From Nocardiopsis sp. FR4 (GTDB lineage: Bacteria > Actinomycetota > Actinomycetes > Streptosporangiales > Streptosporangiaceae): 64,000 nt of DNA. Made by a program: the position numbers and the translations under genes. The notes beneath the pieces were generated by a model. It made no database searches, was not told the origin of the DNA, and was given only the letters and a program-made list of their open reading frames with translations. Where the stretch lies: NCBI RefSeq assembly GCF_009830945.1, contig NZ_VWVV01000019.1, forward strand, positions 62,001 to 126,000, written 5' to 3'. Below, piece after piece: positions 1 to 64,000 of this stretch. How positions within the stretch are numbered: the first letter of the stretch is position 1; each line of letters opens with the position of its first letter.

Positions 1-331
1 GGCGCTCGGAGAGGTTGCGTACCAGGTCGAACCCGGCGTCGTCCCCCTCCAGGTCCACGGACATGCCCCCGACCACCTCGTAGCCGGTGGCCTGGCCGTC
101 CTCGGCCAGCTCGGCCATGAGCCGCGGGTAGTGCTCGGCGGCTCGGGCCTTGAAGTCCCACACCGGCCGGGCGTCCCACGGAAACGGCCACGGGAAGACC
201 ACCCCCAGCCCCGCGGCCGTGGCCTGACCCGTGTGCGCGGTGTCCACGAGCGCGGTGGACACGCCCCTGCGGGCCAGGTGGAACGCCGCACTCGTCCCCA
301 CGATTCCGCCGCCGACAACGATCACGTCCAT
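1..331 (-). CDS. FAD-dependent oxidoreductase (DAO family), partial
   Basis: The gene starts at ATG 331 on the minus strand and runs off the left edge, leaving 110 N-terminal residues. The protein opens MDVIVVGGGIVGTSAAFHLA, a hydrophobic beta strand followed by GxGxxG, the ADP-binding loop of a Rossmann fold that holds FAD. This layout, with the LARRG helix end and a following acidic strand (TALVD), is typical of D-amino-acid oxidase/glycine oxidase-like flavoproteins. The substrate cannot be told because the catalytic half is outside the window. It is divergent from the dimethylarginine hydrolase gene, with about 120 bases between starts, so a role in amino-acid or amine turnover is plausible but only inferred. 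Confidence 0.85.
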   Translation of the reverse strand, partial: MDVIVVGGGIVGTSAAFHLARRGVSTALVDTAHTGQATAAGLGVVFPWPFPWDARPVWDFKARAAEHYPRLMAELAEDGQATGYEVVGGMSVDLEGDDAGFDLVRNLSER

Positions 332-450
332 GGCACCACCCTGCCGGTCCCCCTCCTCGCGAACAAGCCGAACGGTCCGCGTGCCGCGGTCCGGGAGCGG
401 GTATGGGTGCGCCGTCGTCACCCCGCACCGCACACCTGGAGGACGCGTAC

Positions 451-1242
451 GTGGACGGATACACCTACCGCGGGGTCGCCCTGATGCGCCGCCCCGGCCC
501 CGACCTGGCCCGGGGCATCGTCACCCACATCCCCCGCACCGCGGTGGACCCGGTCCTGGCCGCGCGCCAGTACACGATCTACCAGGAGGCCGTGGCCTCG
601 GCCGGGTGGCGGGTGCGTGAGGTGGAGGCGGCGCCCGAGCACCCCGACGCGGTGTTCGTGGAGGACACCGTGGTGGTGTGCGCGGACCTGGCCGTGCTGA
701 CCCGCCCCGGCGCCGGGGCGCGCCGCGGTGAGGTGGCGGGGGTCGAGCCGGCGGTGCGCGCGCTGGGGCTGCGGGTGGCGCGGGTGGAGGCCCCCGGGAC
801 CCTGGACGGCGGCGACGTGCTCCAGGTGGGCTCCACCGTCTACGTGGGGGTGGGCGGGCGCACCAACGCCGAGGGGGCCGCGCAGTTCGAACGGCTGCTC
901 AAACCGCTGGGCCGCGAGGTCGTCCGGGTGCGCCTGGAGGGGGCGCTGCACCTGAAGTCGGCCGTGACCGCGCTTCCCGACGGCACGCTCGTGGGCCTGC
1001 CCGACCTGGTGGGGGCCGACGTCCTGCCGCCGGTGCGGCGCGCGGCGGAGGAGCCGGGGGCGCACGTGCTGCCGCTGGGCGGGCGCGACGTGCTGGTCAG
1101 CGCGGCGGCGCACGAGACCATCCACCAGCTGACCGCCGACGACTGGCGGGTGCTGCCGGTGGACATCTCCGAGTTCGAGAGGCTGGAGGCGTGCGTGACC
1201 TGCCTGAGCGTGCTGGTCCCGGACCGCACCGCCGCGCCCTGA
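451..1242 (+). CDS. N(G),N(G)-dimethylarginine dimethylaminohydrolase (DDAH)
   Basis: 263-residue protein of the guanidino-modifying (amidinotransferase) fold. It is expected to hydrolyse asymmetric dimethylarginine to citrulline and dimethylamine in the cytosol. Visible family motifs are FVEDTVVV near residue 70, LDGGDVL, LHLKSAVT with the catalytic His, and the C-terminal CVTCLSV block carrying the nucleophilic Cys. I chose GTG 451 because GGAGGA (438-443) lies 7 bases upstream and homologues begin just before the Arg-Arg-Pro segment. An in-frame ATG at 403 would add 16 unlikely residues. The first gene in this direction, it is separated from the ABC genes downstream by 69 bases and converges on them. 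Confidence 0.9.
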   Translation: MDGYTYRGVALMRRPGPDLARGIVTHIPRTAVDPVLAARQYTIYQEAVASAGWRVREVEAAPEHPDAVFVEDTVVVCADLAVLTRPGAGARRGEVAGVEPAVRALGLRVARVEAPGTLDGGDVLQVGSTVYVGVGGRTNAEGAAQFERLLKPLGREVVRVRLEGALHLKSAVTALPDGTLVGLPDLVGADVLPPVRRAAEEPGAHVLPLGGRDVLVSAAAHETIHQLTADDWRVLPVDISEFERLEACVTCLSVLVPDRTAAP

Positions 1243-1311
1243 GCGGGTCCGGCACGGGCGGCTCCCGGGACCGAGCGGCAGGAGGCGGGGCGCCGACGAC
1301 CGTGCCGGGTA

Positions 1312-2139
1312 CTAGTCGGGCCGGGCGAAGCGCCGCGCCGCCAGCAGCAGGCACAGCGCGCCGAAGGCGCCCAGGACCGCCAGCTCCTCCTCCAGTGAGG
1401 GGCGCAGCCCGGCCACCCGCAGGCTTCCGAACAGGGAGTCCGGGACGGCGGGCAGGTACCCGGTGAGGATGCGCCGGGCCGCGTCCACCGCGTGGGTCAG
1501 CGGGTTGAGCGCCGTGGGCCCGGCCAGCCAGGCGGGGAGGCGGTCCAGGGGGAAGAAGGCCCCGGACAGGAACACCAGGGGGCCCATGAGCAGGCCGGTC
1601 GCGGCCTGGAAGGCCTGGAGGCTGGGCAGGAACACCGCCAGCAGCGCCCCCAGGCAGGTCATCGCGAACGAGGCCAGGGCCAGCACCGCCACGAGCGCGG
1701 CGAACAGCACGGGGTCGTAGGGCACTCCCGCCACGCCGGAGAAGGCCAGCAGGGCCGCTCCGTGGCAGGTGGCGATGGTGGTACCGGAGAGCACCTTGCC
1801 CAGGAGCAGGGACTCGCGGCGCACGGGTGCCACGAGCATCTCGCGCAGGAAGCCGAACTCGCGGTCCCACAGGATCGAGGCGCCCGAGGCGAAGGCCGGG
1901 GCCTGGGTCGCCATCACCAGCACGCCGGGGAAGAGGAAGGTCACGTAGCCCACGCCCGCCCCGTCGTCGGGCACCACCGTGCCCAGTCCCACGCCCAGGG
2001 CGGCCAGCAGCAGCAGCGGTTGCAGCAGGCCGAGCACCAGGCGCGTGCGCTCGCGCAGGAAGGCGGTGGTCTCGCGCCGCCACACCGCGGCCACCGCGCG
2101 CGCCTCGGTGTCCAGGCGTGTTGCCACGGTCGTGCTCAC
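1312..2139 (-). CDS. ABC-2 type transporter permease (DrrB-like)
   Basis: 275-residue integral membrane protein with about six hydrophobic segments, of the ABC-2/DrrB family that forms the membrane channel of drug or peptide exporters. The region FFPLDRLPAWLAGPTALNPL is the typical loop before the last helices of DrrB-type permeases. It starts at GTG 2139, which overlaps the stop of the ATPase gene by 4 bases (GTGA), so the two are translationally coupled and form one exporter. The pair is divergent from the lanthipeptide precursor gene, so export of that peptide or self-immunity is a reasonable inference. Resistance to an unrelated compound is the alternative. Confidence 0.9.
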   Translation of the reverse strand: MSTTVATRLDTEARAVAAVWRRETTAFLRERTRLVLGLLQPLLLLAALGVGLGTVVPDDGAGVGYVTFLFPGVLVMATQAPAFASGASILWDREFGFLREMLVAPVRRESLLLGKVLSGTTIATCHGAALLAFSGVAGVPYDPVLFAALVAVLALASFAMTCLGALLAVFLPSLQAFQAATGLLMGPLVFLSGAFFPLDRLPAWLAGPTALNPLTHAVDAARRILTGYLPAVPDSLFGSLRVAGLRPSLEEELAVLGAFGALCLLLAARRFARPD

Positions 2140-3152
2140 GTGCGGGCCTCCGTGCGCAGTTCCCGTCCCGTGTAGTGCAGGAACACGTCGTCCAGACTCG
2201 GTTGGGACAGGGTCGCCGAGCTGACCGCGCCGCCGAGGGCGGTCACGAGCTCGGGCAGCAGGCGGGCGCCGTCGGCGGCCCGCACGACGAGGGCGCCGTC
2301 CAGGACCGTCGGATGCAGTCCGAGGGTGCGGGTGAGGCGTTCGGCGGCGCGGGCGGGGTCGTCGGTCACCAGTAGGACGCGGTCGTCACCCACCCGCGAG
2401 CGCAGTTCTGCGGGGCTGCCCAGGGCCACTACCCGGCCGCGGTCGACGATGGCCAGCCGGTCGCAGTGGTCGGCCTCGGCCAGGTGGTGGGTGGTCAGCA
2501 GCACCGTGGCCCCGCACTCGTGGCGCATGCGGTGCACGTGGTCCCACATCTCGACGCGGCTGTGCGGGTCCAATCCGGCGGTGGGCTCGTCCAGGAACAG
2601 CACCTGGGGCCGGTGCAGCAGGCCCCGGGCGATCTCCAGACGGCGCCGCATGCCCCCCGAGAGGGTGCGCACCAGGCTGCGCCGCCGGTCGGCCAGGTCG
2701 GCCAGGTCCAGCATCGCGCCGACGCGCGGGCGCACCTGTGCGCGCGGCACGCCGTACAGGGCGGCGTGGACGCGCAGGTTCTCCTCGACGGTGAGCTTGC
2801 CGTCCAGGGTGGACTCCTGGAACACCACGCCGATCGAGCGCCGCACGGCGGCCGGGGCGGTGTAGACGTCGTGCCCGGCCACCCACAGGCTTCCGGAGGT
2901 GGGCCGGGTCAGCGCGCACAGCATGGCGACGGTGGTGGACTTGCCCGCCCCGTTGGGGCCCAGGAGGCCGAAGAGCTCCCCCGGGGGTACCAGCAGGTCG
3001 AGTCCGCGGACGGCCTCCACACCGGGGTAGGTCTTGACCAGGCCCTCGGCCCGGATCGCCGGAGGGCGCGGGGGTGCGCTCCGGGCGCCTTCGGGGAACG
3101 TCGCTCCGAGCGGGGTCTCGGCGCGGATTCCTGGTTTCACTGCACACCTCAT
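2136..3152 (-). CDS. ABC transporter ATP-binding protein (DrrA-like)
   Basis: About 338-residue ATPase that powers the adjacent permease. It has Walker A (GPNGAGKST), a Q-loop (GVVFQEST), the ABC signature LSGGMRRRLEIA, Walker B (VLFLDEPTAGLD) and the switch His in LLTTHH. The C-terminal ~90 residues match the DrrA regulatory extension rather than a second nucleotide-binding domain. The start is uncertain: ATG 3152 gives the usual family length but has no strong ribosome binding site. A longer in-frame opening from 3347 would run across the operator and start of the divergent precursor gene, so I rejected it. An inverted repeat at 3244-3264 lies between the two divergent genes. Confidence 0.88.
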   Translation of the reverse strand: MRCAVKPGIRAETPLGATFPEGARSAPPRPPAIRAEGLVKTYPGVEAVRGLDLLVPPGELFGLLGPNGAGKSTTVAMLCALTRPTSGSLWVAGHDVYTAPAAVRRSIGVVFQESTLDGKLTVEENLRVHAALYGVPRAQVRPRVGAMLDLADLADRRRSLVRTLSGGMRRRLEIARGLLHRPQVLFLDEPTAGLDPHSRVEMWDHVHRMRHECGATVLLTTHHLAEADHCDRLAIVDRGRVVALGSPAELRSRVGDDRVLLVTDDPARAAERLTRTLGLHPTVLDGALVVRAADGARLLPELVTALGGAVSSATLSQPSLDDVFLHYTGRELRTEART

Positions 3153-3243
3153 AGCGACACAACGCCCAGAACCTAACGGGCAGGGTAGAACCACCCGCCA
3201 AGGAAACCGTCTCTCGCGCGCCTTCGGGGACCAAGCGCACAAT

Positions 3244-3264
3244 AAAGCTACCCTACGTAGCTTT
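3244..3264. promoter_or_regulatory. Inverted repeat, probable operator in divergent promoter
   Basis: Perfect 8-base arms AAAGCTAC and GTAGCTTT separated by CCTAC. The site lies in an unusually AT-rich stretch between the DrrA-like gene (start 3152) and the precursor gene (start 3301). Size and position suit a dimeric repressor or activator controlling both directions. No cognate regulator gene is adjacent, so the regulator is unknown. Confidence 0.6.
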
Positions 3265-3300
3265 CCAATGACAAAAAGTCGTTGATAAGGAGAGAGGGCC

Positions 3301-3465
3301 ATGCCCACAACGGAGACACCCCGCGACGCCGGAACGCTCGACACCACCGCCCTGGCCTACCTGGACGGCGAAGCGGCTCAGACGGGAACGGACGGGGCCT
3401 CCTGCGTCTCGACGTGCACGTGGTTTCTGACCCTGACCTGCGACGCGTCCACACTGCAGGTGTGA
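3301..3465 (+). CDS. Putative lanthipeptide precursor peptide
   Basis: 54-residue peptide, too short for usual gene calls. AAGGAG (3288-3293) lies 7 bases before the ATG. The N-terminal ~30 residues are acidic and Cys-free (Asp and Glu, with LDTTALAYLDGEA), as expected of a leader. The C-terminal ~24 residues hold three Cys (35, 39, 47) and eight Ser/Thr, as in SCVSTCTWFLTLTC, the composition of a lanthipeptide core. It lies 61 bases upstream of the LanKC-like synthetase and divergent from an ABC exporter. Canonical labionin spacing S-x2-S-x3-C is not exact (S34-x2-S37-x1-C39), so ring topology cannot be predicted. The family assignment rests on composition and context, not on a recognised homologue. 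Confidence 0.65.
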   Translation: MPTTETPRDAGTLDTTALAYLDGEAAQTGTDGASCVSTCTWFLTLTCDASTLQV

Positions 3466-3526
3466 CCGCACCGCGCCCCGGGACGGCCGACCGTCCCGGC
3501 CGTCCCCCGAAGGTGAAGGAGACAGG

Positions 3527-5378
3527 GTGACCGACCAGGACGACGCGGGAGTGTGCACACCCGAACAGCGGGAGCGGATCCGCCGGGCGGGGCGCTTCGT
3601 CGCCGACCGCGGCCCCTGGACGGACGTCCTGCCGCCCGACCTCGACCTCCCGCCCCAGGGATGGAAGATCCACGTGTCCGCCCGCCCCGAGACGCTGGCG
3701 CCCACGGCCGAACGCGTCCTGCCCCTGCTGCTGCGCACACCGTGCCGCTTCAAGTTCGCGCGGACCGCGCGGGTCATGCGCGAACTCAACTCCTCGACCA
3801 ACCGCCCCGGCGGCGTGGGCAAGGCCGTCACCGTCTACCCGCGCCCCGGGGACTTTCCCGCCCTGGCCGAGAAGCTGGCCGCCGAACTCGTGGGCATGGA
3901 GGGGCCCCGCAGCCCCAGCGACCGCCGCCTGCGTCCCGACGCCCCCGTCCACTACCGCTACGCCCCCTTCTCCCCGCTCTACGGCGACAACGGCCAGGGC
4001 GACTTCCACCTGGTGGTCCGCGACACCTGGGGCCGTGAGCACCCGGGCGCGGCCACCGGACGCTACACCGCCCCCGCCTGGCTCCCCGACCCCTTCACCG
4101 GAGAGATGGTCCGCCACGCCCCGGCGCACCCCGCGGCGGCCGTGCTGCTGGGCGGGCGCTACCTCGTCCCCGGCGTGCCCCGGGTCCTGGACCACTTCCG
4201 GCACGGGTCCGACGAGTTCCTCGTCACCGACCGGGTCGGCCCGCGCGACCTGGGCGCGCTGGCCCGCGGGCTGCTGCGGGTGCTCGACGCGGTCCACGAA
4301 CGCGGGGTCCTGGTTCGCGACCTGGGCCCCAGCAACGTCGTCCTGGCCGAGGACGGAACCCCCTGCCTGGTGGACTTCGAGATCAGCCACCTGGACGGGC
4401 ACCGTCCGCACGGGTGGACGCCCGGCTACTCCTCACCCGAACAGGAACGCGGCGAACCCGCCCGCGCCGAGGACGACCTGTACTCGCTGGGCGCCACCCT
4501 GCTGTATGCGGTCACCGGCATCGACCCGCCCGCGCGCTCCACCCGGGGCGTGCCCGACGACGGGCGCGCCCGCACCGTCCTGGCGGCGCTGGGCACGGCG
4601 GCACCCCCGAGGCCCGGGCCGTCCCCGGCCTGCTCTCCCCCGGCCCCGCGCACCGCCGGGAGGCCGCCCGCCAGCTACGCGAGGGCCTGACCCCTCCCGG
4701 CTGCCGGGCCGACCCCCGCTACACGGTCGGCCCCGCCGACCTGCCCGGCCTGGTGGCCGGGGCGCTGGCCCAGACCCACGGCGTGGCCCGCGCCCTGCCC
4801 ACTGACGGCGGCCTGACCCCCGTCGGCCTGCCCAGCCCCGTCAACCAGTACCGGGGAGCGGCGGGCGTGGGCATGGAACTGCTGCGCCACCAGGACCCGG
4901 ACTCGCGCACACTGGACCAGCGGCTTCCTCACCCTGCGCACCTTCGCGCCCGGTTTGCAGATGGGCGAGGCGGGCACCGCCTTGTTCCTGGCCGAGGCCG
5001 CCCGGGAGCTGGACGAACCGGTGCTCGGTGAGACGGTCCGCCCCCTGGCGCGCACGGCCCCGGAGCTGGTGGAGGGCACCGACCACACCGGCGGACTGGC
5101 CGGGATCGGGGAGTTCCTGCTGGACGCGGCCGAGTACACCGGACAGGAGGACTACCGCGACGCGGCCCTGGAGGCGGCCGGAATGCTCCTGGTGCGCTCG
5201 GACGGGACCCCCGAGGCGCCCGTGTACCTGGACCACACCCGTGAGCCCGGAGGGGGTGGCCTGCGGCGCGGCCGGGGTCCTGGCCTTCCTGCGCAGGCTG
5301 CACCGGGGCGGGGGACGGGACTGGTTGGGCGACGACCTGCTGCCCCCGCCCGCACGGGCGACGCCGGCGGCGCCCTGA
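3527..5378 (+). pseudogene. Class III-type lanthionine synthetase (LanKC), frameshifted and lacking kinase N-lobe
   Basis: Enzyme that would phosphorylate precursor Ser/Thr, eliminate phosphate and cyclise Cys onto dehydro-residues. Reading frame 1 (from ATG 3527, usable to about 4600) carries the lyase region (GWKIHVSA, KFARTARVMRELNSS, VTVYPRPGDFP, YRYAPFSPLYG) and the kinase C-lobe (VRDLGPSNVVL near residue 264, VDFEIS, and a YSSPEQE activation segment). Frame 2 (about 4600-4930), frame 3 (about 4930-5245) and frame 4 (about 5245-5378, ending in WLGDDLL) encode cyclase-like sequence. No zinc-ligand CHG or GWCxG motifs are seen, favouring class III over class IV. Around residues 208-215 GGRYLV runs straight into PGVPRVLDHF: the glycine loop and catalytic Lys region of about 60 residues is absent in frame. 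Summed length is about 615 residues against about 850-900 for the family. Confidence 0.75.
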
Positions 5379-5466
5379 GGACGGGCGCTGTTACGGTGTT
5401 CTCCGCAACCGCAGAGCCGTGGGCCCCGCCGCCGGGGCGTTCGGCGACGACCCCCGAGGAGAGACG

Positions 5467-5874
5467 ATGAACGCGGTCACCCTGGTGCGCAGCCAGTTCC
5501 TGGCCCCCACGGTGGAGTACGCCTACGCCGCGACCGCCCCGGCCCGGGGGCACGTGGTGTGGACCGCGGGAGCCTGTCCGCTCGACGCCGAGGGCGCCAC
5601 CGTCGCCCCGGGCGACCTCATCGCCCAGGCCGAGCAGGTGATGCGCAACCTGCGTACCGCCCTGGCCGAGGCCGGCGCCGGACTGGCCGACATCGTCAAG
5701 ACCACCGTGTACGTGGCCACCACCCGCCAGGAGGACCTGGTGGCGGCGTGGAAGGTGGTCCGCGACCACATGGGCGGCCACGACGCCCCCAGCACCCTGC
5801 TCGGCGTAACCGTGCTCGGCTACCCGGACCAACTGGTGGAGGTGGAGGCGGTCGCCGTCACCTCCGGCGTCTGA
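5467..5874 (+). CDS. RidA/YjgF-family protein
   Basis: 135-residue protein of the RidA (YER057c/UK114) family, trimeric cytosolic proteins of which many hydrolyse reactive enamine/imine intermediates to ketones and ammonia. Visible features are the VVWTAGACPLD strand, the QAEQVMRNLRTALAEAG helix and the IVKTTVYV block. The canonical RidA arginine in the R-PA motif is not obvious here, so this may be one of the Rid subfamilies without proven deaminase activity. Start ATG 5467 follows GAGGAG (5456-5461). It lies 88 bases after the LanKC remains; its 3' end overlaps the convergent CGNR gene by 55 bases. Confidence 0.85.
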   Translation: MNAVTLVRSQFLAPTVEYAYAATAPARGHVVWTAGACPLDAEGATVAPGDLIAQAEQVMRNLRTALAEAGAGLADIVKTTVYVATTRQEDLVAAWKVVRDHMGGHDAPSTLLGVTVLGYPDQLVEVEAVAVTSGV

Positions 5875-6416
5875 CCGTCCCCCGCCGCGGCGCGGTGTGC
5901 GGCCACCCGGGCCCGGGTGGCGCAGCGGCGCGGACAGTACCGGCGCGGGCTGCCGCTGCCGCAGTCCACGAACGCCCGCGCGCACCCGTGCGCCGCGCAC
6001 AGTCCGCCCGGGGGGCGCTGGCGGTCGGTGAGCAGCAGCGCCAGCACCAGGCACGAGGAGGCCAGGAACCACTCGTCCAGCGGTGCGTCGTCGTGGGAGT
6101 CCACGTGCACGTGCCAGTGGGTGGTACCGCCGTGGTCGGTCAGCCGGGGCGGCCGGGTCTCGGCCAGCAGGCGGTTGACCAGCTCGGCGGCACCGTCGGT
6201 GTCCTCCGCGGCCAACACAGCGCGGACGCGGTGGGCTGCTCCGCGCATCCGCTCGACGTCGGCCCCGGTGACGGGCTCCCTCTCCCCGTGGGCGCGCGGC
6301 ACCCGGGCCACGTCCGCCGGGCCGGTGCCCTCCTCGGCCAGGACGTTGAGCAGGTCGGTGGTGCGCGCGGCCACGGCGCGCACCGAGCGCCCGGCGATCG
6401 CGTGGGAGGTCGACAT
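5820..6416 (-). CDS. CGNR zinc-finger (ABATE domain) protein
   Basis: 198-residue protein. The C-terminus (about residues 140-180) has the CGNR-type zinc finger: CAAHGCARAFVD followed by RRYCPRRCATRARVAAHR, with four appropriately spaced Cys (the usual CGNR tetrad reads CATR here). The N-terminal part is the helical stress-response ABATE region of this family, thought to include DNA-binding regulators. Start ATG 6416 is 11 bases after the stop of the upstream MerR gene, so the two probably form a minus-strand operon. The 3' end overlaps the convergent RidA-family gene. The target is unknown. Confidence 0.82.
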   Translation of the reverse strand: MSTSHAIAGRSVRAVAARTTDLLNVLAEEGTGPADVARVPRAHGEREPVTGADVERMRGAAHRVRAVLAAEDTDGAAELVNRLLAETRPPRLTDHGGTTHWHVHVDSHDDAPLDEWFLASSCLVLALLLTDRQRPPGGLCAAHGCARAFVDCGSGSPRRYCPRRCATRARVAAHRAAAGDGQTPEVTATASTSTSWSG

Positions 6417-6427
6417 GGCAGACCAGC

Positions 6428-6832
6428 CTACGGTCGGGCCGGCACCGGCTCCAGCGGGGCGGTCCCGCCCCGCTCCCCCGCGCGCCGTTCGGTGGCGTCG
6501 ATGTAGGCGAGCAGGGTCTGGCGGGAGCGGACGAGGGTGTCGATGTGCGCGTCGATCCCGCTCAGGCGTCCCCGCAGGGTGAGCAGGAGCTCGTCGCAGG
6601 GTTCCAGCTCGGGGGTCGTGCCGGTGGCGCAGGGCAGCAGGTACGCGATCTCCTGGGTGGAGAGCCCGGCCGCGAGCAGTTGCCTGATCTGTGCCACCGT
6701 CAGGACCGCGTCCTCGTCGTACTCGCGGTAGCCGTTGGCACCGCGACGCGGTTCGAGCAGCCCCTGGGCCTCGTAGTAGCGCAACTGGTGTGCGCGGACC
6801 CCGGTCCGCCGGCACAGTTCCCCGATCCGCAC
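6428..6832 (-). CDS. MerR-family transcriptional regulator
   Basis: 134-residue regulator. Its N-terminal winged helix-turn-helix (MRIGELCRRTGVRAHQLRYY, then RGANGYREYDEDAV) is diagnostic of MerR proteins, followed by a coiled-coil dimer helix (about residues 75-120). The C-terminal sensor part is short, with Cys at about residues 68 and 79, so the inducer cannot be assigned to metal, redox or drug. It is divergent from the imine-reductase-like gene, and a MerR-type promoter with an operator in its long spacer lies between them (6844-6875). The regulator probably controls that promoter, and may control its own. Confidence 0.9.
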   Translation of the reverse strand: MRIGELCRRTGVRAHQLRYYEAQGLLEPRRGANGYREYDEDAVLTVAQIRQLLAAGLSTQEIAYLLPCATGTTPELEPCDELLLTLRGRLSGIDAHIDTLVRSRQTLLAYIDATERRAGERGGTAPLEPVPARP

Positions 6833-6843
6833 GGCACTCCCCC

Positions 6844-6875
6844 TTGACCTTCACACCGATATGAGGGTTGAGGAT
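6844..6875 (+). promoter_or_regulatory. MerR-type promoter with operator in a long spacer
   Basis: A -35 TTGACC (6844-6849) and a weak -10 GAGGAT (6870-6875) are separated by 20 bases. Within the spacer lies an imperfect inverted repeat, ACCTTCACA (6847-6855) and TATGAGGGT (6860-6868), matching at 7 of 9 positions. Over-long spacers with a central dyad are the hallmark of MerR-activated promoters. The predicted transcription start falls at about 6881-6882, exactly the ATG of the next gene, suggesting a leaderless mRNA. Confidence 0.7.
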
Positions 6876-6881
6876 TCTGCC

Positions 6882-7814
6882 ATGACCCACCACCACGTAT
6901 CCACGGAGTTTCCGGTGTCAGACCGACCCCCCGGCCCCGCACCCGTGACGGTGATCGGCCTCGGGCTGATGGGCCGGGCACTGGCCTCGGCCTTCCTCGG
7001 CGCGGGCCACCCCACGACCGTGTGGAACCGCACGGCGGCCAGGGCGGAGGAACTGTCCGCCCGGGGCGCGAAACCCGCCGGCTCGGCCGAGGAGGCCGTG
7101 GCCGCCAGCCCGCTCGTGGTCGTCTGTGTCTCGGACCACGACGCCGTGCACGCGATCCTCGACCCACTGGACGCGCGGACCCTGCGCGACCGCGTCCTGG
7201 TGAACCTGTCCTCGGGGACCTCGGCGCAGGCCCGCGCGAACGCCGTGTGGGCGCGGGAGCGAGGCACCGTTCTCCTCGACGGCGCGATCATGGCCGCCCC
7301 GGCGGATATGGGAACGGCGCGGGCCGCCCTCCTCTACAGCGGACCGCGCCCGGCCTTCGACCTGCACGCACCGGCCCTGGCAAGCCTCGGCGCGGGGACC
7401 CACCTCGGTGAGGACCACGGCCTGTCGTCGTTGTACGAGGTGGCCGTGATGGGAATGATGTGGGGCATGCTCAACTCCTTCCTGCACGGCGCCGCGCTGC
7501 TGCGCGCGGCGGGTGTGGAGGCCGCGGCGTTCCCCCCGGTCGTGCGCGGGGGGATCGCGACCGTGGCCGAGTGGCTGCCCGACTTCGCGCGGCAGGTCGA
7601 CGACGGCTCCTACCCCGCCCCCGACGCCACCGTGGGCACCCACCTGGCCGCGATGGAGCACCTGGTCGACGAGAGCGAGTCCCTCGGTGTGGACGCCGGG
7701 CTCCCCCGGTTCGTCCAGGGCCTCGCCGAACGGGCCGTGGCCGCCGGGCACGGCGGCAGCGGCTACGCGGCGCTGGTCGAGCTCTTCCGCGCCCCCTCGG
7801 AGGTGCGGTCGTGA
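6882..7814 (+). CDS. NAD(P)-binding imine reductase-like / 3-hydroxyisobutyrate dehydrogenase-like oxidoreductase
   Basis: 310-residue protein with an N-terminal Rossmann domain (VTVIGLGLMGRALASAFLGA, GxGxxG) and an NADP-type WNRTAARAEEL segment. The all-alpha C-terminal domain is of the kind shared by 6-phosphogluconate dehydrogenase, 3-hydroxyisobutyrate dehydrogenase and imine reductases. AAPADMGTARAALLYSG fits the imine-reductase-like branch, where the hydroxyacid catalytic Lys is replaced. Substrate is unknown. I chose ATG 6882 over an ATG at 6861 because the latter lies inside the promoter spacer. The stop overlaps the GTG of the next gene by 4 bases, so both are controlled by the divergent MerR promoter. 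Confidence 0.85.
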   Translation: MTHHHVSTEFPVSDRPPGPAPVTVIGLGLMGRALASAFLGAGHPTTVWNRTAARAEELSARGAKPAGSAEEAVAASPLVVVCVSDHDAVHAILDPLDARTLRDRVLVNLSSGTSAQARANAVWARERGTVLLDGAIMAAPADMGTARAALLYSGPRPAFDLHAPALASLGAGTHLGEDHGLSSLYEVAVMGMMWGMLNSFLHGAALLRAAGVEAAAFPPVVRGGIATVAEWLPDFARQVDDGSYPAPDATVGTHLAAMEHLVDESESLGVDAGLPRFVQGLAERAVAAGHGGSGYAALVELFRAPSEVRS

Positions 7815-8242
7815 ACGGCGCCCCCTTCGACCCCCGGGCCCTGCTCGCGGACAGCCGCCTCGGTGTCCTGGCCACGATCAAGTCCGACGGACGGCCCCAG
7901 CTCTCCCCGGTCATGCCCTTCTACGACCGTGAGGCCGACGTCCTCTACGTGTCGATGACCGAGGGGCGGGCCAAGACGGCGAACCTGCGGCGCGACCCCC
8001 GGGCCGCGCTGGAGGTCACCAGCCCCGACGGCTGGTCGTGGGCCACCGCCGAGGGCACGGCGACCCTCACCGGGCCGGGGGCCGATCCCCACGGCCCCGA
8101 GGTCCAGGCGCTGGTGGACTACTACCGGGCCGCCGCCGGGGAGCACCCGGACTGGGACGAGTACCGGGCGGTGATGGTGTCCGACCGCAGGGTCCTCATG
8201 GCGATGGCGGTCGAGCACGTCTACGGCGCCAGGCTCCGCTGA
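7811..8242 (+). CDS. PPOX-class (pyridoxamine oxidase-like) flavin/F420-binding protein
   Basis: 143-residue split-barrel protein. RLGVLATIKSDGRPQLSPVM is the standard N-terminal strand pair of the PPOX superfamily, followed by KTANLRRDPRAALEV and a C-terminal RVLMAMAVEHVYG. These proteins bind FMN, F420 or haem, and many actinobacterial members are F420H2-dependent reductases; which cofactor is used here cannot be decided by eye. GTG 7811 overlaps the preceding stop (GTGA), giving translational coupling to the imine-reductase-like gene, so the two probably act on the same small molecule. An inverted repeat about 60 bases downstream separates it from the broken MFS gene. Confidence 0.85.
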   Translation: MNGAPFDPRALLADSRLGVLATIKSDGRPQLSPVMPFYDREADVLYVSMTEGRAKTANLRRDPRAALEVTSPDGWSWATAEGTATLTGPGADPHGPEVQALVDYYRAAAGEHPDWDEYRAVMVSDRRVLMAMAVEHVYGARLR

Positions 8243-8301
8243 GGGCGCGCACCGCGCCCGGAACGGGGAGCCGAAAGCCGGAGGGGCTTTCACCAGCCCG
8301 T

Positions 8302-8330
8302 GTAACGCCTCTTCTGAGTTGAGGCGTTAC
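8302..8330. promoter_or_regulatory. Perfect 10-base inverted repeat upstream of broken MFS gene
   Basis: Arms GTAACGCCTC (8302-8311) and GAGGCGTTAC (8321-8330) flank a 9-base spacer. No U-tract follows, and the site lies 18 bases before the GTG of the MFS gene. An operator is therefore likelier than a terminator, though a weak terminator of the PPOX gene is possible. Confidence 0.5.
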
Positions 8331-8347
8331 CCCGTAGCGTTCCGGGC

Positions 8348-9269
8348 GTGTCACGGCACGGCGGTTGGGGGCGGTACCTGGCGGGCGCGGCCAGCGCGCG
8401 CACGGGTGATGAGATGTCCGGTCCGGCCCTGCTGGCCGCGGCCCTGGCCCTGTACGCGACGGGGTTGGCCGCCCTCGCCCTGAGCGTGGGCCGCCTGCCC
8501 CTGCCCCTGCTTGTGGGCCCGACCTGGCCGTCGGCCTGGTCGGGCCCGTGCTGTCGGGCGGGTGGACGGCACAGCTGCCCCGGGTGCTGGCACCCGGGCG
8601 CCTGGAACGGGCCAGCGCCTGGGACGCGATGACCTTCGGCGCGGCCAGTCTGCTCGGACCGGCGCTGGCGGGTGTGGTCGCCTCACTCTGGGGCGCCGTG
8701 GCGCTGGTCGCCCTGGCCGTGCCCGCCGCGTGGCGGCTGCCCGCGCGCGGCCCCCGCCCGGCGGGGACTCCCGCCGAGGCCGGTCCGCTGGCCGGGGCGG
8801 GCGCGGTGTGGGGCAACCGGGCCCTGGCACGGGCATGCTGGTGGTGTGCGCACCCGTGGCGGGACTGCGGCTGATGGGCGCCCCGGAGAGCGGCGCGCTG
8901 CTGCTGTCGGGCATGGCCGTGTGCTCGCTGCTGGCCAACCTTGCGCTGGCCCGCGCACCCGTGGCGGCGCGTCCGGACAGGGTGATCGCGGTGTGCGTCC
9001 TGGTGCAGGGCGCGGGCGCGGCGGCCCTGGCCTCCGGACCCGCCCTGCTCCTGGCGGGTGCCGCCCTGGTGGGAGCGGCCGAGGGGCCGCAGCTGACCGC
9101 CCTGTTCGCGGTGCGCCACCGGGAGGCCCCCGAGGAGCTGCGCGCGCGGGTCTTCCCCACCGGCGCCAGCCTGAAGATCTCCGCCCTGGCCCTGGGCGCC
9201 GCTGCCGGGGCGCAGGCCCTGGCCGCGCCGCTGTACCCGGTGTTCGGTTCCGTGCGAGGACGGCTGTGA
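8348..9269 (+). pseudogene. MFS transporter, frameshifted and shortened
   Basis: Three successive frames together encode about 305 residues of a 12-helix major facilitator (family about 400). Frame a, from GTG 8348 to about 8535, has an N-terminal helix pair. Frame b, about 8535-8855, has PRVLAPGRLERASAWDAMTF and further helices. Frame c, about 8850-9269, has the C-terminal helices, including LVGAAEGPQLTALFAVRHRE. Shifts lie in GC-rich runs near 8530 and 8830. About 100 residues are missing around the first break, where helices 2-4 should be, so a simple base-calling error does not restore the gene. It precedes the WYL regulator by 43 bases. Substrate unknown. Confidence 0.75.
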
Positions 9270-9273
9270 GTAC

Positions 9274-9290
9274 AGGACGGAAACCGTCCT
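9274..9290. promoter_or_regulatory. Inverted repeat upstream of WYL regulator
   Basis: Perfect arms AGGACGG and CCGTCCT with an AAA spacer, ending 22 bases before the ATG of the WYL regulator. A further AGGACGG copy at about 9257-9263 lies in the end of the MFS gene. The position suits an autoregulatory operator. Confidence 0.5.
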
Positions 9291-9312
9291 CGACTCCTGG
9301 GAGACTGCGCCC

Positions 9313-10269
9313 ATGAAAGCGACTTCCGCGCGCCTGCTGCGCCTGCTCTCCCTGTTGCAGACCCGCAAGGACTGGCCCGGCGGCGAACTCGCCTCCCGGC
9401 TCCAGGTGAGCCCGCGCACCGTGCGCCGGGACGTGGACCGGCTCCGCGAGCTGGGCTACCCCATCCAGGCCACCATGGGCACCGGGGGCGGCTACCAACT
9501 GGGCGCCGGGGCCTCGCTGCCCCCGCTGCTGCTGGACGACGACGAGGCCGTGGCGGTGGCCGTGGGTCTGCGCACCGCCGCCCAGGGCGGGGTGTCGGGG
9601 ATCGAGGAGACCTCCGTGCGCGCGCTGGCCAAACTCCTGCAGGTGCTGCCCTCGCGGCTGCGCCGCCGGGTGGACACGCTGGGCACCTTCACGGTCCCCG
9701 TGCCCTCGCCGGGCCCGGTGGTCGACGCCGACACCCTGGCCCTGGTGGCCGCCGCCTGCCGGGACAGCGAGCGGCTGCGCTTCGACTACCGCAGCCACGA
9801 CGGCGACACCTCCCGCCGCGTCGTGGAGCCCCACCGGCTGGCCGCGCGGGGACGGCGCTGGTACCTGGTGGCCTGGGACACCGCGCGCGGCGACTGGCGG
9901 ACCTTCCGGGTGGACCGGATGCGCCCCCTGCCCCCGACCGGTCCGCGGGTGCCGCCGCGCGACCCGCCCGGGCAGGGGGTGGCCGCCTACCTGGAGGAGC
10001 GGATGAGGGTGCACGCGGGGTCCGTGCGCGCCCGGGTCCGCCTCCTCGTCCCGGCCGAGGAGGGGGTCCGCCTGGCGGGGGCCTTCGGCCGGGTGGAGCC
10101 GGTGGACGAGGGTTCGTGCGTGCTCGTGCTGGCGGGGGGCTCGTCGCTGCACATGGCCTGCTACCTGGGCATGCTCGACGTCGATATGCGGGTGGAGGAG
10201 CCGGAGGAGCTGCGCGAGCAGATGGGGTGCCTGTCCGCCCGGTTCCGCCGCGCGGCGGAACCGGGGTGA
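9313..10269 (+). CDS. HTH-WYL transcriptional regulator
   Basis: 318-residue regulator. Residues 1-60 form a DeoR-like helix-turn-helix (LLSLLQTRKDWPGGELASRL, then SPRTVRRDVDRLRELGYPI). About residues 130-210 are the WYL domain (VEPHRLAARGRRWYLVAWD, with WYL and the RTFRVDRM strand). A C-terminal WCX extension follows. In actinobacteria such proteins are transcription factors whose WYL domain senses nucleic acid or small ligands. An inverted repeat (9274-9290) just upstream may be its operator. It follows the broken MFS gene, which it may once have regulated; no other clear target is adjacent. Confidence 0.92.
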   Translation: MKATSARLLRLLSLLQTRKDWPGGELASRLQVSPRTVRRDVDRLRELGYPIQATMGTGGGYQLGAGASLPPLLLDDDEAVAVAVGLRTAAQGGVSGIEETSVRALAKLLQVLPSRLRRRVDTLGTFTVPVPSPGPVVDADTLALVAAACRDSERLRFDYRSHDGDTSRRVVEPHRLAARGRRWYLVAWDTARGDWRTFRVDRMRPLPPTGPRVPPRDPPGQGVAAYLEERMRVHAGSVRARVRLLVPAEEGVRLAGAFGRVEPVDEGSCVLVLAGGSSLHMACYLGMLDVDMRVEEPEELREQMGCLSARFRRAAEPG

Positions 10270-10554
10270 GCGCGGTCGTACCCGCTCGGAAGGGCTGGCC
10301 CCGCCGCCTGTGACACGCCCCCGGTCCCGGGCGCACCGGGACACCGCGCCCGGCGCCCATCCGGCGGACCTGCGGCGAAGCCCGTCGGGCGAAGGCGCGG
10401 CACACGCCCTCCCCCCACCGCCGGGGCGGCTGAGAACCCCCTGACCCGGGGGATGGGGCGGTCCGATTGGGCGAAGTCGGCCCAAACGAGCACCCAAACA
10501 ACTACTTTGGGGATTCACTTGAATCCTGAGAGTAGTGAAGGTTGGGGTCAACCC
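10270..10554. other. 285-base intergenic region with several dyads
   Basis: No gene is seen. The right half turns AT-richer and contains TTGGGC-N7-GCCCAA at about 10467-10485 and the perfect repeat annotated at 10511-10526. It looks like a regulated promoter for the acetyltransferase-like gene. Confidence 0.5.
10511..10526. promoter_or_regulatory. Palindromic operator candidate
   Basis: GGATTCA-CT-TGAATCC, a perfect 7-base inverted repeat with a 2-base centre, 28 bases upstream of the GTG of the acetyltransferase-like gene. Such short-spacer 16-mers are typical operators. The regulator is unknown. Confidence 0.55.
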
Positions 10555-11466
10555 GTGTCCGTCCAACAGAACTCCGAGCTGCGCGGCCTCAGCGCGCCAC
10601 CGACCGTACGCGACCTGTGCACCGGCTACCGCGTGGCCCGCTGGGACTGCCCCGGCGCCCTGTCCCCGTCGTGCCGCGAACGCCTGCACCGCACCCTGCG
10701 CGAGCTGGCGGCGCGCGCCTTCGGCGCCGACCACTCCGATTACTGGCGCACCCGCGTGGACACCGGGTTCTTCGACCAGATCACCACCCTGGCGCTCATC
10801 CTGGGCCCCGACGGCGCCCCGGTGGGCTGGGGCGGCTACCACCGACGCCGCTTCGCCGCACGGCGCGCCCTGTACCTGGACGCGGCGGGCGTGGTGCCCG
10901 CCCACCGCAGGTTCGGCCTCTCCGCCGCTCTGACCACGCACTTCCTGGCCCGGGAGGTCTTCCTCCACCCCCTGCGGCGCACCTACGTGGTGATGCGCAC
11001 CCGCCACCCCGCCGTCTACGCGGCCTGGCGCAAGGGCCTGGGCCACGGCCACGTCTTCCCCAACGAGCGCCGCCCCCTCCCCGCTCGGGTCCGGCGCATC
11101 GCCCAGGAGGCCGCCGCGTGGCTGGGCGACGGCCCCGGCCTGGACCCCGACACCCTGCTCGTCCGCGACGCCTACCGGGTGTTCGACGGCGAGATCTACG
11201 GCACCCGGCCCCGCAGCGGCCACACCCCGCTGGACGAGTACTTCGCCCAGCGGGTGGGTCCCAAGGACGCGGTCCTGGTGGTGGCCCGCATGAGCGCGCC
11301 CGCCCTGGCCCGGATCCGCGCCGCCCGTGCCCTGCGGGCCCGCGCCCAGGGCCTTCCGGCGGCGGGGGGCCGACCCGTGCGCGGCGCCGACCCCCTGGAC
11401 CCGGTCTCCGGCGCCGGGCCAGGCCCGGCGGGCGCGGCCGGGCTCATGCCAGGGGTACGGCCTTGA
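10555..11466 (+). CDS. GNAT-like protein of unknown function
   Basis: 303-residue protein. The central part (about residues 85-170) resembles an acetyltransferase fold: a strand (LALILGPDGAPVGWGGYH), then VVPAHRRFGLSAALTTHF in the place of the acetyl-CoA pyrophosphate loop, and RTRHPAVYAAWRKGLG near the end, as in GNAT proteins where ageing residues of the substrate pocket follow. The exact R/Q-x-x-G-x-G/A motif is imperfect, so activity is uncertain. GTG 10555 was chosen because the upstream in-frame ATG at 10453 would place the promoter dyads inside the gene. The 3' end overlaps the convergent oxidoreductase by 23 bases. Confidence 0.6.
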   Translation: MSVQQNSELRGLSAPPTVRDLCTGYRVARWDCPGALSPSCRERLHRTLRELAARAFGADHSDYWRTRVDTGFFDQITTLALILGPDGAPVGWGGYHRRRFAARRALYLDAAGVVPAHRRFGLSAALTTHFLAREVFLHPLRRTYVVMRTRHPAVYAAWRKGLGHGHVFPNERRPLPARVRRIAQEAAAWLGDGPGLDPDTLLVRDAYRVFDGEIYGTRPRSGHTPLDEYFAQRVGPKDAVLVVARMSAPALARIRAARALRARAQGLPAAGGRPVRGADPLDPVSGAGPGPAGAAGLMPGVRP

Positions 11467-12460
11467 CGGTGGGCGGGCTGTGGACCAGGCCGCCCACGTC
11501 GCGGATCTGGTCGGTGAGCCGGGCCAGGCGAAGGCTCTCGGCCCAGGGCATGTCGGGGCTCTCCCGCTCGCCCGCGGCCACGCGCCGCGCGACCTCCTCG
11601 GCCTCGTACTCGTAGCCGTTGGCGCGGAAGGGCCGGTGGAACGCCTCGGGTTCGGCGCCGTCGCGGTGCAGTACCACGTCGGTGGCCGCGTAGAACTGCG
11701 GGATCTCCAGCCAGCCCCTGGTCCCGGCCAGGACAGCCCGGTTGGGCAGCGTGGTGCGTGAGGCGCACGCCAGCACGCCCGTGCCCCCGTTCTCTCCCCG
11801 TACGAGCACGGTGGTGTGGGTGTCCACCATCCGGTCGGGGGAGAGCTGGCGGGTGGCCCCCACCACGGTCAGCTCGCCCAGGTACCGGGAGGCCAGGGCC
11901 AGCGGGTACACGCCCAGGTCCAGCAGGGCGCCGCCGCCCAGGTCGGCGTTGAACAGCCGGTGGTCGGGGTCGTAGGGGGCGTTGACGCCGAACTCGGCCG
12001 AGACCCAGTGCACCTCGCCGATCGCGCCGTCGGCCACCAGGTCGCGGACCAGGCGGGAGGCGGGCAGATAGCGGGTCCACATCGCCTCCATCAGGAAGCG
12101 GTCGTTGGCGCGGGCCGCCGCGGTCATCTCCGCCACCTGCAGGGCGTTCATGGCCATGGGTTTTTCGACCAGCACGTGCTTGCCCGCGTTCAGGCAGGTC
12201 AGGGCGTTGGGGTGGTGCCAGGGGTGGGGGGTGGCCACGTACACGGCGTCCACGTGGGGGCTGGCGGCCAGCTCCGCGTAACTGCCGTGGCGTTCGGGAA
12301 CGTCCCAGGCGTCGGCGAACTCGTCCGCCCTGTCCCGGGTGCGTGAGCCGACCGCGGTGACCCGACCGGTGGGGGTGGCCCTGAGCGCCTCGACGAAGGA
12401 GTGCGCGATACCGCCGGTTCCGATCACGCCCCAGCGGAGCCCGCCGTTGTCATGTGTCAT
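11444..12460 (-). CDS. Gfo/Idh/MocA family oxidoreductase
   Basis: 338-residue NAD(P)-dependent sugar or polyol dehydrogenase-like enzyme. It shows the N-terminal Rossmann fold (RWGVIGTGGIAHSFVEAL), the VDAVYVATPHPWHHPNAL block and the hallmark VLVEKPMAMN with the EKP catalytic Lys. The C-terminal sheet domain has GGGALLDLGVYPLALASRYL with its conserved Asp and substrate-binding region. This branch resembles trans-1,2-dihydrobenzene-1,2-diol dehydrogenase-type proteins. The substrate cannot be named. It stands alone, converging with the GNAT-like gene and 72 bases from the GAF gene upstream. Confidence 0.92.
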   Translation of the reverse strand: MTHDNGGLRWGVIGTGGIAHSFVEALRATPTGRVTAVGSRTRDRADEFADAWDVPERHGSYAELAASPHVDAVYVATPHPWHHPNALTCLNAGKHVLVEKPMAMNALQVAEMTAAARANDRFLMEAMWTRYLPASRLVRDLVADGAIGEVHWVSAEFGVNAPYDPDHRLFNADLGGGALLDLGVYPLALASRYLGELTVVGATRQLSPDRMVDTHTTVLVRGENGGTGVLACASRTTLPNRAVLAGTRGWLEIPQFYAATDVVLHRDGAEPEAFHRPFRANGYEYEAEEVARRVAAGERESPDMPWAESLRLARLTDQIRDVGGLVHSPPTVKAVPLA

Positions 12461-12532
12461 GCAGGCATCCTAGGAACACGGTTCCCCGCGGCCACCACCC
12501 GGGTTCGCGGCTCGGCCCGTTGGTCCGGAGCC

Positions 12533-12973
12533 TTACCGCAGCTCCGGACCCGCCACGTCCGGGCCCGGGCTCACGGCGTCGGTGATCGGGGCGGCCGCGT
12601 AGAAGCGCACCCCCATCTCACCGGCCACCAGGGGGTTGGCGCAGGCCACCGGGTCGGCCAGTGCGCCGGGGATCACCAGGGCGTCGTCGGAGCAGATCGC
12701 CGAGGCGCACAGCCCGGGGTCACGGCCGATCTCCCTGACCCCTTCCAAGCCGCGGGCGGCCTTGAACCAGATCCGGTCGGTGTCCACGATCGTCACCGAG
12801 GCTGTCGGGGTCTCCAGCAGGCGGGCGGCCAACCCCGCGACCCGGTCGAAGGCCCCGTCGGGCGGGGTGTCGAGGATGTCGTAGCGGCGGACCGCCTCGA
12901 CGCGCCGTTCCTCCTGTCCGGGCAGCGGTACCGGTTCACGCGTCTGGTTATCGGGCGTTTTCGCCTGCGGCAT
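12533..12973 (-). CDS. Truncated GAF-domain protein
   Basis: 146-residue cytosolic protein. Residues about 25-135 match the first two thirds of a GAF domain of the kind found in actinobacterial sensors: RYDILDTPPDGAFDRVAGLA, ASVTIVDTDRIWFKAARGL, DPGLCASAIC, and GVRFYAAAPITDA. In complete homologues the sequence continues with a further strand and a GTLCVID block, which is missing here. The protein may therefore be a C-terminally truncated remnant or a minimal sensor. Start ATG 12973 follows GAGGAG about 10 bases upstream. Ligand unknown. Confidence 0.75.
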   Translation of the reverse strand: MPQAKTPDNQTREPVPLPGQEERRVEAVRRYDILDTPPDGAFDRVAGLAARLLETPTASVTIVDTDRIWFKAARGLEGVREIGRDPGLCASAICSDDALVIPGALADPVACANPLVAGEMGVRFYAAAPITDAVSPGPDVAGPELR

Positions 12974-13231
12974 AGAGCCGGGTCTCCTCGTTTCGCCCGA
13001 ACTCTCCTGACCCTCTCAGCAGTTTTTCACCCTAGAACCGAGCCTGGAGGAGGATCCGTCCACACACTGGCGGCTCCACCGCCCCGCCCGGGGCCCGGGG
13101 TGCCGGTGCCGGAAAATCACGGTCATCTGCGAACCGGGGCGGGGAGGGTACTCGGATTCCCCGTCCCGGCCCCGTACGGTGTCGGGGAAGGCGGGCCAGG
13201 CCGCCCGTCAGGCCACGGAACGGAGGAGGAC

Positions 13232-13615
13232 ATGTCGGACACCCTGTCCCAGAAGCTCGGCGTTCGTCCGGGCGACCGGCTGCTCGTCCTCAACGCCCCC
13301 GAACGCTACCTACGACTGCTGGACCCGCCTCCCGACCTGCACGTCGACCTGGGGCCCATCGAGGGCGCCGAGTACGACCACGTGCACCTGTTCACCCTGG
13401 ACCGGGGGACCGTGGGCCGCGAGGTGCCCCGCACGCTGCCACTGGTGGGCCCGGAGACCCGGCTGTGGGTGTGCTACCCCCGGCGCGGCGGCACCATCAT
13501 CACCGACCTGACCGCCGAGAAGGGCTGGGACCTGCTCGTGGAGGCCGGATGGCGCTCCGCCGCCCAGGTACCGATCGACTCGGACTGGGCGGCGCTGCGC
13601 TTCGAGCGCTCCTGA
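13232..13615 (+). CDS. Conserved small protein of unknown function
   Basis: 127-residue soluble protein, start ATG 13232 just after GGAGGA. It begins SQKLGVRPGDRLLVLNAPE, then VDLGPIEGAEYDHVHLF, TLPLVGPETRLWVCYPR, WDLLVEAGWRSAAQVPID and SDWAALRF. The alternation of strands and helices looks like a truncated methyltransferase-type Rossmann fold without a SAM-binding GxGxG loop, and recalls the DUF3052-like proteins of actinobacteria. I do not recognise a function. It has its own gap upstream (about 250 bases) and converges with the DUF4097 gene. Confidence 0.7.
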   Translation: MSDTLSQKLGVRPGDRLLVLNAPERYLRLLDPPPDLHVDLGPIEGAEYDHVHLFTLDRGTVGREVPRTLPLVGPETRLWVCYPRRGGTIITDLTAEKGWDLLVEAGWRSAAQVPIDSDWAALRFERS

Positions 13616-13660
13616 GGGGCGCACCGGGCCGGTGGGGTCCTCGCCCGCCCGGGAGCCCGG

Positions 13661-14641
13661 TCAGGAAGAGGTGATGGAGACCGAACCGCTGACGGTGTTG
13701 GCGTCGATCCGCGACTTCGCCCCCGGTGAGGTGTCCACCTCCAGGTCGCGGCTGCCGGACGTGGAGTCCCCGGTGACCCGGTAGCTGCCCTCGGGCACCA
13801 CGGCCTGGACGGAGCCGCTGGTGCTCTCCATCGACAGAAGGTCGAAGGGGGTGTCCGTGTCCACCCAGATCGACCCGGAGACCGTGGAGACCTCCGCGCT
13901 GGTGAAGCCCCCGCCGACCCGCACACCGCCGCTGGTGGACTCGACCTCGACCGTGCGGGCCCGGAACTCGGACGCCTCCACCGTCCCGGACGTCGTGCTG
14001 ACGCGCAGGCTCTCGCCCTCGCCCTCGGCGGTGATCCGGCCGCTGGTGGACTCCGCCACCAGCGCGCCCTCCACCCCGGACACGTCGACCTGTCCGCTGA
14101 CGGTCTCCACGGTGACGTCCGCGGCGTTGCCCGAGACGTCCACCCGTCCGCTGGTGGTGGACAGGCGCAGTTCGCCGTCGACGTTCTCGGTGCTGACCGG
14201 GCCGCTGGCGGTGTCCACCCTCACGGCGGTCCCCACCGGGACGGTGACCACGTAGTCGACCGTGCAGTGGCCGAACAGGCCCACGAGGGGCACCCCCGAG
14301 CACGAGGCCTCCAGGCTCAGCTCCCCTCCCCCCTCGCTTACCCGCTCCCCGGGGTCGGACAGGGGGCTGCCGCGCATGACGCGCTCGACCAGCACCTCCT
14401 CGCCGCCACCGGTGAGGGAGACACCGCCGCCGGTACGGTTGTCGATCTCCACGGCCTCGGGCGCGGCGAAGGAGTCGCTGCTCTCGCCCCGGTCCACGCT
14501 CACGTTGCCCAGGACCGCCGCGGCGGTCGCCACCACCAGCCCCGCCACCACCAGCGCTCCCAGGACCAGCCACGGCCCCAGGCGGAACCGGCGCGGCTCC
14601 TTGCTCGACGAGGCGTACAGGCCCCGTGCCCTGAATGTCAC
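13661..14641 (-). CDS. Membrane-anchored DUF4097 beta-helix repeat protein
   Basis: 326-residue protein with one N-terminal transmembrane segment (about residues 22-47, LGPWLVLGALVVAGLVVATA) and an extracytoplasmic part made of about ten ~20-residue repeats ending in TSG, VSG or similar (VSTENVDGELRLSTTSG, VDVSGNAADVTVETVSG). This is the DUF4097 right-handed beta-helix. Proteins of this family often sit next to two-component or anti-sigma systems. Here the gene lies 47 bases downstream of the LuxR-type response regulator on the same strand, making a probable three-gene operon with the kinase. It may be a surface sensor or effector of that system. Confidence 0.85.
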   Translation of the reverse strand: MTFRARGLYASSSKEPRRFRLGPWLVLGALVVAGLVVATAAAVLGNVSVDRGESSDSFAAPEAVEIDNRTGGGVSLTGGGEEVLVERVMRGSPLSDPGERVSEGGGELSLEASCSGVPLVGLFGHCTVDYVVTVPVGTAVRVDTASGPVSTENVDGELRLSTTSGRVDVSGNAADVTVETVSGQVDVSGVEGALVAESTSGRITAEGEGESLRVSTTSGTVEASEFRARTVEVESTSGGVRVGGGFTSAEVSTVSGSIWVDTDTPFDLLSMESTSGSVQAVVPEGSYRVTGDSTSGSRDLEVDTSPGAKSRIDANTVSGSVSITSS

Positions 14642-14688
14642 GTCTCTTCCTTCCCGGCAGGCCCCCGGCCCCCGTGGTCGTCGGTGTC

Positions 14689-15390
14689 TCAGTCCCGGTC
14701 AGCGCCGCGCAGGTAGTGCAGCACTGCCTGGACCCTGCGGTGGTCGTGGTCGTCCTGGCCCAGGTCGAGCTTGGTGAAGATCGAACGGATGTGCTTTTCC
14801 ACGGCTCGTTCGGTGACGCTCAGGCGGGCCGCGATACCCGCGTTGTTGAGCCCCTGCGCCATCACCTCCAGCACCTCGCCCTCGCGGGGGGTGAGGCGGT
14901 CCAGGGCGCTGTCCCGGCGGCGGCTGAGCAGCTGGGTGACCACCTCCGGGTCGATGGCGGCGCCTCCCGCGGCCACACGGCGCAGCACCGCCAGGAACTC
15001 GTCGATGTCGGCCACGCGGTCCTTGAGCAGGTAGCCCACCCTGCTGGAGCCGCCGCCCAGCAGGTCGGCGGCGTAGCGGCTGACCACGTGCTGGGACAGC
15101 AGCAGCACCGCCACCCGCGGGTACCTCCGGCGGATGGCGATACCGGCCTGGATGCCCTCCTCGGAGTAGGTGGGCGGCATGCGGATGTCGACCAGGCACA
15201 GGTCCACGTCGGGGTGCTCCTCCACCGCGCGCAGCAGGGCGTCGGCGTCCCCGACCTGCGCGAGGATCTCCACGCCCGCGTCCTGCAGCAGACTGGCCAT
15301 GCCGCTGCGCAGCAGCACCGAGTCCTCGGCGATGACCACGCGCGGGCCCCTCTCGTGCGCGGGCGCGGTGGTGTCGGTGTGCACGGTCAT
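14689..15390 (-). CDS. NarL/LuxR-family response regulator
   Basis: 233-residue cytosolic transcription factor. The receiver domain (RVVIAEDSVLLRSGMASLL, phospho-acceptor Asp in DLCLVDIRMPPTYSEEG, switch residues LLLSQHV, conserved Lys in YLLKDRV) is followed by a LuxR helix-turn-helix (LTPREGEVLEVMAQGLNNAG, then AVEKHIRSIFTKL). It starts at ATG 15390, overlapping the kinase stop by 4 bases (ATGA), so the two are translationally coupled partners. The likely target is its own operon with the DUF4097 gene; no operator could be identified. Confidence 0.93.
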   Translation of the reverse strand: MTVHTDTTAPAHERGPRVVIAEDSVLLRSGMASLLQDAGVEILAQVGDADALLRAVEEHPDVDLCLVDIRMPPTYSEEGIQAGIAIRRRYPRVAVLLLSQHVVSRYAADLLGGGSSRVGYLLKDRVADIDEFLAVLRRVAAGGAAIDPEVVTQLLSRRRDSALDRLTPREGEVLEVMAQGLNNAGIAARLSVTERAVEKHIRSIFTKLDLGQDDHDHRRVQAVLHYLRGADRD

Positions 15391-16787
15391 GCCTCCCAGG
15401 GGATGTCGGCGGTCAGGACGGTGCCCTGCCCGGGCGGGCTGTGCACGGCCAGGACGCCGTCGACCGCGTCCACGCGGTCCCACAGTCCGTACAGGCCGGT
15501 GCCCGCCTCGGGGTCGGCCCCTCCGGCGCCGTCGTCGGTGACGGTGATCCGCAGCAGGTCGCCGCCCCGGCGGGCGGGGCGCGCCACCCGGCGGGCGGCG
15601 ACCGTGACCCTGCTGGCTCCGGCGTGCTTGGCGACGTTGGTCAGCGCCTCGCACACCACGTAGTAGGCGACGCCCTCCGCGCGCGGGGAGGGGCGTTCGT
15701 CGAGTTCCACGTCGACCCGAACGGGCACCGGGGAGCGCCCGGCGGCCACCGGCAGGGCCGAGCCCAGCCCGTGGTCGGTGAGCACCCGGGGGTGCAGGCC
15801 GCGCGCCACCTGGCGCAACTCGTCCATGACCTCGCGCGACTCGCGCTGGGCCTCGGTGATCAGCTCCAGCGCCGCGGCGGGGTCGGCGGCCACACGCGCA
15901 CGCGCCCGGGTCAGGGTCATGGACAGCGCCAGCAGGCGTTGCTGGGCGCCGTCGTGCAGGTCGCGTTCGATGCGGCGCCGTTCGGCCTCGGCCGCGTCGA
16001 CCATGCGCAGACGGCTGTCCTGGACGTGCACCAGTCGGCGGCGGATGCGCACCTCGGGGGCCTCGAACAGGAGCACGCGGTGCAGCAGGACCTCGGTGGC
16101 GACCAGATGGGGGGCCAGGCGCAGGCCCACCAGCACGCACAGCGGTCCCAGGGCGACCAGGATCAGGGGGCTGACCAGGTCGGCCGGGGTCCCCTGGACC
16201 AGAACGAACACGAGGCCGACCAGGGCGCCCAGGGCCGCCGCGCCGCCGCACACCACCAGCAGCGCCACCGCGCCCCCGGCCAGTAGGCCGTGCAGCGCCG
16301 CGACGGTGCCGTAGACCACCGAGGACCAGGCGTCGCGCCCGAACACGAACCGCCACGCGCGCAGGAGCCGGTCGTCGTCGGCCAGGGGGTCGGGCGGGCG
16401 GGTCTCCACGATCCCGAACACGTTGTCCAGCCGGTCGCGCTGGATGCGGCAGGCCAGGCGGGCCAGCAGGGTGGCGGCGGCCGGGAGGAGCAGGAGGAAG
16501 ACGACCGCGTCCGTGGCCAGCCGGCCGACCGTGCGCTGGGGAGTGTCGGGCAGCCAGGGCGCGGTGACCGCGAAACCGACCCAGGTGGCCGAGACGACGA
16601 GCAGGCACGCGGGCAGCAGGTAGAACAGGGCCAGGGCCAGGGAGGTCATCAGGTGCAGGACCTCGACCAGGCGCACCCGCCAGGGCGCGCCGTAGGCTTC
16701 GGCGACGCGGGGCAGCCCGCGCGGGACCGGGGGGAAGCCACCCAGGTCCGCGCCCCGCGCGCCGTGGTGTGCGCTCTGTTCGCTCAC
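15387..16787 (-). CDS. Sensor histidine kinase (HisKA_3 type)
   Basis: 466-residue membrane kinase that should phosphorylate the adjacent response regulator. The N-terminal ~230 residues contain about four to six hydrophobic segments plus a large cytosolic or extracellular loop, matching the actinobacterial 'putative sensor' region. The dimerisation/phospho-acceptor helix (AERRRIERDLHDGAQQRLLA) carries the His, and the ATPase domain has an N box (VCEALTNVAKHAG) and DDGAGGADPEAGTGLYGLWD. I prefer GTG 16787; an in-frame ATG at 16859 would overlap the divergent FhuF-type gene. Signal unknown. Confidence 0.9.
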   Translation of the reverse strand: MSEQSAHHGARGADLGGFPPVPRGLPRVAEAYGAPWRVRLVEVLHLMTSLALALFYLLPACLLVVSATWVGFAVTAPWLPDTPQRTVGRLATDAVVFLLLLPAAATLLARLACRIQRDRLDNVFGIVETRPPDPLADDDRLLRAWRFVFGRDAWSSVVYGTVAALHGLLAGGAVALLVVCGGAAALGALVGLVFVLVQGTPADLVSPLILVALGPLCVLVGLRLAPHLVATEVLLHRVLLFEAPEVRIRRRLVHVQDSRLRMVDAAEAERRRIERDLHDGAQQRLLALSMTLTRARARVAADPAAALELITEAQRESREVMDELRQVARGLHPRVLTDHGLGSALPVAAGRSPVPVRVDVELDERPSPRAEGVAYYVVCEALTNVAKHAGASRVTVAARRVARPARRGGDLLRITVTDDGAGGADPEAGTGLYGLWDRVDAVDGVLAVHSPPGQGTVLTADIPWEA

Positions 16788-16846
16788 GTCCACCAATCTA
16801 GGTTCGGCGGCGCCGGGGCACGAGGTCGTCACCACGTGGAACGCGG

Positions 16847-17614
16847 GTGGTGTTGGCACTACTCGCCGGAAAGGGGCAGGCGGTGCGGGAAAGGGCGCTG
16901 GGACCGGTGCTGGCCGACGTCGGCCGGATCAACGCGTTGTTCGCGCTGGAGGCGGGGCCCGCGGGCACGGGATGGCTGCCGCTGGAGGGGATCGACGGGG
17001 ACACGGACGCGCTGGCCGCCGAGGTGGAGCGGGTGCGCGCGCACCTGGCACGCGCCTCCCGGTCACGGCCCGGGCGGGTGGAGTGGCGGGTGGCGGCGTC
17101 GGTGTTCCAGCAGGGTCTGGCGACGCGGGTGCTGTCCCCGGTGGTGGCCGCGGCGCTGTGCCACGGGGTGCTGGTGGACGCGGCCCGCTTCCACTGGGAT
17201 CCGCACAGGGAGGGCCCGATGGTGCTGCGCACCGCCCAGCGGCGGGCCCGGCCGGCGCCCCGGGGCGGGGAGGCCGTGGCCGACTGGGTGGAGCACACGG
17301 TGGTCACGGGGGTGCTGGCGCGGCTGGCCCGGGGCCTGGCCGCGGTGGGCGGGGTGGCGCCGGGGCTGCTGCGGGGCAACACGGCCGCCGCCCTGGCCGG
17401 GACCGTGCGGGCGCTGTCCGCGGACCGCCCCGACAGCGCGGGGTCGGCCCACGCGCTCGCCCACGACCTGCTGGAGCGCCCCTCGCTGGCCGGGACCGGC
17501 GGGTACGCGGGTACGGACGACGAGGGGCTGGCGGTCTTCCGGCGCACCACGTGCTGCCTGTACTACCGGGTGCCCGGCGGCGGGTACTGCGGGGACTGCG
17601 CACTGGGCGGCTGA
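16847..17614 (+). CDS. FhuF-like [2Fe-2S] siderophore-iron reductase
   Basis: 255-residue cytosolic protein. The C-terminus TTCCLYYRVPGGGYCGDCAL has the CC-x10-C-x2-C arrangement that binds the [2Fe-2S] cluster of FhuF-type ferric-siderophore reductases, which release iron by reducing the imported complex. The central region (about residues 70-190, WRVAASVFQQGLATRVLSPV, then LRGNTAAALAGTVRAL) matches the helical FhuF core. Length is normal for the family. Start GTG 16847 (or GTG 16850) lies 59 bases from the divergent kinase. No siderophore uptake genes are adjacent and no iron box was recognised. Confidence 0.88.
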   Translation: MVLALLAGKGQAVRERALGPVLADVGRINALFALEAGPAGTGWLPLEGIDGDTDALAAEVERVRAHLARASRSRPGRVEWRVAASVFQQGLATRVLSPVVAAALCHGVLVDAARFHWDPHREGPMVLRTAQRRARPAPRGGEAVADWVEHTVVTGVLARLARGLAAVGGVAPGLLRGNTAAALAGTVRALSADRPDSAGSAHALAHDLLERPSLAGTGGYAGTDDEGLAVFRRTTCCLYYRVPGGGYCGDCALGG

Positions 17615-17753
17615 GGGCCCGACGGGAGAATCGTCGACGTCGGCTGCGGTCGGTCCGAGCCGCCGCGCGCCCCGAGCGCGACCGGCTTGGGAAGCGACCG
17701 CTCCGAGGGACCCGTCCGGCCCGGGTGCGCCGACGCCCGGGCCGGGGCTCCGC

Positions 17754-18236
17754 TCAGCCCGCGTCCATGGCGCGGCGGATCTCGGCGACGTCGATCCGGC
17801 CCATGGCGAGCATCGCCCGCATGGCCCGCCCGGCCCTCCCGGGGTCCGGGTCCTCGATCAGGTCGTCGAGTTCGGCCGGGTAGACCTGCCAGGACAGACC
17901 GAACCGGTCCTTGATCCAACCGCACGGGCCCTGCTGGCCGCCCTCGCTGAGCACCTTCCAGTAGTGGTCGGACTCCTCCTGGCCCTCGCAGACGACCTGG
18001 AGCGAGAACGCCTCGGAGAAGGAGAACTCGGGGCCGCCGTTGAGGGCGGTGATCTGCTGGCCGTCGATCTCGAAGTCCACGGTGAGCACCATGCCGGCGG
18101 GCCGGGGCCCCTCGGGGCCGTAGTGGCGGACCCGCAGGACGCGCGAGTCGTCGAACACCCCCACGTAGAAGTGGGCCGCCTCCTCGGCCTGGGTGTCGAA
18201 CCACAGGCAGGGGGTGATCTTGTTCAGCCTGGTCAT
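17754..18236 (-). CDS. VOC-family protein (PhnB-like)
   Basis: 160-residue protein of the vicinal oxygen chelate/glyoxalase fold, PhnB-like branch: NKITPCLWFDTQAEEAAHFY, VDFEIDGQQITALNGGPEF, FSLQVVCEGQEESDHYWKVL and CGWIKDRFGLSWQVYP. PhnB-like proteins are related to the domain of 3-demethylubiquinone 3-methyltransferase-labelled families, but their activity is mostly unproved; metal ligands differ from true glyoxalases. The C-terminal 30 residues form a helix (RAGRAMRAMLAMGRIDVAEI) common in this group. A single gene convergent with the FhuF-type gene. Confidence 0.85.
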   Translation of the reverse strand: MTRLNKITPCLWFDTQAEEAAHFYVGVFDDSRVLRVRHYGPEGPRPAGMVLTVDFEIDGQQITALNGGPEFSFSEAFSLQVVCEGQEESDHYWKVLSEGGQQGPCGWIKDRFGLSWQVYPAELDDLIEDPDPGRAGRAMRAMLAMGRIDVAEIRRAMDAG

Positions 18237-18439
18237 CGCCTCGTCCTCTCCGGGGTGCGGTACGGACGCGTCCTGTGCGCCCTACCCGGGTAGACACCCG
18301 GGGGACGCGGAACTCATCGGCCCCGGCACGCCTTTTCCGACCCCCCGGAGCGTCGCCGTGCGGGATCCGCGCCCCCGCGAATGGGCCCACCGGGCGCTCC
18401 TCCCGGAGAAGGACGCCGTGCGGGGCCTTCCGCCCTCCC

Positions 18440-19870
18440 TCACGCACGGTGTCCCTCATCCCCCCTCCAGACGGCGCGGTCGGTGCCCCACGGGGAGGGA
18501 GGGCTCGCCCAGGTCCGGGGGGACCCCTCGTAGCGGACCGGCGGGAGCGCGTGGCGCAGCGGGCCGTGGGGGGACGGGGTACGGGCCAGCCAGTCAGCGG
18601 CCTCGTAGGGGCCCTCCCCGGCGGGTTCCGGGACGACCCCGCCCAGCAGCCAGTCGGCGGTTCCCGCCAGTGAGAACCGCAGACGGCGTCCCCGGCCGTC
18701 GGTCTGCCGTGCGGCCAGCGCCCGCAGCACCCCTGCGGCCAGCAGGTAACCGGTGCCGTGGTCCAGCGCCTGGGCGGGCAGCGCGCCCGGGCGGCCCTCG
18801 GGGCCGGCCTCAGCCGCCGCGATGCCGCGGGCCGCCTGTACCAGGCTGTCGAACCCCCGCCGGTCCGCCCACGGGCCCGACCACCCCCAGGCGCACAGCT
18901 GGGCGACGACCAGACCGGGGCGGCGGGCCATCAGCTCCTCAGCGGTCATCCCGCGCCGTTCGAGGGAGCCCGGCCGGTACCCGGTCACGACCGCGTCGGC
19001 CGAGTCGAGCAGCGACTGGAAGGTGCTCCGCCCCTCGGCGGAGTCCAGGTCCAGCAGGGTGGAGCGCTTGCCCCACCCGGTGTCGATGTGGCTGTCGGGG
19101 TCCTCGGCGAGCCCGGGCGGATCCACGCGCAGCACGTCCGCTCCGAGCAGGGCGAGGGTCCGGGTGGCGACCGGACCGGCGATGACCCGTGTCAGGTCGA
19201 GGACCCGCACTCCGGTGGCGGGCAGAGGGGCGGACGGCAGCCGACGCCCGCCGGCCTCTTCCTCCTCCCTGATCTCGGCCAGGGGCTGGCGGTGCGCGCC
19301 GGAGCCCCTGTCGCGGTCGGGGGCCACGGCCACGGCCAGGCCGCCGGCCGCGTAGACCCTCTCCTGGACCTCCAGAGCGGTGAGCTCCGCCAACGCCTCG
19401 GTGAGCGGCCCGACCAGCGCCGCCCCGCGGTCGTCCCCGGTTCCGGGGCCGGCGCCGCCGCGCCCCTCGCCGGGGCCGATCCCCAGGGCCTCCAGCAGCC
19501 GGACGCGGTGGTGGGGGTAGTTCGCGTGGGTGCGCACCCACCCGTCGGCGGTCCTCCAGAAGCCCGACAGGGGTGCGAAGAGGGTGGCCTCGCGGCCGTT
19601 CACCCGCAGGTGCCGTTCACTGACGAAGGCGGTGGCCACGGCGGCCTCGTCCACCCTCACCCCGGGGACGCTCCCCCCGTTGCGCGCGGCCAGCAGCTCG
19701 GCCGCGGCGAGTGAGCACACCCCGACCGTCGCGCGCGCGAGTTCACGCACCGGCAGTACGGCGGGGAGCACCTCCCCCGCACTCTGGTAGGAGACCTTCG
19801 CGGCCAGCCCCGCGGTTCCGCCGACCGCTTCCCACGCCTGGGCGGTCGTCGCGTCGAGTCCGTTCGTCAT
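18440..19870 (-). CDS. CaiB/BaiF-type (family III) CoA-transferase
   Basis: 476-residue enzyme expected to move CoA between carboxylic acids. The C-terminal half (from about residue 215) has the family core: GVRVLDLTRVIAGPVATRTLALLGADVLRVDPP, then DTGWGKRSTLLDLDSAEGR and ADAVVTGYRPGSLERRG. The N-terminal half is a shorter, degenerate copy of the same fold, as in two-lobed actinobacterial members. The usual catalytic Asp region (FDSLVQAARGIAAAEAG) is present. Substrate acid unknown; enoyl-CoA hydratase at 42,445 is far away and need not be related. It stands alone on its strand. Confidence 0.88.
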   Translation of the reverse strand: MTNGLDATTAQAWEAVGGTAGLAAKVSYQSAGEVLPAVLPVRELARATVGVCSLAAAELLAARNGGSVPGVRVDEAAVATAFVSERHLRVNGREATLFAPLSGFWRTADGWVRTHANYPHHRVRLLEALGIGPGEGRGGAGPGTGDDRGAALVGPLTEALAELTALEVQERVYAAGGLAVAVAPDRDRGSGAHRQPLAEIREEEEAGGRRLPSAPLPATGVRVLDLTRVIAGPVATRTLALLGADVLRVDPPGLAEDPDSHIDTGWGKRSTLLDLDSAEGRSTFQSLLDSADAVVTGYRPGSLERRGMTAEELMARRPGLVVAQLCAWGWSGPWADRRGFDSLVQAARGIAAAEAGPEGRPGALPAQALDHGTGYLLAAGVLRALAARQTDGRGRRLRFSLAGTADWLLGGVVPEPAGEGPYEAADWLARTPSPHGPLRHALPPVRYEGSPRTWASPPSPWGTDRAVWRGDEGHRA

Positions 19871-20036
19871 GGCCTCATACTCCCCTCCCGTGTCCCGCGT
19901 CGGCGGACCGGAGCGGGGTTACGGACGGGGAGGGCGCCCGGCCCCGCGTCTGCTCACCGCTGCCGTCGCGGACGATGATTTTTCCGCGGCGTGCTGGTCT
20001 GTACGTCGAACACCGACTCACGGGGAGGCTGACGCC

Positions 20037-20600
20037 ATGCGGAAACTGACCTTCGGCATGAACCTGAGCTTGGACGGCTACATCGCCGCACCCGGCGACG
20101 ACATCGGCTGGAGTGTGCCGAGCGACGAACTGTTCCAGTGGTGGTCCGACCGGGTGGGGGCGACGGGCCTGGCGCTGTACGGGCGCAAGCTGTGGGAGAC
20201 GATGAGCTCCTACTGGCCGACCGCCGACCAGCGGCCCGGCGCCACACCGGCGGAGACCGAGTTCTCCCACCGCTGGCGGGACATGCCGAAGGCGGTGTTC
20301 TCCTCGACGGTCAGCACAGTCGACTGGAACACCCGCCTGGTCACCGGCGACGCGGTCACCGAGATCACCCGGTTCAAGGCCGAGGACGGCGGCCCCATGG
20401 ACATCGGCGGCGCCACACTCGCCGCGGCGGCTATGCGGGCCGGGCTGATTGACGAGTACGTGCTGGTCACCGCGCCGGTCTTGGTGGGCGGCGGCACGCC
20501 GTTCTTCGCGGCCCTGGACAACTGGGTGAACCTGACCCTGGTGGAGACCCGGACGTTTCCCGACGGTGTGGTCCTGACCAGGTACGAGACCAGGCGCTAA
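20037..20600 (+). CDS. Dihydrofolate reductase-like / RibD C-terminal domain protein
   Basis: 187-residue protein of the DHFR-like fold (RibD C-terminal domain): MRKLTFGMNLSLDGYIAAPG, LYGRKLWETMSSYW, KAVFSSTVSTVDW, DIGGATLAAAAMRAGLIDEY and LVGGGTPFF. Members bind NADPH, and in actinobacteria are commonly annotated as dihydrofolate reductase family proteins; true folate reduction is not established. The start ATG 20037 follows GGGGAGG; the gene is divergent from the CoA-transferase. Its right side borders the transposon debris. Confidence 0.88.
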   Translation: MRKLTFGMNLSLDGYIAAPGDDIGWSVPSDELFQWWSDRVGATGLALYGRKLWETMSSYWPTADQRPGATPAETEFSHRWRDMPKAVFSSTVSTVDWNTRLVTGDAVTEITRFKAEDGGPMDIGGATLAAAAMRAGLIDEYVLVTAPVLVGGGTPFFAALDNWVNLTLVETRTFPDGVVLTRYETRR

Positions 20601-20949
20601 GTGCCCGACGTCGGATCAGAGCGGGCCCGGCCCCGCGCTTCGAGGACTCGGGGCACGGCTGATGGGCCAACGGCGGCTGTGACGCCACGCACGCGGTCGT
20701 CACGATCGGCGACCCGGCCAGGCTCGCCACCGCCATCCGCAACATCCGCTGCCGACGCTGAGAGCCCGGAGGAGGCACCGCACATGCGCGAGGGCACGAT
20801 GCTGGCGGCGCTGTACGGGCTCCCCGCAGCAATCGCCGAAGATCCAACGAACCTGTCTCTGAACTGCGACTATTCAAGTTCTCTGGACGGTTGCCGATCT
20901 CCGCCGCTACGGTTCGTTGCGATCTGTATGCGTCTGCGGGGGTGGTGGG
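20601..20949. other. Non-coding stretch bordering transposon debris, with an inverted-repeat pair
   Basis: I see no intact gene. A short coding remnant ending AVVTIGDPARLATAIRNIRC runs up to a stop at about 20762. Two inverted copies, GATCCAACGAACC (20841-20853) and GGTTCGTTGCGATC (20911-20924), match at 13 of 14 positions with one base lost, and flank about 57 bases just before the Tn3-type fragment. They could be a mobile-element end or a small non-autonomous element. Confidence 0.45.
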
Positions 20950-21126
20950 ATGGCGACTCGGTTCCCCTCGGATGAGCGGGTGGAGCGGCTGCGGTCGTTT
21001 CCGGGCATCGGGAAGGAGGAGCCGTACCGGCATTTCACGCTGACGCGGGCGGATCTGGCGTTCATCGACAACATCGGCAAGGGCGGCGGCCGGGGCGCCG
21101 CCAGGCGTAGACGGTCTCGGTGCTGA
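20950..21126 (+). pseudogene. Tn3-family transposase N-terminal (DUF4158) fragment
   Basis: From ATG 20950 the first ~41 residues (TRFPSDERVERLRSFPGIGK, then YRHFTLTRADLAFID) match the start of the DUF4158 domain that begins Tn3-family transposases, normally about 1,000 residues long. The match stops near 21,075 and the frame then runs into the antisense of an IS3-type fragment. Only the very N-terminus survives, so the element is dead. Confidence 0.7.
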
Positions 21127-21223
21127 TGTCCAGATCGCGTGCCACGTCGGCGACCCTGCGTCCGGCCTGGACCAGGTCCAGCACCTTGCGGCGGAACTCG
21201 GCCGGGTATCCACGACGTCCCAC
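21085..21223 (-). pseudogene. IS3-family OrfA (transposase HTH) fragment
   Basis: Read from GTG 21223 on the minus strand: GRRGYPAEFRRKVLDLVQAG, then RRVADVARDLDISTETVYAW. This is the helix-turn-helix of IS3/IS911-type OrfA proteins, normally about 90-100 residues. The frame loses similarity at about 21,090, where it meets the Tn3-type fragment on the other strand. Two unrelated element pieces therefore abut here. Confidence 0.7.
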
Positions 21224-21290
21224 GATGCCTCCTTGAGGTCACGTGGTCCCAGGATCCGGAAATCCGACTCCGAAAAACGCAGGACACACC

Positions 21291-21317
21291 AGTTACCTCG
21301 TCACCTTCGGTCGCGTC
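21291..21317 (+). promoter_or_regulatory. ECF41-type promoter upstream of the sigma gene
   Basis: AGTTACC (21291-21297), 16-base spacer, CGTC (21314-21317), 37 bases before the sigma gene ATG. The same architecture recurs upstream of the adjacent target gene (22258-22284) and resembles the TGTCACA-N16/17-CGTC consensus reported for ECF41 sigma factors. This implies autoregulation. Confidence 0.7.
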
Positions 21318-21354
21318 ATGACAGTGACGGAGTTCGCGCAGGGAAGGTAACGAC

Positions 21355-22236
21355 ATGACCGGATCGGGGCCGCACGAAGCATTGGCGGCAGCCTTCGAAC
21401 AGCGTCGCGAGCTCCTGGAGGCGGTCGCCCACCGGATGCTCGGATCGCGGGTGGACGCCGAGGACGCGGTGCAGGAGGCCTGGATCCGGCTGGCGCGCCA
21501 GGACACGGCCGCGATCGACAACCTGGTCGGCTGGCTGACCACCGTGGTCGGCCGGATCTGCATCGACGTGCTGCGCTCGCGCAAGACCCGGGCCGAGCGG
21601 TCGTACGAGGACGTCCTGCCCGAGCTGGTGGTGACCGTGGACGGCGGGGCGGCACCCGAGGACGACGCGGTACTCGCCGAATCGGTCGGGCTGGCACTGC
21701 TGGTGGTGCTCGACACCCTCACGCCCACCGAGCGGCTGGCGTTCGTACTGCATGACATGTTCGCGGTGCCCTTCGCCGAGATCGCCGAGATCATCGGCCG
21801 GTCTACCGACGCGACCAAGATGCTCGCCAGCCGGGCCCGCCGCAAGGTGCAGGGCACATCGCCGCCAGAGGAGGAGCCGCGGCGGCAGCGCGCAGTGGTC
21901 GACGCATTTCTTGCCGCGGCGCGCAACGGGGACTTCGAAGGGCTCGTACGGCTGCTGGATCCGAAGGTGACGTGGCGCACCTACCACCCGCAGGGCGTGA
22001 TGACCACGGTCGGGGCGGCCGAGGTGGCCGGTCCGACCCTGCGCGGCATTCGGTCGATGACCTCGGTACTCCCGGTCCTGGTCAACGGCGAGCCCGGGTT
22101 CGTGGCCTGGGGCGCGAATGGCAAGGTGCTCGGCGTGGTGGCCTGCACCGTGATCGACGGCCGGATCATCGAGCTGCTGACCGTGAGCGACCGCAAGCGC
22201 CTCGACACCATGGCCCTGCCCGCGCCACCTGAGTAG
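21355..22236 (+). CDS. ECF41-type RNA polymerase sigma factor (SigJ-like) with SnoaL-like tail
   Basis: 293-residue sigma factor. Region 2 spans about residues 10-80 (RRELLEAVAHRMLGSRVDAE, DAVQEAWIRLA) and region 4 about 120-170 (LTPTERLAFVLHDMFAVPFA, then EIAEIIGRSTDATKMLASRA). A C-terminal SnoaL_2-like domain (about 180-290, VVDAFLAAARNGDFEGLVRL) replaces a separate anti-sigma factor; in ECF41 proteins this tail controls activity. Family genes are typically next to a carboxymuconolactone decarboxylase, oxidoreductase or epimerase gene, as here. The gene has a matching promoter at 21291. The stimulus is unknown. Confidence 0.92.
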   Translation: MTGSGPHEALAAAFEQRRELLEAVAHRMLGSRVDAEDAVQEAWIRLARQDTAAIDNLVGWLTTVVGRICIDVLRSRKTRAERSYEDVLPELVVTVDGGAAPEDDAVLAESVGLALLVVLDTLTPTERLAFVLHDMFAVPFAEIAEIIGRSTDATKMLASRARRKVQGTSPPEEEPRRQRAVVDAFLAAARNGDFEGLVRLLDPKVTWRTYHPQGVMTTVGAAEVAGPTLRGIRSMTSVLPVLVNGEPGFVAWGANGKVLGVVACTVIDGRIIELLTVSDRKRLDTMALPAPPE

Positions 22237-22257
22237 CGCACGTCGAGCGCAGGTGGC

Positions 22258-22284
22258 TGTTACGTCTTCGCGGGGTGCTCCGTC
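22258..22284 (+). promoter_or_regulatory. ECF41-type promoter upstream of the CMD gene
   Basis: TGTTACG (22258-22264), 16-base spacer, CGTC (22281-22284), 37 bases before the ATG at 22322. Spacer and distance to the start codon equal those upstream of the sigma gene, strongly suggesting that the adjacent ECF41 factor reads both. Confidence 0.72.
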
Positions 22285-22321
22285 GTAGTGGTGCAAGCAT
22301 CCCAAGACGAAGGAGACCGAG

Positions 22322-22801
22322 ATGGAAACCCGGATCAACCCCATGGTCAACGAGTTCGGGGCGAAGTGGGCCAAGTACGTCATCTCGTCGAACAAGGCCA
22401 TCACCGACTCGACGCTGCCGAAGGCGGTGCAGGAACTGGTGAAGATCCGCGCCAGCCAGATCAACGGCTGCGGCGGCTGCCTCGACATGCACACCAAGGA
22501 CGCCGCAGCCGCCGGCGAGAGCATGGTGCGGATCAACCTGGTCGGGGCATGGCGGGAGACGACCGTCTACACCGACGCGGAGCGGGCGGCGCTGGAACTC
22601 ACCGAGCAGGGCACCCGCCTCGCCGACTCCAGCGGCGTCACCGACCAGGCGTGGGCGAACGCGGCCCGGCACTTCGACGAGGATCAGCTGATGGCCCTGG
22701 TGGCCCTGGTGGCCCTGATCTGCGTGATCAACGCCTTCAACCGGCTGAACGTGATCACCCGCACACCCGGCGGCGAGTACCAGCCCGGACAGTTCGGCTG
22801 A
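22322..22801 (+). CDS. Carboxymuconolactone decarboxylase family (AhpD-like) protein
   Basis: 159-residue protein. The motif VKIRASQINGCGGCLDMHTK contains CxxC followed by His, the AhpD-type redox centre that supports peroxidase activity with a suitable reductant. The flanking helices (INPMVNEFGAKWAKYVISSN and WAKLD-like equivalents) fit the CMD fold, usually a homotrimer or hexamer. This is the standard partner gene of ECF41 sigma factors. The start ATG 22322 follows GAAGGAGA. A strong hairpin (22829-22855) separates it from the DoxX gene. Confidence 0.92.
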   Translation: METRINPMVNEFGAKWAKYVISSNKAITDSTLPKAVQELVKIRASQINGCGGCLDMHTKDAAAAGESMVRINLVGAWRETTVYTDAERAALELTEQGTRLADSSGVTDQAWANAARHFDEDQLMALVALVALICVINAFNRLNVITRTPGGEYQPGQFG

Positions 22802-22828
22802 CGCGGACATCCCCACTCAGGCTCTCAA

Positions 22829-22855
22829 GCGGACCCGGGACGACCCCGGGTCCGC
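22829..22855 (+). terminator. Hairpin between CMD and DoxX genes
   Basis: Perfect 11-base stem, GCGGACCCGGG and CCCGGGTCCGC, with a 5-base loop ACGAC, 27 bases after the CMD stop. No U-tract follows, as is usual in such GC-rich actinobacterial terminators. It may attenuate rather than fully stop transcription into the DoxX gene. Confidence 0.6.
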
Positions 22856-22898
22856 CCACGGACACCACCCCCAGACATTGCGCCGAGGAGTAAGACTC

Positions 22899-23285
22899 AT
22901 GAACACCGCACTGTGGATCATCACCGGCCTGCTGACCGCCGTCTACCTGGTCTCCGGCCTCGGGAAGCTGTTCGTTTCACGGGAGAGGATGGCCGCGATG
23001 GCCAAGGCCGCGCGCTGGGTCCTCGACTTCAAGCCCGGCACCCTCAAGGCCATCGGAACACTGGAGATCCTCGGTGCCGTGGGCCTGATCGTGCCCGCCT
23101 TGCTTGGCATCGCGCCGGTCCTGGTACCGCTGGCGGCCAGCGGCCTGACGCTGGTCATGACCGGCGCCATCATCATGCGGATCCGCCGAGGCGAGACCAA
23201 AGCCGCGCTAGCGGACGGCGGCTACCTCACCCTGACCACCTTCGTGGCGATAGGCCGCTTCGCACTGGAACCCCTCACCGGCTGA
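22899..23285 (+). CDS. DoxX-family membrane protein
   Basis: 128-residue protein with four hydrophobic helices: ALWIITGLLTAVYLVSGLGKL, then TLEILGAVGLIVPALLGIAP, LVPLAASGLTLVMTGAIIM and a last helix before PLTG. This is the DoxX-like four-helix fold; several members take part in thiol-oxidative stress complexes, but most are uncharacterised. It lies 97 bases downstream of the CMD gene across a hairpin, so it may belong to the sigma-controlled unit; no separate ECF41 motif was seen in front of it. Start ATG 22899 follows GAGGAG. Confidence 0.88.
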   Translation: MNTALWIITGLLTAVYLVSGLGKLFVSRERMAAMAKAARWVLDFKPGTLKAIGTLEILGAVGLIVPALLGIAPVLVPLAASGLTLVMTGAIIMRIRRGETKAALADGGYLTLTTFVAIGRFALEPLTG

Positions 23286-24382
23286 CCAGCCCGTCACCCG
23301 CGGACCAGCCGCTGCAGCATCCTGGCTGCGGTGGTGTCCGGTGGCCGGAGCCGGGCGCGGTCGATCTCAGGTCCGAAGGGGCCTTGCCCGAGGCCCGCAA
23401 GGCGCAGCAGCGCGAGCGCGTCGCGGCGTTGTCGGACAGTTCCAGCACGTCGCCAGGCAGCATCATCATTCGCCCTTCGCCGGGCTCGTGCTCGATCGCG
23501 CGGCCCTCTCCAGCACCACCAGACTCCGCCCGGCCAGCGACGAGATCAACCCCCACCCCCTACGTGCGTCGCAACGAAATGTCACGTCAAGCGGTACGCC
23601 GACGGCGCCTTACCGCGACGTCTCACCGGGATGCTCGTCAGGCCCCGACCCCGCTCAGGTCCAAGCGTTGCTCGGGCACGCCTCCCCCGACGCCTACAGC
23701 CTCTTCCCCCGCCCGCTCCTCGGCGATGGCCTGGCTCACCGAGGCCGGACCCGGCGCCCACGGCGGCCTGTGGGGCGTGAACGACGCCGGGCAGGACGGT
23801 GAGCCGGGCACGATGACACGCAGGCTCTGGTTCCAGGCGGCGCTGACCCGGACCTGGCCCGGCGGGCCCAGGTCATCCTGGACGGCGGCCAGGTCCCCTC
23901 CGCCGCCGACGCGGCGCCCACGATGCCGTCGTGGCCGCGCCCGTGGAACCAGCACGTCTTCTCGTGCGATCCCACACCCGCCACAGGGGGTGCCGACGCG
24001 GCCGCTGCCTGCCGGGGGAGGGTCACAGCCGTTCCAGGAAGGCCCGGGCGAAGCGGTGGAGTTCCTCGGGCCCGAGGCCGGAGGCCAGCTAGACCTGCTC
24101 GGCCAGCGCTTCGGGCTCGTCCCCGGACAGGTCCGACGTCAGCTGCTCCTCAGCCGGGAGCTCGCCCCACTCCCTTGGGGCGGGACTGGCAGGAGTCGTT
24201 GATCGAGCGGTCCGCCCGCCGCTGGGACCTGGATCGTGCGAGGAGGCCCGGGCCGCGAACGCCCGCGTCTTCAACCCGCCGCCCCTCGCCCAGCACCCAC
24301 ACCCCGAGCCCGGAAGCCCAACGGCCGTATCCGCCCGCTTTTCGGCGGATACCACGTCGGCCCCCGTGGGGCCGATCCCTCC
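23286..24382. other. 1.1-kb stretch of gene debris
   Basis: No intact gene. Near 23,650-23,700 one plus frame reads DPAQVQALLGHASPDAYS, matching the C-terminal region of tyrosine recombinases but missing the catalytic Tyr context and the preceding His-x-x-Arg. On the minus strand near 24,035-24,170 a frame interrupted by TAG reads ELPAEEQLTSDLSGDEPEAL, then LGPEELHRFARAFLERL, looking like the end of a decayed gene of unknown family. The rest shows no codon pattern I trust. Confidence 0.5.
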
Positions 24383-24413
24383 TTGTATCTCAAATTATGA
24401 TATTTGTATCTCA
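24383..24413. repeat. AT-rich direct repeats spaced 21 bases, promoter of methyltransferase gene
   Basis: TTGTATCTCA occurs at 24383-24392 and 24404-24413, exactly 21 bases apart, i.e. two helical turns and the same DNA face. The interval 24383-24425 is strikingly AT-rich for this genome. Position upstream of the methyltransferase gene (start 24480) suggests a regulator-binding array with its promoter. The downstream MarR-family gene is one candidate regulator. Confidence 0.55.
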
Positions 24414-24479
24414 TATTAAGAGACATGGGTGTAGGGTCCGGGTGTCGGTACGCAGCGGCGACCCACGAGAGGGCGATCC

Positions 24480-25277
24480 ATGACGCGCTACACCCACGGC
24501 CAGCACCCCACGGTCACCAACTCCTACCGCTGGCGCGACGCGGAGAACTCCGCCGCCTACGCCCTCGACGCGGTGGTCCCCGGCCGCTCCCTGCTGGACG
24601 TGGGCTGCGGCCCGGGCAGCATCACCGTCGACCTGGCCCGCCGGGTGGCCCCCGGGCGGGTCACCGCCGTGGACTCCTCGGCCGAGGCCGTGGAGCTGGC
24701 CCGCGCCACCGCGCGGGAGTCCGGGGCGGAGGACATCGAGTTCCTGGTCGGCGACGTGCACGCGCTGGACCTGCCCGACGGCACCTTCGACGTCGTCCAC
24801 GCCCACCAGGTGCTGCAGCACGTCGCCGACCCGGTCCGGGCGCTGAGCGAGATGCGCCGGGTGGCCAGGCCGGGCGGGGTCGTGGCCGCCTGCGACAGCG
24901 ACTACTCGGGCATGTACTGGTACCCGCGCCTGCCCGAGCTGGACGCGTGGATGGACCTGTACCAGCGCGTGGCTCGGCGCAACGGAGGTGAACCCGACGC
25001 GGGGCGGCGCATGGTGGCCTGGGCACGCGCGGCCGGGTTCACCGACGTCACCTACGTGGCCGAGGTCTGGAGCCACTCCGCGCCCGACCGACGCGCCTGG
25101 TGGGGCGGCATGTGGGCCCGGCGCATCCTGGACTCGGACATGGGCCGCCAGGCGGTCGCGGAGGGCCACGCCACCCGGGAGGAGCTGGAGCGCATCTCGG
25201 CGGGGTGGACGGCGTGGAGCCAGGACCCCGACGGGGTCTTCGTCATCCCCCGCGGCGCGGTCCTGTGCCGGGTCTGA
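24480..25277 (+). CDS. SAM-dependent methyltransferase (class I, UbiE-like)
   Basis: 265-residue methyltransferase. SAM motif I is LLDVGCGPGSITVDLAR (about residues 38-54), followed by an acidic TAVDSSAEAVELAR, motif II-like VVHAHQVLQHVADPVRALSE and a post-motif RVARPGGVVAACDSDY. The C-terminal ~90 residues form a cap that in this family selects the substrate, which cannot be named. It sits downstream of the AT-rich repeat array and 163 bases upstream of a MarR-family gene on the same strand, so both may be one regulated unit. Confidence 0.9.
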   Translation: MTRYTHGQHPTVTNSYRWRDAENSAAYALDAVVPGRSLLDVGCGPGSITVDLARRVAPGRVTAVDSSAEAVELARATARESGAEDIEFLVGDVHALDLPDGTFDVVHAHQVLQHVADPVRALSEMRRVARPGGVVAACDSDYSGMYWYPRLPELDAWMDLYQRVARRNGGEPDAGRRMVAWARAAGFTDVTYVAEVWSHSAPDRRAWWGGMWARRILDSDMGRQAVAEGHATREELERISAGWTAWSQDPDGVFVIPRGAVLCRV

Positions 25278-25440
25278 CCCGCCCCTGATCCCCGGGGCCC
25301 GGGGGGGAGGCCGCGCGTCCGGGGAAGACTCATGACAGGAGCGACACCCGCACGGGGCACTGGCGGTCCAGCGCGCGGCACCCTATTCTTCGGTCTCGCG
25401 CGGCACGGCAGTCCACCGAGGTCCGTCTGGAGGAGGCGTC

Positions 25441-25848
25441 ATGTCCGACCTGCCGATCGGTTACTGGCTCAAACACCTGGACCGGCTCATCGAGAACGAC
25501 CTGGACCGCGTCCTGGCCTCGGAGGACCTGGGGCGCCGCCACTGGCAGGTGCTCAACTCCCTGCACACCGACCCCGGGACCATCGCCGACCTGGACGACA
25601 GACTCACCCCCTTCCTGGACGAGGGCGAGGACACCGTCGCCCCCGTGGTGGAGCAGTTGCGTGAGCGCGGTTGGGTGGAGGGAGAGGGCTCCCTGAGACT
25701 GACCCCCGAGGGCCGCACCCGGCACGAGGCCCTGTTCACCAGGGTGCGCGAGGCCCGTGAGCGCATCTCGCGCGGGATCAGCGAGGAGGAGTACCGCACC
25801 GCCGTCGACGTGCTGGAGCGGATGTCGGCCAACCTCGAACAGGTCTGA
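25441..25848 (+). CDS. MarR-family transcriptional regulator
   Basis: 135-residue protein: IGYWLKHLDRLIENDLDRVL forms the dimer helix, LGRRHWQVLNSLHTDPG begins the winged helix, then VAPVVEQLRERGWVEGEG, LRLTPEGRTRHEAL and a C-terminal dimer helix. These are typical of MarR repressors sensing small phenolic or oxidant ligands. The HTH recognition helix is more divergent than usual (DRLTPFLDEGEDTVAPVV). GAGGAG lies just upstream of the ATG. Candidate targets are the AT-rich site at 24383 and its own promoter. Confidence 0.85.
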   Translation: MSDLPIGYWLKHLDRLIENDLDRVLASEDLGRRHWQVLNSLHTDPGTIADLDDRLTPFLDEGEDTVAPVVEQLRERGWVEGEGSLRLTPEGRTRHEALFTRVREARERISRGISEEEYRTAVDVLERMSANLEQV

Positions 25849-25852
25849 CCCC

Positions 25853-26422
25853 TCAGGCGGGCAGTTCCCGGGTGAGCTCGACGAAGGCCAGGTCGGCGCG
25901 ACGGGGCAGGCCCAAGGTCTCGTCCCCGTAGGGGAAGGGCTCGGTCTTGCCGGTGCTGGTGTAGCCGCGCCGCTCGTACCAGGCGATCAGCTCCGGGCGC
26001 TGCTTGAGCACCTTCATCCGCATCAGGCGGCAGCCCCACTGCTGGGCGGCCCTGCGCTCGGCCTCGGCCAGGACGCGCTTGCCCAGGCCGCCGCCCTGGA
26101 TGGCGGGCAGCACCGAGAACATGCCGAAGTAGGCGCCGTTGACGCCGCGCTGGAGCTCGCAGCAGGCCACGATGCGCCCCTGGGACTCGGCGACCAGGAC
26201 CATCGTGTTGGTGCGCTCCAACAGCTCGGCCATGCCGTCGGCGTCCACGCGCTGGCCGTCGAGCAGGTGGGCTTCGGTGGTCCAGCCCTGGGTGGAGGAC
26301 TCACCCCGGTAGCAGGAGTTGACCAGCTCGACCAGGGCCGGAACGTCGTCGGGGCGGGCTTGTCTGTAGGTCAGGTCGCTCTGCTGGACTGCTGCCGTCT
26401 CCCTGGTCTGACCGCTGCTCAC
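25853..26422 (-). CDS. GNAT-family N-acetyltransferase
   Basis: 189-residue acetyltransferase. The GNAT core shows FGMFSVLPAIQGGGLGKRVL (acetyl-CoA loop Q-x-x-G-x-G) and the C-terminal LIAWYERRGYTSTGKTEPFP. The substrate amine is unknown. Start GTG 26422 is supported by GGGGAGG 6 bases upstream on the minus strand; longer in-frame openings lack such a site. The gene converges with the MarR gene (4 bases apart) and follows the TetR gene on the same strand with an 86-base gap. Confidence 0.9.
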   Translation of the reverse strand: MSSGQTRETAAVQQSDLTYRQARPDDVPALVELVNSCYRGESSTQGWTTEAHLLDGQRVDADGMAELLERTNTMVLVAESQGRIVACCELQRGVNGAYFGMFSVLPAIQGGGLGKRVLAEAERRAAQQWGCRLMRMKVLKQRPELIAWYERRGYTSTGKTEPFPYGDETLGLPRRADLAFVELTRELPA

Positions 26423-26508
26423 ACGCGCCTCCCCATCACTTTTGACCACTGGCACCCCCAGTATCGGACATCGTGTCCAGTGGGCGCGACGGTTTCCTCC
26501 CGCGGCTG

Positions 26509-27141
26509 TCAGGAGAAGGCGTCGTGGTCGCGCAGCGCCTCCCGCACGCGGGCCAGGAAGACACGCAACGACTGCCGGGCCCGGTCCGGTCCGGTTGTCG
26601 CCGGGCTGAGCACCAGTTGCAGGGCCAGGCCGTCGACGTAGGTGTGCAGGTGGCCGGACCACTCCTCCACCGCCGCTTCGGGGTGGGGGCCGGAGGGATC
26701 CGGCGCGGGGACCCCGGCCAGGGCCGCGACCAGTTGGCGGTAGAGCCCGCGCTGGGCGTTCCAGTGGCGCCCGCGCTCACGGTCGTACTCCCCCAGCAGC
26801 GCGGCGGACTCCCAGGCCCGGTACTCGGCGCGCCGGACCGGGTCCAGGGGCAGGAGCTGCTCGGCGTAGGCGGCCACCTGTTCCAGCAGGGGCGTGTGCG
26901 GGGACTGGGTGCGCCGCAGCTCCGCGATACGCCGGGTCACGCGCTCCTCCGACAGGTTCACGGCGAAGACCAGCAGGTCCTCGCGCGTGGCGAAGTAGTG
27001 GCGCAGCGCCCCGGGCGACCAGCCCGCCTCGGCGGCGACGGAGCGGATGGACACGGCCTCGGGTCCGGATTCGGCGATGACCCGCCACAGGGCCTCGGCC
27101 AGTTCCCTGCGGCGCTGTTCGTGGTCGACGATCTTGGGCAC
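26509..27141 (-). CDS. TetR-family transcriptional regulator
   Basis: 210-residue repressor. The N-terminal HTH is typical: RRRELAEALWRVIAESGPEA, then VSIRSVAAEAGWSPGALRHY and FATREDLLVFAV. The C-terminal ligand domain (about residues 60-210) resembles the BetI-like group and offers no hint of the ligand. It is divergent from the GAP-family membrane gene, with two GCACAGTCGT operator copies in the 65-base gap, so it most likely represses that gene and itself. Confidence 0.92.
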   Translation of the reverse strand: MPKIVDHEQRRRELAEALWRVIAESGPEAVSIRSVAAEAGWSPGALRHYFATREDLLVFAVNLSEERVTRRIAELRRTQSPHTPLLEQVAAYAEQLLPLDPVRRAEYRAWESAALLGEYDRERGRHWNAQRGLYRQLVAALAGVPAPDPSGPHPEAAVEEWSGHLHTYVDGLALQLVLSPATTGPDRARQSLRVFLARVREALRDHDAFS

Positions 27142-27154
27142 CCTCCCTTTTCTA

Positions 27155-27187
27155 GCACAGTCGTGTTATTTTATTTGGCACAGTCGT
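27155..27187. promoter_or_regulatory. Duplicated operator between TetR and GAP genes
   Basis: GCACAGTCGT occurs at 27155-27164 and 27178-27187, start-to-start 23 bases, in an AT-rich divergent promoter. Each copy holds a short dyad (CAC-AGTC-GTG in the first). Repeated sites between a TetR gene and its divergent neighbour are the usual repressor arrangement. Confidence 0.7.
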
Positions 27188-27206
27188 ATGAAAAAGGAGG
27201 GTGGCC

Positions 27207-27902
27207 ATGCCGCCGCTCGACGTGCTGCTCCCGGTCGCCGGCCTGGCCCTGCTCGACACGCTCAGCCCCGCCACCATCGGCGTGTCGCTGTACGTGTTGC
27301 TCAGCGGGGCGCGCTCGGTGGCGCGCCCCCTGTTCACCTACCTGGCCACCGTGGCCGCCTTCTACTTCACCCTGGGCTGCGCGCTCGTCCTCGGCTTCGG
27401 CGCCCTGTTCGACCTGCTCGGCGGTCTGGCCTACAGCCGCCTGCTCGGCTGGCCGCTGGCGGTCCTGGGCGCGGGGATGCTCCTGTACGCCCTGTTCATG
27501 CCCGACAAGCCGCGCCGGCGACGCAGGCCCGCCACCCTGGGGGCCGCCGCGATGGTCGGTCTGGGCCTGGTCACCGGACTGCTGGAGGCGGGCACGGCCC
27601 TGCCCTACTTCGGCGCGATCGGCGTCATCACCACCGCCGAACTCCACCCCGCGGTGTGGCTCCCCCTGCTCGCCGCCTACACCACCGTCATGGTGCTCCC
27701 CCCGACCCTGCTCTACCTGGGCCACCGCGCCCTGGGTGAGCGGCTGCACCCCCGTCTGGCGCGCTGGCGGGCCAGGGCCGAGTCCGGCTCCCGGGAGGCC
27801 GTGGGCTGGATCACCGGCATCGTGGGCTTCCTCGTCCTACGGCACGGGGTGGCCCTCACCGGCGTCCTGGAGGGAACCGGCGTCTCCCTGATCCCCCTGT
27901 GA
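27207..27902 (+). CDS. GAP (Sap, LysE-like) family integral membrane protein
   Basis: 231-residue protein with six hydrophobic segments (for example LLPVAGLALLDTLSPATIGV, LFTYLATVAAFYFTLGCALV, TLGAAAMVGLGLVTGLLEAG). It matches the GAP/Sap family of actinobacteria related to LysE-type exporters, some of which help export glycopeptidolipids or sulfolipids. The N-terminal DTLSPATIGVSLYVL is the family signature. AAAAAGGAGGG precedes ATG 27207 (a GTG at 27201 is less likely). The divergent TetR gene and operator pair suggest inducible export of a small molecule, possibly the TetR ligand. Confidence 0.85.
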   Translation: MPPLDVLLPVAGLALLDTLSPATIGVSLYVLLSGARSVARPLFTYLATVAAFYFTLGCALVLGFGALFDLLGGLAYSRLLGWPLAVLGAGMLLYALFMPDKPRRRRRPATLGAAAMVGLGLVTGLLEAGTALPYFGAIGVITTAELHPAVWLPLLAAYTTVMVLPPTLLYLGHRALGERLHPRLARWRARAESGSREAVGWITGIVGFLVLRHGVALTGVLEGTGVSLIPL

Positions 27903-27943
27903 CGCCCCGGGCCGGCGCCTCCGCCGGGCGTAGCGTCGACACC

Positions 27944-28302
27944 ATGGACACCTCCCCCTCGCTCCTGGCCCGACTGGCCGCCGACACCCGCTACACCCTG
28001 CTCGCCCTGCCCGTGGTCTCCTTCGCCGTCACCGCCGCCTGGTGGGCCGGGACGCTGGGCGGGCTGCTCCACCCGCTCTGGGGCTGGTCGCTGTACACGC
28101 TCCCGGACTACACGGGCGTGGGCACCTACCTGTACCCGCAGTCCCCGGTGCTGGCCACCACGGTGGTGCACATGGCCTGCGGCGCCCTGTTCGCGCTCAC
28201 CCTGGTGCCGGTGGTGCGCGCCTGCGCCCACGCCCAGGCAACGCTGGGGCGCGCGCTGCTGCCGGCCCCCGAGGACCCCGGGTGCGGGTGTACACCGCCG
28301 CT
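27944..28302 (+). pseudogene. Remnant of a sensor histidine kinase (putative sensor domain)
   Basis: From ATG 27944 about 110 residues resemble the second half of the actinobacterial 'putative sensor' membrane domain: TRYTLLALPVVSFAVTAAWW, then AGTLGGLLHPLWGWSLYTLP, and VHMACGALFALTLVPVVRA. The frame then loses any coding character and runs on across the antisense of the quinone reductase gene. Phospho-acceptor and ATPase domains are absent. The fragment has two to three membrane segments, so a small membrane protein cannot be ruled out, but a truncated kinase is likelier. Confidence 0.5.
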
Positions 28303-28410
28303 CCCCCACCCGCGCGCCCCGCCCCGGAGGCGGCCCGCCGCACCGCTTCCCGCACGCCCGCCGACGCCCGAGGAAGGGCACCGGTCCGGGTCGGGGCGGG
28401 CCGTCCTCCC

Positions 28411-29412
28411 TCACACGGTGACGACTACCTTGGCGCGGGCGTGCTCCACCTCAAGGTGGCGGATGGCCTCGGGAGTCCGGGCCAGGGGGAAGGTGCGCTC
28501 CACGACGGGGACCACCTGGCCGGAGGCCAGGAGCCGTTCCAGTTCCGTGCGCGCCCGTGCGCGCGGCTCCTCTCCGAGCAGCAGCACGCGCTGGCGCAGC
28601 AGGGGTGCCAGCGCCCGACCGGTGAGCAGGAGCCGCATCGGCCCGACGGGGCTGCCGCCCCGGGACACGCCGCCTCCGGACAGGACGAGCGTCCCGGTGG
28701 GGGTCACGGCCCGGCGCAGCGCGCCCAGCGAGCGGTTGCCCACCAGGTCCAGGACGAGGTCGTGGCGCTGGCCCCCGCGGGTGAAGTCCTCCCGCGTGTA
28801 GTCGACCACGCGCTCCGCGCCCAGGGAGCGGACCAGGTCGGCGTTGCGCGTGGAGCACACGGCGGTCACCCGCGCGCCGAGCGCGCGTGCGATCTGCACG
28901 GCGAAGGTGCCGACGCCGCCGGAGGCCCCGTTGACCAGGACCCGGTGGCCCGGTTCCACCCGGCCCACCGGACCCAGGCCCGCCTGGGCGGTCGTCCCGG
29001 CCAGCGGCACGGCCGCCGCCTGCTCGAAGGTCAGGTTCGCGGGTTTGGGCAGGGCCGCGCCCTCGTCCACGCACACGTACTCGGCGAACGCGGCGTCGGC
29101 CTCCCCGTACACCTCGTCGCCGGGACGCCACCGGGTCACGCCTGCCCCGACCGCCTCCACCCGGCCCGCGAAGTCGCGGCCGCGGACGCGCACCCGAGGC
29201 CCGCGGAGGCCGAACACGGAGCGGTCCATCAGGCGCGCCAGGTACGGGTCGCCCCGCATGACGTGCCAGTCGTAGGCGTTGACCGAGGCCGCGTGGACCC
29301 TCACCAGCACCCCGTGGTCGCCGGGCACCGGCACGGGCACCCGTGCCACGCGCAGAACGTCGGGTGGGCCGTACCCGTCCTGCACGACCGCCCTCATCAC
29401 GGCCGTGCTCAC
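28411..29412 (-). CDS. NADP-dependent quinone oxidoreductase-like zinc-type dehydrogenase (MDR family)
   Basis: 333-residue enzyme of the medium-chain dehydrogenase/reductase superfamily, zeta-crystallin/QOR branch without zinc ligands. GroES-like N-terminus: DVLRVARVPVPVPGDHGVLV, then RGRDFAGRVEAVGAGVTRWR. Rossmann domain: HRVLVNGASGGVGTFAVQIA (GxGGVG), TAVCSTRNADLVRSLGA and DLVLDLVGNRSLGALRR. It probably reduces quinones or enals. Start GTG 29412 follows GGAGG and overlaps the DUF2306 stop by 4 bases, so both form an operon. Confidence 0.9.
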   Translation of the reverse strand: MSTAVMRAVVQDGYGPPDVLRVARVPVPVPGDHGVLVRVHAASVNAYDWHVMRGDPYLARLMDRSVFGLRGPRVRVRGRDFAGRVEAVGAGVTRWRPGDEVYGEADAAFAEYVCVDEGAALPKPANLTFEQAAAVPLAGTTAQAGLGPVGRVEPGHRVLVNGASGGVGTFAVQIARALGARVTAVCSTRNADLVRSLGAERVVDYTREDFTRGGQRHDLVLDLVGNRSLGALRRAVTPTGTLVLSGGGVSRGGSPVGPMRLLLTGRALAPLLRQRVLLLGEEPRARARTELERLLASGQVVPVVERTFPLARTPEAIRHLEVEHARAKVVVTV

Positions 29413-30092
29413 CGCGCCACCTCCGGACGGGGGGCCGAGGGGCTGTGTGCGGATCGGCGCGCGAGGCGGCGGATGACCCACTCGGCCACGACCACGTTGA
29501 TCACCCAGCCCGCGCCCATGAGCACCGCCCTGCTGAGTTCGCCGGGCTCGCCCAGCAGCAGCGTCCAGGGCAGGTGGGTGAAGACCTGGGTGCCCGCCCC
29601 CTGGCCGATCGCGTAGCCGCGGATCATCCAGGCGCGGTGCCCGGCGATGTCGCGCCGCCGCACCGCCGCGAAACCGAGTACCAGGGCCGCGGCCATGGCC
29701 GAGCCGAACACCAGCCGCAACACCATGAGCAGGACGCCGTCCGGCGCGGGGGTGGCGTAGAACAAGGTCATCCACAGCCCCGTGAGCGCCGCGAGGAGCC
29801 CGAGCGGGACGAGCAGGCGGCCCGAGGCCCGGTGCCATCCCGGACGCCTGCGGCGCAGGGACGCGGAGAACTGGAAGGCGCCCAGGACGCAGTACGGGCT
29901 GGCGCTGACGATGTGCAGCACCACGGGGAGGGGGGAGTCGAAGAAGCGGGCGTTGTCGGGGGTGACCGGCGCGCCGCCGCCCAGTTCGCCCAAGCGGAAG
30001 CCGCCCGCGAGCACCGGGACCGCGCTGAGCAGGATCAGAAGGGCGGGAACGAGCCACGTGCGCCGGGGGGAGGATGTGTCCTTCGTTGCCAT
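29409..30092 (-). CDS. DUF2306-family membrane protein
   Basis: 227-residue protein with about six hydrophobic segments. The DUF2306 hallmarks are LHIVSASPYCVLGAFQFSAS, PGWHRASGRLLVPLGLLAAL (His in a loop, then GR) and HRAWMIRGYAIGQGAGTQVF; the conserved His residues could bind haem or metal. Function of the family is not established. ATG 30092 was chosen over an in-frame ATG at 30128. It overlaps the quinone reductase by 4 bases downstream, suggesting a joint redox role, and lies 114 bases below the response regulator. Confidence 0.85.
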   Translation of the reverse strand: MATKDTSSPRRTWLVPALLILLSAVPVLAGGFRLGELGGGAPVTPDNARFFDSPLPVVLHIVSASPYCVLGAFQFSASLRRRRPGWHRASGRLLVPLGLLAALTGLWMTLFYATPAPDGVLLMVLRLVFGSAMAAALVLGFAAVRRRDIAGHRAWMIRGYAIGQGAGTQVFTHLPWTLLLGEPGELSRAVLMGAGWVINVVVAEWVIRRLARRSAHSPSAPRPEVAR

Positions 30093-30206
30093 GCTTGCAT
30101 CGTGGCGGTCGCGGGGGCGGGGGTTCATCGGAACTTGGGCCTGAACCGTATCGGCCGATAGTACGAGGAGCGGGTCCCACCCGGGCCGCGCACCGCCGCG
30201 CGGAGC

Positions 30207-30893
30207 TCAGCCGCGGGGGGAGCCCCCGTTCCCGAAACCGCTCCTGACCCGGTGCGTCTCGTAGGCCCACATGGCGATCTCGACGCGGTTGCGGGCACCG
30301 AGTTTGGCCATCAGGCTGGCGACGTGGGTCTTGACGGTGCTGAGCGTGATGTAGAACTCGGCGGCGATCTCGGCGTTGGTGCGCCCGTGCGCCACGGCCA
30401 CGAGGATCTGCTCCTCCCGTTCGGTCAGGGCCTCGGCGGGCCGCACGGGCGGGGCCGCGGGGCCGGAGGCGGCGAACGCGCCGAGCAGCCGGGCGGTGAC
30501 GCTGGGGGCGATGAGCGCGTCCCCCCGGGCGGCCGCGCGCACGGCCTCGGCGAGCAGGTCGGGGCCGGCGTCCTTGAGCAGGAACCCCCGGGCACCCGCC
30601 CGGAGCGCGGCGTAGACGTAGTCGTCCAGGTCGAAGACGGTGATCACGACGACGGCGAGCGGGTCCTCCACGGTCGGCCCGGCCAGGGAGCGGGTGGCCT
30701 CGATACCGTCGATCCCGGGCATGCGGACGTCGAACAGGCACACGTCGGGGCGCAGGCGCCGCGCCAGGTCGATCGCCGCCCGCCCGTCTGCGGCCTCCCC
30801 GACCACCTCGATGTCCGGTTGGGCGCTGAGGATCATGCTCAGGCCGGTGCGGACGATCTCCTGGTCGTCGGCGACGACCACCCGGATGCTCAC
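30207..30893 (-). CDS. NarL/LuxR-family response regulator
   Basis: 228-residue regulator: receiver IRVVVADDQEIVRTGLSMIL with acceptor Asp in RPDVCLFDVRMPGIDGIEAT and Lys in GFLLKDAGPDLLAEA; C-terminal HTH ALTEREEQILVAVAHGRTNA, then STVKTHVASLMAKLGARNRV. It begins with GTG 30893, overlapping the kinase stop by 4 bases (GTGA). Its targets may include the downstream DUF2306/quinone reductase pair or the divergent ABC exporter, but no binding site was recognised. Confidence 0.93.
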   Translation of the reverse strand: MSIRVVVADDQEIVRTGLSMILSAQPDIEVVGEAADGRAAIDLARRLRPDVCLFDVRMPGIDGIEATRSLAGPTVEDPLAVVVITVFDLDDYVYAALRAGARGFLLKDAGPDLLAEAVRAAARGDALIAPSVTARLLGAFAASGPAAPPVRPAEALTEREEQILVAVAHGRTNAEIAAEFYITLSTVKTHVASLMAKLGARNRVEIAMWAYETHRVRSGFGNGGSPRG

Positions 30894-32017
30894 GTGGCCG
30901 CTCCGGAGCGGGGCAGTACGGCGGTCACGGTCCAGCCGCGGTCGGGGTTGGGGGCGGCCCGGCAGGTGCCGCCGAGCAGGTCGGCGCGCTCGATCATGCC
31001 GCGGAGCCCGTACCCCGGCTCCGGAGCGGGACGCAGGGGGCTGAGGTCGCCGTCGTCGCTCACCCGCAGGCGCACCGACGTGTCGTCGGCGACCACGCGG
31101 ACCCGGACGCGGGTGGCGTGGCGGGCGTGCCGTCGGGCGTTGGTGACCGATTCCTGGGCCAGGCGGTAGACGGTCGCCGCGACCGCCGGGGGCAGGTCGT
31201 CGAGGTCGCCCAGGAGTTCCACGTCCACGGTCGGTCCGGGCCCGGACCGACCCGCGAGCCGGCGCAGGTCGCCGACGCGCGGGCTGGGGGCCAGCTCCGC
31301 GGGTTCGTCGCGGCGCAGGACCCGGAGCATGGCACGCATGTCGGTGAGGGCGGCCCTGGCCTCGGACTCGATCACCCTCAGCGCCTCGACCGCCGCCTCC
31401 GGCCGCGCCGGGGCCGTGGCCAGCCCCGCCTGGGCGCGGATGGCCATCGCCGAGACGTGGTGGGCGACGGTGTCGTGCAGGTCGCGGGCCAGTCGCTCGC
31501 GTTCGACCAGCCGGGCCTGGTCGAGTTCACGCCGCCTGGCCCTGGCCCGGTACCGCAGGGCCGTGCCCAGGGCGGCCACCGCGAACAGGACGGCGAACCC
31601 TCCGACCGCGTCGGCGGGTCCGGGGGCCGGGAGGAGGAGCTTGGCGAGCACGATGGCCGACCCTGTCGCGACCTCGCGCCCCGAGCCCCACCGGAACAGC
31701 GCGTGGACCAGGAACAGGAAGCACACCGTGGTGTACATCTCCACGGGTTCGGCGCCCGGCACCAGCAGGAACAGCCCCGAGGCGCCGAAGGCCAGCGCGA
31801 GCGCCAGCAGAGGCCGGGTGCGGCGCCACAGCAGCGTGGGCACCAGCGCGACGACGAGCGCCACCGACGCTAACCGCAGGGGCAGGTCCGGGCGCAGGGC
31901 GCCCTCGACCACCGCGGCCACCGCGAACACCCCGACCAGCGCCCAGTCCCACCACCGCCGGGGAGGGGGGTCGCAGGGGCGGGGCTCGTCCCACACGGAG
32001 CGGAGGAGATCGTACAC
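30890..32017 (-). CDS. Sensor histidine kinase (HisKA_3 type)
   Basis: 375-residue membrane kinase. The N-terminal ~150 residues hold four to five hydrophobic helices (WDWALVGVFAVAAVVEGALR, and LLALALAFGASGLFLLVPG). The phospho-acceptor helix is LVERERLARDLHDTVAHHVS, the N box AQESVTNARRHARHA, followed by VSDDGDLSPLRPAPEPGYGL. It partners the coupled response regulator. GTG 32017 gives the normal length; the longer in-frame opening to 32200 reads through low-complexity Pro/Arg sequence and the SoxR-like promoter. Confidence 0.9.
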   Translation of the reverse strand: MYDLLRSVWDEPRPCDPPPRRWWDWALVGVFAVAAVVEGALRPDLPLRLASVALVVALVPTLLWRRTRPLLALALAFGASGLFLLVPGAEPVEMYTTVCFLFLVHALFRWGSGREVATGSAIVLAKLLLPAPGPADAVGGFAVLFAVAALGTALRYRARARRRELDQARLVERERLARDLHDTVAHHVSAMAIRAQAGLATAPARPEAAVEALRVIESEARAALTDMRAMLRVLRRDEPAELAPSPRVGDLRRLAGRSGPGPTVDVELLGDLDDLPPAVAATVYRLAQESVTNARRHARHATRVRVRVVADDTSVRLRVSDDGDLSPLRPAPEPGYGLRGMIERADLLGGTCRAAPNPDRGWTVTAVLPRSGAAT

Positions 32018-32187
32018 GCGTTCATCGTACGGGGCCGGGCCGCCGCGCGGACCGGTCAGAAGGAGGAGAGGCGCCCCGCTCCCCGACGGGCGCCGACCGC
32101 GCCCGGGGGCGGTCGGCGGCGGTCCCCCCGCCGTCGAACATGCCCCGGGCCGAGCCGCCACGGGTGTCCGCCGGGGGCGCGGCGACA

Positions 32188-32218
32188 TTGACCTCAACAT
32201 TTGTTGAGGTTCTAGTGT
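32188..32218 (+). promoter_or_regulatory. SoxR/MerR-like promoter of the ABC exporter gene
   Basis: TTGACC (32188-32193), 19-base spacer, TAGTGT (32213-32218). The spacer region holds a perfect inverted repeat, ACCTCAACA (32191-32199) and TGTTGAGGT (32202-32210). The core CCTCAACATTTGTTGAGG matches the SoxR box CCTCAAGTTAACTTGAGG at 14 of 18 positions, and 19-base spacers are characteristic of MerR-family activation. No soxR-type gene lies nearby, so the regulator acts from elsewhere. Confidence 0.75.
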
Positions 32219-32254
32219 TCACCGCAACAGCCCCGACAGAGCCGGTGGACCACC

Positions 32255-34141
32255 ATGAGTATGGAAATGGCCGCGTGGAACTCGATCTACCACGCGATGC
32301 ACGCCCGTGAGGACCAGCGCCCCTTCTCCCTGCCCGTACTGCGCCGCATCGCCTCCTTCGCGCGGCCCCACGCACGACACCTGTCCTGGTTCGTGGCCCT
32401 GAGCGTGCTCACCGCGGTCCTCACCGTGGCCTCCCCCCTCCTGGCCGGAAGGGTCGTCAACACCCTCACCGGCGGCGGCGCCCTGGACACGGTGCTGTTC
32501 CTGGCCGCCCTCATCGCCGCCGTGTCCCTGCTGGAGGCGGGCCTGGGACTCCTCGTGCGCTGGCTCTCGGCCCGCGTCGGTGAGGGCCTCATCCTGGACC
32601 TGCGCACCACCGTCTACGACCACGTCCAGCGCATGCCGGTCGCCTTCTTCACCCGCACCCGCACCGGCGCCCTGGTCAGCCGCCTCAACAACGACGTCAT
32701 CGGCGCCCAGCGCGCCTTCAGCGACGTGCTCTCCGGGGTGGTGAGCAACCTGGTCACCCTGGTGCTGACCCTGGCCGTGATGCTCGCCCTGTCCTGGCAG
32801 ATCACCCTGCTCGCCCTCCTGCTCCTGCCGCTGTTCGTGGTGCCCGCCCGCCGCATGGGCGTTCGGCTGGCCCGCATCGAACGCGAGCGCACCGTGCACA
32901 ACGCGGCCATGGGCACCCAGATGACCGAGCGCTTCTCCGCGCCCGGCGCCACCCTGGTCAAACTCTTCGGCCGCCCCCGGGAGGAGTCCGCGGAGTTCGC
33001 CCGCCGGGCCAGCCGGGTCCGCGACATCGGCGTGCGCACCGCCATGGTCCAGGAGGTCTTCTTCACCGCGCTGACCCTGGTCTCCGCCCTGGCCCTGGCC
33101 CTGGTCTACGGCCTGGGCGGGTTCTACGCGCTGCGCGGTCAGCTCGACGCGGGCACCGTGGTGTCCATGGGCATGCTGCTCACCCGCCTGTACGCCCCGC
33201 TCACCGCCCTGGCCAGCGCCCGCGTGGAGGTCATGAGCGCCCTGGTCAGCTTCAGCCGGGTCTTCGAGGTCCTGGACCTGCGGCCCCTGGTGGCCGAGAA
33301 GCCCGACGCCCGAACGGTCCCCCCGGGGCCGGTCTCGGTGGAGTTCGACGACGTCACCTTCGCCTACCCCACGGCGGAGAAGGTGTCACTGGCCTCCCTG
33401 GAGGAGGTCGCCACCCTCGACGTCACCGAGCAGCGCGAGGTCCTGCACGGGGTGTCCTTCCGCGTCGAACCCGGCCAGACGGTCGCCCTGGTCGGCTCCT
33501 CCGGCGCGGGCAAGTCCACCATCGCCCAGCTGGCCCCGCGCCTGTACGACGTGGACTCCGGGGCCGTGCGCCTGGGCGGGGTGGACGTGCGCGACCTGAC
33601 CTTCGACTCGGTGCGCGCCACCCTGGGCATGGTCACCCAGGACGGGCACCTCTTCCACGAGTCCATCCGCGCCAACCTGCTGCTGGCCCGGCCCGGGGCC
33701 ACCGAGGAGGACCTGTGGGACGTGCTGCGCCGCGCCCGCCTGGAGGAGCTCGTCGCGGCCCTGCCCGACGGGCTGGACACCGTGGTCGGCGAGCGGGGCT
33801 ACCGCTTCTCCGGCGGTGAGCGCCAGCGGCTGACCATCGCCCGCCTGCTGCTGGCCGAGCCCGAGGTGGTCATCCTGGACGAGGCCACCTCGGCCCTGGA
33901 CTCCACCTCCGAGGCCGCGGTGCAGGCCGCCCTCGCCGAGGCCCTGCGGGGGCGCACCGCCCTGGTCATCGCCCACCGGCTGTCCACGGTCCGCGCCGCC
34001 GACGCCATCCTCGTGGTCGAGGCCGGACGGATCGTGGAGCGCGGCACCCACCAGGAGCTGCTCGCTCGGGGCGGGCGCTACGCCGAGCTGTACCGGACCC
34101 AGTTCGCCGCCGGGGACCCCGCGCCCGCCGCGACCGGGTGA
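32255..34141 (+). CDS. ABC exporter, fused permease and ATPase (multidrug type)
   Basis: 628-residue half-transporter that should work as a homodimer. The N-terminal membrane domain (about residues 30-320) has six helices with the intracellular coupling loop VISRLNNDV-type segment (GALVSRLNNDVIGAQRAFSD). The ATPase (about 360-620) has Walker A GSSGAGKSTIAQL, Q-loop VTQDGHLFHESIRANLLLAR, signature FSGGERQRLTIARLLLAEPE, Walker B VILDEATSALDS and the switch His in VIAHRLSTV. The promoter (32188-32218) is SoxR-like, suggesting induction by redox-active compounds. Substrate unknown. Confidence 0.93.
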   Translation: MSMEMAAWNSIYHAMHAREDQRPFSLPVLRRIASFARPHARHLSWFVALSVLTAVLTVASPLLAGRVVNTLTGGGALDTVLFLAALIAAVSLLEAGLGLLVRWLSARVGEGLILDLRTTVYDHVQRMPVAFFTRTRTGALVSRLNNDVIGAQRAFSDVLSGVVSNLVTLVLTLAVMLALSWQITLLALLLLPLFVVPARRMGVRLARIERERTVHNAAMGTQMTERFSAPGATLVKLFGRPREESAEFARRASRVRDIGVRTAMVQEVFFTALTLVSALALALVYGLGGFYALRGQLDAGTVVSMGMLLTRLYAPLTALASARVEVMSALVSFSRVFEVLDLRPLVAEKPDARTVPPGPVSVEFDDVTFAYPTAEKVSLASLEEVATLDVTEQREVLHGVSFRVEPGQTVALVGSSGAGKSTIAQLAPRLYDVDSGAVRLGGVDVRDLTFDSVRATLGMVTQDGHLFHESIRANLLLARPGATEEDLWDVLRRARLEELVAALPDGLDTVVGERGYRFSGGERQRLTIARLLLAEPEVVILDEATSALDSTSEAAVQAALAEALRGRTALVIAHRLSTVRAADAILVVEAGRIVERGTHQELLARGGRYAELYRTQFAAGDPAPAATG

Positions 34142-34202
34142 GCCCGCCCGCCCCGAACCCCGTCCTCCGGTGGCGCCACACCGGGGGACGGACCCCGTCG
34201 CC

Positions 34203-34754
34203 TCAGAGGCGGCGGATGACCCGGGCCGGGTTGCCGACCGCCACGACGTTGGCCGGAAGGTCGCGCACCACCACCGCACCGGCACCCACCACGGTGTTCT
34301 CCCCGATGCTCACACCCGGGCAGACGATCACCCCGCCGCCCAGCCACACGTTGTCCCCGATGGTGATCGGCTCGGCCGCCTCCCACTTGGCGCGCCGCTG
34401 CTCGGGGTCCACGGGGTGGGTGGGGGTGAGCAGCTGCACGTTCGGGCCGATCTGCACGTCCGCGCCGATCCGGATCGGCGCCACGTCCAGCATCACCGCG
34501 CCGCAGTTGACGAACGTGCGCGGTCCGATGCTGATCCGGTAGCCGTAGTCCACGCGCAGGGGCGGGCGGACCCAGGTGTCCTCGCCCAGCTCCCCCACCA
34601 GCTCGGCCAGCAGCTCCCGGCGGGCCGGGTCGTCGACCGAGGAGTCGTTGAACGCCTCGGAGCGCTTCTCGGCGCGGATGAGGTCGGCCTGCAGTTCGGG
34701 ATCGTCGGCGCGGTAGAGCTCACCGGCGAGCATGCGTTCCTTCTGGCTGGTCAC
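34203..34754 (-). CDS. Maltose O-acetyltransferase/NodL-like left-handed beta-helix acetyltransferase
   Basis: 183-residue hexapeptide-repeat enzyme. The N-terminal Mac domain (MLAGELYRADDPELQADLIR) is followed by hexapeptide turns (ISIGPRTFVNCGAVMLDVAP, IRIGADVQIGPNVQLLTPTH, ITIGDNVWLGGGVIVCPGVS, TVVGAGAVVVRDLPANVVAV). The catalytic His lies in LTPTHPVD. These trimeric enzymes acetylate sugars or related thio-sugars. Start GTG 34754 (or 34757); homologues start close before the MLAGE segment. It converges with the ABC exporter and stands alone. Confidence 0.92.
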   Translation of the reverse strand: MTSQKERMLAGELYRADDPELQADLIRAEKRSEAFNDSSVDDPARRELLAELVGELGEDTWVRPPLRVDYGYRISIGPRTFVNCGAVMLDVAPIRIGADVQIGPNVQLLTPTHPVDPEQRRAKWEAAEPITIGDNVWLGGGVIVCPGVSIGENTVVGAGAVVVRDLPANVVAVGNPARVIRRL

Positions 34755-34883
34755 CACGGTCCCTTCGAGTCGGATGCGCCTCGAGCCTAGACCGGGCGCG
34801 TTGGACCGCGCCGACCGGCTCCGGGTGAGGCACGCCCTGGAGGCGTCCGAGCGGCACGTTCCGCTCAACCGCCTCGCCCGGGG

Positions 34884-35450
34884 TCAGGGAAGAAGGACCG
34901 TCTTGCCCGGCAGGCGCCCGGAGACGGCCTGGTCGTGCACCGCGGCCAGGCCGGCCAGCGGCAGCCGCTGGGCCACGGTGACCTCCAGCTCACCCGCGTC
35001 GACCCGGGCGACGAGTTCGGTGAGCCGGGCGGCGTCGCTGCGCGCGAACACGCGCACCGTGCGCACCCCGCGGCCCGCCTCCTCGGGGCCGGGGGTGGTG
35101 GTGCTGACGAGGGCTCCGCCGTCGGCGACCAGGTCCACCAGGGACGCGGTCTCCCCCGGCGTGGTGGTCACCAGGTTGAGCACCGCGTCGAAGCGCTCAC
35201 CGCCACCCCGCTTCCGGAAGCGGGGTGGCGGTGTGGTCGATGATCCGGTCCGCGCCGTAGGCGCGCAGGCGCTCCCGGCTGCGTTCGCTGCCGGTCGCGG
35301 TGACGGTGACCCCGGCCCGCCGGGCGAGCTGGACGGCGTATCCGCCCACCGCGCCGCCCGCGCCGTTGATCAGGACGCTCTGCCCCGCGCGCAGCCGGGC
35401 GTGCTCGAACAGCGACTGGTGGGCGGTCAGGGCCGAGGAGGGCAGCGCCG
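34884..35450 (-). pseudogene. Quinone oxidoreductase-like (MDR) remnant
   Basis: Two frames carry the Rossmann half of a zinc-independent MDR enzyme: HQSLFEHARLRAGQSVLING, GAGGAVGGYAVQLARRAGVT up to about 35,200, then FDAVLNLVTTTPGETASLV to the stop at 34884. The GroES-like N-terminal half is absent. The frames meet at a perfect 36-base palindrome (35198-35233), where a single-base change would rejoin them. This is a separate gene from the intact one at 28,411, which it resembles only as a family member. Confidence 0.8.
35198..35233. repeat. Perfect 36-base palindrome
   Basis: The arm CACCGCCACCCCGCTTCC is followed directly by its reverse complement. It lies inside the quinone reductase remnant at the frameshift. 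With no loop it could form a cruciform or stall sequencing; coincidence with the frame break makes a sequencing or replication slippage event there likely. Confidence 0.85.
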
Positions 35451-35770
35451 CGGCGCCGCCCCGCCTCCCCCGCGGGCTGAGGCCGGGCCGGCCTTCCGGC
35501 CGCGGCACCGCCGCCGGGGCGCCGAAGGGCGTCGCGGCCGGAAAAACCCCTTGAGCCCCTCTCCGCGTCCTTGTAGGTTGCCCGCGGCCCCGCCGCCGTG
35601 AGGACAGGGGACGAACCAGCGTGACCCCGCCTGCTCTGCGGACCTGACACCTTCTTCCGCTCACCCTGAAGCCGACCCTCCCGTCGGCTCTGCCGGGCTG
35701 CCCGCGCGCGCCCGGTCGTACGGCGTTTGATGCCGCGCGCAATCGGCCTCGTGTCAGGTCCAGAGAGATC
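35451..35770. other. Intergenic stretch between decayed genes
   Basis: No gene recognised. It contains the missing N-terminal side of the quinone reductase remnant, replaced by unrelated sequence, and short G/C dyads such as GCCTTCCGGCC at about 35495, and the leader of the DUF1062 gene. Confidence 0.4.
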
Positions 35771-36330
35771 ATGTCTTCCCAACCCCATACCGTGCTGCCC
35801 TGGATCGTGCGTCGGACCAGGCTGCCGCTGCTGTCGCCGCGGTGCGTGGACTGCCAGTCGGAGTCGGCCACCGCCGGCGAGGGCAGGTTCCGCGTCAACG
35901 CCAACGGCAAGCTGCTGGACGTGTGGCTGCTGGTCCGCTACGTCTCCTGCGGTCGCACGAGTAAGCCCACCGTGCACGAGCGGGCCTCGGTCAGGTCCCT
36001 CGACCCGTCCGAGCTCGACGGTTACCACGCCAACGATCCGGAGCTGGTGGCCTCCCGGCTGTTGGATCCGCTGCTCGCCCGGCGCAACCGCTTCGCCCTG
36101 GACTGGAGGGGGCCTGGCGGCTGGAGGCCCCGTCGGCGTGGCTCGACGAGGGGTGGCCGACCCGGGTGGAGGTCGTCTTCGCGGATCCGGTGCCGGTGCG
36201 CCCGGACCGGCTCATCGCGCGGGGGCTCGGCCTCAGCAGGAACGAGGTGCTGCGCCGGGTCGAGTGCGACGTGCCGTTGCGCCGCCCGGTGAGCACCGGG
36301 TTCACCTGCACCGTGCTGGCCGCGAACTAG
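35771..36330 (+). pseudogene. DUF1062 protein, frameshifted
   Basis: The first frame, from ATG 35771 to about 36,110, reads TVLPWIVRRTRLPLLSPRCVDC, then FRVNANGKLLDVWLLVRYVSCG and YHANDPELVASRLLDPLLAR, matching DUF1062 proteins. The second frame, about 36,110-36,330, continues with VEVVFADPVPVRPDRLIARG, LGLSRNEVLRRVE to the TAG at 36328. The shift lies at GGAGGGGGCC near 36,106, a five-G run, so a base-count error may explain it. If corrected the protein is about 186 residues. One of the zinc-type Cys of the family appears changed (RYVSC). Function unknown. Confidence 0.75.
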
Positions 36331-36408
36331 CGGGGTCCGCGGCGGTCCCGCCCCGGGCGGGGACCGCCGCCTCGAACGGCGGGGGACAGGCACTTTCCCG
36401 GCCCCGGC

Positions 36409-38667
36409 TCAGCGGCCCAGGTAGGCGCGCAGGTGGCGGGCGGTGAGGGTGTCGGCCCCGGCCACCAGGGCGGCGGGGCTGCCCTCGAAGACCACCCGGC
36501 CGCCGTCGTGCCCGGCGCCCGGGCCCAGGTCGATGATGTGGTCGGCGTGTGCCATCACCGCCTGGTGGTGCTCGATGACCACCACCGTGTTGCCGTCGTC
36601 CACCAGGCGGTCCAGCAGCGCCAGCAGGCGGTCCACGTCGGCCAGGTGCAGGCCCGAGGTGGGCTCGTCCAGTACGTACACCGCCCCCTGCCGGGCCATG
36701 CTGACCGCCAGCTTGAGCCGCTGGCGCTCGCCTCCGGACAGGGTGGTCAGCGGCTGCCCCAGGGTGAGGTAGCCCAGTCCCACGTCGTGCAGCCGGTCCA
36801 GGATGGTGCGGGCCTGGCCGGAGGTGAGGAACTCCCGCGCCTGGACCACGGACATCTCCAGGACCTCGCTGACGTTCCTGCCGCGCAGCGTGTGGACCAG
36901 GACCTCGGGGCGGAACCGCCTGCCCCGGCACCGCTCGCAGGTGGAGGCCACCCCGGCCATCATCGCCAGGTCGGTGTAGACGACTCCGGCGCCCTTGCAC
37001 TCGGGGCAGGCGCCCTCGGAGTTGGCGCTGAACAGCGATGCCCTGACCTTGTTGGCCCGGGCGAAGGCGGTGCGGATCGGATCCAGCAGCCCGGTGTAGG
37101 TGGCCGGGTTGGAGCGGCGCGACCCCCGGATCGGGGCCTGGTCGACCACCACCACGCCCTCGCGCCCGGGCAGGGCGCCGTGGACGAGCGAGCTCTTGCC
37201 CGACCCCGCGACCCCGGTGACCACGGTGAGCACCCCCAGCGGGATGTCCACGTCCACGTTCTTCAGGTTGTGGCTGGTGGCACCCCTGATGGGCAGGGCG
37301 CCGGCGGGCTGGCGCACCCGCTCGCGCAGCGCGGCCCGGTGGTCGCCGGTGAGCGTGCCCGAGGCGCGCAGCCCGGCCACGTCCCCGGAGTAGGTGACGT
37401 GCCCGCCCGCGGGACCGGCGCCGGGCCCCAGGTCCACCACGTGGTCGGCGATGGCGATGGTCTCGGGCTTGTGCTCGACCACCAGGACCGTGTTGCCCTT
37501 GTCGCGCAGGCTCAGTAGCAGGGTGTTCATCCGCTCGATGTCGTGCGGGTGCAGTCCCACGGTGGGCTCGTCGAAGACGTAGGTGACGTCGCTGAGGCTG
37601 GAGCCCAGGTGGCGGACCATCTTGACCCGCTGGGCCTCCCCGCCGGACAGGGTGCCCGACTCCCGGTCCAGGCTCAGGTAGCCCAGCCCCACCTGGACCA
37701 GGGACTCCAGGGTGTGGCCGAGGTTGTCCAGCAGCGGCTTGACGGAGGGTTCGTCCAGGCCGCGCACGAACGCGGCGAGGTCGTCGACCTGCATGGCCGA
37801 GCACTCGGTGATGGTGCGCCCGGCCACCCTGACCGACCGGGCCCGTTCGTTGAGGCGGGTGCCCTCGCATTCGGGGCAGGTGGAGAAGGTCACCGCGCGG
37901 TCGACGAACGCGCGGATCTGCGGCTGCATCGCCTCACGGTCCTTGGCCAGGTAGGTGCGTTTGAGCTTGACCAGCAAACCCTCGTAGGAGAAGGAGTTCG
38001 TGCCCACCTTGACGCGGGTGGCGGGCTGGTGCAGGAAGGTGTGCCACTCCTCCTCGGTGTAGTCGCGCAGCCTGCGATCGGGGTCCAACAGCCCGGAGTG
38101 GGCCATGACCTGCCAGTACCAGGCGCCCACCCCGTAGCCGGGGACGGTGATGGCGCCCTCGTTCAGGGACAGGTCGCGGTCGAAGAGCTCCTCCGTGTCG
38201 ATCCGGTTGGTGCGGCCCAGGCCCTCGCACTCGGAGCACATGCCCTCGGCGTGGTTGAAGCTGAACGCGCTGGAGGGCTCCAGGCGCGGGGTGCCCGCCC
38301 GGCTGAAGACGATCCGCAGCATGGCGGCGGCGTCGGTGGCGGTGCCCACGGTGGAGCGGGAGTTGGCGCCCATCCGCTCCTGGTCGACGATGATGGCCGC
38401 GCTCAGGTTGCGCAGGCTGTCCACGTCGGGGCGTCCCAGGCTCGGCATGAAGCCCTGGACGAAGGTGCTGTAGGTCTCGTTGATGAGCCGCTGGGACTCG
38501 GCGGCGATAGTGCCGAAGACGAGCGAGGACTTCCCCGAGCCGGACAGGCCCGTGAAGACGCTCAACCTCCGCTTGGGGATGTCCAGGCTGACGTCGGCGA
38601 GGTTGTTCTCCCGGGCCCCCCGGACCTGGATGGTGTCGTGGGCGTCGGCGGCGGTCTCGGAAGGCAC
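36409..38667 (-). CDS. UvrA-like ABC-ATPase (drug-resistance type, DrrC-like)
   Basis: 752-residue protein with two nucleotide-binding domains as in UvrA, but shorter than the ~950-residue repair subunit. First domain: GLSGSGKSSLVF near residue 40, zinc modules CSECEGLG and CPECEGTR, signature LSGGEAQRVKMV, then TYVFDEPTVGLHP. Second: VAGSGKSSLVHGALPG, CPECKGAG and CERCRGRRF, LSGGERQRLKLA and YVLDEPTSGLHLADV. Short UvrA paralogues of this type (for example DrrC) protect DNA from intercalating antibiotics. The divergent TetR gene and duplicated operators suggest drug-induced expression. Start GTG 38667 follows GAGGAG. Confidence 0.92.
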   Translation of the reverse strand: MPSETAADAHDTIQVRGARENNLADVSLDIPKRRLSVFTGLSGSGKSSLVFGTIAAESQRLINETYSTFVQGFMPSLGRPDVDSLRNLSAAIIVDQERMGANSRSTVGTATDAAAMLRIVFSRAGTPRLEPSSAFSFNHAEGMCSECEGLGRTNRIDTEELFDRDLSLNEGAITVPGYGVGAWYWQVMAHSGLLDPDRRLRDYTEEEWHTFLHQPATRVKVGTNSFSYEGLLVKLKRTYLAKDREAMQPQIRAFVDRAVTFSTCPECEGTRLNERARSVRVAGRTITECSAMQVDDLAAFVRGLDEPSVKPLLDNLGHTLESLVQVGLGYLSLDRESGTLSGGEAQRVKMVRHLGSSLSDVTYVFDEPTVGLHPHDIERMNTLLLSLRDKGNTVLVVEHKPETIAIADHVVDLGPGAGPAGGHVTYSGDVAGLRASGTLTGDHRAALRERVRQPAGALPIRGATSHNLKNVDVDIPLGVLTVVTGVAGSGKSSLVHGALPGREGVVVVDQAPIRGSRRSNPATYTGLLDPIRTAFARANKVRASLFSANSEGACPECKGAGVVYTDLAMMAGVASTCERCRGRRFRPEVLVHTLRGRNVSEVLEMSVVQAREFLTSGQARTILDRLHDVGLGYLTLGQPLTTLSGGERQRLKLAVSMARQGAVYVLDEPTSGLHLADVDRLLALLDRLVDDGNTVVVIEHHQAVMAHADHIIDLGPGAGHDGGRVVFEGSPAALVAGADTLTARHLRAYLGR

Positions 38668-38685
38668 GCTGCTCCTCAGGATTCC

Positions 38686-38730
38686 TTATGCGATAAACTG
38701 ATGGCCCGCGAAGGTTAGTTTATGCCCTAA
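38686..38730. promoter_or_regulatory. Duplicated TetR-type operator between UvrA-like and TetR genes
   Basis: TTATGCGATAA (38686-38696), itself a perfect dyad TTAT-GCG-ATAA, and TTATGCCCTAA (38720-38730) lie 34 bases apart. Together with their flanks they are also an imperfect inverted pair (CCTTATGC/ATAAACT against AGTTTATG/CTAAGG). The site covers both divergent promoters. Confidence 0.75.
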
Positions 38731-38740
38731 GGAGATGCAA

Positions 38741-39541
38741 GTGGTGGTCTACGCCGGACAGGGCGACCCCCGTCGCTGCATGGCCCTGCTGTGGCGGGCC
38801 CCCGACGAGGGGCCCGCGCGCACCGCGCCGGGCCCCAAGCCCGAGCTCAGCGTGGACCTGGTGGTGGAGGCCGCCGTGGCCGTGGCCGACGACGAGGGGA
38901 TGGGGGCGCTGTCCATGCGTGCGGTGGGCGAGCGCCTGGGCCGCACCGCCATGTCCCTGTACACCTACGTGGCCAGTAAGAACGATCTCGTCGAGCTGAT
39001 GTACGACCACGTGTTCGCCGAACTGGTCGAGGCCGCCGAAGCCGACGGCGAGCCCGACTGGCGGGCGGCCACGACCTCCTGGGCGGTGCGACTGTGGCAC
39101 TTCTTCCTGCGCCATCCCTGGACGCTGGAGGTCTCCCAGGCCCGCCCGGTGCTGGGGCCCAACCAGTACCGGCTCTTCGAGTCCCTGGCCCGGGTCCTGT
39201 ACCGCGCCGGACTGGCCCCCGTCCGGATCCGCGGCGCCTACGGCAACCTGTTCACCCTGGTGCGCGGATCCGTCCAGACCGCCGCCGAGGCGCGGCGGGC
39301 CGAGGCGGTCACGGGGGTGCCTGAGGACGAGTGGTGGTACGCGCGCTCGGCGCAGCTGGAGGAGGTGGCCCCCGACTTCGCCGAGCGCTTCCCCACCCTG
39401 ACCCTCATGGCCGAACAGGGCGCCTTCCTCAACGACGACGAGGACGAGCCCTACCTGGAACAGGAAGCCTGGGAGACCTTCCGGTTCGGGCTGGAGGCGC
39501 TGCTCGACGGCATCCAAGGCGCGATCGGCGCGCGGACCTGA
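38741..39541 (+). CDS. TetR-family regulator (TetR_C_1 type)
   Basis: About 266-residue repressor. HTH: LVVEAAVAVADDEGMGALSM, then RAVGERLGRTAMSLYTYVAS and KNDLVELMYDHVF. C-terminal domain (about residues 100-266) is of the tetracycline-repressor type (RHPWTLEVSQARPVLGPNQY). The start is uncertain: AAGGAG (38729-38734) abuts an ATG at 38735 but is 6 bases before GTG 38741, which I prefer. Two operator copies overlap its promoter and the UvrA-like gene's, so it probably represses both until a drug binds. Confidence 0.9.
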   Translation: MVVYAGQGDPRRCMALLWRAPDEGPARTAPGPKPELSVDLVVEAAVAVADDEGMGALSMRAVGERLGRTAMSLYTYVASKNDLVELMYDHVFAELVEAAEADGEPDWRAATTSWAVRLWHFFLRHPWTLEVSQARPVLGPNQYRLFESLARVLYRAGLAPVRIRGAYGNLFTLVRGSVQTAAEARRAEAVTGVPEDEWWYARSAQLEEVAPDFAERFPTLTLMAEQGAFLNDDEDEPYLEQEAWETFRFGLEALLDGIQGAIGART

Positions 39542-39586
39542 GGACGGTGGAACCGGCCTGGGACCGGCGGCGCGCCGGGAGCGCGT

Positions 39587-39612
39587 CGGGGGCGGCCGGG
39601 GCGCCGCCCCCG
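39587..39612. terminator. Bidirectional hairpin between TetR and phosphatase genes
   Basis: CGGGGGCGGC and GCCGCCCCCG with a 6-base loop, located between convergent genes 46 bases after the TetR stop and 26 bases before the phosphatase stop. Confidence 0.6.
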
Positions 39613-39637
39613 AGCGGGCGGGGGCGGCGCGGGGGTG

Positions 39638-40906
39638 TCACAGGGTGTCGGTCACGCGCTTGCCGTCGGTCTTGTCGATGGTGAAGGAGTCCACGACGGT
39701 GCCGTCGGCGGTGCGGGCGGTGTAGTGCAGGCGGGCACCGTCCACCCGCACGGTCTGGAAGGTCTGGGTGTTGGCCAGCTGCACCCGCGCCTCGGCGCCG
39801 TTCTCGGTCCAGTTGGCGGTGGAGGCGCCGTACATCTTGGTTCCGGTGACCGCGACGGTGTAGACCGGCCCGGTCTGCACGGCCGGGTCCGAGGTGCGGT
39901 TGGCGGTCAGGTTGCCGCGCGCGTAGGAGTGGTCGTGGCCCTGCAGGACGAGGTCGACGTCGTGGGACTCCAGGGTGTCGAGCCAGGCGCGGCGCAGGGC
40001 GGCGTTGTCACGGCTGGGGCTGTTGGAGAAGACCGGGTGGTGGAAGGTGACCACGGTCCAGGGGTGGGGGTTGCCGGCCAGGGCCTGCTCCAGCCAGCGC
40101 TGCTGGGTGGCCAGCCAGGAGCTGCTGCTCAGCGGGGCCGCGGCGCGGTAGTTGGAGTTGAGGACGATGAAGCGCACGCCCTGGTAGTCGGTGTGGTAGA
40201 CGGTCTGGGGCAGGTGGTTGCCGCTGGTGGGGCCGTTGCCGGCGCCGGGGAACTGCGGGGTCCAGTACCGGCTCAGGGAGAACAGGGAGTACTCGTGGTT
40301 GCCGGGGGTGGTGACGTGGTTCATGGTGCCGGTGGCCTCGGGGCCGAAGGCCTCGAACCACTCCGTCCACTGCGCCTCGCTGTTGGACGAGTCGACCAGG
40401 TCGCCGGCGTGCACGGCCAGTTCGGCGTCGGGTTCGGCGGCCAGGGCGGCGCGCACCACGGGCGCGGCGCCCGAGGAGATGCCGTTCTGGACGTCACCGA
40501 AGTACAGGAAGGTGAAGGGGTCGGCGTCGGAGGCGGCGGTGGTGAAGGTGCGCCAGGGACTGAAGTCGGTGCCGTCGCCCACCCGGTAGCGGTAGGCGGT
40601 GTCGGGGGCCAGCCCGGTGGCGGTGGCCCTGTGGAAGGTGCCGCCGACCGAGGCGGTGTTGGTGCCCGCCACGGTGGTGACCTGGCCGGGGGCCGAGGCC
40701 GGGGCGATCTGCAGGGTGGGGTTGGCGGAGGTGTCCGAGCGCCAGGTGAGGGTCTGGGAGGTGGCGGGGTCGGCGGTGGGCGACAGGAGGACGCGTTCGG
40801 GGGTGGTGGCCGCGGCCGCGGTGGGCGCGGTGGCCACCGCGGTGGTCAGGGCCAGCAGGGTCGTGCACAGCAGGGCGAGGGGTCGTCGTGCGCTGAAGGG
40901 GGACAA
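39638..40906 (-). CDS. Secreted purple-acid-type metallophosphoesterase
   Basis: 422-residue exported phosphatase. Signal peptide: Arg-rich start then LALLCTTLLALTTAVATAPT, cleavage near AAA. Residues about 35-125 form a fibronectin-like purple acid phosphatase N-domain. The catalytic domain shows FGDVQ, HAGDLVD, TPGNHEY, FHHPVF and QGHDHSY, the dinuclear metal-binding set of the calcineurin-like superfamily. It likely releases phosphate outside the cell. A PHO-box-like array of 11-base repeats (40966-41008) sits in its promoter region, consistent with phosphate-starvation control. Confidence 0.92.
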   Translation of the reverse strand: MSPFSARRPLALLCTTLLALTTAVATAPTAAAATTPERVLLSPTADPATSQTLTWRSDTSANPTLQIAPASAPGQVTTVAGTNTASVGGTFHRATATGLAPDTAYRYRVGDGTDFSPWRTFTTAASDADPFTFLYFGDVQNGISSGAAPVVRAALAAEPDAELAVHAGDLVDSSNSEAQWTEWFEAFGPEATGTMNHVTTPGNHEYSLFSLSRYWTPQFPGAGNGPTSGNHLPQTVYHTDYQGVRFIVLNSNYRAAAPLSSSSWLATQQRWLEQALAGNPHPWTVVTFHHPVFSNSPSRDNAALRRAWLDTLESHDVDLVLQGHDHSYARGNLTANRTSDPAVQTGPVYTVAVTGTKMYGASTANWTENGAEARVQLANTQTFQTVRVDGARLHYTARTADGTVVDSFTIDKTDGKRVTDTL

Positions 40907-40965
40907 GACGGGGCCTTTCTGTCACGGGGAGGCTGACGCAGCGAAGGTAACCGCCCGTGGGCAAC

Positions 40966-41008
40966 GTCCCGTGAACTCCCTGTGACTATCGGTAGCAACC
41001 AAGTGAAC
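40966..41008 (-). promoter_or_regulatory. PHO-box-like PhoP-binding repeats upstream of phosphatase
   Basis: On the minus strand, GTTCACGGGAC (40966-40976) and AGTCACAGGGA (40977-40987) are adjacent 11-base units with TCAC in register, and GTTCACTTGGT (40998-41008) follows about two units upstream. Streptomyces PHO boxes are 11-base direct repeats with a GTTCACC core. The location 60-100 bases before the phosphatase start fits. Confidence 0.65.
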
Positions 41009-41114
41009 GCGACGGCCGTGTTCCGGGGACCCCTCCCGGCCGCGAGCGCGCGGGAAGCAGGGCCTTCGGCGCGGCGGGACGGGGGTTTCCGCCGCCGAGG
41101 GCCCTGCCCGCAGG

Positions 41115-41420
41115 TCACAGGTTGGTCCACCTGTGGGAGGAGACGTTGTTGTTCAGCGCCTGGCCGGAACCGGAACCGGTGCCCGGGTCGAAGGTCCACT
41201 GGCGCAGGTCGTTGAGGACCACGCCGTTGTGTACGCCCCGGCGGGCCCCGGAGTGGTTGAGCCCCCAGTAGGCCCACACGTCGTCGAGGTTGCCGGGGCA
41301 GCCGTTGTTCCACAGCGAGGAGGTGGTGTTGCGGCACGCCTTCCAGTTGGAGGAGTCGCCCGTCCAGGAGCCGCAGGGGCGGCCCGCGCGACTGGGAACG
41401 CTCCCAGACACGTAGGATCG
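41115..41420 (-). pseudogene. Peptidase inhibitor family I36 remnant, N-terminally truncated
   Basis: About 80-90 residues: CGSWTGDSSNWKACRNTTSS, LWNNGCPGNLDDVWAYWGLN and HSGARRGVHNGVVLNDLRQW, ending SSHRWTNL. This matches the C-terminal part of I36 (Streptomyces metalloproteinase inhibitor-type) beta/gamma-crystallin proteins, which are secreted. The signal peptide and N-terminal portion are missing: upstream sequence is the start of the divergent aldo/keto reductase (ATG 41426) and gives only unrelated residues. No start codon with a ribosome binding site was found. Confidence 0.75.
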
Positions 41421-41425
41421 CCCCC

Positions 41426-42403
41426 ATGGAAACACGCGTACTCGGCCGCACCAGCACAAACGTCAGCGTCATCGGCTTCGGCGCCTGGCAGATCGGGGCC
41501 TCCTGGGGCGAGGTCAGCGAGACCGACGCCATGGACGCCCTGCACGCGGCAGCCGACGCCGGGGTCACCTTCTTCGACACCGCCGACGTCTACGGCGACG
41601 GGCGCAGCGAGCGGCTCGTCGGCCGGCTGCTCAGGGAACGCCCCGGCCTCACCGTGGCCACCAAGATGGGCCGCCGCCTGGAGCAGGTCCCCGCCAACTA
41701 CAACCCCGACAACTTCCGCGCCTGGAACGACCGCTCCCGCGCCAACCTGGGCGTGGACACCATCGACCTGGTCCAGCTGCACTGCCCGCCCTCCAGCGTC
41801 ATCGCCACCGACGCCGTCTTCGACGACCTGGACGCCATGGTCGAGGAGGGCCGCATGCGCGCCTACGGGGTCTCGGTGGAGACCGTGGACGAGGCCCTGA
41901 CCGCGATAGCGCGCCCGCACGTGGCCAGCGTCCAGATCATCCTCAACGCCTTCCGGCACAAGCCCCTGGAGCGGGTCCTGCCCGCCGCCCGCGAGGCCGG
42001 GGTGGGCGTCATCGCCCGCGTCCCCCTGGCCAGCGGCCTGCTCTCGGGCAGGTTCAGCGCAGACACCGCCTTCAGCGAGGACGACCACCGCAACTTCAAC
42101 CGCGAGGGCCAGGCCTTCGACCGGGGTGAGACCTTCTCCGGTATCGACTACGCCACCGGCCTGAAGGCGGTCGAGCGTCTGCGCCCCCTGGTGCCCGAGG
42201 GCGCCACCATGGCGCAGTTCGCACTGCGCTGGATCCTGGACCAGGAGGGCGTCAGCGTCGTCATCCCCGGCGCCCGCAACGCCGCCCAGGCCCGGGGCAA
42301 CGCGGCCGCCGCCGAGCTGCCCCCGCTGGACGCCGCCACCCGCGCCCGGGTCCGCGAGGTCTACGACGAGCTGATCCGCCCCCAGGTCCACCACCTGTGG
42401 TGA
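41426..42403 (+). CDS. Aldo/keto reductase
   Basis: 325-residue TIM-barrel NADPH oxidoreductase. Family features: LGRTSTNVSVIGFGAWQIGA, FFDTADVYGDGRSE (catalytic Asp and Tyr), TVATKMGR (catalytic Lys), DLVQLHCPP (His) and GVSVVIPGARNAAQARGNA (phosphate-binding of NADP). Substrate unknown. Start ATG 41426 lies a few bases after AGGA. A strong hairpin follows and separates it from the convergent enoyl-CoA hydratase. Confidence 0.93.
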   Translation: METRVLGRTSTNVSVIGFGAWQIGASWGEVSETDAMDALHAAADAGVTFFDTADVYGDGRSERLVGRLLRERPGLTVATKMGRRLEQVPANYNPDNFRAWNDRSRANLGVDTIDLVQLHCPPSSVIATDAVFDDLDAMVEEGRMRAYGVSVETVDEALTAIARPHVASVQIILNAFRHKPLERVLPAAREAGVGVIARVPLASGLLSGRFSADTAFSEDDHRNFNREGQAFDRGETFSGIDYATGLKAVERLRPLVPEGATMAQFALRWILDQEGVSVVIPGARNAAQARGNAAAAELPPLDAATRARVREVYDELIRPQVHHLW

Positions 42404-42407
42404 CCCG

Positions 42408-42444
42408 CGCGTGGGGGCGGGGCCGTGCGCCCCGCCCCCACGCG
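42408..42444. terminator. Bidirectional terminator between aldo/keto reductase and enoyl-CoA hydratase
   Basis: Perfect 16-base stem CGCGTGGGGGCGGGGC and its complement with a 5-base loop, starting 4 bases after the reductase stop and ending at the hydratase stop. It serves both convergent genes. Confidence 0.8.
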
Positions 42445-43113
42445 TCAGACCGCCGGTTCCCCCTGGCGCAGCAGCTCCAGCACGGGCGCGTACATGCGCT
42501 CCTTGATCGTGCCCAGGGTGGCGGCGTCCTTGGGGGCCAGGGAGCGGGCCAGCTCCACGGCGGTGGAGCGCACCGCCGCCTCCTCCACCGCCTGGTCCAC
42601 GATGCCCGCGGCCGCGGCGTCGTGGCCGCCGTAGCGGCGGGCGGTCACCATCGCCTCGTGGGCCACCCGGGGGGACAGCCGCGCCTGGATGAGCGCGGAC
42701 ATCGCCGGGGTGAAGGGGATGTTGATGTCGGCCTCGGGCAGGCACCAGAAGCCGCGGTCGGCGCGCATCACCCGCACGTCCTGGCACAGCGCGAACATCG
42801 CCCCCGCGGCGAAGGTGTGGCCCTGCAGGGCGGCCACGGTGGGCATGGGCAGGGCCAGCAGGCGCGCGAACAGGTGCTGGACGCTGGCGAGGTACTCCTG
42901 GTGGCGGTCGGCGTTGGCGCCCAGCCACTCCAGGTCCAGGCCGTTGGAGTAGAACTTGCCCGTGGCGGCGGTGACCAGGGCGCGGGGCCCGGTGACCCGC
43001 TCGGCCTCGTCCAGGGCGGAGTCGACGGCGGCGATCCAGTCGGGGTGGAAGCGGTTCTCACCGTCGCCCAGGTCCAGGACGAGGACCTCGTCGTGGTGTT
43101 CGAGCACGGGCAT
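42445..43113 (-). CDS. Enoyl-CoA hydratase/isomerase family protein
   Basis: 222-residue crotonase-fold enzyme, shorter than the usual ~260. PVLEHHDEVLVLDLGDGENR begins the fold, LVTAATGKFYSNGLDLEWLG and VAALQGHTFAAGAMFALCQD form the oxyanion-hole strands; the hydratase Glu pair is not evident (INIPFTPAMSALIQARLSPR), pointing to an isomerase of the ECI type rather than a hydratase. Start ATG 43113 follows AAGGAG at proper spacing. A perfect 12-base palindrome lies just upstream (43126-43137), a likely operator. Confidence 0.88.
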   Translation of the reverse strand: MPVLEHHDEVLVLDLGDGENRFHPDWIAAVDSALDEAERVTGPRALVTAATGKFYSNGLDLEWLGANADRHQEYLASVQHLFARLLALPMPTVAALQGHTFAAGAMFALCQDVRVMRADRGFWCLPEADINIPFTPAMSALIQARLSPRVAHEAMVTARRYGGHDAAAAGIVDQAVEEAAVRSTAVELARSLAPKDAATLGTIKERMYAPVLELLRQGEPAV

Positions 43114-43125
43114 GGGGGCTCCTTC

Positions 43126-43137
43126 TACTGGCCAGTA
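43126..43137. promoter_or_regulatory. Palindromic operator TACTGGCCAGTA
   Basis: Perfect 12-base palindrome 13 bases before the start codon of the enoyl-CoA hydratase/isomerase gene. Its form is typical of TetR-family repressor sites on fatty-acid-type genes. The cognate repressor is not identified; the TetR gene at 44,013 has its own, different site. Confidence 0.6.
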
Positions 43138-43166
43138 ACTTGTGCTGGACAGCATAGGCCAGCCGC

Positions 43167-43968
43167 TCAGGCCCCCGCCGCGAACGGCCCGCCGTCGAAG
43201 ACCCGCGCGGCGAAGCGCTCACCGATGCGGCGGTGCGCGGCGGCGTCGGGGTGCAGCCCTTCGGGCAGCGGCAGCTCGGCGAAGTCCGCCTCCCCGTACA
43301 GCTCGCGCCCGTCGAGGTAGTACAGGTGCGGGTCCCGCCCCGCCCGCTCGCCCACGATCCGCTCCAGCTCCCGCCGGATGACGGTCAGCGTCAGCTTGCC
43401 CTCGGCCACCTGGGCCGGGTCCCCGGTGGCCCGGAACCCCAGCCTGCCCTCGCCCAGGGCGCCCAGGTCGAAGGCGCCGGGGCCGGGGGTGTCCTCGTGC
43501 AGGGGGCAGTACAGCGGCGAGACCACCAGCAGCGGAGCGTCGGTGTGCCCCTCGCGCAGGGTGTCGAGGAAGCCGTGCACCGCGGGCCCGAAGGCGCGCA
43601 GGCGCATCGGGTCGCTGTTGACCAGGTTGATGCCGATCTTGACGCTGAGCAGGTCGGCGGAGGCGTCGCGCATGGTGCGCGCGGTGAAGGGGTCCAGCAG
43701 CGCGCTGCCGCCCAGCCCCAGGTTGACCAGGTCCGCACCGCCCAGGGAGGCGGTCAGCGCGGGCCAGGTGGTGGTCGGGCTGGCCGCGTCCGAGCCGTGG
43801 CTGATCGAACTGCCGTGGTGCAGCCACACCGCACGGCCCCGGTCGGGCGCGGGCCCGGGCGGGCAGCCGGTGCGCCAGCACGCCCCGTTCGGTGTGCTCC
43901 ACCTCCAGGGCGCCGCGCAGCAGCCCGGGGGTGAGGGGCGTGGTGGTCCATGCGGAGATGTCGTGCAT
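43167..43968 (-). pseudogene. SGNH/GDSL hydrolase, frameshifted
   Basis: From ATG 43968 about 35 residues (MHDISAWTTTPLTPGLLRGA, VEHTERGVLAHRLPA) run in one frame. The rest, from about 43,860 to 43167, continues in another: AVWLHHGSSISHGSDA (the GxS block of the nucleophile), LVNLGLGGSALLDPFTARTM, VKIGINLVN and EGLHPDAAAHRRIGERFAAR (Asp-x-x-His dyad region). Corrected, it would be about 265 residues. The shift falls in GGGCGCGGGCCCGGGCGGG, compatible with a lost or extra base. Substrate ester unknown. It may be intact if the sequence is wrong. Confidence 0.75.
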
Positions 43969-44012
43969 CGTCCTCGACCTGTCGGAGTGCGGGAGGCGGG
44001 CGTGTCCAGGGT

Positions 44013-44582
44013 TCAGGGAGCGGGCCAGTGGCGCAGCAGGGCGTCCAGGGCGTCCAGGGTCCGCGACCAGGTCTGCTCGGTGTCGGGCGCGCTGTGGCTG
44101 AACCCGCCGCCCAGCTCCAGGGACACGTAGCCGTGGAAGACGCTGCCCAGCAGGCGGACCGCGTGGGTCTGCTCCGGCTCGGCCAGGTCGTAGCCGCGCA
44201 GGACCGCCCGGGTCATCCGGGCGTGCCGGACCCCGGCGCTGGCGGCCGCCGTGGCCGGGTCCAGCCGCAGCTGGGCCGCGGCGTAGCGGCCGGGGTGCTC
44301 GCGCGCGTAGTCGCGGTAGACGTTGGCCAGGGCGGCCAGGGCCTCCCTGCCCGCGCGCCCGGCCAGGGCCTCGGAGGCCCGGTCGGCCATCTCCTCCAGG
44401 GCCAGCAGGGCGATCCGGGTCCGCAGGTCCTGGGAGTTGCGCACGTGCGAGTACAGGCTCGCGACCGTGACCCCGAGCCGCCGGGCCAGCGCCGAGGCGG
44501 TCACCTGGTCGAAGCCGACCTCGTCGGCCAGCTCCGCGCCCGCCCGCACCACCCGTTCGGTGGACAGCCCCGCCCGAACCAT
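44013..44582 (-). CDS. TetR-family regulator (WHG domain)
   Basis: 189-residue repressor. HTH: VVRAGAELADEVGFDQVTAS, then ALARRLGVTVASLYSHVRNS. The C-terminal domain contains ALANVYRDYAREHPGRYAAA and RLLGSVFHGYVSLELGGGFS, the WHG-type ligand domain. Start ATG 44582 follows GGGAGG 6 bases upstream. A 25-base near-perfect inverted repeat (44616-44640) lies in its promoter, so it is probably autoregulated. The only nearby target is the APH remnant or the SGNH gene. Confidence 0.9.
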   Translation of the reverse strand: MVRAGLSTERVVRAGAELADEVGFDQVTASALARRLGVTVASLYSHVRNSQDLRTRIALLALEEMADRASEALAGRAGREALAALANVYRDYAREHPGRYAAAQLRLDPATAAASAGVRHARMTRAVLRGYDLAEPEQTHAVRLLGSVFHGYVSLELGGGFSHSAPDTEQTWSRTLDALDALLRHWPAP

Positions 44583-44615
44583 AAACTTCCTCCCTGTTCC
44601 TATGGACAACCCTAG

Positions 44616-44640
44616 ATTTGCCTAAAGACTTTAGGTAAAT
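44616..44640. promoter_or_regulatory. 25-base inverted repeat, operator of the TetR (WHG) gene
   Basis: ATTTGCCTAAAG-A-CTTTAGGTAAAT: arms match at 11 of 12 positions. It lies 33 bases upstream of the repressor start in an AT-rich stretch. Confidence 0.75.
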
Positions 44641-44709
44641 CCAACTCTTCTTCAGGTAGCTGTCGTCCAAGCGCTGGATTCAGGGCACGGGCCCGCGAGG
44701 GGTTCGACG

Positions 44710-45039
44710 GCGTTCCCCCGTCCCCGGCGCCTGCGCGGGGACGGCTGTGAGGAGCTGGGCTACGTCGAGGGCGAGGTGGCGCTTCCGCCCTTCCCCGCCT
44801 GGGCGCTGGCCGAGGAGACGCTGTGCTCGACCGCCGCACTCCTGCGCCGCCACCACCGGGCCGCCGCGCCCTGCCCGCGACCGCCCGGGCCTTCGTGGCC
44901 GCCCGGGTCGCCTCCGGGGACGCGCTCTTCCTCCGCACTCTGGAGCGGCTCGGCGGCTGGGGACGGTGACCGCCGCCAGGCGTGGCTGGCCGACCAGTGG
45001 CCGGTGTTCCTGGCCGCGCTGACCGGCCCCGCGACCTGA
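44710..45039 (+). pseudogene. Aminoglycoside phosphotransferase-family remnant
   Basis: Frame 1 up to about 44,870 reads DGCEELGYVEGEVALPPFPA, then WALAEETLCSTAALLRRHHR, the hinge and early C-lobe of APH-like kinases. The next frame gives ARAFVAARVASGDALFLRTL and a third gives RQAWLADQWPVFLAALTGPA to the stop at 45039, which are the C-terminal helices. The catalytic block (HGD-x-x-x-x-N, then IDWE-type) between them is missing. About 200 residues appear deleted together with two frame changes, so it cannot be active. Confidence 0.75.
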
Positions 45040-45132
45040 GCGTGCCGCCCCGGGTGCGCACACCGTCCACGGAGACCAGAGGGGAGGGGCTGCTCCGGCC
45101 CGGAGAGCCCCTCCCCACCACGCCTTGGGGCC

Positions 45133-47147
<2,015 letters not shown>

Positions 47148-47651
47148 TCACGGCAGCGGGCGGGTGAGCCACGCCACCTCACCGCTGTCCTCCGTGGAGA
47201 CGCGGTCCCGCTCGAACCCGAGCTTCTCCAGGACACGGAGCGAGGGCGTGTTCCAGGTGCCGACGGTCGACCAGAGCCTTCTCCGCCCGGTCGCCGCGGC
47301 AGCGGCGAGCACCGCGCCGGCCGCCTCGGTGGCGTAGCCGCGCCCGTGCGCGCGCTGGAACAGCTCGTAGGCGATCTCCGGCTCCTCCAGGGTGCAGCGG
47401 CCGACGACCAACCCGCAGTAACCGATGAAGTCACCCTCGTCGCGGCGCTGGACGGGCAGCAGGGCGATCCCCGTCGCCGCCGTCTCGGTGAGCCGCTTCG
47501 CGATGCCCGCCCGGACGTGCTCCACCGTGGGCGTTCCGTTGCCGCGTTCGGCGAGCAGGGCGCGCAGCCCATCGGCGTCCGACTCGGCCCAGGGCCGCAG
47601 CACCAGCCGCTCGGTCTCCAGGTGGAACGGCATCGTCTCGTAGGTGGGCAT
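47148..47651 (-). CDS. GNAT-family acetyltransferase (RimJ/RimL-like)
   Basis: 167-residue acetyltransferase: FHLETERLVLRPWAESDADG begins the RimJ/RimL-type fold; EIAYELFQRAHGRGYATEAA holds the acetyl-CoA loop (Q/R-x-x-G-x-A/G), and NTPSLRVLEKLGFERD is the conserved C-terminal region. Substrate may be a ribosomal or other protein N-terminus or a small amine. ATG 47651 was chosen although an in-frame ATG at 47693 exists. It follows the iminopeptidase gene on the same strand with a 109-base gap. Confidence 0.9.
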   Translation of the reverse strand: MPTYETMPFHLETERLVLRPWAESDADGLRALLAERGNGTPTVEHVRAGIAKRLTETAATGIALLPVQRRDEGDFIGYCGLVVGRCTLEEPEIAYELFQRAHGRGYATEAAGAVLAAAAATGRRRLWSTVGTWNTPSLRVLEKLGFERDRVSTEDSGEVAWLTRPLP

Positions 47652-47760
47652 GCCCCCACACTGCCCCACCGCGTTTTCCGTTTCCGCCCCCATCCCCGTA
47701 TGCGCCTGCGCTCCGTTGTGAGTTCTGCCTGGTCAGAGACGTCTTGGACCGGGAGCCTGA

Positions 47761-48750
47761 CTACAGGGCGCGAAAACGGTCGAGGGCGTCCTTGGCGGCC
47801 TGGCCGATACCGGCGGTGTTGGTGGCGTGGGCGGCATCGTCGACGATGACGAGTTCGGCGGCGGGCCAGCGAGCGGCCAGGTCGTGTGCGGTGTCGCAGG
47901 GACCGCTGATGTCCAGGCGGCCGTTGATGAGCACGGCGGGCAGATGGGCGATGCGGCCGACGTCGTTCAACAGCTGGTCGGGGGCCAGGAAGCAGTCGTT
48001 GGCCCAGTAGTGGGTGACCAGACGGGCGAAGGTGGCACGAAAGGCCGGGTCCTCGAAACGGGGGTTGGGGGTGTGGCCGGGGGCGGTGGCCACGTGGGTG
48101 TCCTCCCAGGCGCACCAGGCGCGGGCGGCATCGAAGCGGACCCGGGGGTCGGGGTCGGCGAGGAGGCGGGCGTAGGCGGCCGGGAGCGCGGTGGGGTCGG
48201 CGCCGACGCCCGCGGCGGCGTAGAAGTCCTCCCACTGGGCGGGGAAGACACGGCGCATGCGGTGGGTGATCCAGAGGATCTCTTGGCGGGTGCCGGCGGT
48301 GACAGCGAACAGCACCAGGGAGCGCACGCGGTCGGGGTGGGTCTGGGCGTAGGCCAGGGCCAGGCAGGATCCCCAGGAGGCGCCCATCAGGTGCCAGGTG
48401 TCGATGCCCAGATGGGCGCGCAGGGCCTCGAAGTCGGCGATCAGGTGGTCGGTGGTGTTGGGGCCCAGGTCGGTGTCGATGTCGCCGGCGTCGGGGGTGC
48501 TGGCGCCAGCTCCGCGTTGGTCGAGCAGGATGAGCCGGTAGTGGGCGGGGTCGGTGAGCATCGACCAGTGCGAGTTGGAGGAGGAACCGGGGCCGCCGTG
48601 TACGCCTAGTACCGGTATCCCCTGGGGGTTCCCCAGTTCCTGCCAGAACAGGCGTTGGCCGTCAGGGCGTTCCAGGTAACCGCTGATGTAGGGGTGACTG
48701 TGGGGGTACACGGGACTTCTCCTGACGTGGCTGTTTGTAGGCGGGGGCAT
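47761..48750 (-). CDS. Proline iminopeptidase (alpha/beta hydrolase, S33)
   Basis: 329-residue peptidase that removes N-terminal proline. Oxyanion loop PVLGVHGGPGSSSN, nucleophile elbow MGASWGSCLALAYAQTHPDR (Ser), PDRVRSLVLFAVTAGTRQEI, a cap with WITHRMRRVFPAQWEDFYAA, Asp in LINGRLDISGPC and His in DDAAHATNT. These match the S33 family prolyl aminopeptidase. Cytosolic, no signal peptide. The upstream 357 bases contain a small palindrome TACTCGAGTA (48801-48810) but no gene. Confidence 0.93.
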   Translation of the reverse strand: MPPPTNSHVRRSPVYPHSHPYISGYLERPDGQRLFWQELGNPQGIPVLGVHGGPGSSSNSHWSMLTDPAHYRLILLDQRGAGASTPDAGDIDTDLGPNTTDHLIADFEALRAHLGIDTWHLMGASWGSCLALAYAQTHPDRVRSLVLFAVTAGTRQEILWITHRMRRVFPAQWEDFYAAAGVGADPTALPAAYARLLADPDPRVRFDAARAWCAWEDTHVATAPGHTPNPRFEDPAFRATFARLVTHYWANDCFLAPDQLLNDVGRIAHLPAVLINGRLDISGPCDTAHDLAARWPAAELVIVDDAAHATNTAGIGQAAKDALDRFRAL

Positions 48751-49107
48751 GGTCGGGCGCGGGGGCGGACGTGCAACGGTGCTGGCCCTGGCGCCTGCAT
48801 TACTCGAGTAGTCGGGAAGAGGGAACCGCCTGAGGCCGAAGACCGGGGAACTGCTCTTGACGGTGGGGGCAGAGAGTCTCTCACTCCAGCCCTACCCGGT
48901 CCGTTCGGTGCTCAGCGCGGGGTTTCACCCCGATGTTCCTCACCCCGTCGCTCAGGCGAGCGGATCGGCGGCCCGGCCCATGCCGTGGTGCTCGGCCACC
49001 CCGCCCGCGCCGGCCGGATCCGTCGCATAGCCCGGCCGGGACCGGCCCCCTCTCCAGGTCCACCCCGCCGGAGGCGCACCCGCTCCCGGCGGGGGCGCCC
49101 TGCCGCC
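48751..49107. other. Intergenic region, 357 bases
   Basis: No gene seen. It holds the palindrome TACTCGAGTA (48801-48810), 51 bases before the iminopeptidase start and a possible operator, and a small hairpin CGGGGT-TTC-ACCCCG at about 48918-48932. Confidence 0.4.
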
Positions 49108-49671
49108 TCACTCCCGGTCCCGTGCGACCACCACGAGGTAACGGCAGGGCTCCCCGGTCCGGTTGCGGTACTCGCACGGCTCGGGCGCGCCCAGGTGCAG
49201 GCAGTCCCCCGCCTCCAGCACGTGCTCCACCTCGCCCTCCCGGAAGGCCAGCGTGCCCTCCAGCACCCAGACCTGGTGGTGGGTGAAGGCGTAGGACTCC
49301 GCCGGGTAGGCCACCCGCGCCCCCGGTGGCAGCTCCACCTCCACCAGCTCGATCGGCCCCCCGGAGGTGGGCGAGACCGCGCGCCGCCGGTAGCCGGTCT
49401 CCGGGTCGGTCCACACGGGCTGCTCGCGGGAGCGCACCAGGCGCCGGTCGCCCCGCTCGGCCCGTGCGATCAGCTCCGACAGGGTGATGCCCAGCGCCGC
49501 CGCCAGGCGCCCCAGCAGCGCGGCGGTGGGCTGGACGTCGCCGTTCTCGATCCGGCTGATCATGCCCCGCGAGACCCCCGAGCGCTCGGCCAGCGCGCTC
49601 CCGCTCATCCCCCGGGCCCTGCGCAGTTCCTGGAGCGTCGTGGCCAGGGCCACTCCCAGTGCGTCACTCAT
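49108..49671 (-). CDS. XRE-cupin transcriptional regulator
   Basis: 187-residue regulator. N-terminal HTH_XRE: LATTLQELRRARGMSGSALA, then ERSGVSRGMISRIENGDVQP. C-terminal cupin (about residues 105-185): VEVELPPGARVAYPAESYAF, HHQVWVLEGTLAFREGEVEH and LEAGDCLHLGAPEPCEYRNR, a small ligand-binding barrel. Such proteins often control a divergent transporter or detoxifying enzyme. Here the divergent gene, 31 bases away, encodes a PAT-like acetyltransferase. A minus-strand -10 TATAGT (49683-49678) would start the transcript at about the ATG, so the message may be leaderless. Confidence 0.92.
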   Translation of the reverse strand: MSDALGVALATTLQELRRARGMSGSALAERSGVSRGMISRIENGDVQPTAALLGRLAAALGITLSELIARAERGDRRLVRSREQPVWTDPETGYRRRAVSPTSGGPIELVEVELPPGARVAYPAESYAFTHHQVWVLEGTLAFREGEVEHVLEAGDCLHLGAPEPCEYRNRTGEPCRYLVVVARDRE

Positions 49672-49702
49672 GCGTTCACTATAGAAGACAGTCTCGCTTA
49701 CC

Positions 49703-50236
49703 ATGATGGACATGAGTTCGATCCCGACCCTGCGCGACGCCACCCGGGCCGACGCGGCGGCGTGCGCGGCCCTCTACGCGCCCTACGTCACCGGCACCGC
49801 CATCACCTTCGAGTACGAACCCCCCACGGCCCAGGAGATGGCGGCGCGCATCGCCGCGTGCCAGGAGCGGCACGCCTGGGTCGTGCTGGAGGACGACCGG
49901 GGCATCGCCGGATACGCCTACGGCGGCCCCTTCCGCACACGCGACGCCTACCGGTGGACCTGCGAGGTCAGCGTCTACCTGCGCGTGGGACACCGGCGCA
50001 CCGGCGCGGGCCGCGCCCTGTACGGCGCCCTGCTGCCGCGCCTGGCCCAACGCGGCATGCACACCGCCATCGCCTGCATGACCCTGCCCAACGACGCCAG
50101 CGTGGGCCTGCACCGCGCCCTGGGCTTCCAGGACGCGGGCGTCATGCGCCAGGCGGGCCGCAAGTTCGACGCCTGGCACGACATCGCCTGGGCCCAACTG
50201 GAGCTGTCCCGCAACGAAGCGCACCAGGACCGCTGA
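49703..50236 (+). CDS. Phosphinothricin N-acetyltransferase-like GNAT protein
   Basis: 177-residue acetyltransferase of the PAT/Bar-like group: IPTLRDATRADAAACAALYA, then ITFEYEPPTAQEMAARI, WVVLEDDRGIAGYAYGGPFR and RVGHRRTGAGRALYGALLPR with the R-R-T-G-A-G acetyl-CoA loop, and SVGLHRALGFQDAGVMRQAG. Members acetylate phosphinothricin, methionine sulfoximine or other amino-acid analogues; the true substrate here is unknown. ATG 49703 is 31 bases from the divergent XRE-cupin gene, which probably represses or activates it. Confidence 0.88.
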   Translation: MMDMSSIPTLRDATRADAAACAALYAPYVTGTAITFEYEPPTAQEMAARIAACQERHAWVVLEDDRGIAGYAYGGPFRTRDAYRWTCEVSVYLRVGHRRTGAGRALYGALLPRLAQRGMHTAIACMTLPNDASVGLHRALGFQDAGVMRQAGRKFDAWHDIAWAQLELSRNEAHQDR

Positions 50237-50383
50237 CCGGGCACCGTCACGGCCAACCACGCCGGGCCGCGTGTCCGGCCGCGCGGGGAGCTCGAAGAAC
50301 CGCATCGGCACAGGCTTCGTTAGAGTGGAATGCGTTCGCGACACCCCGTCCGACGACCCCCGACCGGGAACGGTGAACAGCGA

Positions 50384-50791
50384 ATGACGGTGAGAGTACG
50401 GTTCGCCTGGTGGCTGTGCGGCATGTTCCTGGCGCTGGGGGCCGGCCTGTGCGGCCTGGGCGTGTGGCTCTGGGCGACCGCGGGCTCCGACCCGGGCCTG
50501 TCCGCCCTCATACCCGGGCTGATCGTCCTGGCCTTCGGCGCCGCCTACGTCCGCATGCCCTACTTCGTCCTCGCCCCGGGAAGGCTGACCGTGCCCATCA
50601 TGCGGGGCAGCAGGGCCGAGACCGCCCTCGACCCGCGGGCGCGCCTGGACGCCAGCGGCACCCGGCTGACCATGACGGTCGGCCGCAGGACCACCGCCTC
50701 CCTTCCGGTGTACCGGTCGATGGCGCGCAGGGCGGACTGGGACCGTCTGCGTGCCCTCCTCGACGACCAGGACCACTCCGACGCACGCTGA
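50384..50791 (+). CDS. Small membrane protein of unknown function
   Basis: 135-residue protein with two hydrophobic helices near the N-terminus (FAWWLCGMFLALGAGLCGLG and SALIPGLIVLAFGAAYVRMP) and a cytosolic C-terminal half with PYFVLAPGRLTVPIMRGSRA, resembling a PH-like small domain. I do not recognise a family. GTG/ATG choice: ATG 50384 gives a start just before the first helix. It lies 147 bases below the PAT-like gene. Confidence 0.65.
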   Translation: MTVRVRFAWWLCGMFLALGAGLCGLGVWLWATAGSDPGLSALIPGLIVLAFGAAYVRMPYFVLAPGRLTVPIMRGSRAETALDPRARLDASGTRLTMTVGRRTTASLPVYRSMARRADWDRLRALLDDQDHSDAR

Positions 50792-50918
50792 GCGCGTCCA
50801 GCCCGCTCCGGGCGGCGGGCCGCACCGCCCCCGCCCCCGGTCAGGGGGAAGCGCGTCGCAGCCGCGCCGTATGCTCGTCAGCGGTCCGATCTCCCCGCCT
50901 GTGCCCAGGAGTACCGAC

Positions 50919-51875
50919 GTGTCCCGCTTTCCCGCGCGCCACCGCCCCAAGGGGCTGGCCTTCGCCCTCGCCGCGGCGCTCGCCTTCGGGGGCGCGGGCG
51001 TGTTCGCCCGACCCCTGCTGGAGGCGGGCCTGGACCCCCTGCAGGTGACCTGGCTGCGCGTGGGCGGCGCGGCACTGCTGCTCTCCCCCCTGGCCCTGGT
51101 CCACTGGCGGCTGGTCCGGCGCCGCCCCCTGCTGGTGCTGGCCTACGGCGCCGTCCCCATGGCCGGGGTCCAGGCCCTGTACTTCGCCGCCGTGGCCCGC
51201 ATCCCCGTCGGCATCGCCCTGCTCATCGAGTTCCTCGGCCCGGTCCTGGTCCTGCTGTGGCTGCGCGTGGTGCGCCGTACCCGCGTCTCCCCCGCCGCCG
51301 TGGTCGGCGTGGTCCTGGCCCTGGCCGGACTGGGCCTGCTGCTGGAGGTGTGGGCGGGCATGCGCCTGGACGCGCTCGGGGTGGCCCTGGCGCTGGGCGC
51401 CGCCGCCGGGCAGGCCGCCTTCTTCCTGCTCTCCGACAGCCTGGACGAGGACACCGACCCCCTGGCCCTGGTGGCCCTGGGCTCCCTGGTCGCCGCCCTG
51501 CTGCTCGGGCTGCTGGCCCGCCCCTGGGACCTGCCCTGGGCCACCCTGGGCGGGCCCGTCCACCTCGGCTCCCTGCCCCTGCCCGGATGGGCCGCGGCGC
51601 TGTGGCTGGGCCTGGTGTGCACCGCGCTGGCCTACGTCCTGGGCATCTCCGCGGTCCGGCGCCTGTCCCCCCAGGTGGCCGGAGCGGTCGGCTACCTGGA
51701 GGTGGTCACCGCGATCGCGCTGGCCTGGGCCCTGCTGGGCGAGGCCCTCAACCCCGCCCAGATCCTGGGCGCCGCAGTCATCGTCGCGGGCGCCCTGGTC
51801 GCCCAGACCGCCGTGCCCGTGGGCGCACCGCAGGACGAGACCGCCCCCGGGCCCCGGTTGCCCACCGCCCCCTGA
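50919..51875 (+). CDS. EamA/DMT-family transporter
   Basis: 318-residue membrane protein with ten hydrophobic helices in two EamA repeats (LAFALAAALAFGGAGVFARP; then a second repeat from GVALALGAAAGQAAFFLLSD). RIPVGIALLIEFLGPVLVLL is the typical end of the first repeat, and SPQVAGAVGYLEVVTAIALA that of the second. These proteins export amino acids or metabolites. GTG 50919 has AGGAG 7 bases upstream and is preferred over ATG 50871. It is convergent with the second XRE-cupin gene. Confidence 0.92.
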   Translation: MSRFPARHRPKGLAFALAAALAFGGAGVFARPLLEAGLDPLQVTWLRVGGAALLLSPLALVHWRLVRRRPLLVLAYGAVPMAGVQALYFAAVARIPVGIALLIEFLGPVLVLLWLRVVRRTRVSPAAVVGVVLALAGLGLLLEVWAGMRLDALGVALALGAAAGQAAFFLLSDSLDEDTDPLALVALGSLVAALLLGLLARPWDLPWATLGGPVHLGSLPLPGWAAALWLGLVCTALAYVLGISAVRRLSPQVAGAVGYLEVVTAIALAWALLGEALNPAQILGAAVIVAGALVAQTAVPVGAPQDETAPGPRLPTAP

Positions 51876-51916
51876 AGCCCCCGGGCACGCCCCGGGAGCG
51901 GTGTGGGACGCGGGCG

Positions 51917-52504
51917 TCAGGACCCGGCCGCGGGGGCGGTGCGCACGTGTGCGCGCACCCCCTGAAGACCGAACAGGATGAGAAGCTCGACCGCACCGCC
52001 GTCAGCGCTGCCCAACCAGTGCGGCAGGGAGGTGTCGAACTCGGCCGCCTCACCCGGCGCCAACGTCAGGTCGCGCTCACCGAGCACCAACCGCAGGCGC
52101 CCGTTGAGCACGTACAGCCACTCGAAGCCCTCATGGGTCTGCGGGGCCGGCTCCAACGGCTCCGCCCGGGCGGGGATGACCATCTTGAACGCCTGCGTTC
52201 CGCCCGGCCGCCTGGACAGCGGCACGAAGACCATCCCGAACCGCCGGATCGGCTTCAGGTGGATGCGGGGGTCGCCCGTGCGCGGAGCGCCGACGAGATC
52301 GTCCAGGGGCACGCCGTAGGTACGGGCCAGCGGCAGCAGCAACTCCAGGGTCGCCCGGCGCCGACCGCTCTCCAGCCGCGACAGGGTGCTCTCCGAGACC
52401 CCGGTCGCCGCCGCCAGGTCGGCGAGCGTGATGCCCCGCTCGCGGCGCAGCGCGCGCAGCCGCGGCCCCACCACGCCGAGCACGTCCTCCGTTTCGCGGT
52501 CCAC
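51917..52504 (-). CDS. XRE-cupin transcriptional regulator
   Basis: 195-residue regulator. HTH: GPRLRALRRERGITLADLAA, then ATGVSESTLSRLESGRRRAT. The cupin barrel (about residues 100-185) includes THEGFEWLYVLNGRLRLVLG, ERDLTLAPGEAAEFDTSLPH and VELLILFGL. It is divergent from the methyltransferase/DinB pair, with a CTTGC-N7-GCAAG repeat between (52513-52529), so it likely regulates that pair. GTG 52504 was chosen; a nearby ATG at 52512 is out of frame with the HTH. Confidence 0.9.
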   Translation of the reverse strand: MDRETEDVLGVVGPRLRALRRERGITLADLAAATGVSESTLSRLESGRRRATLELLLPLARTYGVPLDDLVGAPRTGDPRIHLKPIRRFGMVFVPLSRRPGGTQAFKMVIPARAEPLEPAPQTHEGFEWLYVLNGRLRLVLGERDLTLAPGEAAEFDTSLPHWLGSADGGAVELLILFGLQGVRAHVRTAPAAGS

Positions 52505-52512
52505 GGGGCCAT

Positions 52513-52529
52513 CTTGCCATAACCGCAAG
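52513..52529. promoter_or_regulatory. Operator candidate between XRE-cupin and methyltransferase genes
   Basis: CTTGC-CATAACC-GCAAG, a perfect 5-base inverted repeat with a 7-base centre, immediately upstream of the regulator's GTG. A second GCCAAAACC-type copy lies at about 52537. Suits XRE-cupin autoregulation with control of the divergent operon. Confidence 0.55.
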
Positions 52530-52591
52530 TTCTCGTGCCAAAACCTGCCGGTTCCCGTCAAGCTGGGCGCACCTCTACGGAAGGAGCCCCG

Positions 52592-53218
52592 ATGGACACC
52601 ACCGACCCGGTCGCGTTCTGGGACGACGTCCACGCCGCCCGTCCGGCGGCCGCCGACCCGCCACCCAACCAACGCCTCACCGAGACGGTCACCGGTCTGA
52701 CGCCCGGCCACGCCCTGGACCTTGGATGCGGTGGCGGCGGCGACGCGCTCTGGCTCGCCCGGCGGGGGTGGCGCGTCACCGCCGCCGACATCTCGGCCGT
52801 GGCGCTCGAGCGGCTCAGCGGCCTCGCCCGCGCACGGGGGCTGGGTGACCTGGTCGTCGCCGAGCGGCACGACCTGCACCGGTCCTTCCCCGGCGGACGC
52901 TTCGACCTGGTCTGCGCCCACTGCCTCCACACGCCCTTCGACCTGGACCGAAGCGCCGTCCTGCGCTCGGCCGCGCACGCGCTGCGCCCGGGCGGGCGGC
53001 TGCTGGTCGTCGACCACGGCTCCACCGCGCCGTGGTCGTGGAACCAGGACCCCGACACCCGGTACCCGGGCCCGCGAGAGGTCGCCGAGGGTATCGGCCT
53101 GGACCCGGGAACGTGGGCGGTGGAGCGGGCCGACGCGCCCCGACGGACCGCGACCGGCCCGGGCGGACGCACCGCCGAGGTCACCGACCACGTCCTGATC
53201 ATCCGCCGCACCGCCTGA
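52592..53218 (+). CDS. SAM-dependent methyltransferase
   Basis: 208-residue class I methyltransferase: SAM motif I ALDLGCGGGGDALWLARRGW, acidic loop VTAADISAVALERLSGLA, GRFDLVCAHCLHTPFDLDRS and RPGGRLLVVDHGST. The sequence resembles TehB/thiopurine-type enzymes that methylate small molecules for detoxification. ATG 52592 follows AAGGAG. It starts an operon with the DinB gene 37 bases downstream, likely controlled by the divergent XRE-cupin gene. Confidence 0.92.
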   Translation: MDTTDPVAFWDDVHAARPAAADPPPNQRLTETVTGLTPGHALDLGCGGGGDALWLARRGWRVTAADISAVALERLSGLARARGLGDLVVAERHDLHRSFPGGRFDLVCAHCLHTPFDLDRSAVLRSAAHALRPGGRLLVVDHGSTAPWSWNQDPDTRYPGPREVAEGIGLDPGTWAVERADAPRRTATGPGGRTAEVTDHVLIIRRTA

Positions 53219-53255
53219 CCCGGCGCCGGGCACCGAACCCACAGGGGGAAGCACC

Positions 53256-53747
53256 ATGCCCACCACCGCCCACCGCCACGACACCCCTCCACCCCGCACC
53301 GGGAGCGGCGAGACCGCGGTCCTGCGCGGCTTCCTCGACTACCTCCGGGCCTCGGTCGCCGCGAAGGTCGACGGCGCCCCCGAACCGCGGGTCCGCACGG
53401 CCGGGGTGCCCTCGGGCACGAACCTGCTCGGCCTGCTCCACCACCTGGCCCTCGTCGAGCGCTCACTGTTCCTCGGGGAGGAGGTCGGCGACTGGCAGGC
53501 GACCTTCCGGGCCGCGCCGACGGACAGCGTGGCCGACGTCGTGGCCCGGTACCGCGGGGCGGTCGGGGACGCGAACACGGTCCTCGACGGGTGCGCCGAC
53601 CTCGGCGCCCCGCTCCCCCGGTCGCGGCCGGGGCGGCCCGCTCCCAGCGTCCGCTGGGCCCTCGTCCACATGATCGAGGAGACCGGCCGCCACGCCGGAC
53701 ACGCCGACATCCTCCGCGAACTGGTCGACGGCTCGACCGGGCGCTGA
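53256..53747 (+). CDS. DinB-superfamily (DUF664) protein
   Basis: 163-residue four-helix protein: GETAVLRGFLDYLRASVAAK, NLLGLLHHLALVERSLFLGE with the first metal-binding His, and WALVHMIEETGRHAGHADIL with the His-x3-His pair typical of DinB metal sites. Many actinobacterial members are thiol-S-transferases using mycothiol. It follows the methyltransferase gene, suggesting a shared detoxification role. A strong hairpin (53802-53844) ends the unit. Confidence 0.88.
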   Translation: MPTTAHRHDTPPPRTGSGETAVLRGFLDYLRASVAAKVDGAPEPRVRTAGVPSGTNLLGLLHHLALVERSLFLGEEVGDWQATFRAAPTDSVADVVARYRGAVGDANTVLDGCADLGAPLPRSRPGRPAPSVRWALVHMIEETGRHAGHADILRELVDGSTGR

Positions 53748-53801
53748 ACCCCCGCACCTCCCTCCGCGCGCACGGACGGGCGCCGGCCCCGCGCACACGC
53801 G

Positions 53802-53844
53802 ACCGGGCCCGGCGGAAGGGGAGTGGTCTTCCGCCGGGCCCGGT
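53802..53844. terminator. Bidirectional terminator between DinB and sugar ABC operons
   Basis: Perfect 17-base stem ACCGGGCCCGGCGGAAG and complement with a 9-base loop; on the plus strand CTGTTATC follows. It lies 55 bases after the DinB stop and 25 bases before the binding-protein stop. Confidence 0.85.
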
Positions 53845-53868
53845 CTGTTATCAGAGGGACTGTGGGGG

Positions 53869-55200
53869 TCAGGAACCGCCGGTGGCCGCCTCGACCTCCG
53901 ACATGAACCGCTCAGCGGCCTCGGCCGGGGTCAGGTCACCGAAGACCATCTCCTCGCTGACGCGCTTGGTGATCTCCACGACCTGGCCGGCGCCGATCGG
54001 CGGCGGCGGGTTGCCGTCCACGATCGTGTCCTCGATCTCGGACAGGAAGACCGCGCTGCGGGCGTCGGCCTCGGGCAGCGAGTTCAGGATGTGGGCGCGC
54101 ACGTCGACGTTGGCGGGCAGGCCGCGGTCGGCCAGGATCAGCTCGGCCGCCTCGTTGCTGTTGAGCAGGAAGTCCACGAAGCGGGCCGCCTCCTCCGGGT
54201 GGTCGGTGCCCGAGGAGATGGCGTAGAACATGGCCGGCTTGAAGTACATGCCGGTCCGCTCGTGCTCGGTCTCACCGGGGTAGCGCAGCAGCTCGATGTC
54301 GCGGCCCGCGGACGCGGAGATGCCGCCCAGCTGGTTGGTCCAGAAGTGGGCCATCGCGCCCTTGTTGGTGGACAGCACCGACTGGTCCGGACCGCCCGCC
54401 TCGATCTCCACGCTCTCGGAGGCGCCGGGCTGGCCGCCGTTGTCCAGCAGGTCCTGGGTGACCTGGAACCACTCCTCCAGGGTCTCCTGGGAGAAGCCGA
54501 GCGAGCCGTCCTCGTTGTAGAGGTTCTCGCCGCGCTGGCGGGCGAAGATCTGGAAGCCCGACTCGTTGTAGGTCATGCTCTGGGTGCCGACGATCTCGCC
54601 GTCGGTGGCCTCGGTGATCTCCGCGGCGATCTCGACGTAGTCGTCCCAGGTCCAGGTCGAGTCGTCGGGCATCTCCACGCCCGCCTCCTCGAAGGCCTGC
54701 GGGTCGGCCAGGATCGCGTAGGCGTTCACGCCGGTGGCCACACCGTAGGTCTGGTCGCCCAGGTTGCCGCTCTCGGCGACCAGCGGGTCGATCTTGGACA
54801 GGTCCAGCTCGTCGCTGACCTCGCCGAGGTCCAGCAGCGCGCCGCGCTCGGCGTACTCGCGCAGGTAGCGCTCCTCCTGGGTCATGATGTCGGGCGCGTC
54901 GTTGGCGGCCGTGCTGGTGGCCAGGCGGTCCCAGTAGCCCGCCCAGTCGGTGTAGTCCGCGACGATCTTGATGTCGGGGTTCTCGGCCTCGAACAGGTCG
55001 ATGACCTGCTGGGTGGTGGCGTGCCGGTCGTCCGCTCCCCACCAGGAGAAGCGCAGTTCCACGACGCCGTCATCACCGGATCCGGAGTCCCCGCCGCAGG
55101 CGGTGGCGGCCATGACGATGGCCCCGACCGCGGCGGTCACGGACAACAGGGGGCTGCGGCGGCGGGCCCGGGGGCGCCCGCTGTGAGGGTGGGTACGCAT
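53869..55200 (-). CDS. Sugar ABC importer, solute-binding lipoprotein
   Basis: 443-residue extracellular binding protein, last gene of the minus-strand transport unit. N-terminal signal with lipobox region SVTAAVGAIVMAATACGGDS (lipidated Cys about residue 35). The mature part has ELRFSWWGADDRHATTQQVI, the usual start of family-1 sugar-binding proteins, then TGVNAYAILADPQAFEEAGV and TWTWDDYVEIAAEITEATDG. The ligand is probably a sugar or glycoside. Together with the two permeases it lacks an ATPase gene; actinomycetes commonly use a shared MsiK-type ATPase. Confidence 0.93.
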   Translation of the reverse strand: MRTHPHSGRPRARRRSPLLSVTAAVGAIVMAATACGGDSGSGDDGVVELRFSWWGADDRHATTQQVIDLFEAENPDIKIVADYTDWAGYWDRLATSTAANDAPDIMTQEERYLREYAERGALLDLGEVSDELDLSKIDPLVAESGNLGDQTYGVATGVNAYAILADPQAFEEAGVEMPDDSTWTWDDYVEIAAEITEATDGEIVGTQSMTYNESGFQIFARQRGENLYNEDGSLGFSQETLEEWFQVTQDLLDNGGQPGASESVEIEAGGPDQSVLSTNKGAMAHFWTNQLGGISASAGRDIELLRYPGETEHERTGMYFKPAMFYAISSGTDHPEEAARFVDFLLNSNEAAELILADRGLPANVDVRAHILNSLPEADARSAVFLSEIEDTIVDGNPPPPIGAGQVVEITKRVSEEMVFGDLTPAEAAERFMSEVEAATGGS

Positions 55201-55218
55201 GGGTTGGTTTCCCTTCGA

Positions 55219-56094
55219 CTACTTGATTCCGGTGGTGGCGATGCCCTTGACCAGGTATCGCTGTCCCGCGAGGAAGAACCCGAAGACCGGCCCCAGGGCG
55301 ACCACCGACATCGCGAACAGCGGACCCCAGGAGGTCTGCGAGGTGGAGTCGACGAAGGTGCGCAGGGCCACGGGGACGGTGTACATGTCCGGGCTCGTGA
55401 GGAAGATCAGCTGGCTGAAGAAGTCGTTCCACGTCCAGATGAAGGTGAAGATGGCGGTTGTGGCCAGGGCGGGCAGGGACAGCGGCAGGATCAGCTGGAG
55501 GAAGATCCGCACGTGTCCGCAGCCGTCGATGCGCGCGGCCTCGTCCAGGTCACGGGGCAGTCCGCGGATGAACTGCACCATGAGGAAGATGAAGAACCCG
55601 TCCGTGGCCAGCAGCTTGGGCACGATCAGCGGCAGGAAGGTGTTGATCCAGCCCAGCTCGGCGAACAGGATGTACTGCGGCACGATCACCACGTGGATGG
55701 GCAGCATGATCGTGGCGAGCATGATGGCGAAGAACAGCCGCTTGCCGCGGAACTCCAGGCGGGCGAAGGCGTAGGCGGCCATCGAGCAGCCCACCAGGTT
55801 GCCGATGATCGCCCCGGCCACCACGATCGCCGAGTTCAGCAGGTAGTGGTGGAAGGGGTGCTGCAGCGCCGTCCAGCCCTCGGGGTAGTTGCCGAAGCTG
55901 AAGGTCTCCGGGATCAGGCCGGGCGCGCGGAAGATCTCCTCGGTCGGCTTGAAGGAGCTGGAGAGCATCCACAACAGCGGGTAGAGCATGAGCAGCCCGA
56001 ACCCGATGAGCCCGACGTGGGTGAGCAGTCGTCGTAGGTGTTGGGCCCGGGTGCGCTCGCCGGAGCTGGCGCGGGCCGTCGTCTCAGTCGCCAT
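55219..56094 (-). CDS. Sugar ABC importer permease (MalG-like)
   Basis: 291-residue permease with six hydrophobic helices (GLIGFGLLMLYPLLWMLSSS; LLNSAIVVAGAIIGNLVGCS; and others). The EAA motif is DLDEAARIDGCGHVRIFLQL, which couples to the ATPase. MalG-type position: it overlaps the MalF-like gene by 11 bases and precedes the binding protein gene by 18 bases. Confidence 0.94.
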   Translation of the reverse strand: MATETTARASSGERTRAQHLRRLLTHVGLIGFGLLMLYPLLWMLSSSFKPTEEIFRAPGLIPETFSFGNYPEGWTALQHPFHHYLLNSAIVVAGAIIGNLVGCSMAAYAFARLEFRGKRLFFAIMLATIMLPIHVVIVPQYILFAELGWINTFLPLIVPKLLATDGFFIFLMVQFIRGLPRDLDEAARIDGCGHVRIFLQLILPLSLPALATTAIFTFIWTWNDFFSQLIFLTSPDMYTVPVALRTFVDSTSQTSWGPLFAMSVVALGPVFGFFLAGQRYLVKGIATTGIK

Positions 56095-57055
56095 AGAAGA
56101 CCCAGTACTTGGAGGCGAGGAAGTTCACCGCGGTGAACCCTCCGATGATCATCAGCAGCAGCCACGCCATCGCCGAGGCGTATCCCATGTCGAAGGCGCC
56201 GAAGCCGCGTTGGTAGAGGTAGAGCGTGTAGAAGAGCGTGGAGTCGGAGGGGCCGCCCGTGCCGCCGCTGACGATGAACGCCTGGGTGAAGGTCTGGAAG
56301 GCGTTGATGATCTGCAGCACCAGGTTGAAGAAGATGATGGGGGTGAGCATCGGCACGGTGATGTTCCAGAACCGGCGCATCGGGCCCGCACCGTCCACCG
56401 CGGCGGCCTCGTAGTACATGGCCGGGATCTGCCGCAGGCCCGCCAGGAAGATCACCATCGGCGCGCCGAAGGTCCACACGTTGAGCACGATCAGGGTGCC
56501 CAGCGCGTAGTCGGGGTGGGAGACCCAGCCCTCGCCCTGGATGCCGAAGAAGGCCAGCACCTGGTTGATCAGGCCCTCGGCGCCGAAGACCTGGCGCCAC
56601 AGGATGGCGATGGCCACGCTGCCGCCCAGCAGGGAGGGCAGGTAGTACACCGACCGGTACAGAGGCAGTCCGCGCACGCCCCGGTCCAGCACCATCGCCA
56701 GGGCCAGGGCCAGGGCCAGCTGGAGCGGCACCGACACGAACACGTACACGAACGTGACCCTCAGCGCGCTGTGCAGCCGGGAGTCGCCGAGCATCCGCTC
56801 GTAGTTCTCCAGGCCGACCCAGTTGTGGTCGCCGATGAGGCTGTAGTCGGTGAAGGAGAAGTACAGCGAGGCCATCAGGGGGCCGGCCGTGATGAACGCC
56901 AGGCCCAGGAACCAGGGGGCCAGGAAGCCGTAGGCGGCGAGGTTCTCGTTGCGCTTCTTGCCGGGAGCCGGGGGCTTGCCGGTGCGACGGCGCGGCGCGG
57001 CGGCGGCCGGGCCGTCCGGAGCCTTGGCGGGCCGTCGTTGCAGGAGGGCGCTCAC
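56084..57055 (-). CDS. Sugar ABC importer permease (MalF-like)
   Basis: 323-residue permease, N-terminal basic cytosolic segment then six helices (YGFLAPWFLGLAFITAGPLM and later segments). EAA motif: PAMYYEAAAVDGAGPMRRFW. Pairs with the MalG-like protein. Start GTG 57055 overlaps the stop of a possible 22-codon leader ORF by 4 bases and has GGAGGGTGGG upstream. A LacI-type site (57197-57210) lies in its promoter region. Confidence 0.93.
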   Translation of the reverse strand: MSALLQRRPAKAPDGPAAAAPRRRTGKPPAPGKKRNENLAAYGFLAPWFLGLAFITAGPLMASLYFSFTDYSLIGDHNWVGLENYERMLGDSRLHSALRVTFVYVFVSVPLQLALALALAMVLDRGVRGLPLYRSVYYLPSLLGGSVAIAILWRQVFGAEGLINQVLAFFGIQGEGWVSHPDYALGTLIVLNVWTFGAPMVIFLAGLRQIPAMYYEAAAVDGAGPMRRFWNITVPMLTPIIFFNLVLQIINAFQTFTQAFIVSGGTGGPSDSTLFYTLYLYQRGFGAFDMGYASAMAWLLLMIIGGFTAVNFLASKYWVFYGD

Positions 57056-57120
57056 GGGGACCCACCCTCCCGTGGGGCCACCGCCGGGGCGCTGGCGGAC
57101 GCGTGCGGTCCTGGATTCAT
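57052..57120 (-). CDS. Possible 22-codon leader ORF upstream of the MalF-like gene
   Basis: ATG 57120 to TGA 57052 encodes MNPGPHASASAPAVAPREGG and two more residues. Its stop overlaps the GTG of the permease gene by 4 bases (GTGA), the coupling arrangement seen elsewhere in this window. No ribosome binding site precedes the ATG, so translation may be leaderless or not occur. Function unknown; coupling of permease translation is the inference. Confidence 0.35.
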   Translation of the reverse strand: MNPGPHASASAPAVAPREGGSP

Positions 57121-57196
57121 GGAAACTGCCAATCTCGTTCGGAAGGGCGCGTACGCTGTGTCAGAGAACACGGGGTGAGCTGCTGAAACCCGTTCT

Positions 57197-57210
57197 GGTA
57201 AGCGCTATCC
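57197..57210. promoter_or_regulatory. LacI-type operator 1
   Basis: GGTAAGCGCTATCC, near-palindromic about the central CG, in the 406-base divergent region between the permease and first oxidoreductase genes. It matches the shared pattern GGWAAGMGYTWWCC of the three sites here. Confidence 0.65.
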
Positions 57211-57447
57211 ACGTACTAAGATGTTCAGTTTCTAGCACCGGGTTACATGGGTGTCAACGCTAGGTTTCGGCAAAACTGTGATCCACACCCCAGATCGTTA
57301 CCCTTCGGGGGCACCCCTGAGGGCCCTGCTTCCCCGTCCGGCGCGCCTTTCCCACACTTTTCCGCAACTCTTCGAACTGGTGTCACTACTTTGAGTTGAG
57401 GATCTCGGAGTGGCGACGACTGCTCCCGTGCCCTTGCCGTTCACTTC

Positions 57448-57461
57448 GGAAAGCGTTTACC
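57448..57461. promoter_or_regulatory. LacI-type operator 2
   Basis: GGAAAGCGTTTACC, ending immediately before the ATG (57462) of the first Gfo/Idh/MocA gene, so bound repressor would block initiation. One of three matching sites. Confidence 0.7.
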
Positions 57462-58778
57462 ATGCCCTCTGTGAACCACACCACTCCACGCAGGTACGCG
57501 ATCGTCGGCACCGGCTCCCGCGCCCGGATGTACACCCGGGCGCTGACCGGGACCCACCGGGACCGGGGACGGCTGGTCGCCCTCTGCGACACCAACACCA
57601 CCCGCATGGCCGTGCACAACCGGATCGTCACCGACGCCGGACTCGACCCCGTGCCGACCTACTCCCCCGACGACTTCACGCGCATGCTCAAGGAGCAGGG
57701 GGTCGACGAGGTCATCGTCTGCACCGTCGACCGCACCCACGCCGACTACATCGTGGCCGCCCTGGACGCCGGATGCGACGCCATCACCGAAAAGCCCATG
57801 ACCGCCGATCTGGACGGCCTGCGGCGCATCAACGAGGCCCAGGCGCGCACCGGCCGCCGGGTGACCGTCGGCTTCAACTACCGCTACAACCCCGTCCACC
57901 GCCAGCTGCGCGACCTCATCACCTCCGGAGCCATCGGCGAGGTCGGCTCGGTGCACTTCGAGTGGCTGCTGGACCTGCGCCACGGCGCCGACTACTTCCG
58001 CCGCTGGCACCGCGACAAGGCCCAGTCCGGCGGCTTGCTCGTCCACAAGGCCAGCCACCACTTCGACCTCGTCAACTGGTGGATCGGCGCACGCCCCACC
58101 GACGTCTACGCCTCGGGCCGCCTGTTCTTCTACGGCGAGGACAACGGCCGCCGCCACGGCCTGGCCGCCGACTACGAGCGCGCGCACCGCGACTCCGCCG
58201 CCGAGAACGACCCCTTCGCCCTGCACATGGACGACAGCGAGGACCTGCGCGCCCTGTACCTGGAGGCCGAGCACGAGGACGGCTACCGCCGCGACCTCAA
58301 CGTCTTCGGCCCCGGCATCACCATCGAGGACGACATGTCGGTGCTGGTCGGCTACGACACCGGCGCCCGCCTGACCTACCACCTGGTCGCCTACGCCCCC
58401 TGGGAGGGCTACCGCATCTCCATCACCGGCAGCAGGGGCCGCCTGGAACTGGACATGACCGAGTTCGAGTACACCTCGCCCCACCAGGACGAGGCCACAC
58501 CCGTACGCGGCATGCCCGCCCCCAAGGAGCACACCACCGCCCGCCTGTGGCTGCGCCGCCACTGGCAGCCGCCCGAGGAGATCCCGGTCGCGGTGGGCGA
58601 GGGCACCCACGGCGGCGGCGACCAGCTCATGCTCGACTCCCTCTTCGGCGGCACCGACGACGGCATCCGCCCCGACCACGCCGACGGCGGCAACGCCCTG
58701 CTCACCGGACTGGCCGCCAACGCCTCCATCGCCTCGGGCACCCCAATCCGCGTCGCCGACCTGCTCGGAGACAGCTGA
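57462..58778 (+). CDS. Gfo/Idh/MocA family oxidoreductase
   Basis: 438-residue NAD(P)-dependent dehydrogenase. Rossmann start RYAIVGTGSRARMYTRALTG, VDEVIVCTVDRTHADYIVAA, the AITEKPMTADLDGLRRI block with the EKP Lys, GFNYRYNPVHRQLRDLITSG and a substrate domain with HKASHHFDLVNWWIGARP carrying conserved His/Asp. It is long for the family because of inserts near residues 225-290. Probably oxidises a sugar or polyol hydroxyl taken up by the ABC importer. ATG 57462 abuts operator 2; its stop overlaps the next gene's ATG (TGATG). Confidence 0.92.
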   Translation: MPSVNHTTPRRYAIVGTGSRARMYTRALTGTHRDRGRLVALCDTNTTRMAVHNRIVTDAGLDPVPTYSPDDFTRMLKEQGVDEVIVCTVDRTHADYIVAALDAGCDAITEKPMTADLDGLRRINEAQARTGRRVTVGFNYRYNPVHRQLRDLITSGAIGEVGSVHFEWLLDLRHGADYFRRWHRDKAQSGGLLVHKASHHFDLVNWWIGARPTDVYASGRLFFYGEDNGRRHGLAADYERAHRDSAAENDPFALHMDDSEDLRALYLEAEHEDGYRRDLNVFGPGITIEDDMSVLVGYDTGARLTYHLVAYAPWEGYRISITGSRGRLELDMTEFEYTSPHQDEATPVRGMPAPKEHTTARLWLRRHWQPPEEIPVAVGEGTHGGGDQLMLDSLFGGTDDGIRPDHADGGNALLTGLAANASIASGTPIRVADLLGDS

Positions 58779-59950
58779 TGAGCGCGCCCGTGCCCGTCCT
58801 GCTGGCCGGAGTCCACGGACACGGCCGCACCCACCTGCGCTCCCTGCGCGCCATGGCCGACACCGGCCTGGTCCGCCTGGTGGGCCTGTGCGACCAGCGT
58901 CCCGTCCCCGAGGGCGACGACCTGGAGGGACACGGACCGCTGCCCTGGCACTCCGACCTGGGTGAGGCCATCGACCGCACGGGCGCGCGGGTCACCATCC
59001 TGTCCACCCCCATCCACACCCACCTGCCCCTGTCCCGCACCGCCCTGGAACACGGCTCCCACGTGCTCCTGGAAAAGCCCACCACCGCCACCCTGGCCGA
59101 GTTCGAGGAACTCACCGCGGCCGTGGACGCCTCCGGACTGGCCTGCCAGGTCGGCTTCCAGAGCCTGGGCTCGGCCGCCGTGGCGGCCGTGCGCGCGCTC
59201 ATCGACGACGGAGCCGTGGGGCGCGTGCGCGGTATCGGCGGCGCGGGCACCTGGGTGCGCACCTCCGCCTACTACGACCGCGCCCCCTGGGCCGGGCGGC
59301 GCCGCCTGCAGGGACGCGACGTGGTCGACGGGGCGCTGACCAACCCCTTCGCCCACGCCCTGGCCACCGCCCTGGCGGTGGCCGGCGCCCAGGAGGAGGC
59401 GCCCGCCGGGGTGGAGCTGGAGATGTTCCACGCCCACCCCATCGAGGCCGACGACACCTCCTGCGTGCGCGTGCGCACCCGGGACGGGCTTCCCATCACC
59501 CTGGCGGTGACCCTGTGCGCCCCCGAACACCTGCCGCCGCGCCTGGTGGTGCACGGCGAGCGCGGACGCATCGAGTTCGAGTACACCCTGGACCGCGTCA
59601 CCCTGCACCGCCCCGGGCACGCCCCGGCCACCACCACCCACCCGCGCACCCCGCTGCTGGCCAACCTCCTCGCCCACGTGAACGAGGGCGAGCCCCTGCT
59701 GGTGCCGCCCCGGGCCACCCGCGCGTTCATGCACGTCCTCGAACGGGTGCGCACCGCCCCCGACCCGGTGTCCCTGCCCGCGCACATGCAGCGCCGGCAC
59801 ACCACCGACGAAGGCGTGCGCCGAATCATCCCCGGCATCGACACCCTGATCCACCGCAGCGCCGAACACCTGGCGCTGTTCTCCGAACTCGACCCCGCCT
59901 GGGCCGCCGCCCGGTCGGCGGGGCCGACCGACGCGAAGGCCACACCGTGA
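58778..59950 (+). CDS. Gfo/Idh/MocA family oxidoreductase (second copy)
   Basis: 390-residue paralogue of a different branch. Rossmann: PVLLAGVHGHGRTHLRSLRA, VTILSTPIHTHLPLSRTALE, HVLLEKPTTATLAEFEELTA with EKP, QVGFQSLGSAAVAAVRALID. The second half (GRRRLQGRDVVDGALTNPFA, HALATALAVAG) carries a conserved His. It starts at ATG 58778 overlapping the previous stop by one base. The next gene's GTG overlaps its stop by 4 bases. Two oxidoreductases in tandem suggest oxidation followed by reduction of a keto-sugar, but this is inference. Confidence 0.92.
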   Translation: MSAPVPVLLAGVHGHGRTHLRSLRAMADTGLVRLVGLCDQRPVPEGDDLEGHGPLPWHSDLGEAIDRTGARVTILSTPIHTHLPLSRTALEHGSHVLLEKPTTATLAEFEELTAAVDASGLACQVGFQSLGSAAVAAVRALIDDGAVGRVRGIGGAGTWVRTSAYYDRAPWAGRRRLQGRDVVDGALTNPFAHALATALAVAGAQEEAPAGVELEMFHAHPIEADDTSCVRVRTRDGLPITLAVTLCAPEHLPPRLVVHGERGRIEFEYTLDRVTLHRPGHAPATTTHPRTPLLANLLAHVNEGEPLLVPPRATRAFMHVLERVRTAPDPVSLPAHMQRRHTTDEGVRRIIPGIDTLIHRSAEHLALFSELDPAWAAARSAGPTDAKATP

Positions 59951-60795
59951 CCACCCTGGCCCTGGACGGCCGCGACCTCGCCGTCCTGCACGACGGAACC
60001 GACATCGAACCCACCCTGTCCCCGCGCCCCTACCTGCACCCGGTGCGCACCCTGGCCGGAACCGCGGTCACCGAGCTGCGGCCCGCCGACCACCTGCACC
60101 ACCTCGGGGTGAGCGTGGCCGTGCCCGACGTCTCCGGAACCAGCTTCTGGGGCGGGCGCACCTTCACCCGCGACCGGGGGTCGGTGCTGCTGGACAACCA
60201 CGGCCGGCAGAACCACGTGTCCTGGCTGGAGCAGAGCCCGCACCGGCGCGTGCAGGCGCTGTCGTGGACCGACCCCGGCGGCGTCGAGCTGCTCGCCGAG
60301 GAACGCACCCTGCACGCCCTCGGCCTGGACGAGCACACCTGGGTGCTGGACGTGCGCGTACGCCTGCGCAACACCGCCCGCCGCGACCTGAGCATCGGCA
60401 GCCCCGCCACCAACGGACGCCCCGGCGCCGGCTACGGCGGCCTGTTCTGGCGCGCCCCCGTCGCCGAGGCCCCGCCCCGCGTCCTGGGCGCCGACGGCCT
60501 GGAGGGCGAGAAGGCCCTGCACGGCTCCCGCGCCCCCTGGCTGGCCCTGTCCGGCACCGACCGGGCGGGCGCGCGGTGGACCCTGCTCCTCCTCCAGCCC
60601 GGGGAGCACACCGACCCGTGGTTCCTGCGCGCCGAGGAGTACCCCGGGGTGGGACCCGCCCTGGCCTGGGACGAACGCCTGCCCGTGCCCGAGGGCGCCC
60701 TCCTGGAGCGCCGCCTGCGCGTGGCGGTGCGCGACGGCCACCCCGACGCCGCGGCCCTGGAGGAACTGGCCGCGACCGCGCGGTCGCTGGACTGA
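59947..60795 (+). CDS. DUF6807 (PmoA-like) family protein
   Basis: 282-residue cytosolic protein. It shows SPRPYLHPVRTLAGTAVTEL, then PADHLHHLGVSVAVPDVSGT and WGGRTFTRDRGSVLLDNHGR with several His residues, GLFWRAPVAEAPPRVLGADG, and LLLQPGEHTDPWFLRAEEYP. This is the DUF6807 family, often mislabelled as a methane-oxygenase PmoA protein; the activity is unknown, but it is commonly found with Gfo/Idh/MocA enzymes and sugar importers. The His-rich motif could bind a metal. GTG 59947 overlaps the preceding stop (GTGA). Confidence 0.85.
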   Translation: MTTLALDGRDLAVLHDGTDIEPTLSPRPYLHPVRTLAGTAVTELRPADHLHHLGVSVAVPDVSGTSFWGGRTFTRDRGSVLLDNHGRQNHVSWLEQSPHRRVQALSWTDPGGVELLAEERTLHALGLDEHTWVLDVRVRLRNTARRDLSIGSPATNGRPGAGYGGLFWRAPVAEAPPRVLGADGLEGEKALHGSRAPWLALSGTDRAGARWTLLLLQPGEHTDPWFLRAEEYPGVGPALAWDERLPVPEGALLERRLRVAVRDGHPDAAALEELAATARSLD

Positions 60796-60952
60796 ACACC
60801 CGCCTCAGGGGGTGCCGGGGCAGCACGAAGCCGGGCGGCCTGGGGACCCCCGCTATCCACGCTAGGGCGCCACGCCACCCGCCCACCAGGCCCCGCCCAC
60901 ACCTGTGGACAACCGCCCCGGCCCCCGGGGCACGACAAGGAAGACAACACCC

Positions 60953-61849
60953 ATGCGCGTTCTCGTCACCGGCGGCTCCGGGCGGCTCGGCCGCAGCGTC
61001 GTGTCCGTCCTGGTCGACCGAGGCCACCAGGTCACCTCCGCGGACACCGCCCCGGCCCAGCTGCCCGCGGGCGTGGAGACCGTCACCGCCGACCTGCTCG
61101 ACCCCGCCGCCCTGGAGGAGGCCTTCGCCCGCGCCCGCCCCGAGGCGGTCGTCCACCTGGCCGGGATCGCCGTGCCCTTCGCCCGCCCCGACGTGGAGAC
61201 CCTCCAGGTCAACACCGGCCTGGCCTGGGCCGTGCTCTCCGCCGCCGTCGCCCACGGCGCCCACTCGGCCGTGGCCGCCTCCAGCCCCACCGTCTACGGG
61301 TACAACACCCCCTCCTGGGCGCCCCGCTACCTGCCCCTGGACGAGGACCACCCGGTCGCGCCCTGGCACGCCTACGGGCTGAGCAAGTCGATCATCGAGG
61401 ACACCGTCCGGGCCCTGGCCCGCACCAGCCCCACCTGCGTGCTGACCTGCGTGCGCCCCGGGTACGTGGTCGCCCCCGAGGAGTGGGAGGGCGCCCCCAC
61501 CCAGCAGGGGCACACCATGGCCGAACGGCTGGCCGACCCCGCGCTGGCCGCCGTGTCCCTGTTCAACTACGTCGACGCCCGCGACGCCGCCGAACTGTTC
61601 GCCCTGGTGATCGAGAACCCCGCCCGGCTGCGCGGCGGCCAGATCCTCAACGCCATGGCCCCCGACCCCCTCGCCCCCGGCCCGGTGGACACCCTGCTGC
61701 CCCGCTACCACCCCACCACCGCCGGGGCCGCCGCGGCCCTGGCCGACGGACGCGCGGTCTTCTCCTCCGAGGCGGCCCGCACCGCCCTGGGATGGATCCC
61801 CACCCGCACCTGGCGCGAACAGTTGCGCGCCACCACCGACCAGCCCTGA
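60953..61849 (+). CDS. NAD-dependent epimerase/dehydratase (extended SDR)
   Basis: 298-residue extended short-chain dehydrogenase: MRVLVTGGSGRLGRSVVSVL (GxxGxxG), VVHLAGIAVPFARPDVETLQ, AVAASSPTVYGYN and HAYGLSKSIIEDTVRALAR with Tyr-x3-Lys. The nearest sense is a sugar epimerase or dehydrogenase of the UDP-glucose-4-epimerase type. It lies 157 bases below the DUF6807 gene, so it may have its own promoter; no LacI-type site was seen in that gap. Completes the catabolic set before the regulator gene. Confidence 0.9.
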   Translation: MRVLVTGGSGRLGRSVVSVLVDRGHQVTSADTAPAQLPAGVETVTADLLDPAALEEAFARARPEAVVHLAGIAVPFARPDVETLQVNTGLAWAVLSAAVAHGAHSAVAASSPTVYGYNTPSWAPRYLPLDEDHPVAPWHAYGLSKSIIEDTVRALARTSPTCVLTCVRPGYVVAPEEWEGAPTQQGHTMAERLADPALAAVSLFNYVDARDAAELFALVIENPARLRGGQILNAMAPDPLAPGPVDTLLPRYHPTTAGAAAALADGRAVFSSEAARTALGWIPTRTWREQLRATTDQP

Positions 61850-61920
61850 GACCAGTGGGGCTGGAGAGGCAAATGAGGCGTCCTGACGGCCGTGAGCGGG
61901 CCGGGAGCTCCGCTAGGGTA

Positions 61921-61934
61921 GGAAAGAGTTTTCC
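61921..61934. promoter_or_regulatory. LacI-type operator 3 (autoregulatory)
   Basis: GGAAAGAGTTTTCC, an exact match to GGWAAGMGYTWWCC, 28 bases before the preferred GTG start of the LacI gene. Indicates negative autoregulation. Confidence 0.7.
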
Positions 61935-61962
61935 CATGGGCCGAGGCAGGAGAGGGAGCGGC

Positions 61963-62994
61963 GTGGAGTCCGGTTATGTGACGCTGGAACAGGTCGCCGA
62001 ACACGCGGGAGTGTCCCTGGCGACGGCCTCCCGGGTGATCAACGGCAGCACCCGGCAGGTGAGCCAGCGTCTGCGCGACAAGGTCACCGCCAGCGCCCGC
62101 GAGCTCGGCTACCTCGCCAACGCCTCGGCCCAGACCCTGGCCCGCAACAGCAGCTCCCTGGTCGGCCTGCTGGTCCACGACATCTCCGATCCCTACTTCT
62201 CCTCCATCGCCGCCGGGGTGACCCGCCACACCGAGGAACAGGGCCTGGTCCTGGTCCTGGGCACCACCAGCCGCTCCCCCCAGACCGAGAGCCGCATCCT
62301 GGCCACCCTGCGCGCCCACCGGGCCCGCGCGGTGGTCCTGGTGGGCTCGCGCTCCACCGACGAGGAGAGCAACCGGCGCCTGGCCGAGGAGATCCGCCTC
62401 TTCCGTCGCCAGGGCGGCCGGGTGGCGTGCGTGTCCCAGGAGGGCCTGCCCGCCGACACCGTCACCCCCGACAACCACACCGGCGCCTCCGACCTGGCCC
62501 GCCGCCTCATCGCCCAGGGGCACCGCGAGTTCGCCATCCTGGCCGGGCCCACCGACCTGCAGACCGCCCGCGAACGCCTGGACGGCTTCCACTCCGCTCT
62601 CTCGGGAGCGGGGCTCGCCCTGGCCCACCACAACGTCGTGCACGGCGCCTTCACCCGCGACGGCGGTTACGAGTCCACCCGCCGCCTCATGGCGGTGGGC
62701 ACCGACGCCACCTGCCTGTTCGCGGTCAACGACGTCATGGCCACGGGGGCGATGGCGGCCCTGCGCGACCTGGGCCTGCGGGTGCCCGCCGACCTGTCGG
62801 TGGCCGGGTTCGACGACATCCCCACCCTGCGCGACCTCACCCCCGCGCTGACCACCGTGCGCCTGCCCCTGGAGGAGATGGGCGAGCGGGCCGCCGCCCT
62901 GGCCCTGGACGGCGAACCCGCCGACCAGCCCCGCGTGGTCACCGTCCGCGGCGAGGTCGTCGAACGCGAGAGCACCGCCCCGCCCACACGCTGA
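61963..62994 (+). CDS. LacI-family transcriptional regulator
   Basis: 343-residue regulator. HTH: VTLEQVAEHAGVSLATASRV, then INGSTRQVSQRLRDKVTASA; effector domain of the periplasmic-binding type from LVGLLVHDISDPYFSSIAAG, ending VPADLSVAGFDDIPTLRDLT and DGEPADQPRVV. It probably represses the sugar genes until the sugar or a phosphate derivative binds. GTG 61963 is preferred (GGGAG upstream); ATG 61936 is possible but nearly touches operator 3. Three matching operator sites at 57197, 57448 and 61921 support the circuit. Confidence 0.94.
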   Translation: MESGYVTLEQVAEHAGVSLATASRVINGSTRQVSQRLRDKVTASARELGYLANASAQTLARNSSSLVGLLVHDISDPYFSSIAAGVTRHTEEQGLVLVLGTTSRSPQTESRILATLRAHRARAVVLVGSRSTDEESNRRLAEEIRLFRRQGGRVACVSQEGLPADTVTPDNHTGASDLARRLIAQGHREFAILAGPTDLQTARERLDGFHSALSGAGLALAHHNVVHGAFTRDGGYESTRRLMAVGTDATCLFAVNDVMATGAMAALRDLGLRVPADLSVAGFDDIPTLRDLTPALTTVRLPLEEMGERAAALALDGEPADQPRVVTVRGEVVERESTAPPTR

Positions 62995-63036
62995 CCCGCG
63001 CGAACACCGACCCGCCGCCCCCGCGGCGGACCCGCC

Positions 63037-63067
63037 TTGACCTTGACACGGTGACAAGCACTTCACT
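63037..63067 (+). promoter_or_regulatory. MerR-type promoter before HEAT-repeat gene
   Basis: TTGACC (63037-63042), 19-base spacer, TTCACT (63062-63067) as a weak -10. The spacer contains the dyad CTTG-A-CAC-G-GTG-A-CAAG (63042-63058), which reads CTTGNCACNGTGNCAAG. This is the MerR-family layout, and the MerR gene at 63,759 is downstream in the same unit. Confidence 0.75.
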
Positions 63068-63089
63068 ACGTGCCAAGGAGGTGGTCCCG

Positions 63090-63755
63090 ATGACCAAGAC
63101 GCCGCAGGACACCGCGCGAACGCTCCAGGCCCTGGAGGACGGCCGTGCGTCCGTGCGCGTGCGGGCGGCCCTGGCGCTCGGCACGACGCCGGACCCGCGC
63201 TTCGTCGACACCCTCGTCGAGCGGTGCGCGACCGAGCCCGAGTTCTTCGTCCGCGACATGTTGACCTGGGCGCTCACCCGGCACCCGGCGTCCGTGACGC
63301 TCCCCGCGCTGCTCCGCGAAGTCCGCTCCGAACGAGCGCAGGCGCGCAGCCAGGCGCTGCACACACTGTCCAAGATCGGCGACCGGCGGGCGTGGCCGGC
63401 GATCACACGGGCGCTCCTGACCGACCCCGACGACGAGGTGGCCCGAAGCGCCTGGCGGGCCGCGGTCGTGCTCGTACCGCAAGGCCAGGAGCCCGAACTG
63501 GCCGCCGTGCTGGCCGCACAGCTCGGGCGCGGCGAACGGGAGACCCAGCTGAGCCTCAGCCGGGCGCTGGTCGCACTGGGCGAGGCCATCGTGCCGACCC
63601 TGCGCGCCGCGACGAAGGCCCCCGACCCGCGCGTGCGCGCGCACGCCCTCGCCACCGAACGGCTGCTGAGCGATCCGGAGACCGGATTCGAGTTCGCGAT
63701 CGAGGAGGCCAAGCGCGTCGTGGCCCTGGGCGGGTCCGGGCGGGAGGGACACTAG
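63090..63755 (+). CDS. HEAT-repeat protein
   Basis: 221-residue helical-repeat protein. Repeats of about 30 residues: RASVRVRAALALGTTPDPRF, EFFVRDMLTWALTRHPASVT, RAQARSQALHTLSKIGDRRA and DDEVARSAWRAAVVLVPQGQ match HEAT/PBS-lyase-type repeats that act as protein scaffolds. Start ATG 63090 has AAGGAGG about 8 bases upstream. It is followed after 3 bases by the MerR gene, in the same operon, under a MerR-type promoter. Such HEAT-MerR pairs are seen in actinobacteria; the role is unknown. Confidence 0.88.
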   Translation: MTKTPQDTARTLQALEDGRASVRVRAALALGTTPDPRFVDTLVERCATEPEFFVRDMLTWALTRHPASVTLPALLREVRSERAQARSQALHTLSKIGDRRAWPAITRALLTDPDDEVARSAWRAAVVLVPQGQEPELAAVLAAQLGRGERETQLSLSRALVALGEAIVPTLRAATKAPDPRVRAHALATERLLSDPETGFEFAIEEAKRVVALGGSGREGH

Positions 63756-63758
63756 GAC

Positions 63759-64000
63759 GTGTTGATCGGTGAGGTGGCGCGGCGGTCCGGAGTCAGCGCC
63801 CGCATGCTCAGGCACTACGAGTCGCTCGGCCTGATCAGGCCGTCGAGCCGTACGGGCTCCGGCTACCGGGAGTACTCCGGCGAGGACATCCGGAGGATCT
63901 TCCATATCGAGAGCCTGCGGTCGCTGGGGCTGTCGCTGCGCGAGATCGGGCGCGCGCTCGACGACCCCGGCTTCACGCCCTCGGGGCTCGTCGACGACCT
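63759..64000 (+). CDS. MerR-family regulator, partial
   Basis: About 80 residues are visible, the rest lies beyond the window. GTG 63759 begins MLIGEVARRSGVSARMLRHY, then SGYREYSGEDIRRIFHIESL, the MerR winged helix. It directly follows the HEAT gene and is preceded by a MerR-type promoter upstream of that gene, so the unit is probably autoregulated. The effector domain is not visible. Confidence 0.9.
   Translation, partial: MLIGEVARRSGVSARMLRHYESLGLIRPSSRTGSGYREYSGEDIRRIFHIESLRSLGLSLREIGRALDDPGFTPSGLVDD

Follow-up and report, generated by a model that had tools for sequence, protein, structure and literature searches.

A probably decaying class IV lanthipeptide locus with a cinnamycin-type core in Nocardiopsis sp. 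FR4, and its intact sister loci

When a lanthipeptide synthetase gene has lost the N-lobe of its kinase, does the gene mark a dying cluster, an error of sequencing, or an enzyme that works by another route? The question is raised by a compact locus in a 64,000-nucleotide stretch of Nocardiopsis sp. FR4 DNA, called the window throughout. An original prediction, made from the letters of the sequence, described a 54-residue precursor, its leader acidic and free of Cys and its core rich in Cys, Ser and Thr, a downstream synthetase with lyase, kinase and cyclase sequence, and a divergent DrrAB exporter, and all three are found, at 3301-3465, from 3527 to about 5378, and at 1312-3152, respectively. 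Of the shared operator that it also proposed, the palindrome at 3247-3261 is real and occupies the same site ahead of the precursor in all four relatives, while the operator role is putative. We consider it probable that the window holds a decaying class IV locus with a dead synthetase, and that its intact sisters would make a peptide with the cinnamycin ring set by means of a LanL enzyme and export it through DrrAB. The locus is laid out as follows; the DrrA start at 3152 was taken from the sequence reading.

403-1242: dimethylargininase gene, the first gene of the window
1312..2139, minus strand: DrrB-like ABC-2 permease of the exporter (PF01061 103 bits; TIGR01247 170 bits, where the cut-off is 223)
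2136..3152, minus strand: DrrA-like ABC ATPase, divergent from the precursor (TIGR01188 305 bits, a little short of the cut-off, 312; PF00005 116 bits)
3247..3261, no strand: palindrome GCTAC-N5-GTAGC between exporter and precursor, a putative operator
3301..3465, plus strand: lanthipeptide precursor of 54 aa; its leader is of the class IV type and has a PRDAG box
3403..3462, plus strand: predicted core, cinnamycin ring frame C-x2-T-C-x4-T-x2-C-D-x2-T (cleavage site approximate)
3527..4690, plus strand: lanL 5' fragment, 387 aa, with a complete lyase-like domain and then a kinase without its N-lobe (PF25816 RamC_N 144.6 bits; NF038150 329.5 bits)
4150..4175, plus strand: junction of a 60-codon loss in the kinase, covering the glycine loop, the Lys and the C-helix region, against three relatives
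4240..4260, plus strand: junction of a 17-codon loss in the kinase, after GPRDL, against three relatives
4598..4612, plus strand: lanL frame break 1; the second frame goes on in ORF 4414-5031
4895..4912, plus strand: lanL frame break 2 with a short loss (6-7 codons of the relatives)
5088..5110, plus strand: junction of a 165-codon loss in the cyclase, between the relatives' two GLAGIG-like stretches; takes CQG and CCG
5250..5262, plus strand: lanL frame break 3, near 5258
4955..5378, plus strand: LanC-like cyclase 3' remnants in two frames (NF038150 53.5 and 14.7 bits; blastp to L009-L012)
5467..5874, plus strand: Rid-family (L-PSP) gene, a synteny marker (PF01042 68 bits)

The Rid-family gene is probably outside the lanthipeptide pathway. 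Scans for promoters, terminators and tandem repeats came back empty, and among plasmid records 7 had a match, the best one covering 22% of the query.

Six related loci came up when named genomes were scanned. Four of them have a homologous precursor and the upstream palindrome, namely L009 (filed as Glycomyces fuscus), L010 (Streptomonospora nanhaiensis), L011 (from Nocardiopsis sp. FIRDI 009) and L012 (from Nocardiopsis lucentensis); the other two, L013 and L014, are further removed. Among the 40 genomes of the genus that were examined, the window's own included, the precursor occurs in 5 and lanL in the same 5, and only the window copy of lanL is broken. The intact relatives in neighbouring genomes that the original prediction called for thus exist: in 4 of the other 39 genomes a homologous precursor adjoins a lanL whose frame is open, and the reading of a dying cluster gains support from them. 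L011 and L012 share both flanks with the window, in the order dimethylargininase-DrrBA-lanA-lanL-Rid, and carry 73-75% identical copies of the Rid gene at the same place; in L009 and L010, where no Rid gene was found, the common part is DrrBA-lanA-lanL only. The LanL of the L009 record (Glycomyces fuscus TRM 49117) is a 100% match to that of G004, a genome placed in the window's genus alongside records of Nocardiopsis and Streptomonospora, and the species name on the record may be wrong. The closest outgroup LanL, 58% identical to that of L012, is in L055 (the same locus as L119, on G447:C2); no PRDAG precursor was found in the stretches of it examined, and its first 1.7 kb holds no match to the palindrome.

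The synthetase had been labelled class III, and profile searches against the LanKC and LanL families overturn that label: the 387-aa ORF scores 329.5 bits with the class IV profile NF038150 and 179 bits with the class III profile NF038151, which comes second and stays below its cut-off of 575. Searched apart, the pieces of the window lanL give 329.5, 26.8, 53.5 and 14.7 bits with NF038150, and the curated cut-off of 650 is not reached; the intact LanLs of L009, L010 and L012 score 761.9-817.7 bits as class IV (above 650) and 351-372 bits as class III (below 575). The window synthetase is class IV (LanL) by descent. Of the domains of a LanL, the lyase-like one is present (PF25816 RamC_N, 144.6 bits), though this domain is common to class III too; the Ser/Thr kinase is incomplete, with 60 and 17 codons gone and PF00069 matched only from profile position 95; and the zinc-ligand cyclase has lost CQG and CCG, the Cys residues of which we take to be the zinc ligands, together with 165 codons. 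Elsewhere in the same genome, at L017:4582-7323 (C15), there is an intact class III LanKC of 1127.6 bits that adjoins ABC-transporter-like ORFs; this second locus is probably of the SapB type.

Lesions in lanL were called by frame-aware alignment to three intact relatives (L009, L010 and L012), and the main picture is the same with each: in-frame losses of 60, 17 and 165 codons, and frame breaks near 4601-4610, near 4897-4909 (with a loss of 6-7 codons) and near 5258. Minor gaps of 1-4 codons and insertions of up to 5 codons vary with the relative compared. As had been observed, GGRYLV runs directly into PGVPRVLDHF in ORF 3527-4690, so that the glycine loop and catalytic Lys region of the intact relatives are absent, and the cyclase sequence is spread across further frames; the 17-codon loss, the 165-codon cyclase loss and the short loss with its frame break near 4897-4909 had been missed. 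Over the 599-600 aligned codons there are 0 stops, and identity to L009 is 441/599. CQG and CCG are present in 30 of the 30 fetched LanLs; the window cyclase frames contain no CQG, CCG or CHG, the single CCG at 4272 sitting in another frame. Because the kinase N-lobe and CQG/CCG are lost and the frame is broken three times, no lanthionine should form from the window locus, and to judge from its sequence both the kinase and the cyclase should be dead.

One option raised at the outset was that the enzyme is a divergent class III synthetase that uses another kinase or dehydrates by a nucleotide-independent route. The missing N-lobe is what speaks for nucleotide-independent dehydration, which we regard as scarcely credible: the profile says class IV, the N-lobe and CQG/CCG are present in the intact relatives, and the same gene has lost its cyclase core and its frame as well. 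Since the cyclase is without its CQG and CCG motifs and its frame, the other-kinase or nucleotide-independent option is left unsupported. A class III or kinase-free enzyme is rejected by the class IV profile scores, the multiple lesions and the occurrence of CQG/CCG in 30/30 LanLs.

The strength of selection on the retained part of the gene bears on when, and whether, it decayed. Over 586 retained codons pN/pS is 0.451 (window-L009), 0.485 (window-L010) and 0.569 (window-L012), compared with 0.369 (L009-L010), 0.484 and 0.471 among the relatives, and in a tree of the lyase part the end branch of the window is 0.29, against 0.22 for L053 (the same locus as L010) and 0.21 for L054. With pN/pS only slightly raised, strong relaxation of selection is rejected; so little relaxation means that the decay is recent or that the lesions are artefactual. 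We also considered deletion between direct repeats as a general cause of the losses, and reject it, since the 165-codon loss is the only one that backs the idea, and does so in three of the four relatives. For that loss, 1/84 (L009), 2/85 (L010), 4/85 (L011) and 58/85 (L012) background positions are at least as alike as its ends; the ends of the 60-codon loss are unremarkable in all four relatives (25/97, 89/98, 55/98 and 48/98 background positions as alike), and those of the 17-codon loss are distinct in L012 only (2/103), at a distance other than that of the loss itself.

The second of these possibilities, that the organism has an intact lanL and that a GC-rich gene was mis-assembled or mis-sequenced, is the main rival to decay, and we think it unlikely, if well worth weighing. 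It would fit with main lesions that are all losses, with the lack of any stop made by substitution and with a near-normal substitution pattern; the precursor and the fragment are each found identical on 3 contigs, yet these are possibly copies of one assembly. Against it stands the rest of the sequence. When 45 ORFs from 69 kb of G043 (the genome of L011) were matched to the window contig, a set that includes shadow ORFs and 7 rows with matches to under half of the ORF, lanL alone showed both several frames and a large internal loss; the two other two-frame rows are the dimethylargininase, a single open frame on inspection, and a 217-aa row at 56220-56873. None of 14 ORFs from G034 (the genome of L012) is split over frames, and lanL shows large gaps. 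Of the DrrA-like matches genome-wide, 57 of 62 are without a stop and 5 have one. All 24 of 24 lanL-fragment matches are likewise without a stop, although this control is weak, frame breaks being invisible to it, so that the broken query passes too. Losses of 180 and 495 bases, finally, seem atypical of base-calling errors. We infer that the lesions are real in the organism. The five DrrA-like matches of this genome that carry one stop codon are on C28, at C46, at C3:133670, at C11:17872 and on C12.

The probable decay has left the precursor, exporter, palindrome and lyase-like domain of the window intact, and a complete lyase-like domain invites a further reading, in which the 387-aa fragment supplies lyase activity in trans and a separate kinase, such as the class III LanKC described above, does the rest. 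In favour of it, separate VenL kinase and lyase constructs were incubated jointly with VenA in an experiment reported within PMC2843593, and the class III LanKC of the same genome could be the partner. Rings would still have to be closed without any remaining CQG/CCG cyclase motif, the leader and the class differ from those of the class III LanKC, and the four intact sister loci have a simpler account; we judge action in trans very improbable.

What a working locus would make is indicated by the core. The labionin motif is S-x2-S-x(2-5)-C, and the window core has S-x2-S-x1-C only, so the earlier statement that labionin spacing does not fit was correct; a core of the cinnamycin type explains why, and the cinnamycin ring frame does fit. 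The class II cinnamycin pattern C-x2-[ST]-C-x4/5-T-x2-C-D-x2-[ST] is matched by the window and 3 of the 4 relatives (an example of the relatives' cores is CRNTCVSGFTIRCDGYTL), the strict frame failing in L012, which has Pro at position 4. When nine cores are aligned (the window, the 4 relatives and 4 of class II), C1, C5, T10/11, C13/14 and D14/15 are found in 9/9, S/T17/18 in 9/9 and S/T4 in 8/9, L012 having its Pro. Only 8 of 200,000 shuffles of the window core produce the strict frame by chance, and the best score of the window core to class II cores was reached by 0/5000 shuffles, as it was for L009, L010 and L011 (5/5000 for L012). Ser6 and Lys19 are absent, with Thr, Val or Ile at position 6 and the C-terminal Lys missing, and therefore no lysinoalanine bridge is expected. 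The Pro4 of L012 would remove one of the three cinnamycin rings; the near-identical precursor P0026 (Nocardiopsis sp. EMB25) keeps Thr there and is already named 'cinnamycin family lantibiotic' in one public source.

Four of the relatives' precursors were scored with two family profiles. With the Pfam DurB-like family PF19398 (cut-off 26.6) P0027 scores 30.7, L009 30.6, P0028 26.6 and P0026 24.4 bits, 3 of 4 at or above the cut-off, and with the NCBIfam cinnamycin family NF033431 (cut-off 35) the values are 32.8, 32.3, 29.1 and 29.7, of which 0/4 reach it; the window precursor had no family match at the limits used, PF19398 and NF033431 included. When 394 genomes from the class were searched for the family, 5 had a match, namely four full cinnamycin precursors above cut-off and G043 (L011) at 27.6 bits, below it, and neither the window's own genome nor G001 had one. 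The four full cinnamycin precursors, our controls, have a LanM adjacent in 4/4 cases (482-518 bits); the window instead has LanL.

The leader tells a different story from the core. Compared with 4 other class IV leaders, the window leader is equalled by 0/2000 shuffles, and compared with 4 class II cinnamycin leaders by 388/2000; across the window and its 4 relatives the ranges are 0-9/2000 and 388-1907/2000. The shuffles thus favour class IV and not class II: the leader is of the class IV type, and the core is of the cinnamycin type.

Across the order, 56 of 345 genomes have LanL matches at 1e-100 or better, the broken copy of the window missing this limit. A motif search placed a PRDAG precursor in 29 of 30 fetched LanL loci, with two chance hits discarded. 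These are the 4 relatives, 5 loci whose cores are of the SCTVCHWG type, 17 of the NTCKR type, 2 with short cores, and L074. Two CHWG cores were tested against class II cores, with 0 and 1/2000 shuffles as good, and L074 gave 1/2000; for two NTCKR cores 121 and 316/2000 shuffles were as good, that is, there is no resemblance above shuffles. In the LanL tree the lyase part of the window and the 4 relatives form one group (97/93); L074 sits in another part of the tree, on a long branch. Because L074 stands apart from the window clade, the cinnamycin-core label, with the Pro4 core of L012 counted in, needs two changes on this tree. The precursor of L074 (the same locus as L116, on G642:C1; precursor at L116:5748) has a core that keeps to the strict cinnamycin frame, after which part of it is repeated (HTCTYGQTFVCDS). 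The five loci L056-L060 (also L111-L115) have class IV cores of the SCTVCHWGxTxLCDDFSTQA type and a DrrAB exporter related to that of the class II cinnamycin loci.

The exporter also reaches across the two classes. Window DrrB is 72-74% and DrrA 72-77% identical to those of L009-L012, the best DrrA paralogue in the window's own genome being 47% identical. Of the 26 loci from other genera, 11 were compared over wider stretches (5/5 CHWG, 3/17 NTCKR, 1/2 short, L074 and L055), and window DrrA is 53-60% and DrrB 44-50% identical to those of 5/5 CHWG-core class IV loci and of 3/4 class II cinnamycin loci; the fourth class II locus, L050, has a DrrA match of 31% only, and the 3 NTCKR loci have DrrA matches of 32-33% and no DrrB. 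Neither DrrA nor DrrB was found within the 12-13 kb examined of L119, L120 and L116, and since L116 (the locus of L074) has the strict frame, its lack of DrrAB counts against a strict link between core and exporter. Related DrrAB thus occurs with the cinnamycin-type core in both classes, with two exceptions, and in this small sample mostly follows core type. Among the genes of the cin loci, the exporter alone has strong matches near intact class IV loci. In the exporter tree the 5 DrrA of class IV cinnamycin-core loci form a clade (95/99) and the 5 of CHWG-core loci another (100/98), which groups with the 3 class II sequences; the branching that separates the sets is weak (63/98), with paralogues on both sides, so the tree leaves descent unsettled, and transfer of the exporter as a module is not adopted here.

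The palindrome, written as RCTAC-N5-GTAGY, has a single match in the window and stands at the same place in 4/4 relatives, with a symmetric change in L053 (L010). Genome-wide it occurs at 8 places, compared with 84 for the reversed pattern, and shows no genome-wide enrichment.

In the intact sister loci, we propose, the precursor would be made under the upstream promoter and operator, and LanL would bind its class IV leader; the kinase would then phosphorylate Ser and Thr of the core, the lyase would eliminate the phosphate, and the cyclase would add the Cys thiols. The product would be a small globular peptide with rings from C1 to T17/18, from S/T4 to C13/14 and from C5 to T10/11, a pairing taken by analogy from cinnamycin, and the DrrAB pair would presumably export it.

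More tentatively, and as an idea that could well be wrong, we suggest that a cinnamycin-type core, mostly with a related DrrAB, has been joined to two dehydration machineries, LanM, paired with a long leader of the CinA type, and LanL, paired with a PRDAG leader; that the intact sisters would make a cinnamycin-like, possibly phosphatidylethanolamine-binding peptide via LanL; and that the window belongs to a lineage that is losing it. Should the prediction for the intact relatives hold, two synthetase classes would arrive at the same antibiotic ring scaffold, and whether the core or the enzyme sets the ring pattern would become testable; peptides of the cinnamycin type that skip the lysinoalanine step, and perhaps hydroxylation too, would also be suggested. 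The lesson of the window itself is modest: a cluster in mid-decay, with precursor and exporter intact, and no kinase-free enzyme. It is the sister loci, with a class IV pathway for a cinnamycin-type core and a peptide predicted from sequence only, that deserve the attention of specialists.

Set beside known systems, the window synthetase has RamC_N lyase-like and kinase domains in common with class III (LanKC, SapB/RamC type), but it scores lower on the class III profile, and its core is without labionin spacing; passages of PMC7268733 and PMC3930743 describe class III cyclases as lacking the zinc residues. With the class IV lanthipeptides (venezuelin/VenL, streptocollin, SflA and globisporin/SgbL) the intact relatives share the LanL order lyase-kinase-cyclase and the short precursor; they and the window differ in having a core of the cinnamycin type, and the window enzyme is broken. 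Goto et al. 2010 (PMC2843593), in the portion available, describe the LanL domains and a venezuelin ring pattern nearest to cinnamycin and the duramycins. Walker et al. 2020 (PMC7268733) treat 815 class IV clusters, and the word cinnamycin is absent from their main text. In the available portions of the open-licence PMC literature, including PMC11251773, PMC9576775, PMC12328550, PMC10676316, PMC3930743 and PMC8358304, we found no report of a class IV cinnamycin-type core; class IV and LanL go unmentioned in PMC12837462.

The kyamicin paper (PMC6974636), in the part available, places the cinnamycin group in class II and sets out the roles of LanM, LanX and LanN. Queries for the latter two were drawn from L048, the LanN being a 150.7-bit match to PF19375 and the 304-aa LanX candidate being named by place and size only; both match the three other class II loci, and no homologue of LanN (PF19375) or of the probable LanX was found at E <= 1e-3 in L009-L012, L035 and L037. 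The window and its relatives differ from the class II family (cinnamycin, duramycin, kyamicin and mathermycin) in that LanL replaces LanM, that there is one residue less between C5 and T11, and that the lysinoalanine residues are missing; they resemble it in C1, S/T4, C5, T11, C14, S/T18 and Asp15 of the core, and in a DrrAB-like exporter that has relatives in 3 of the 4 class II control loci.
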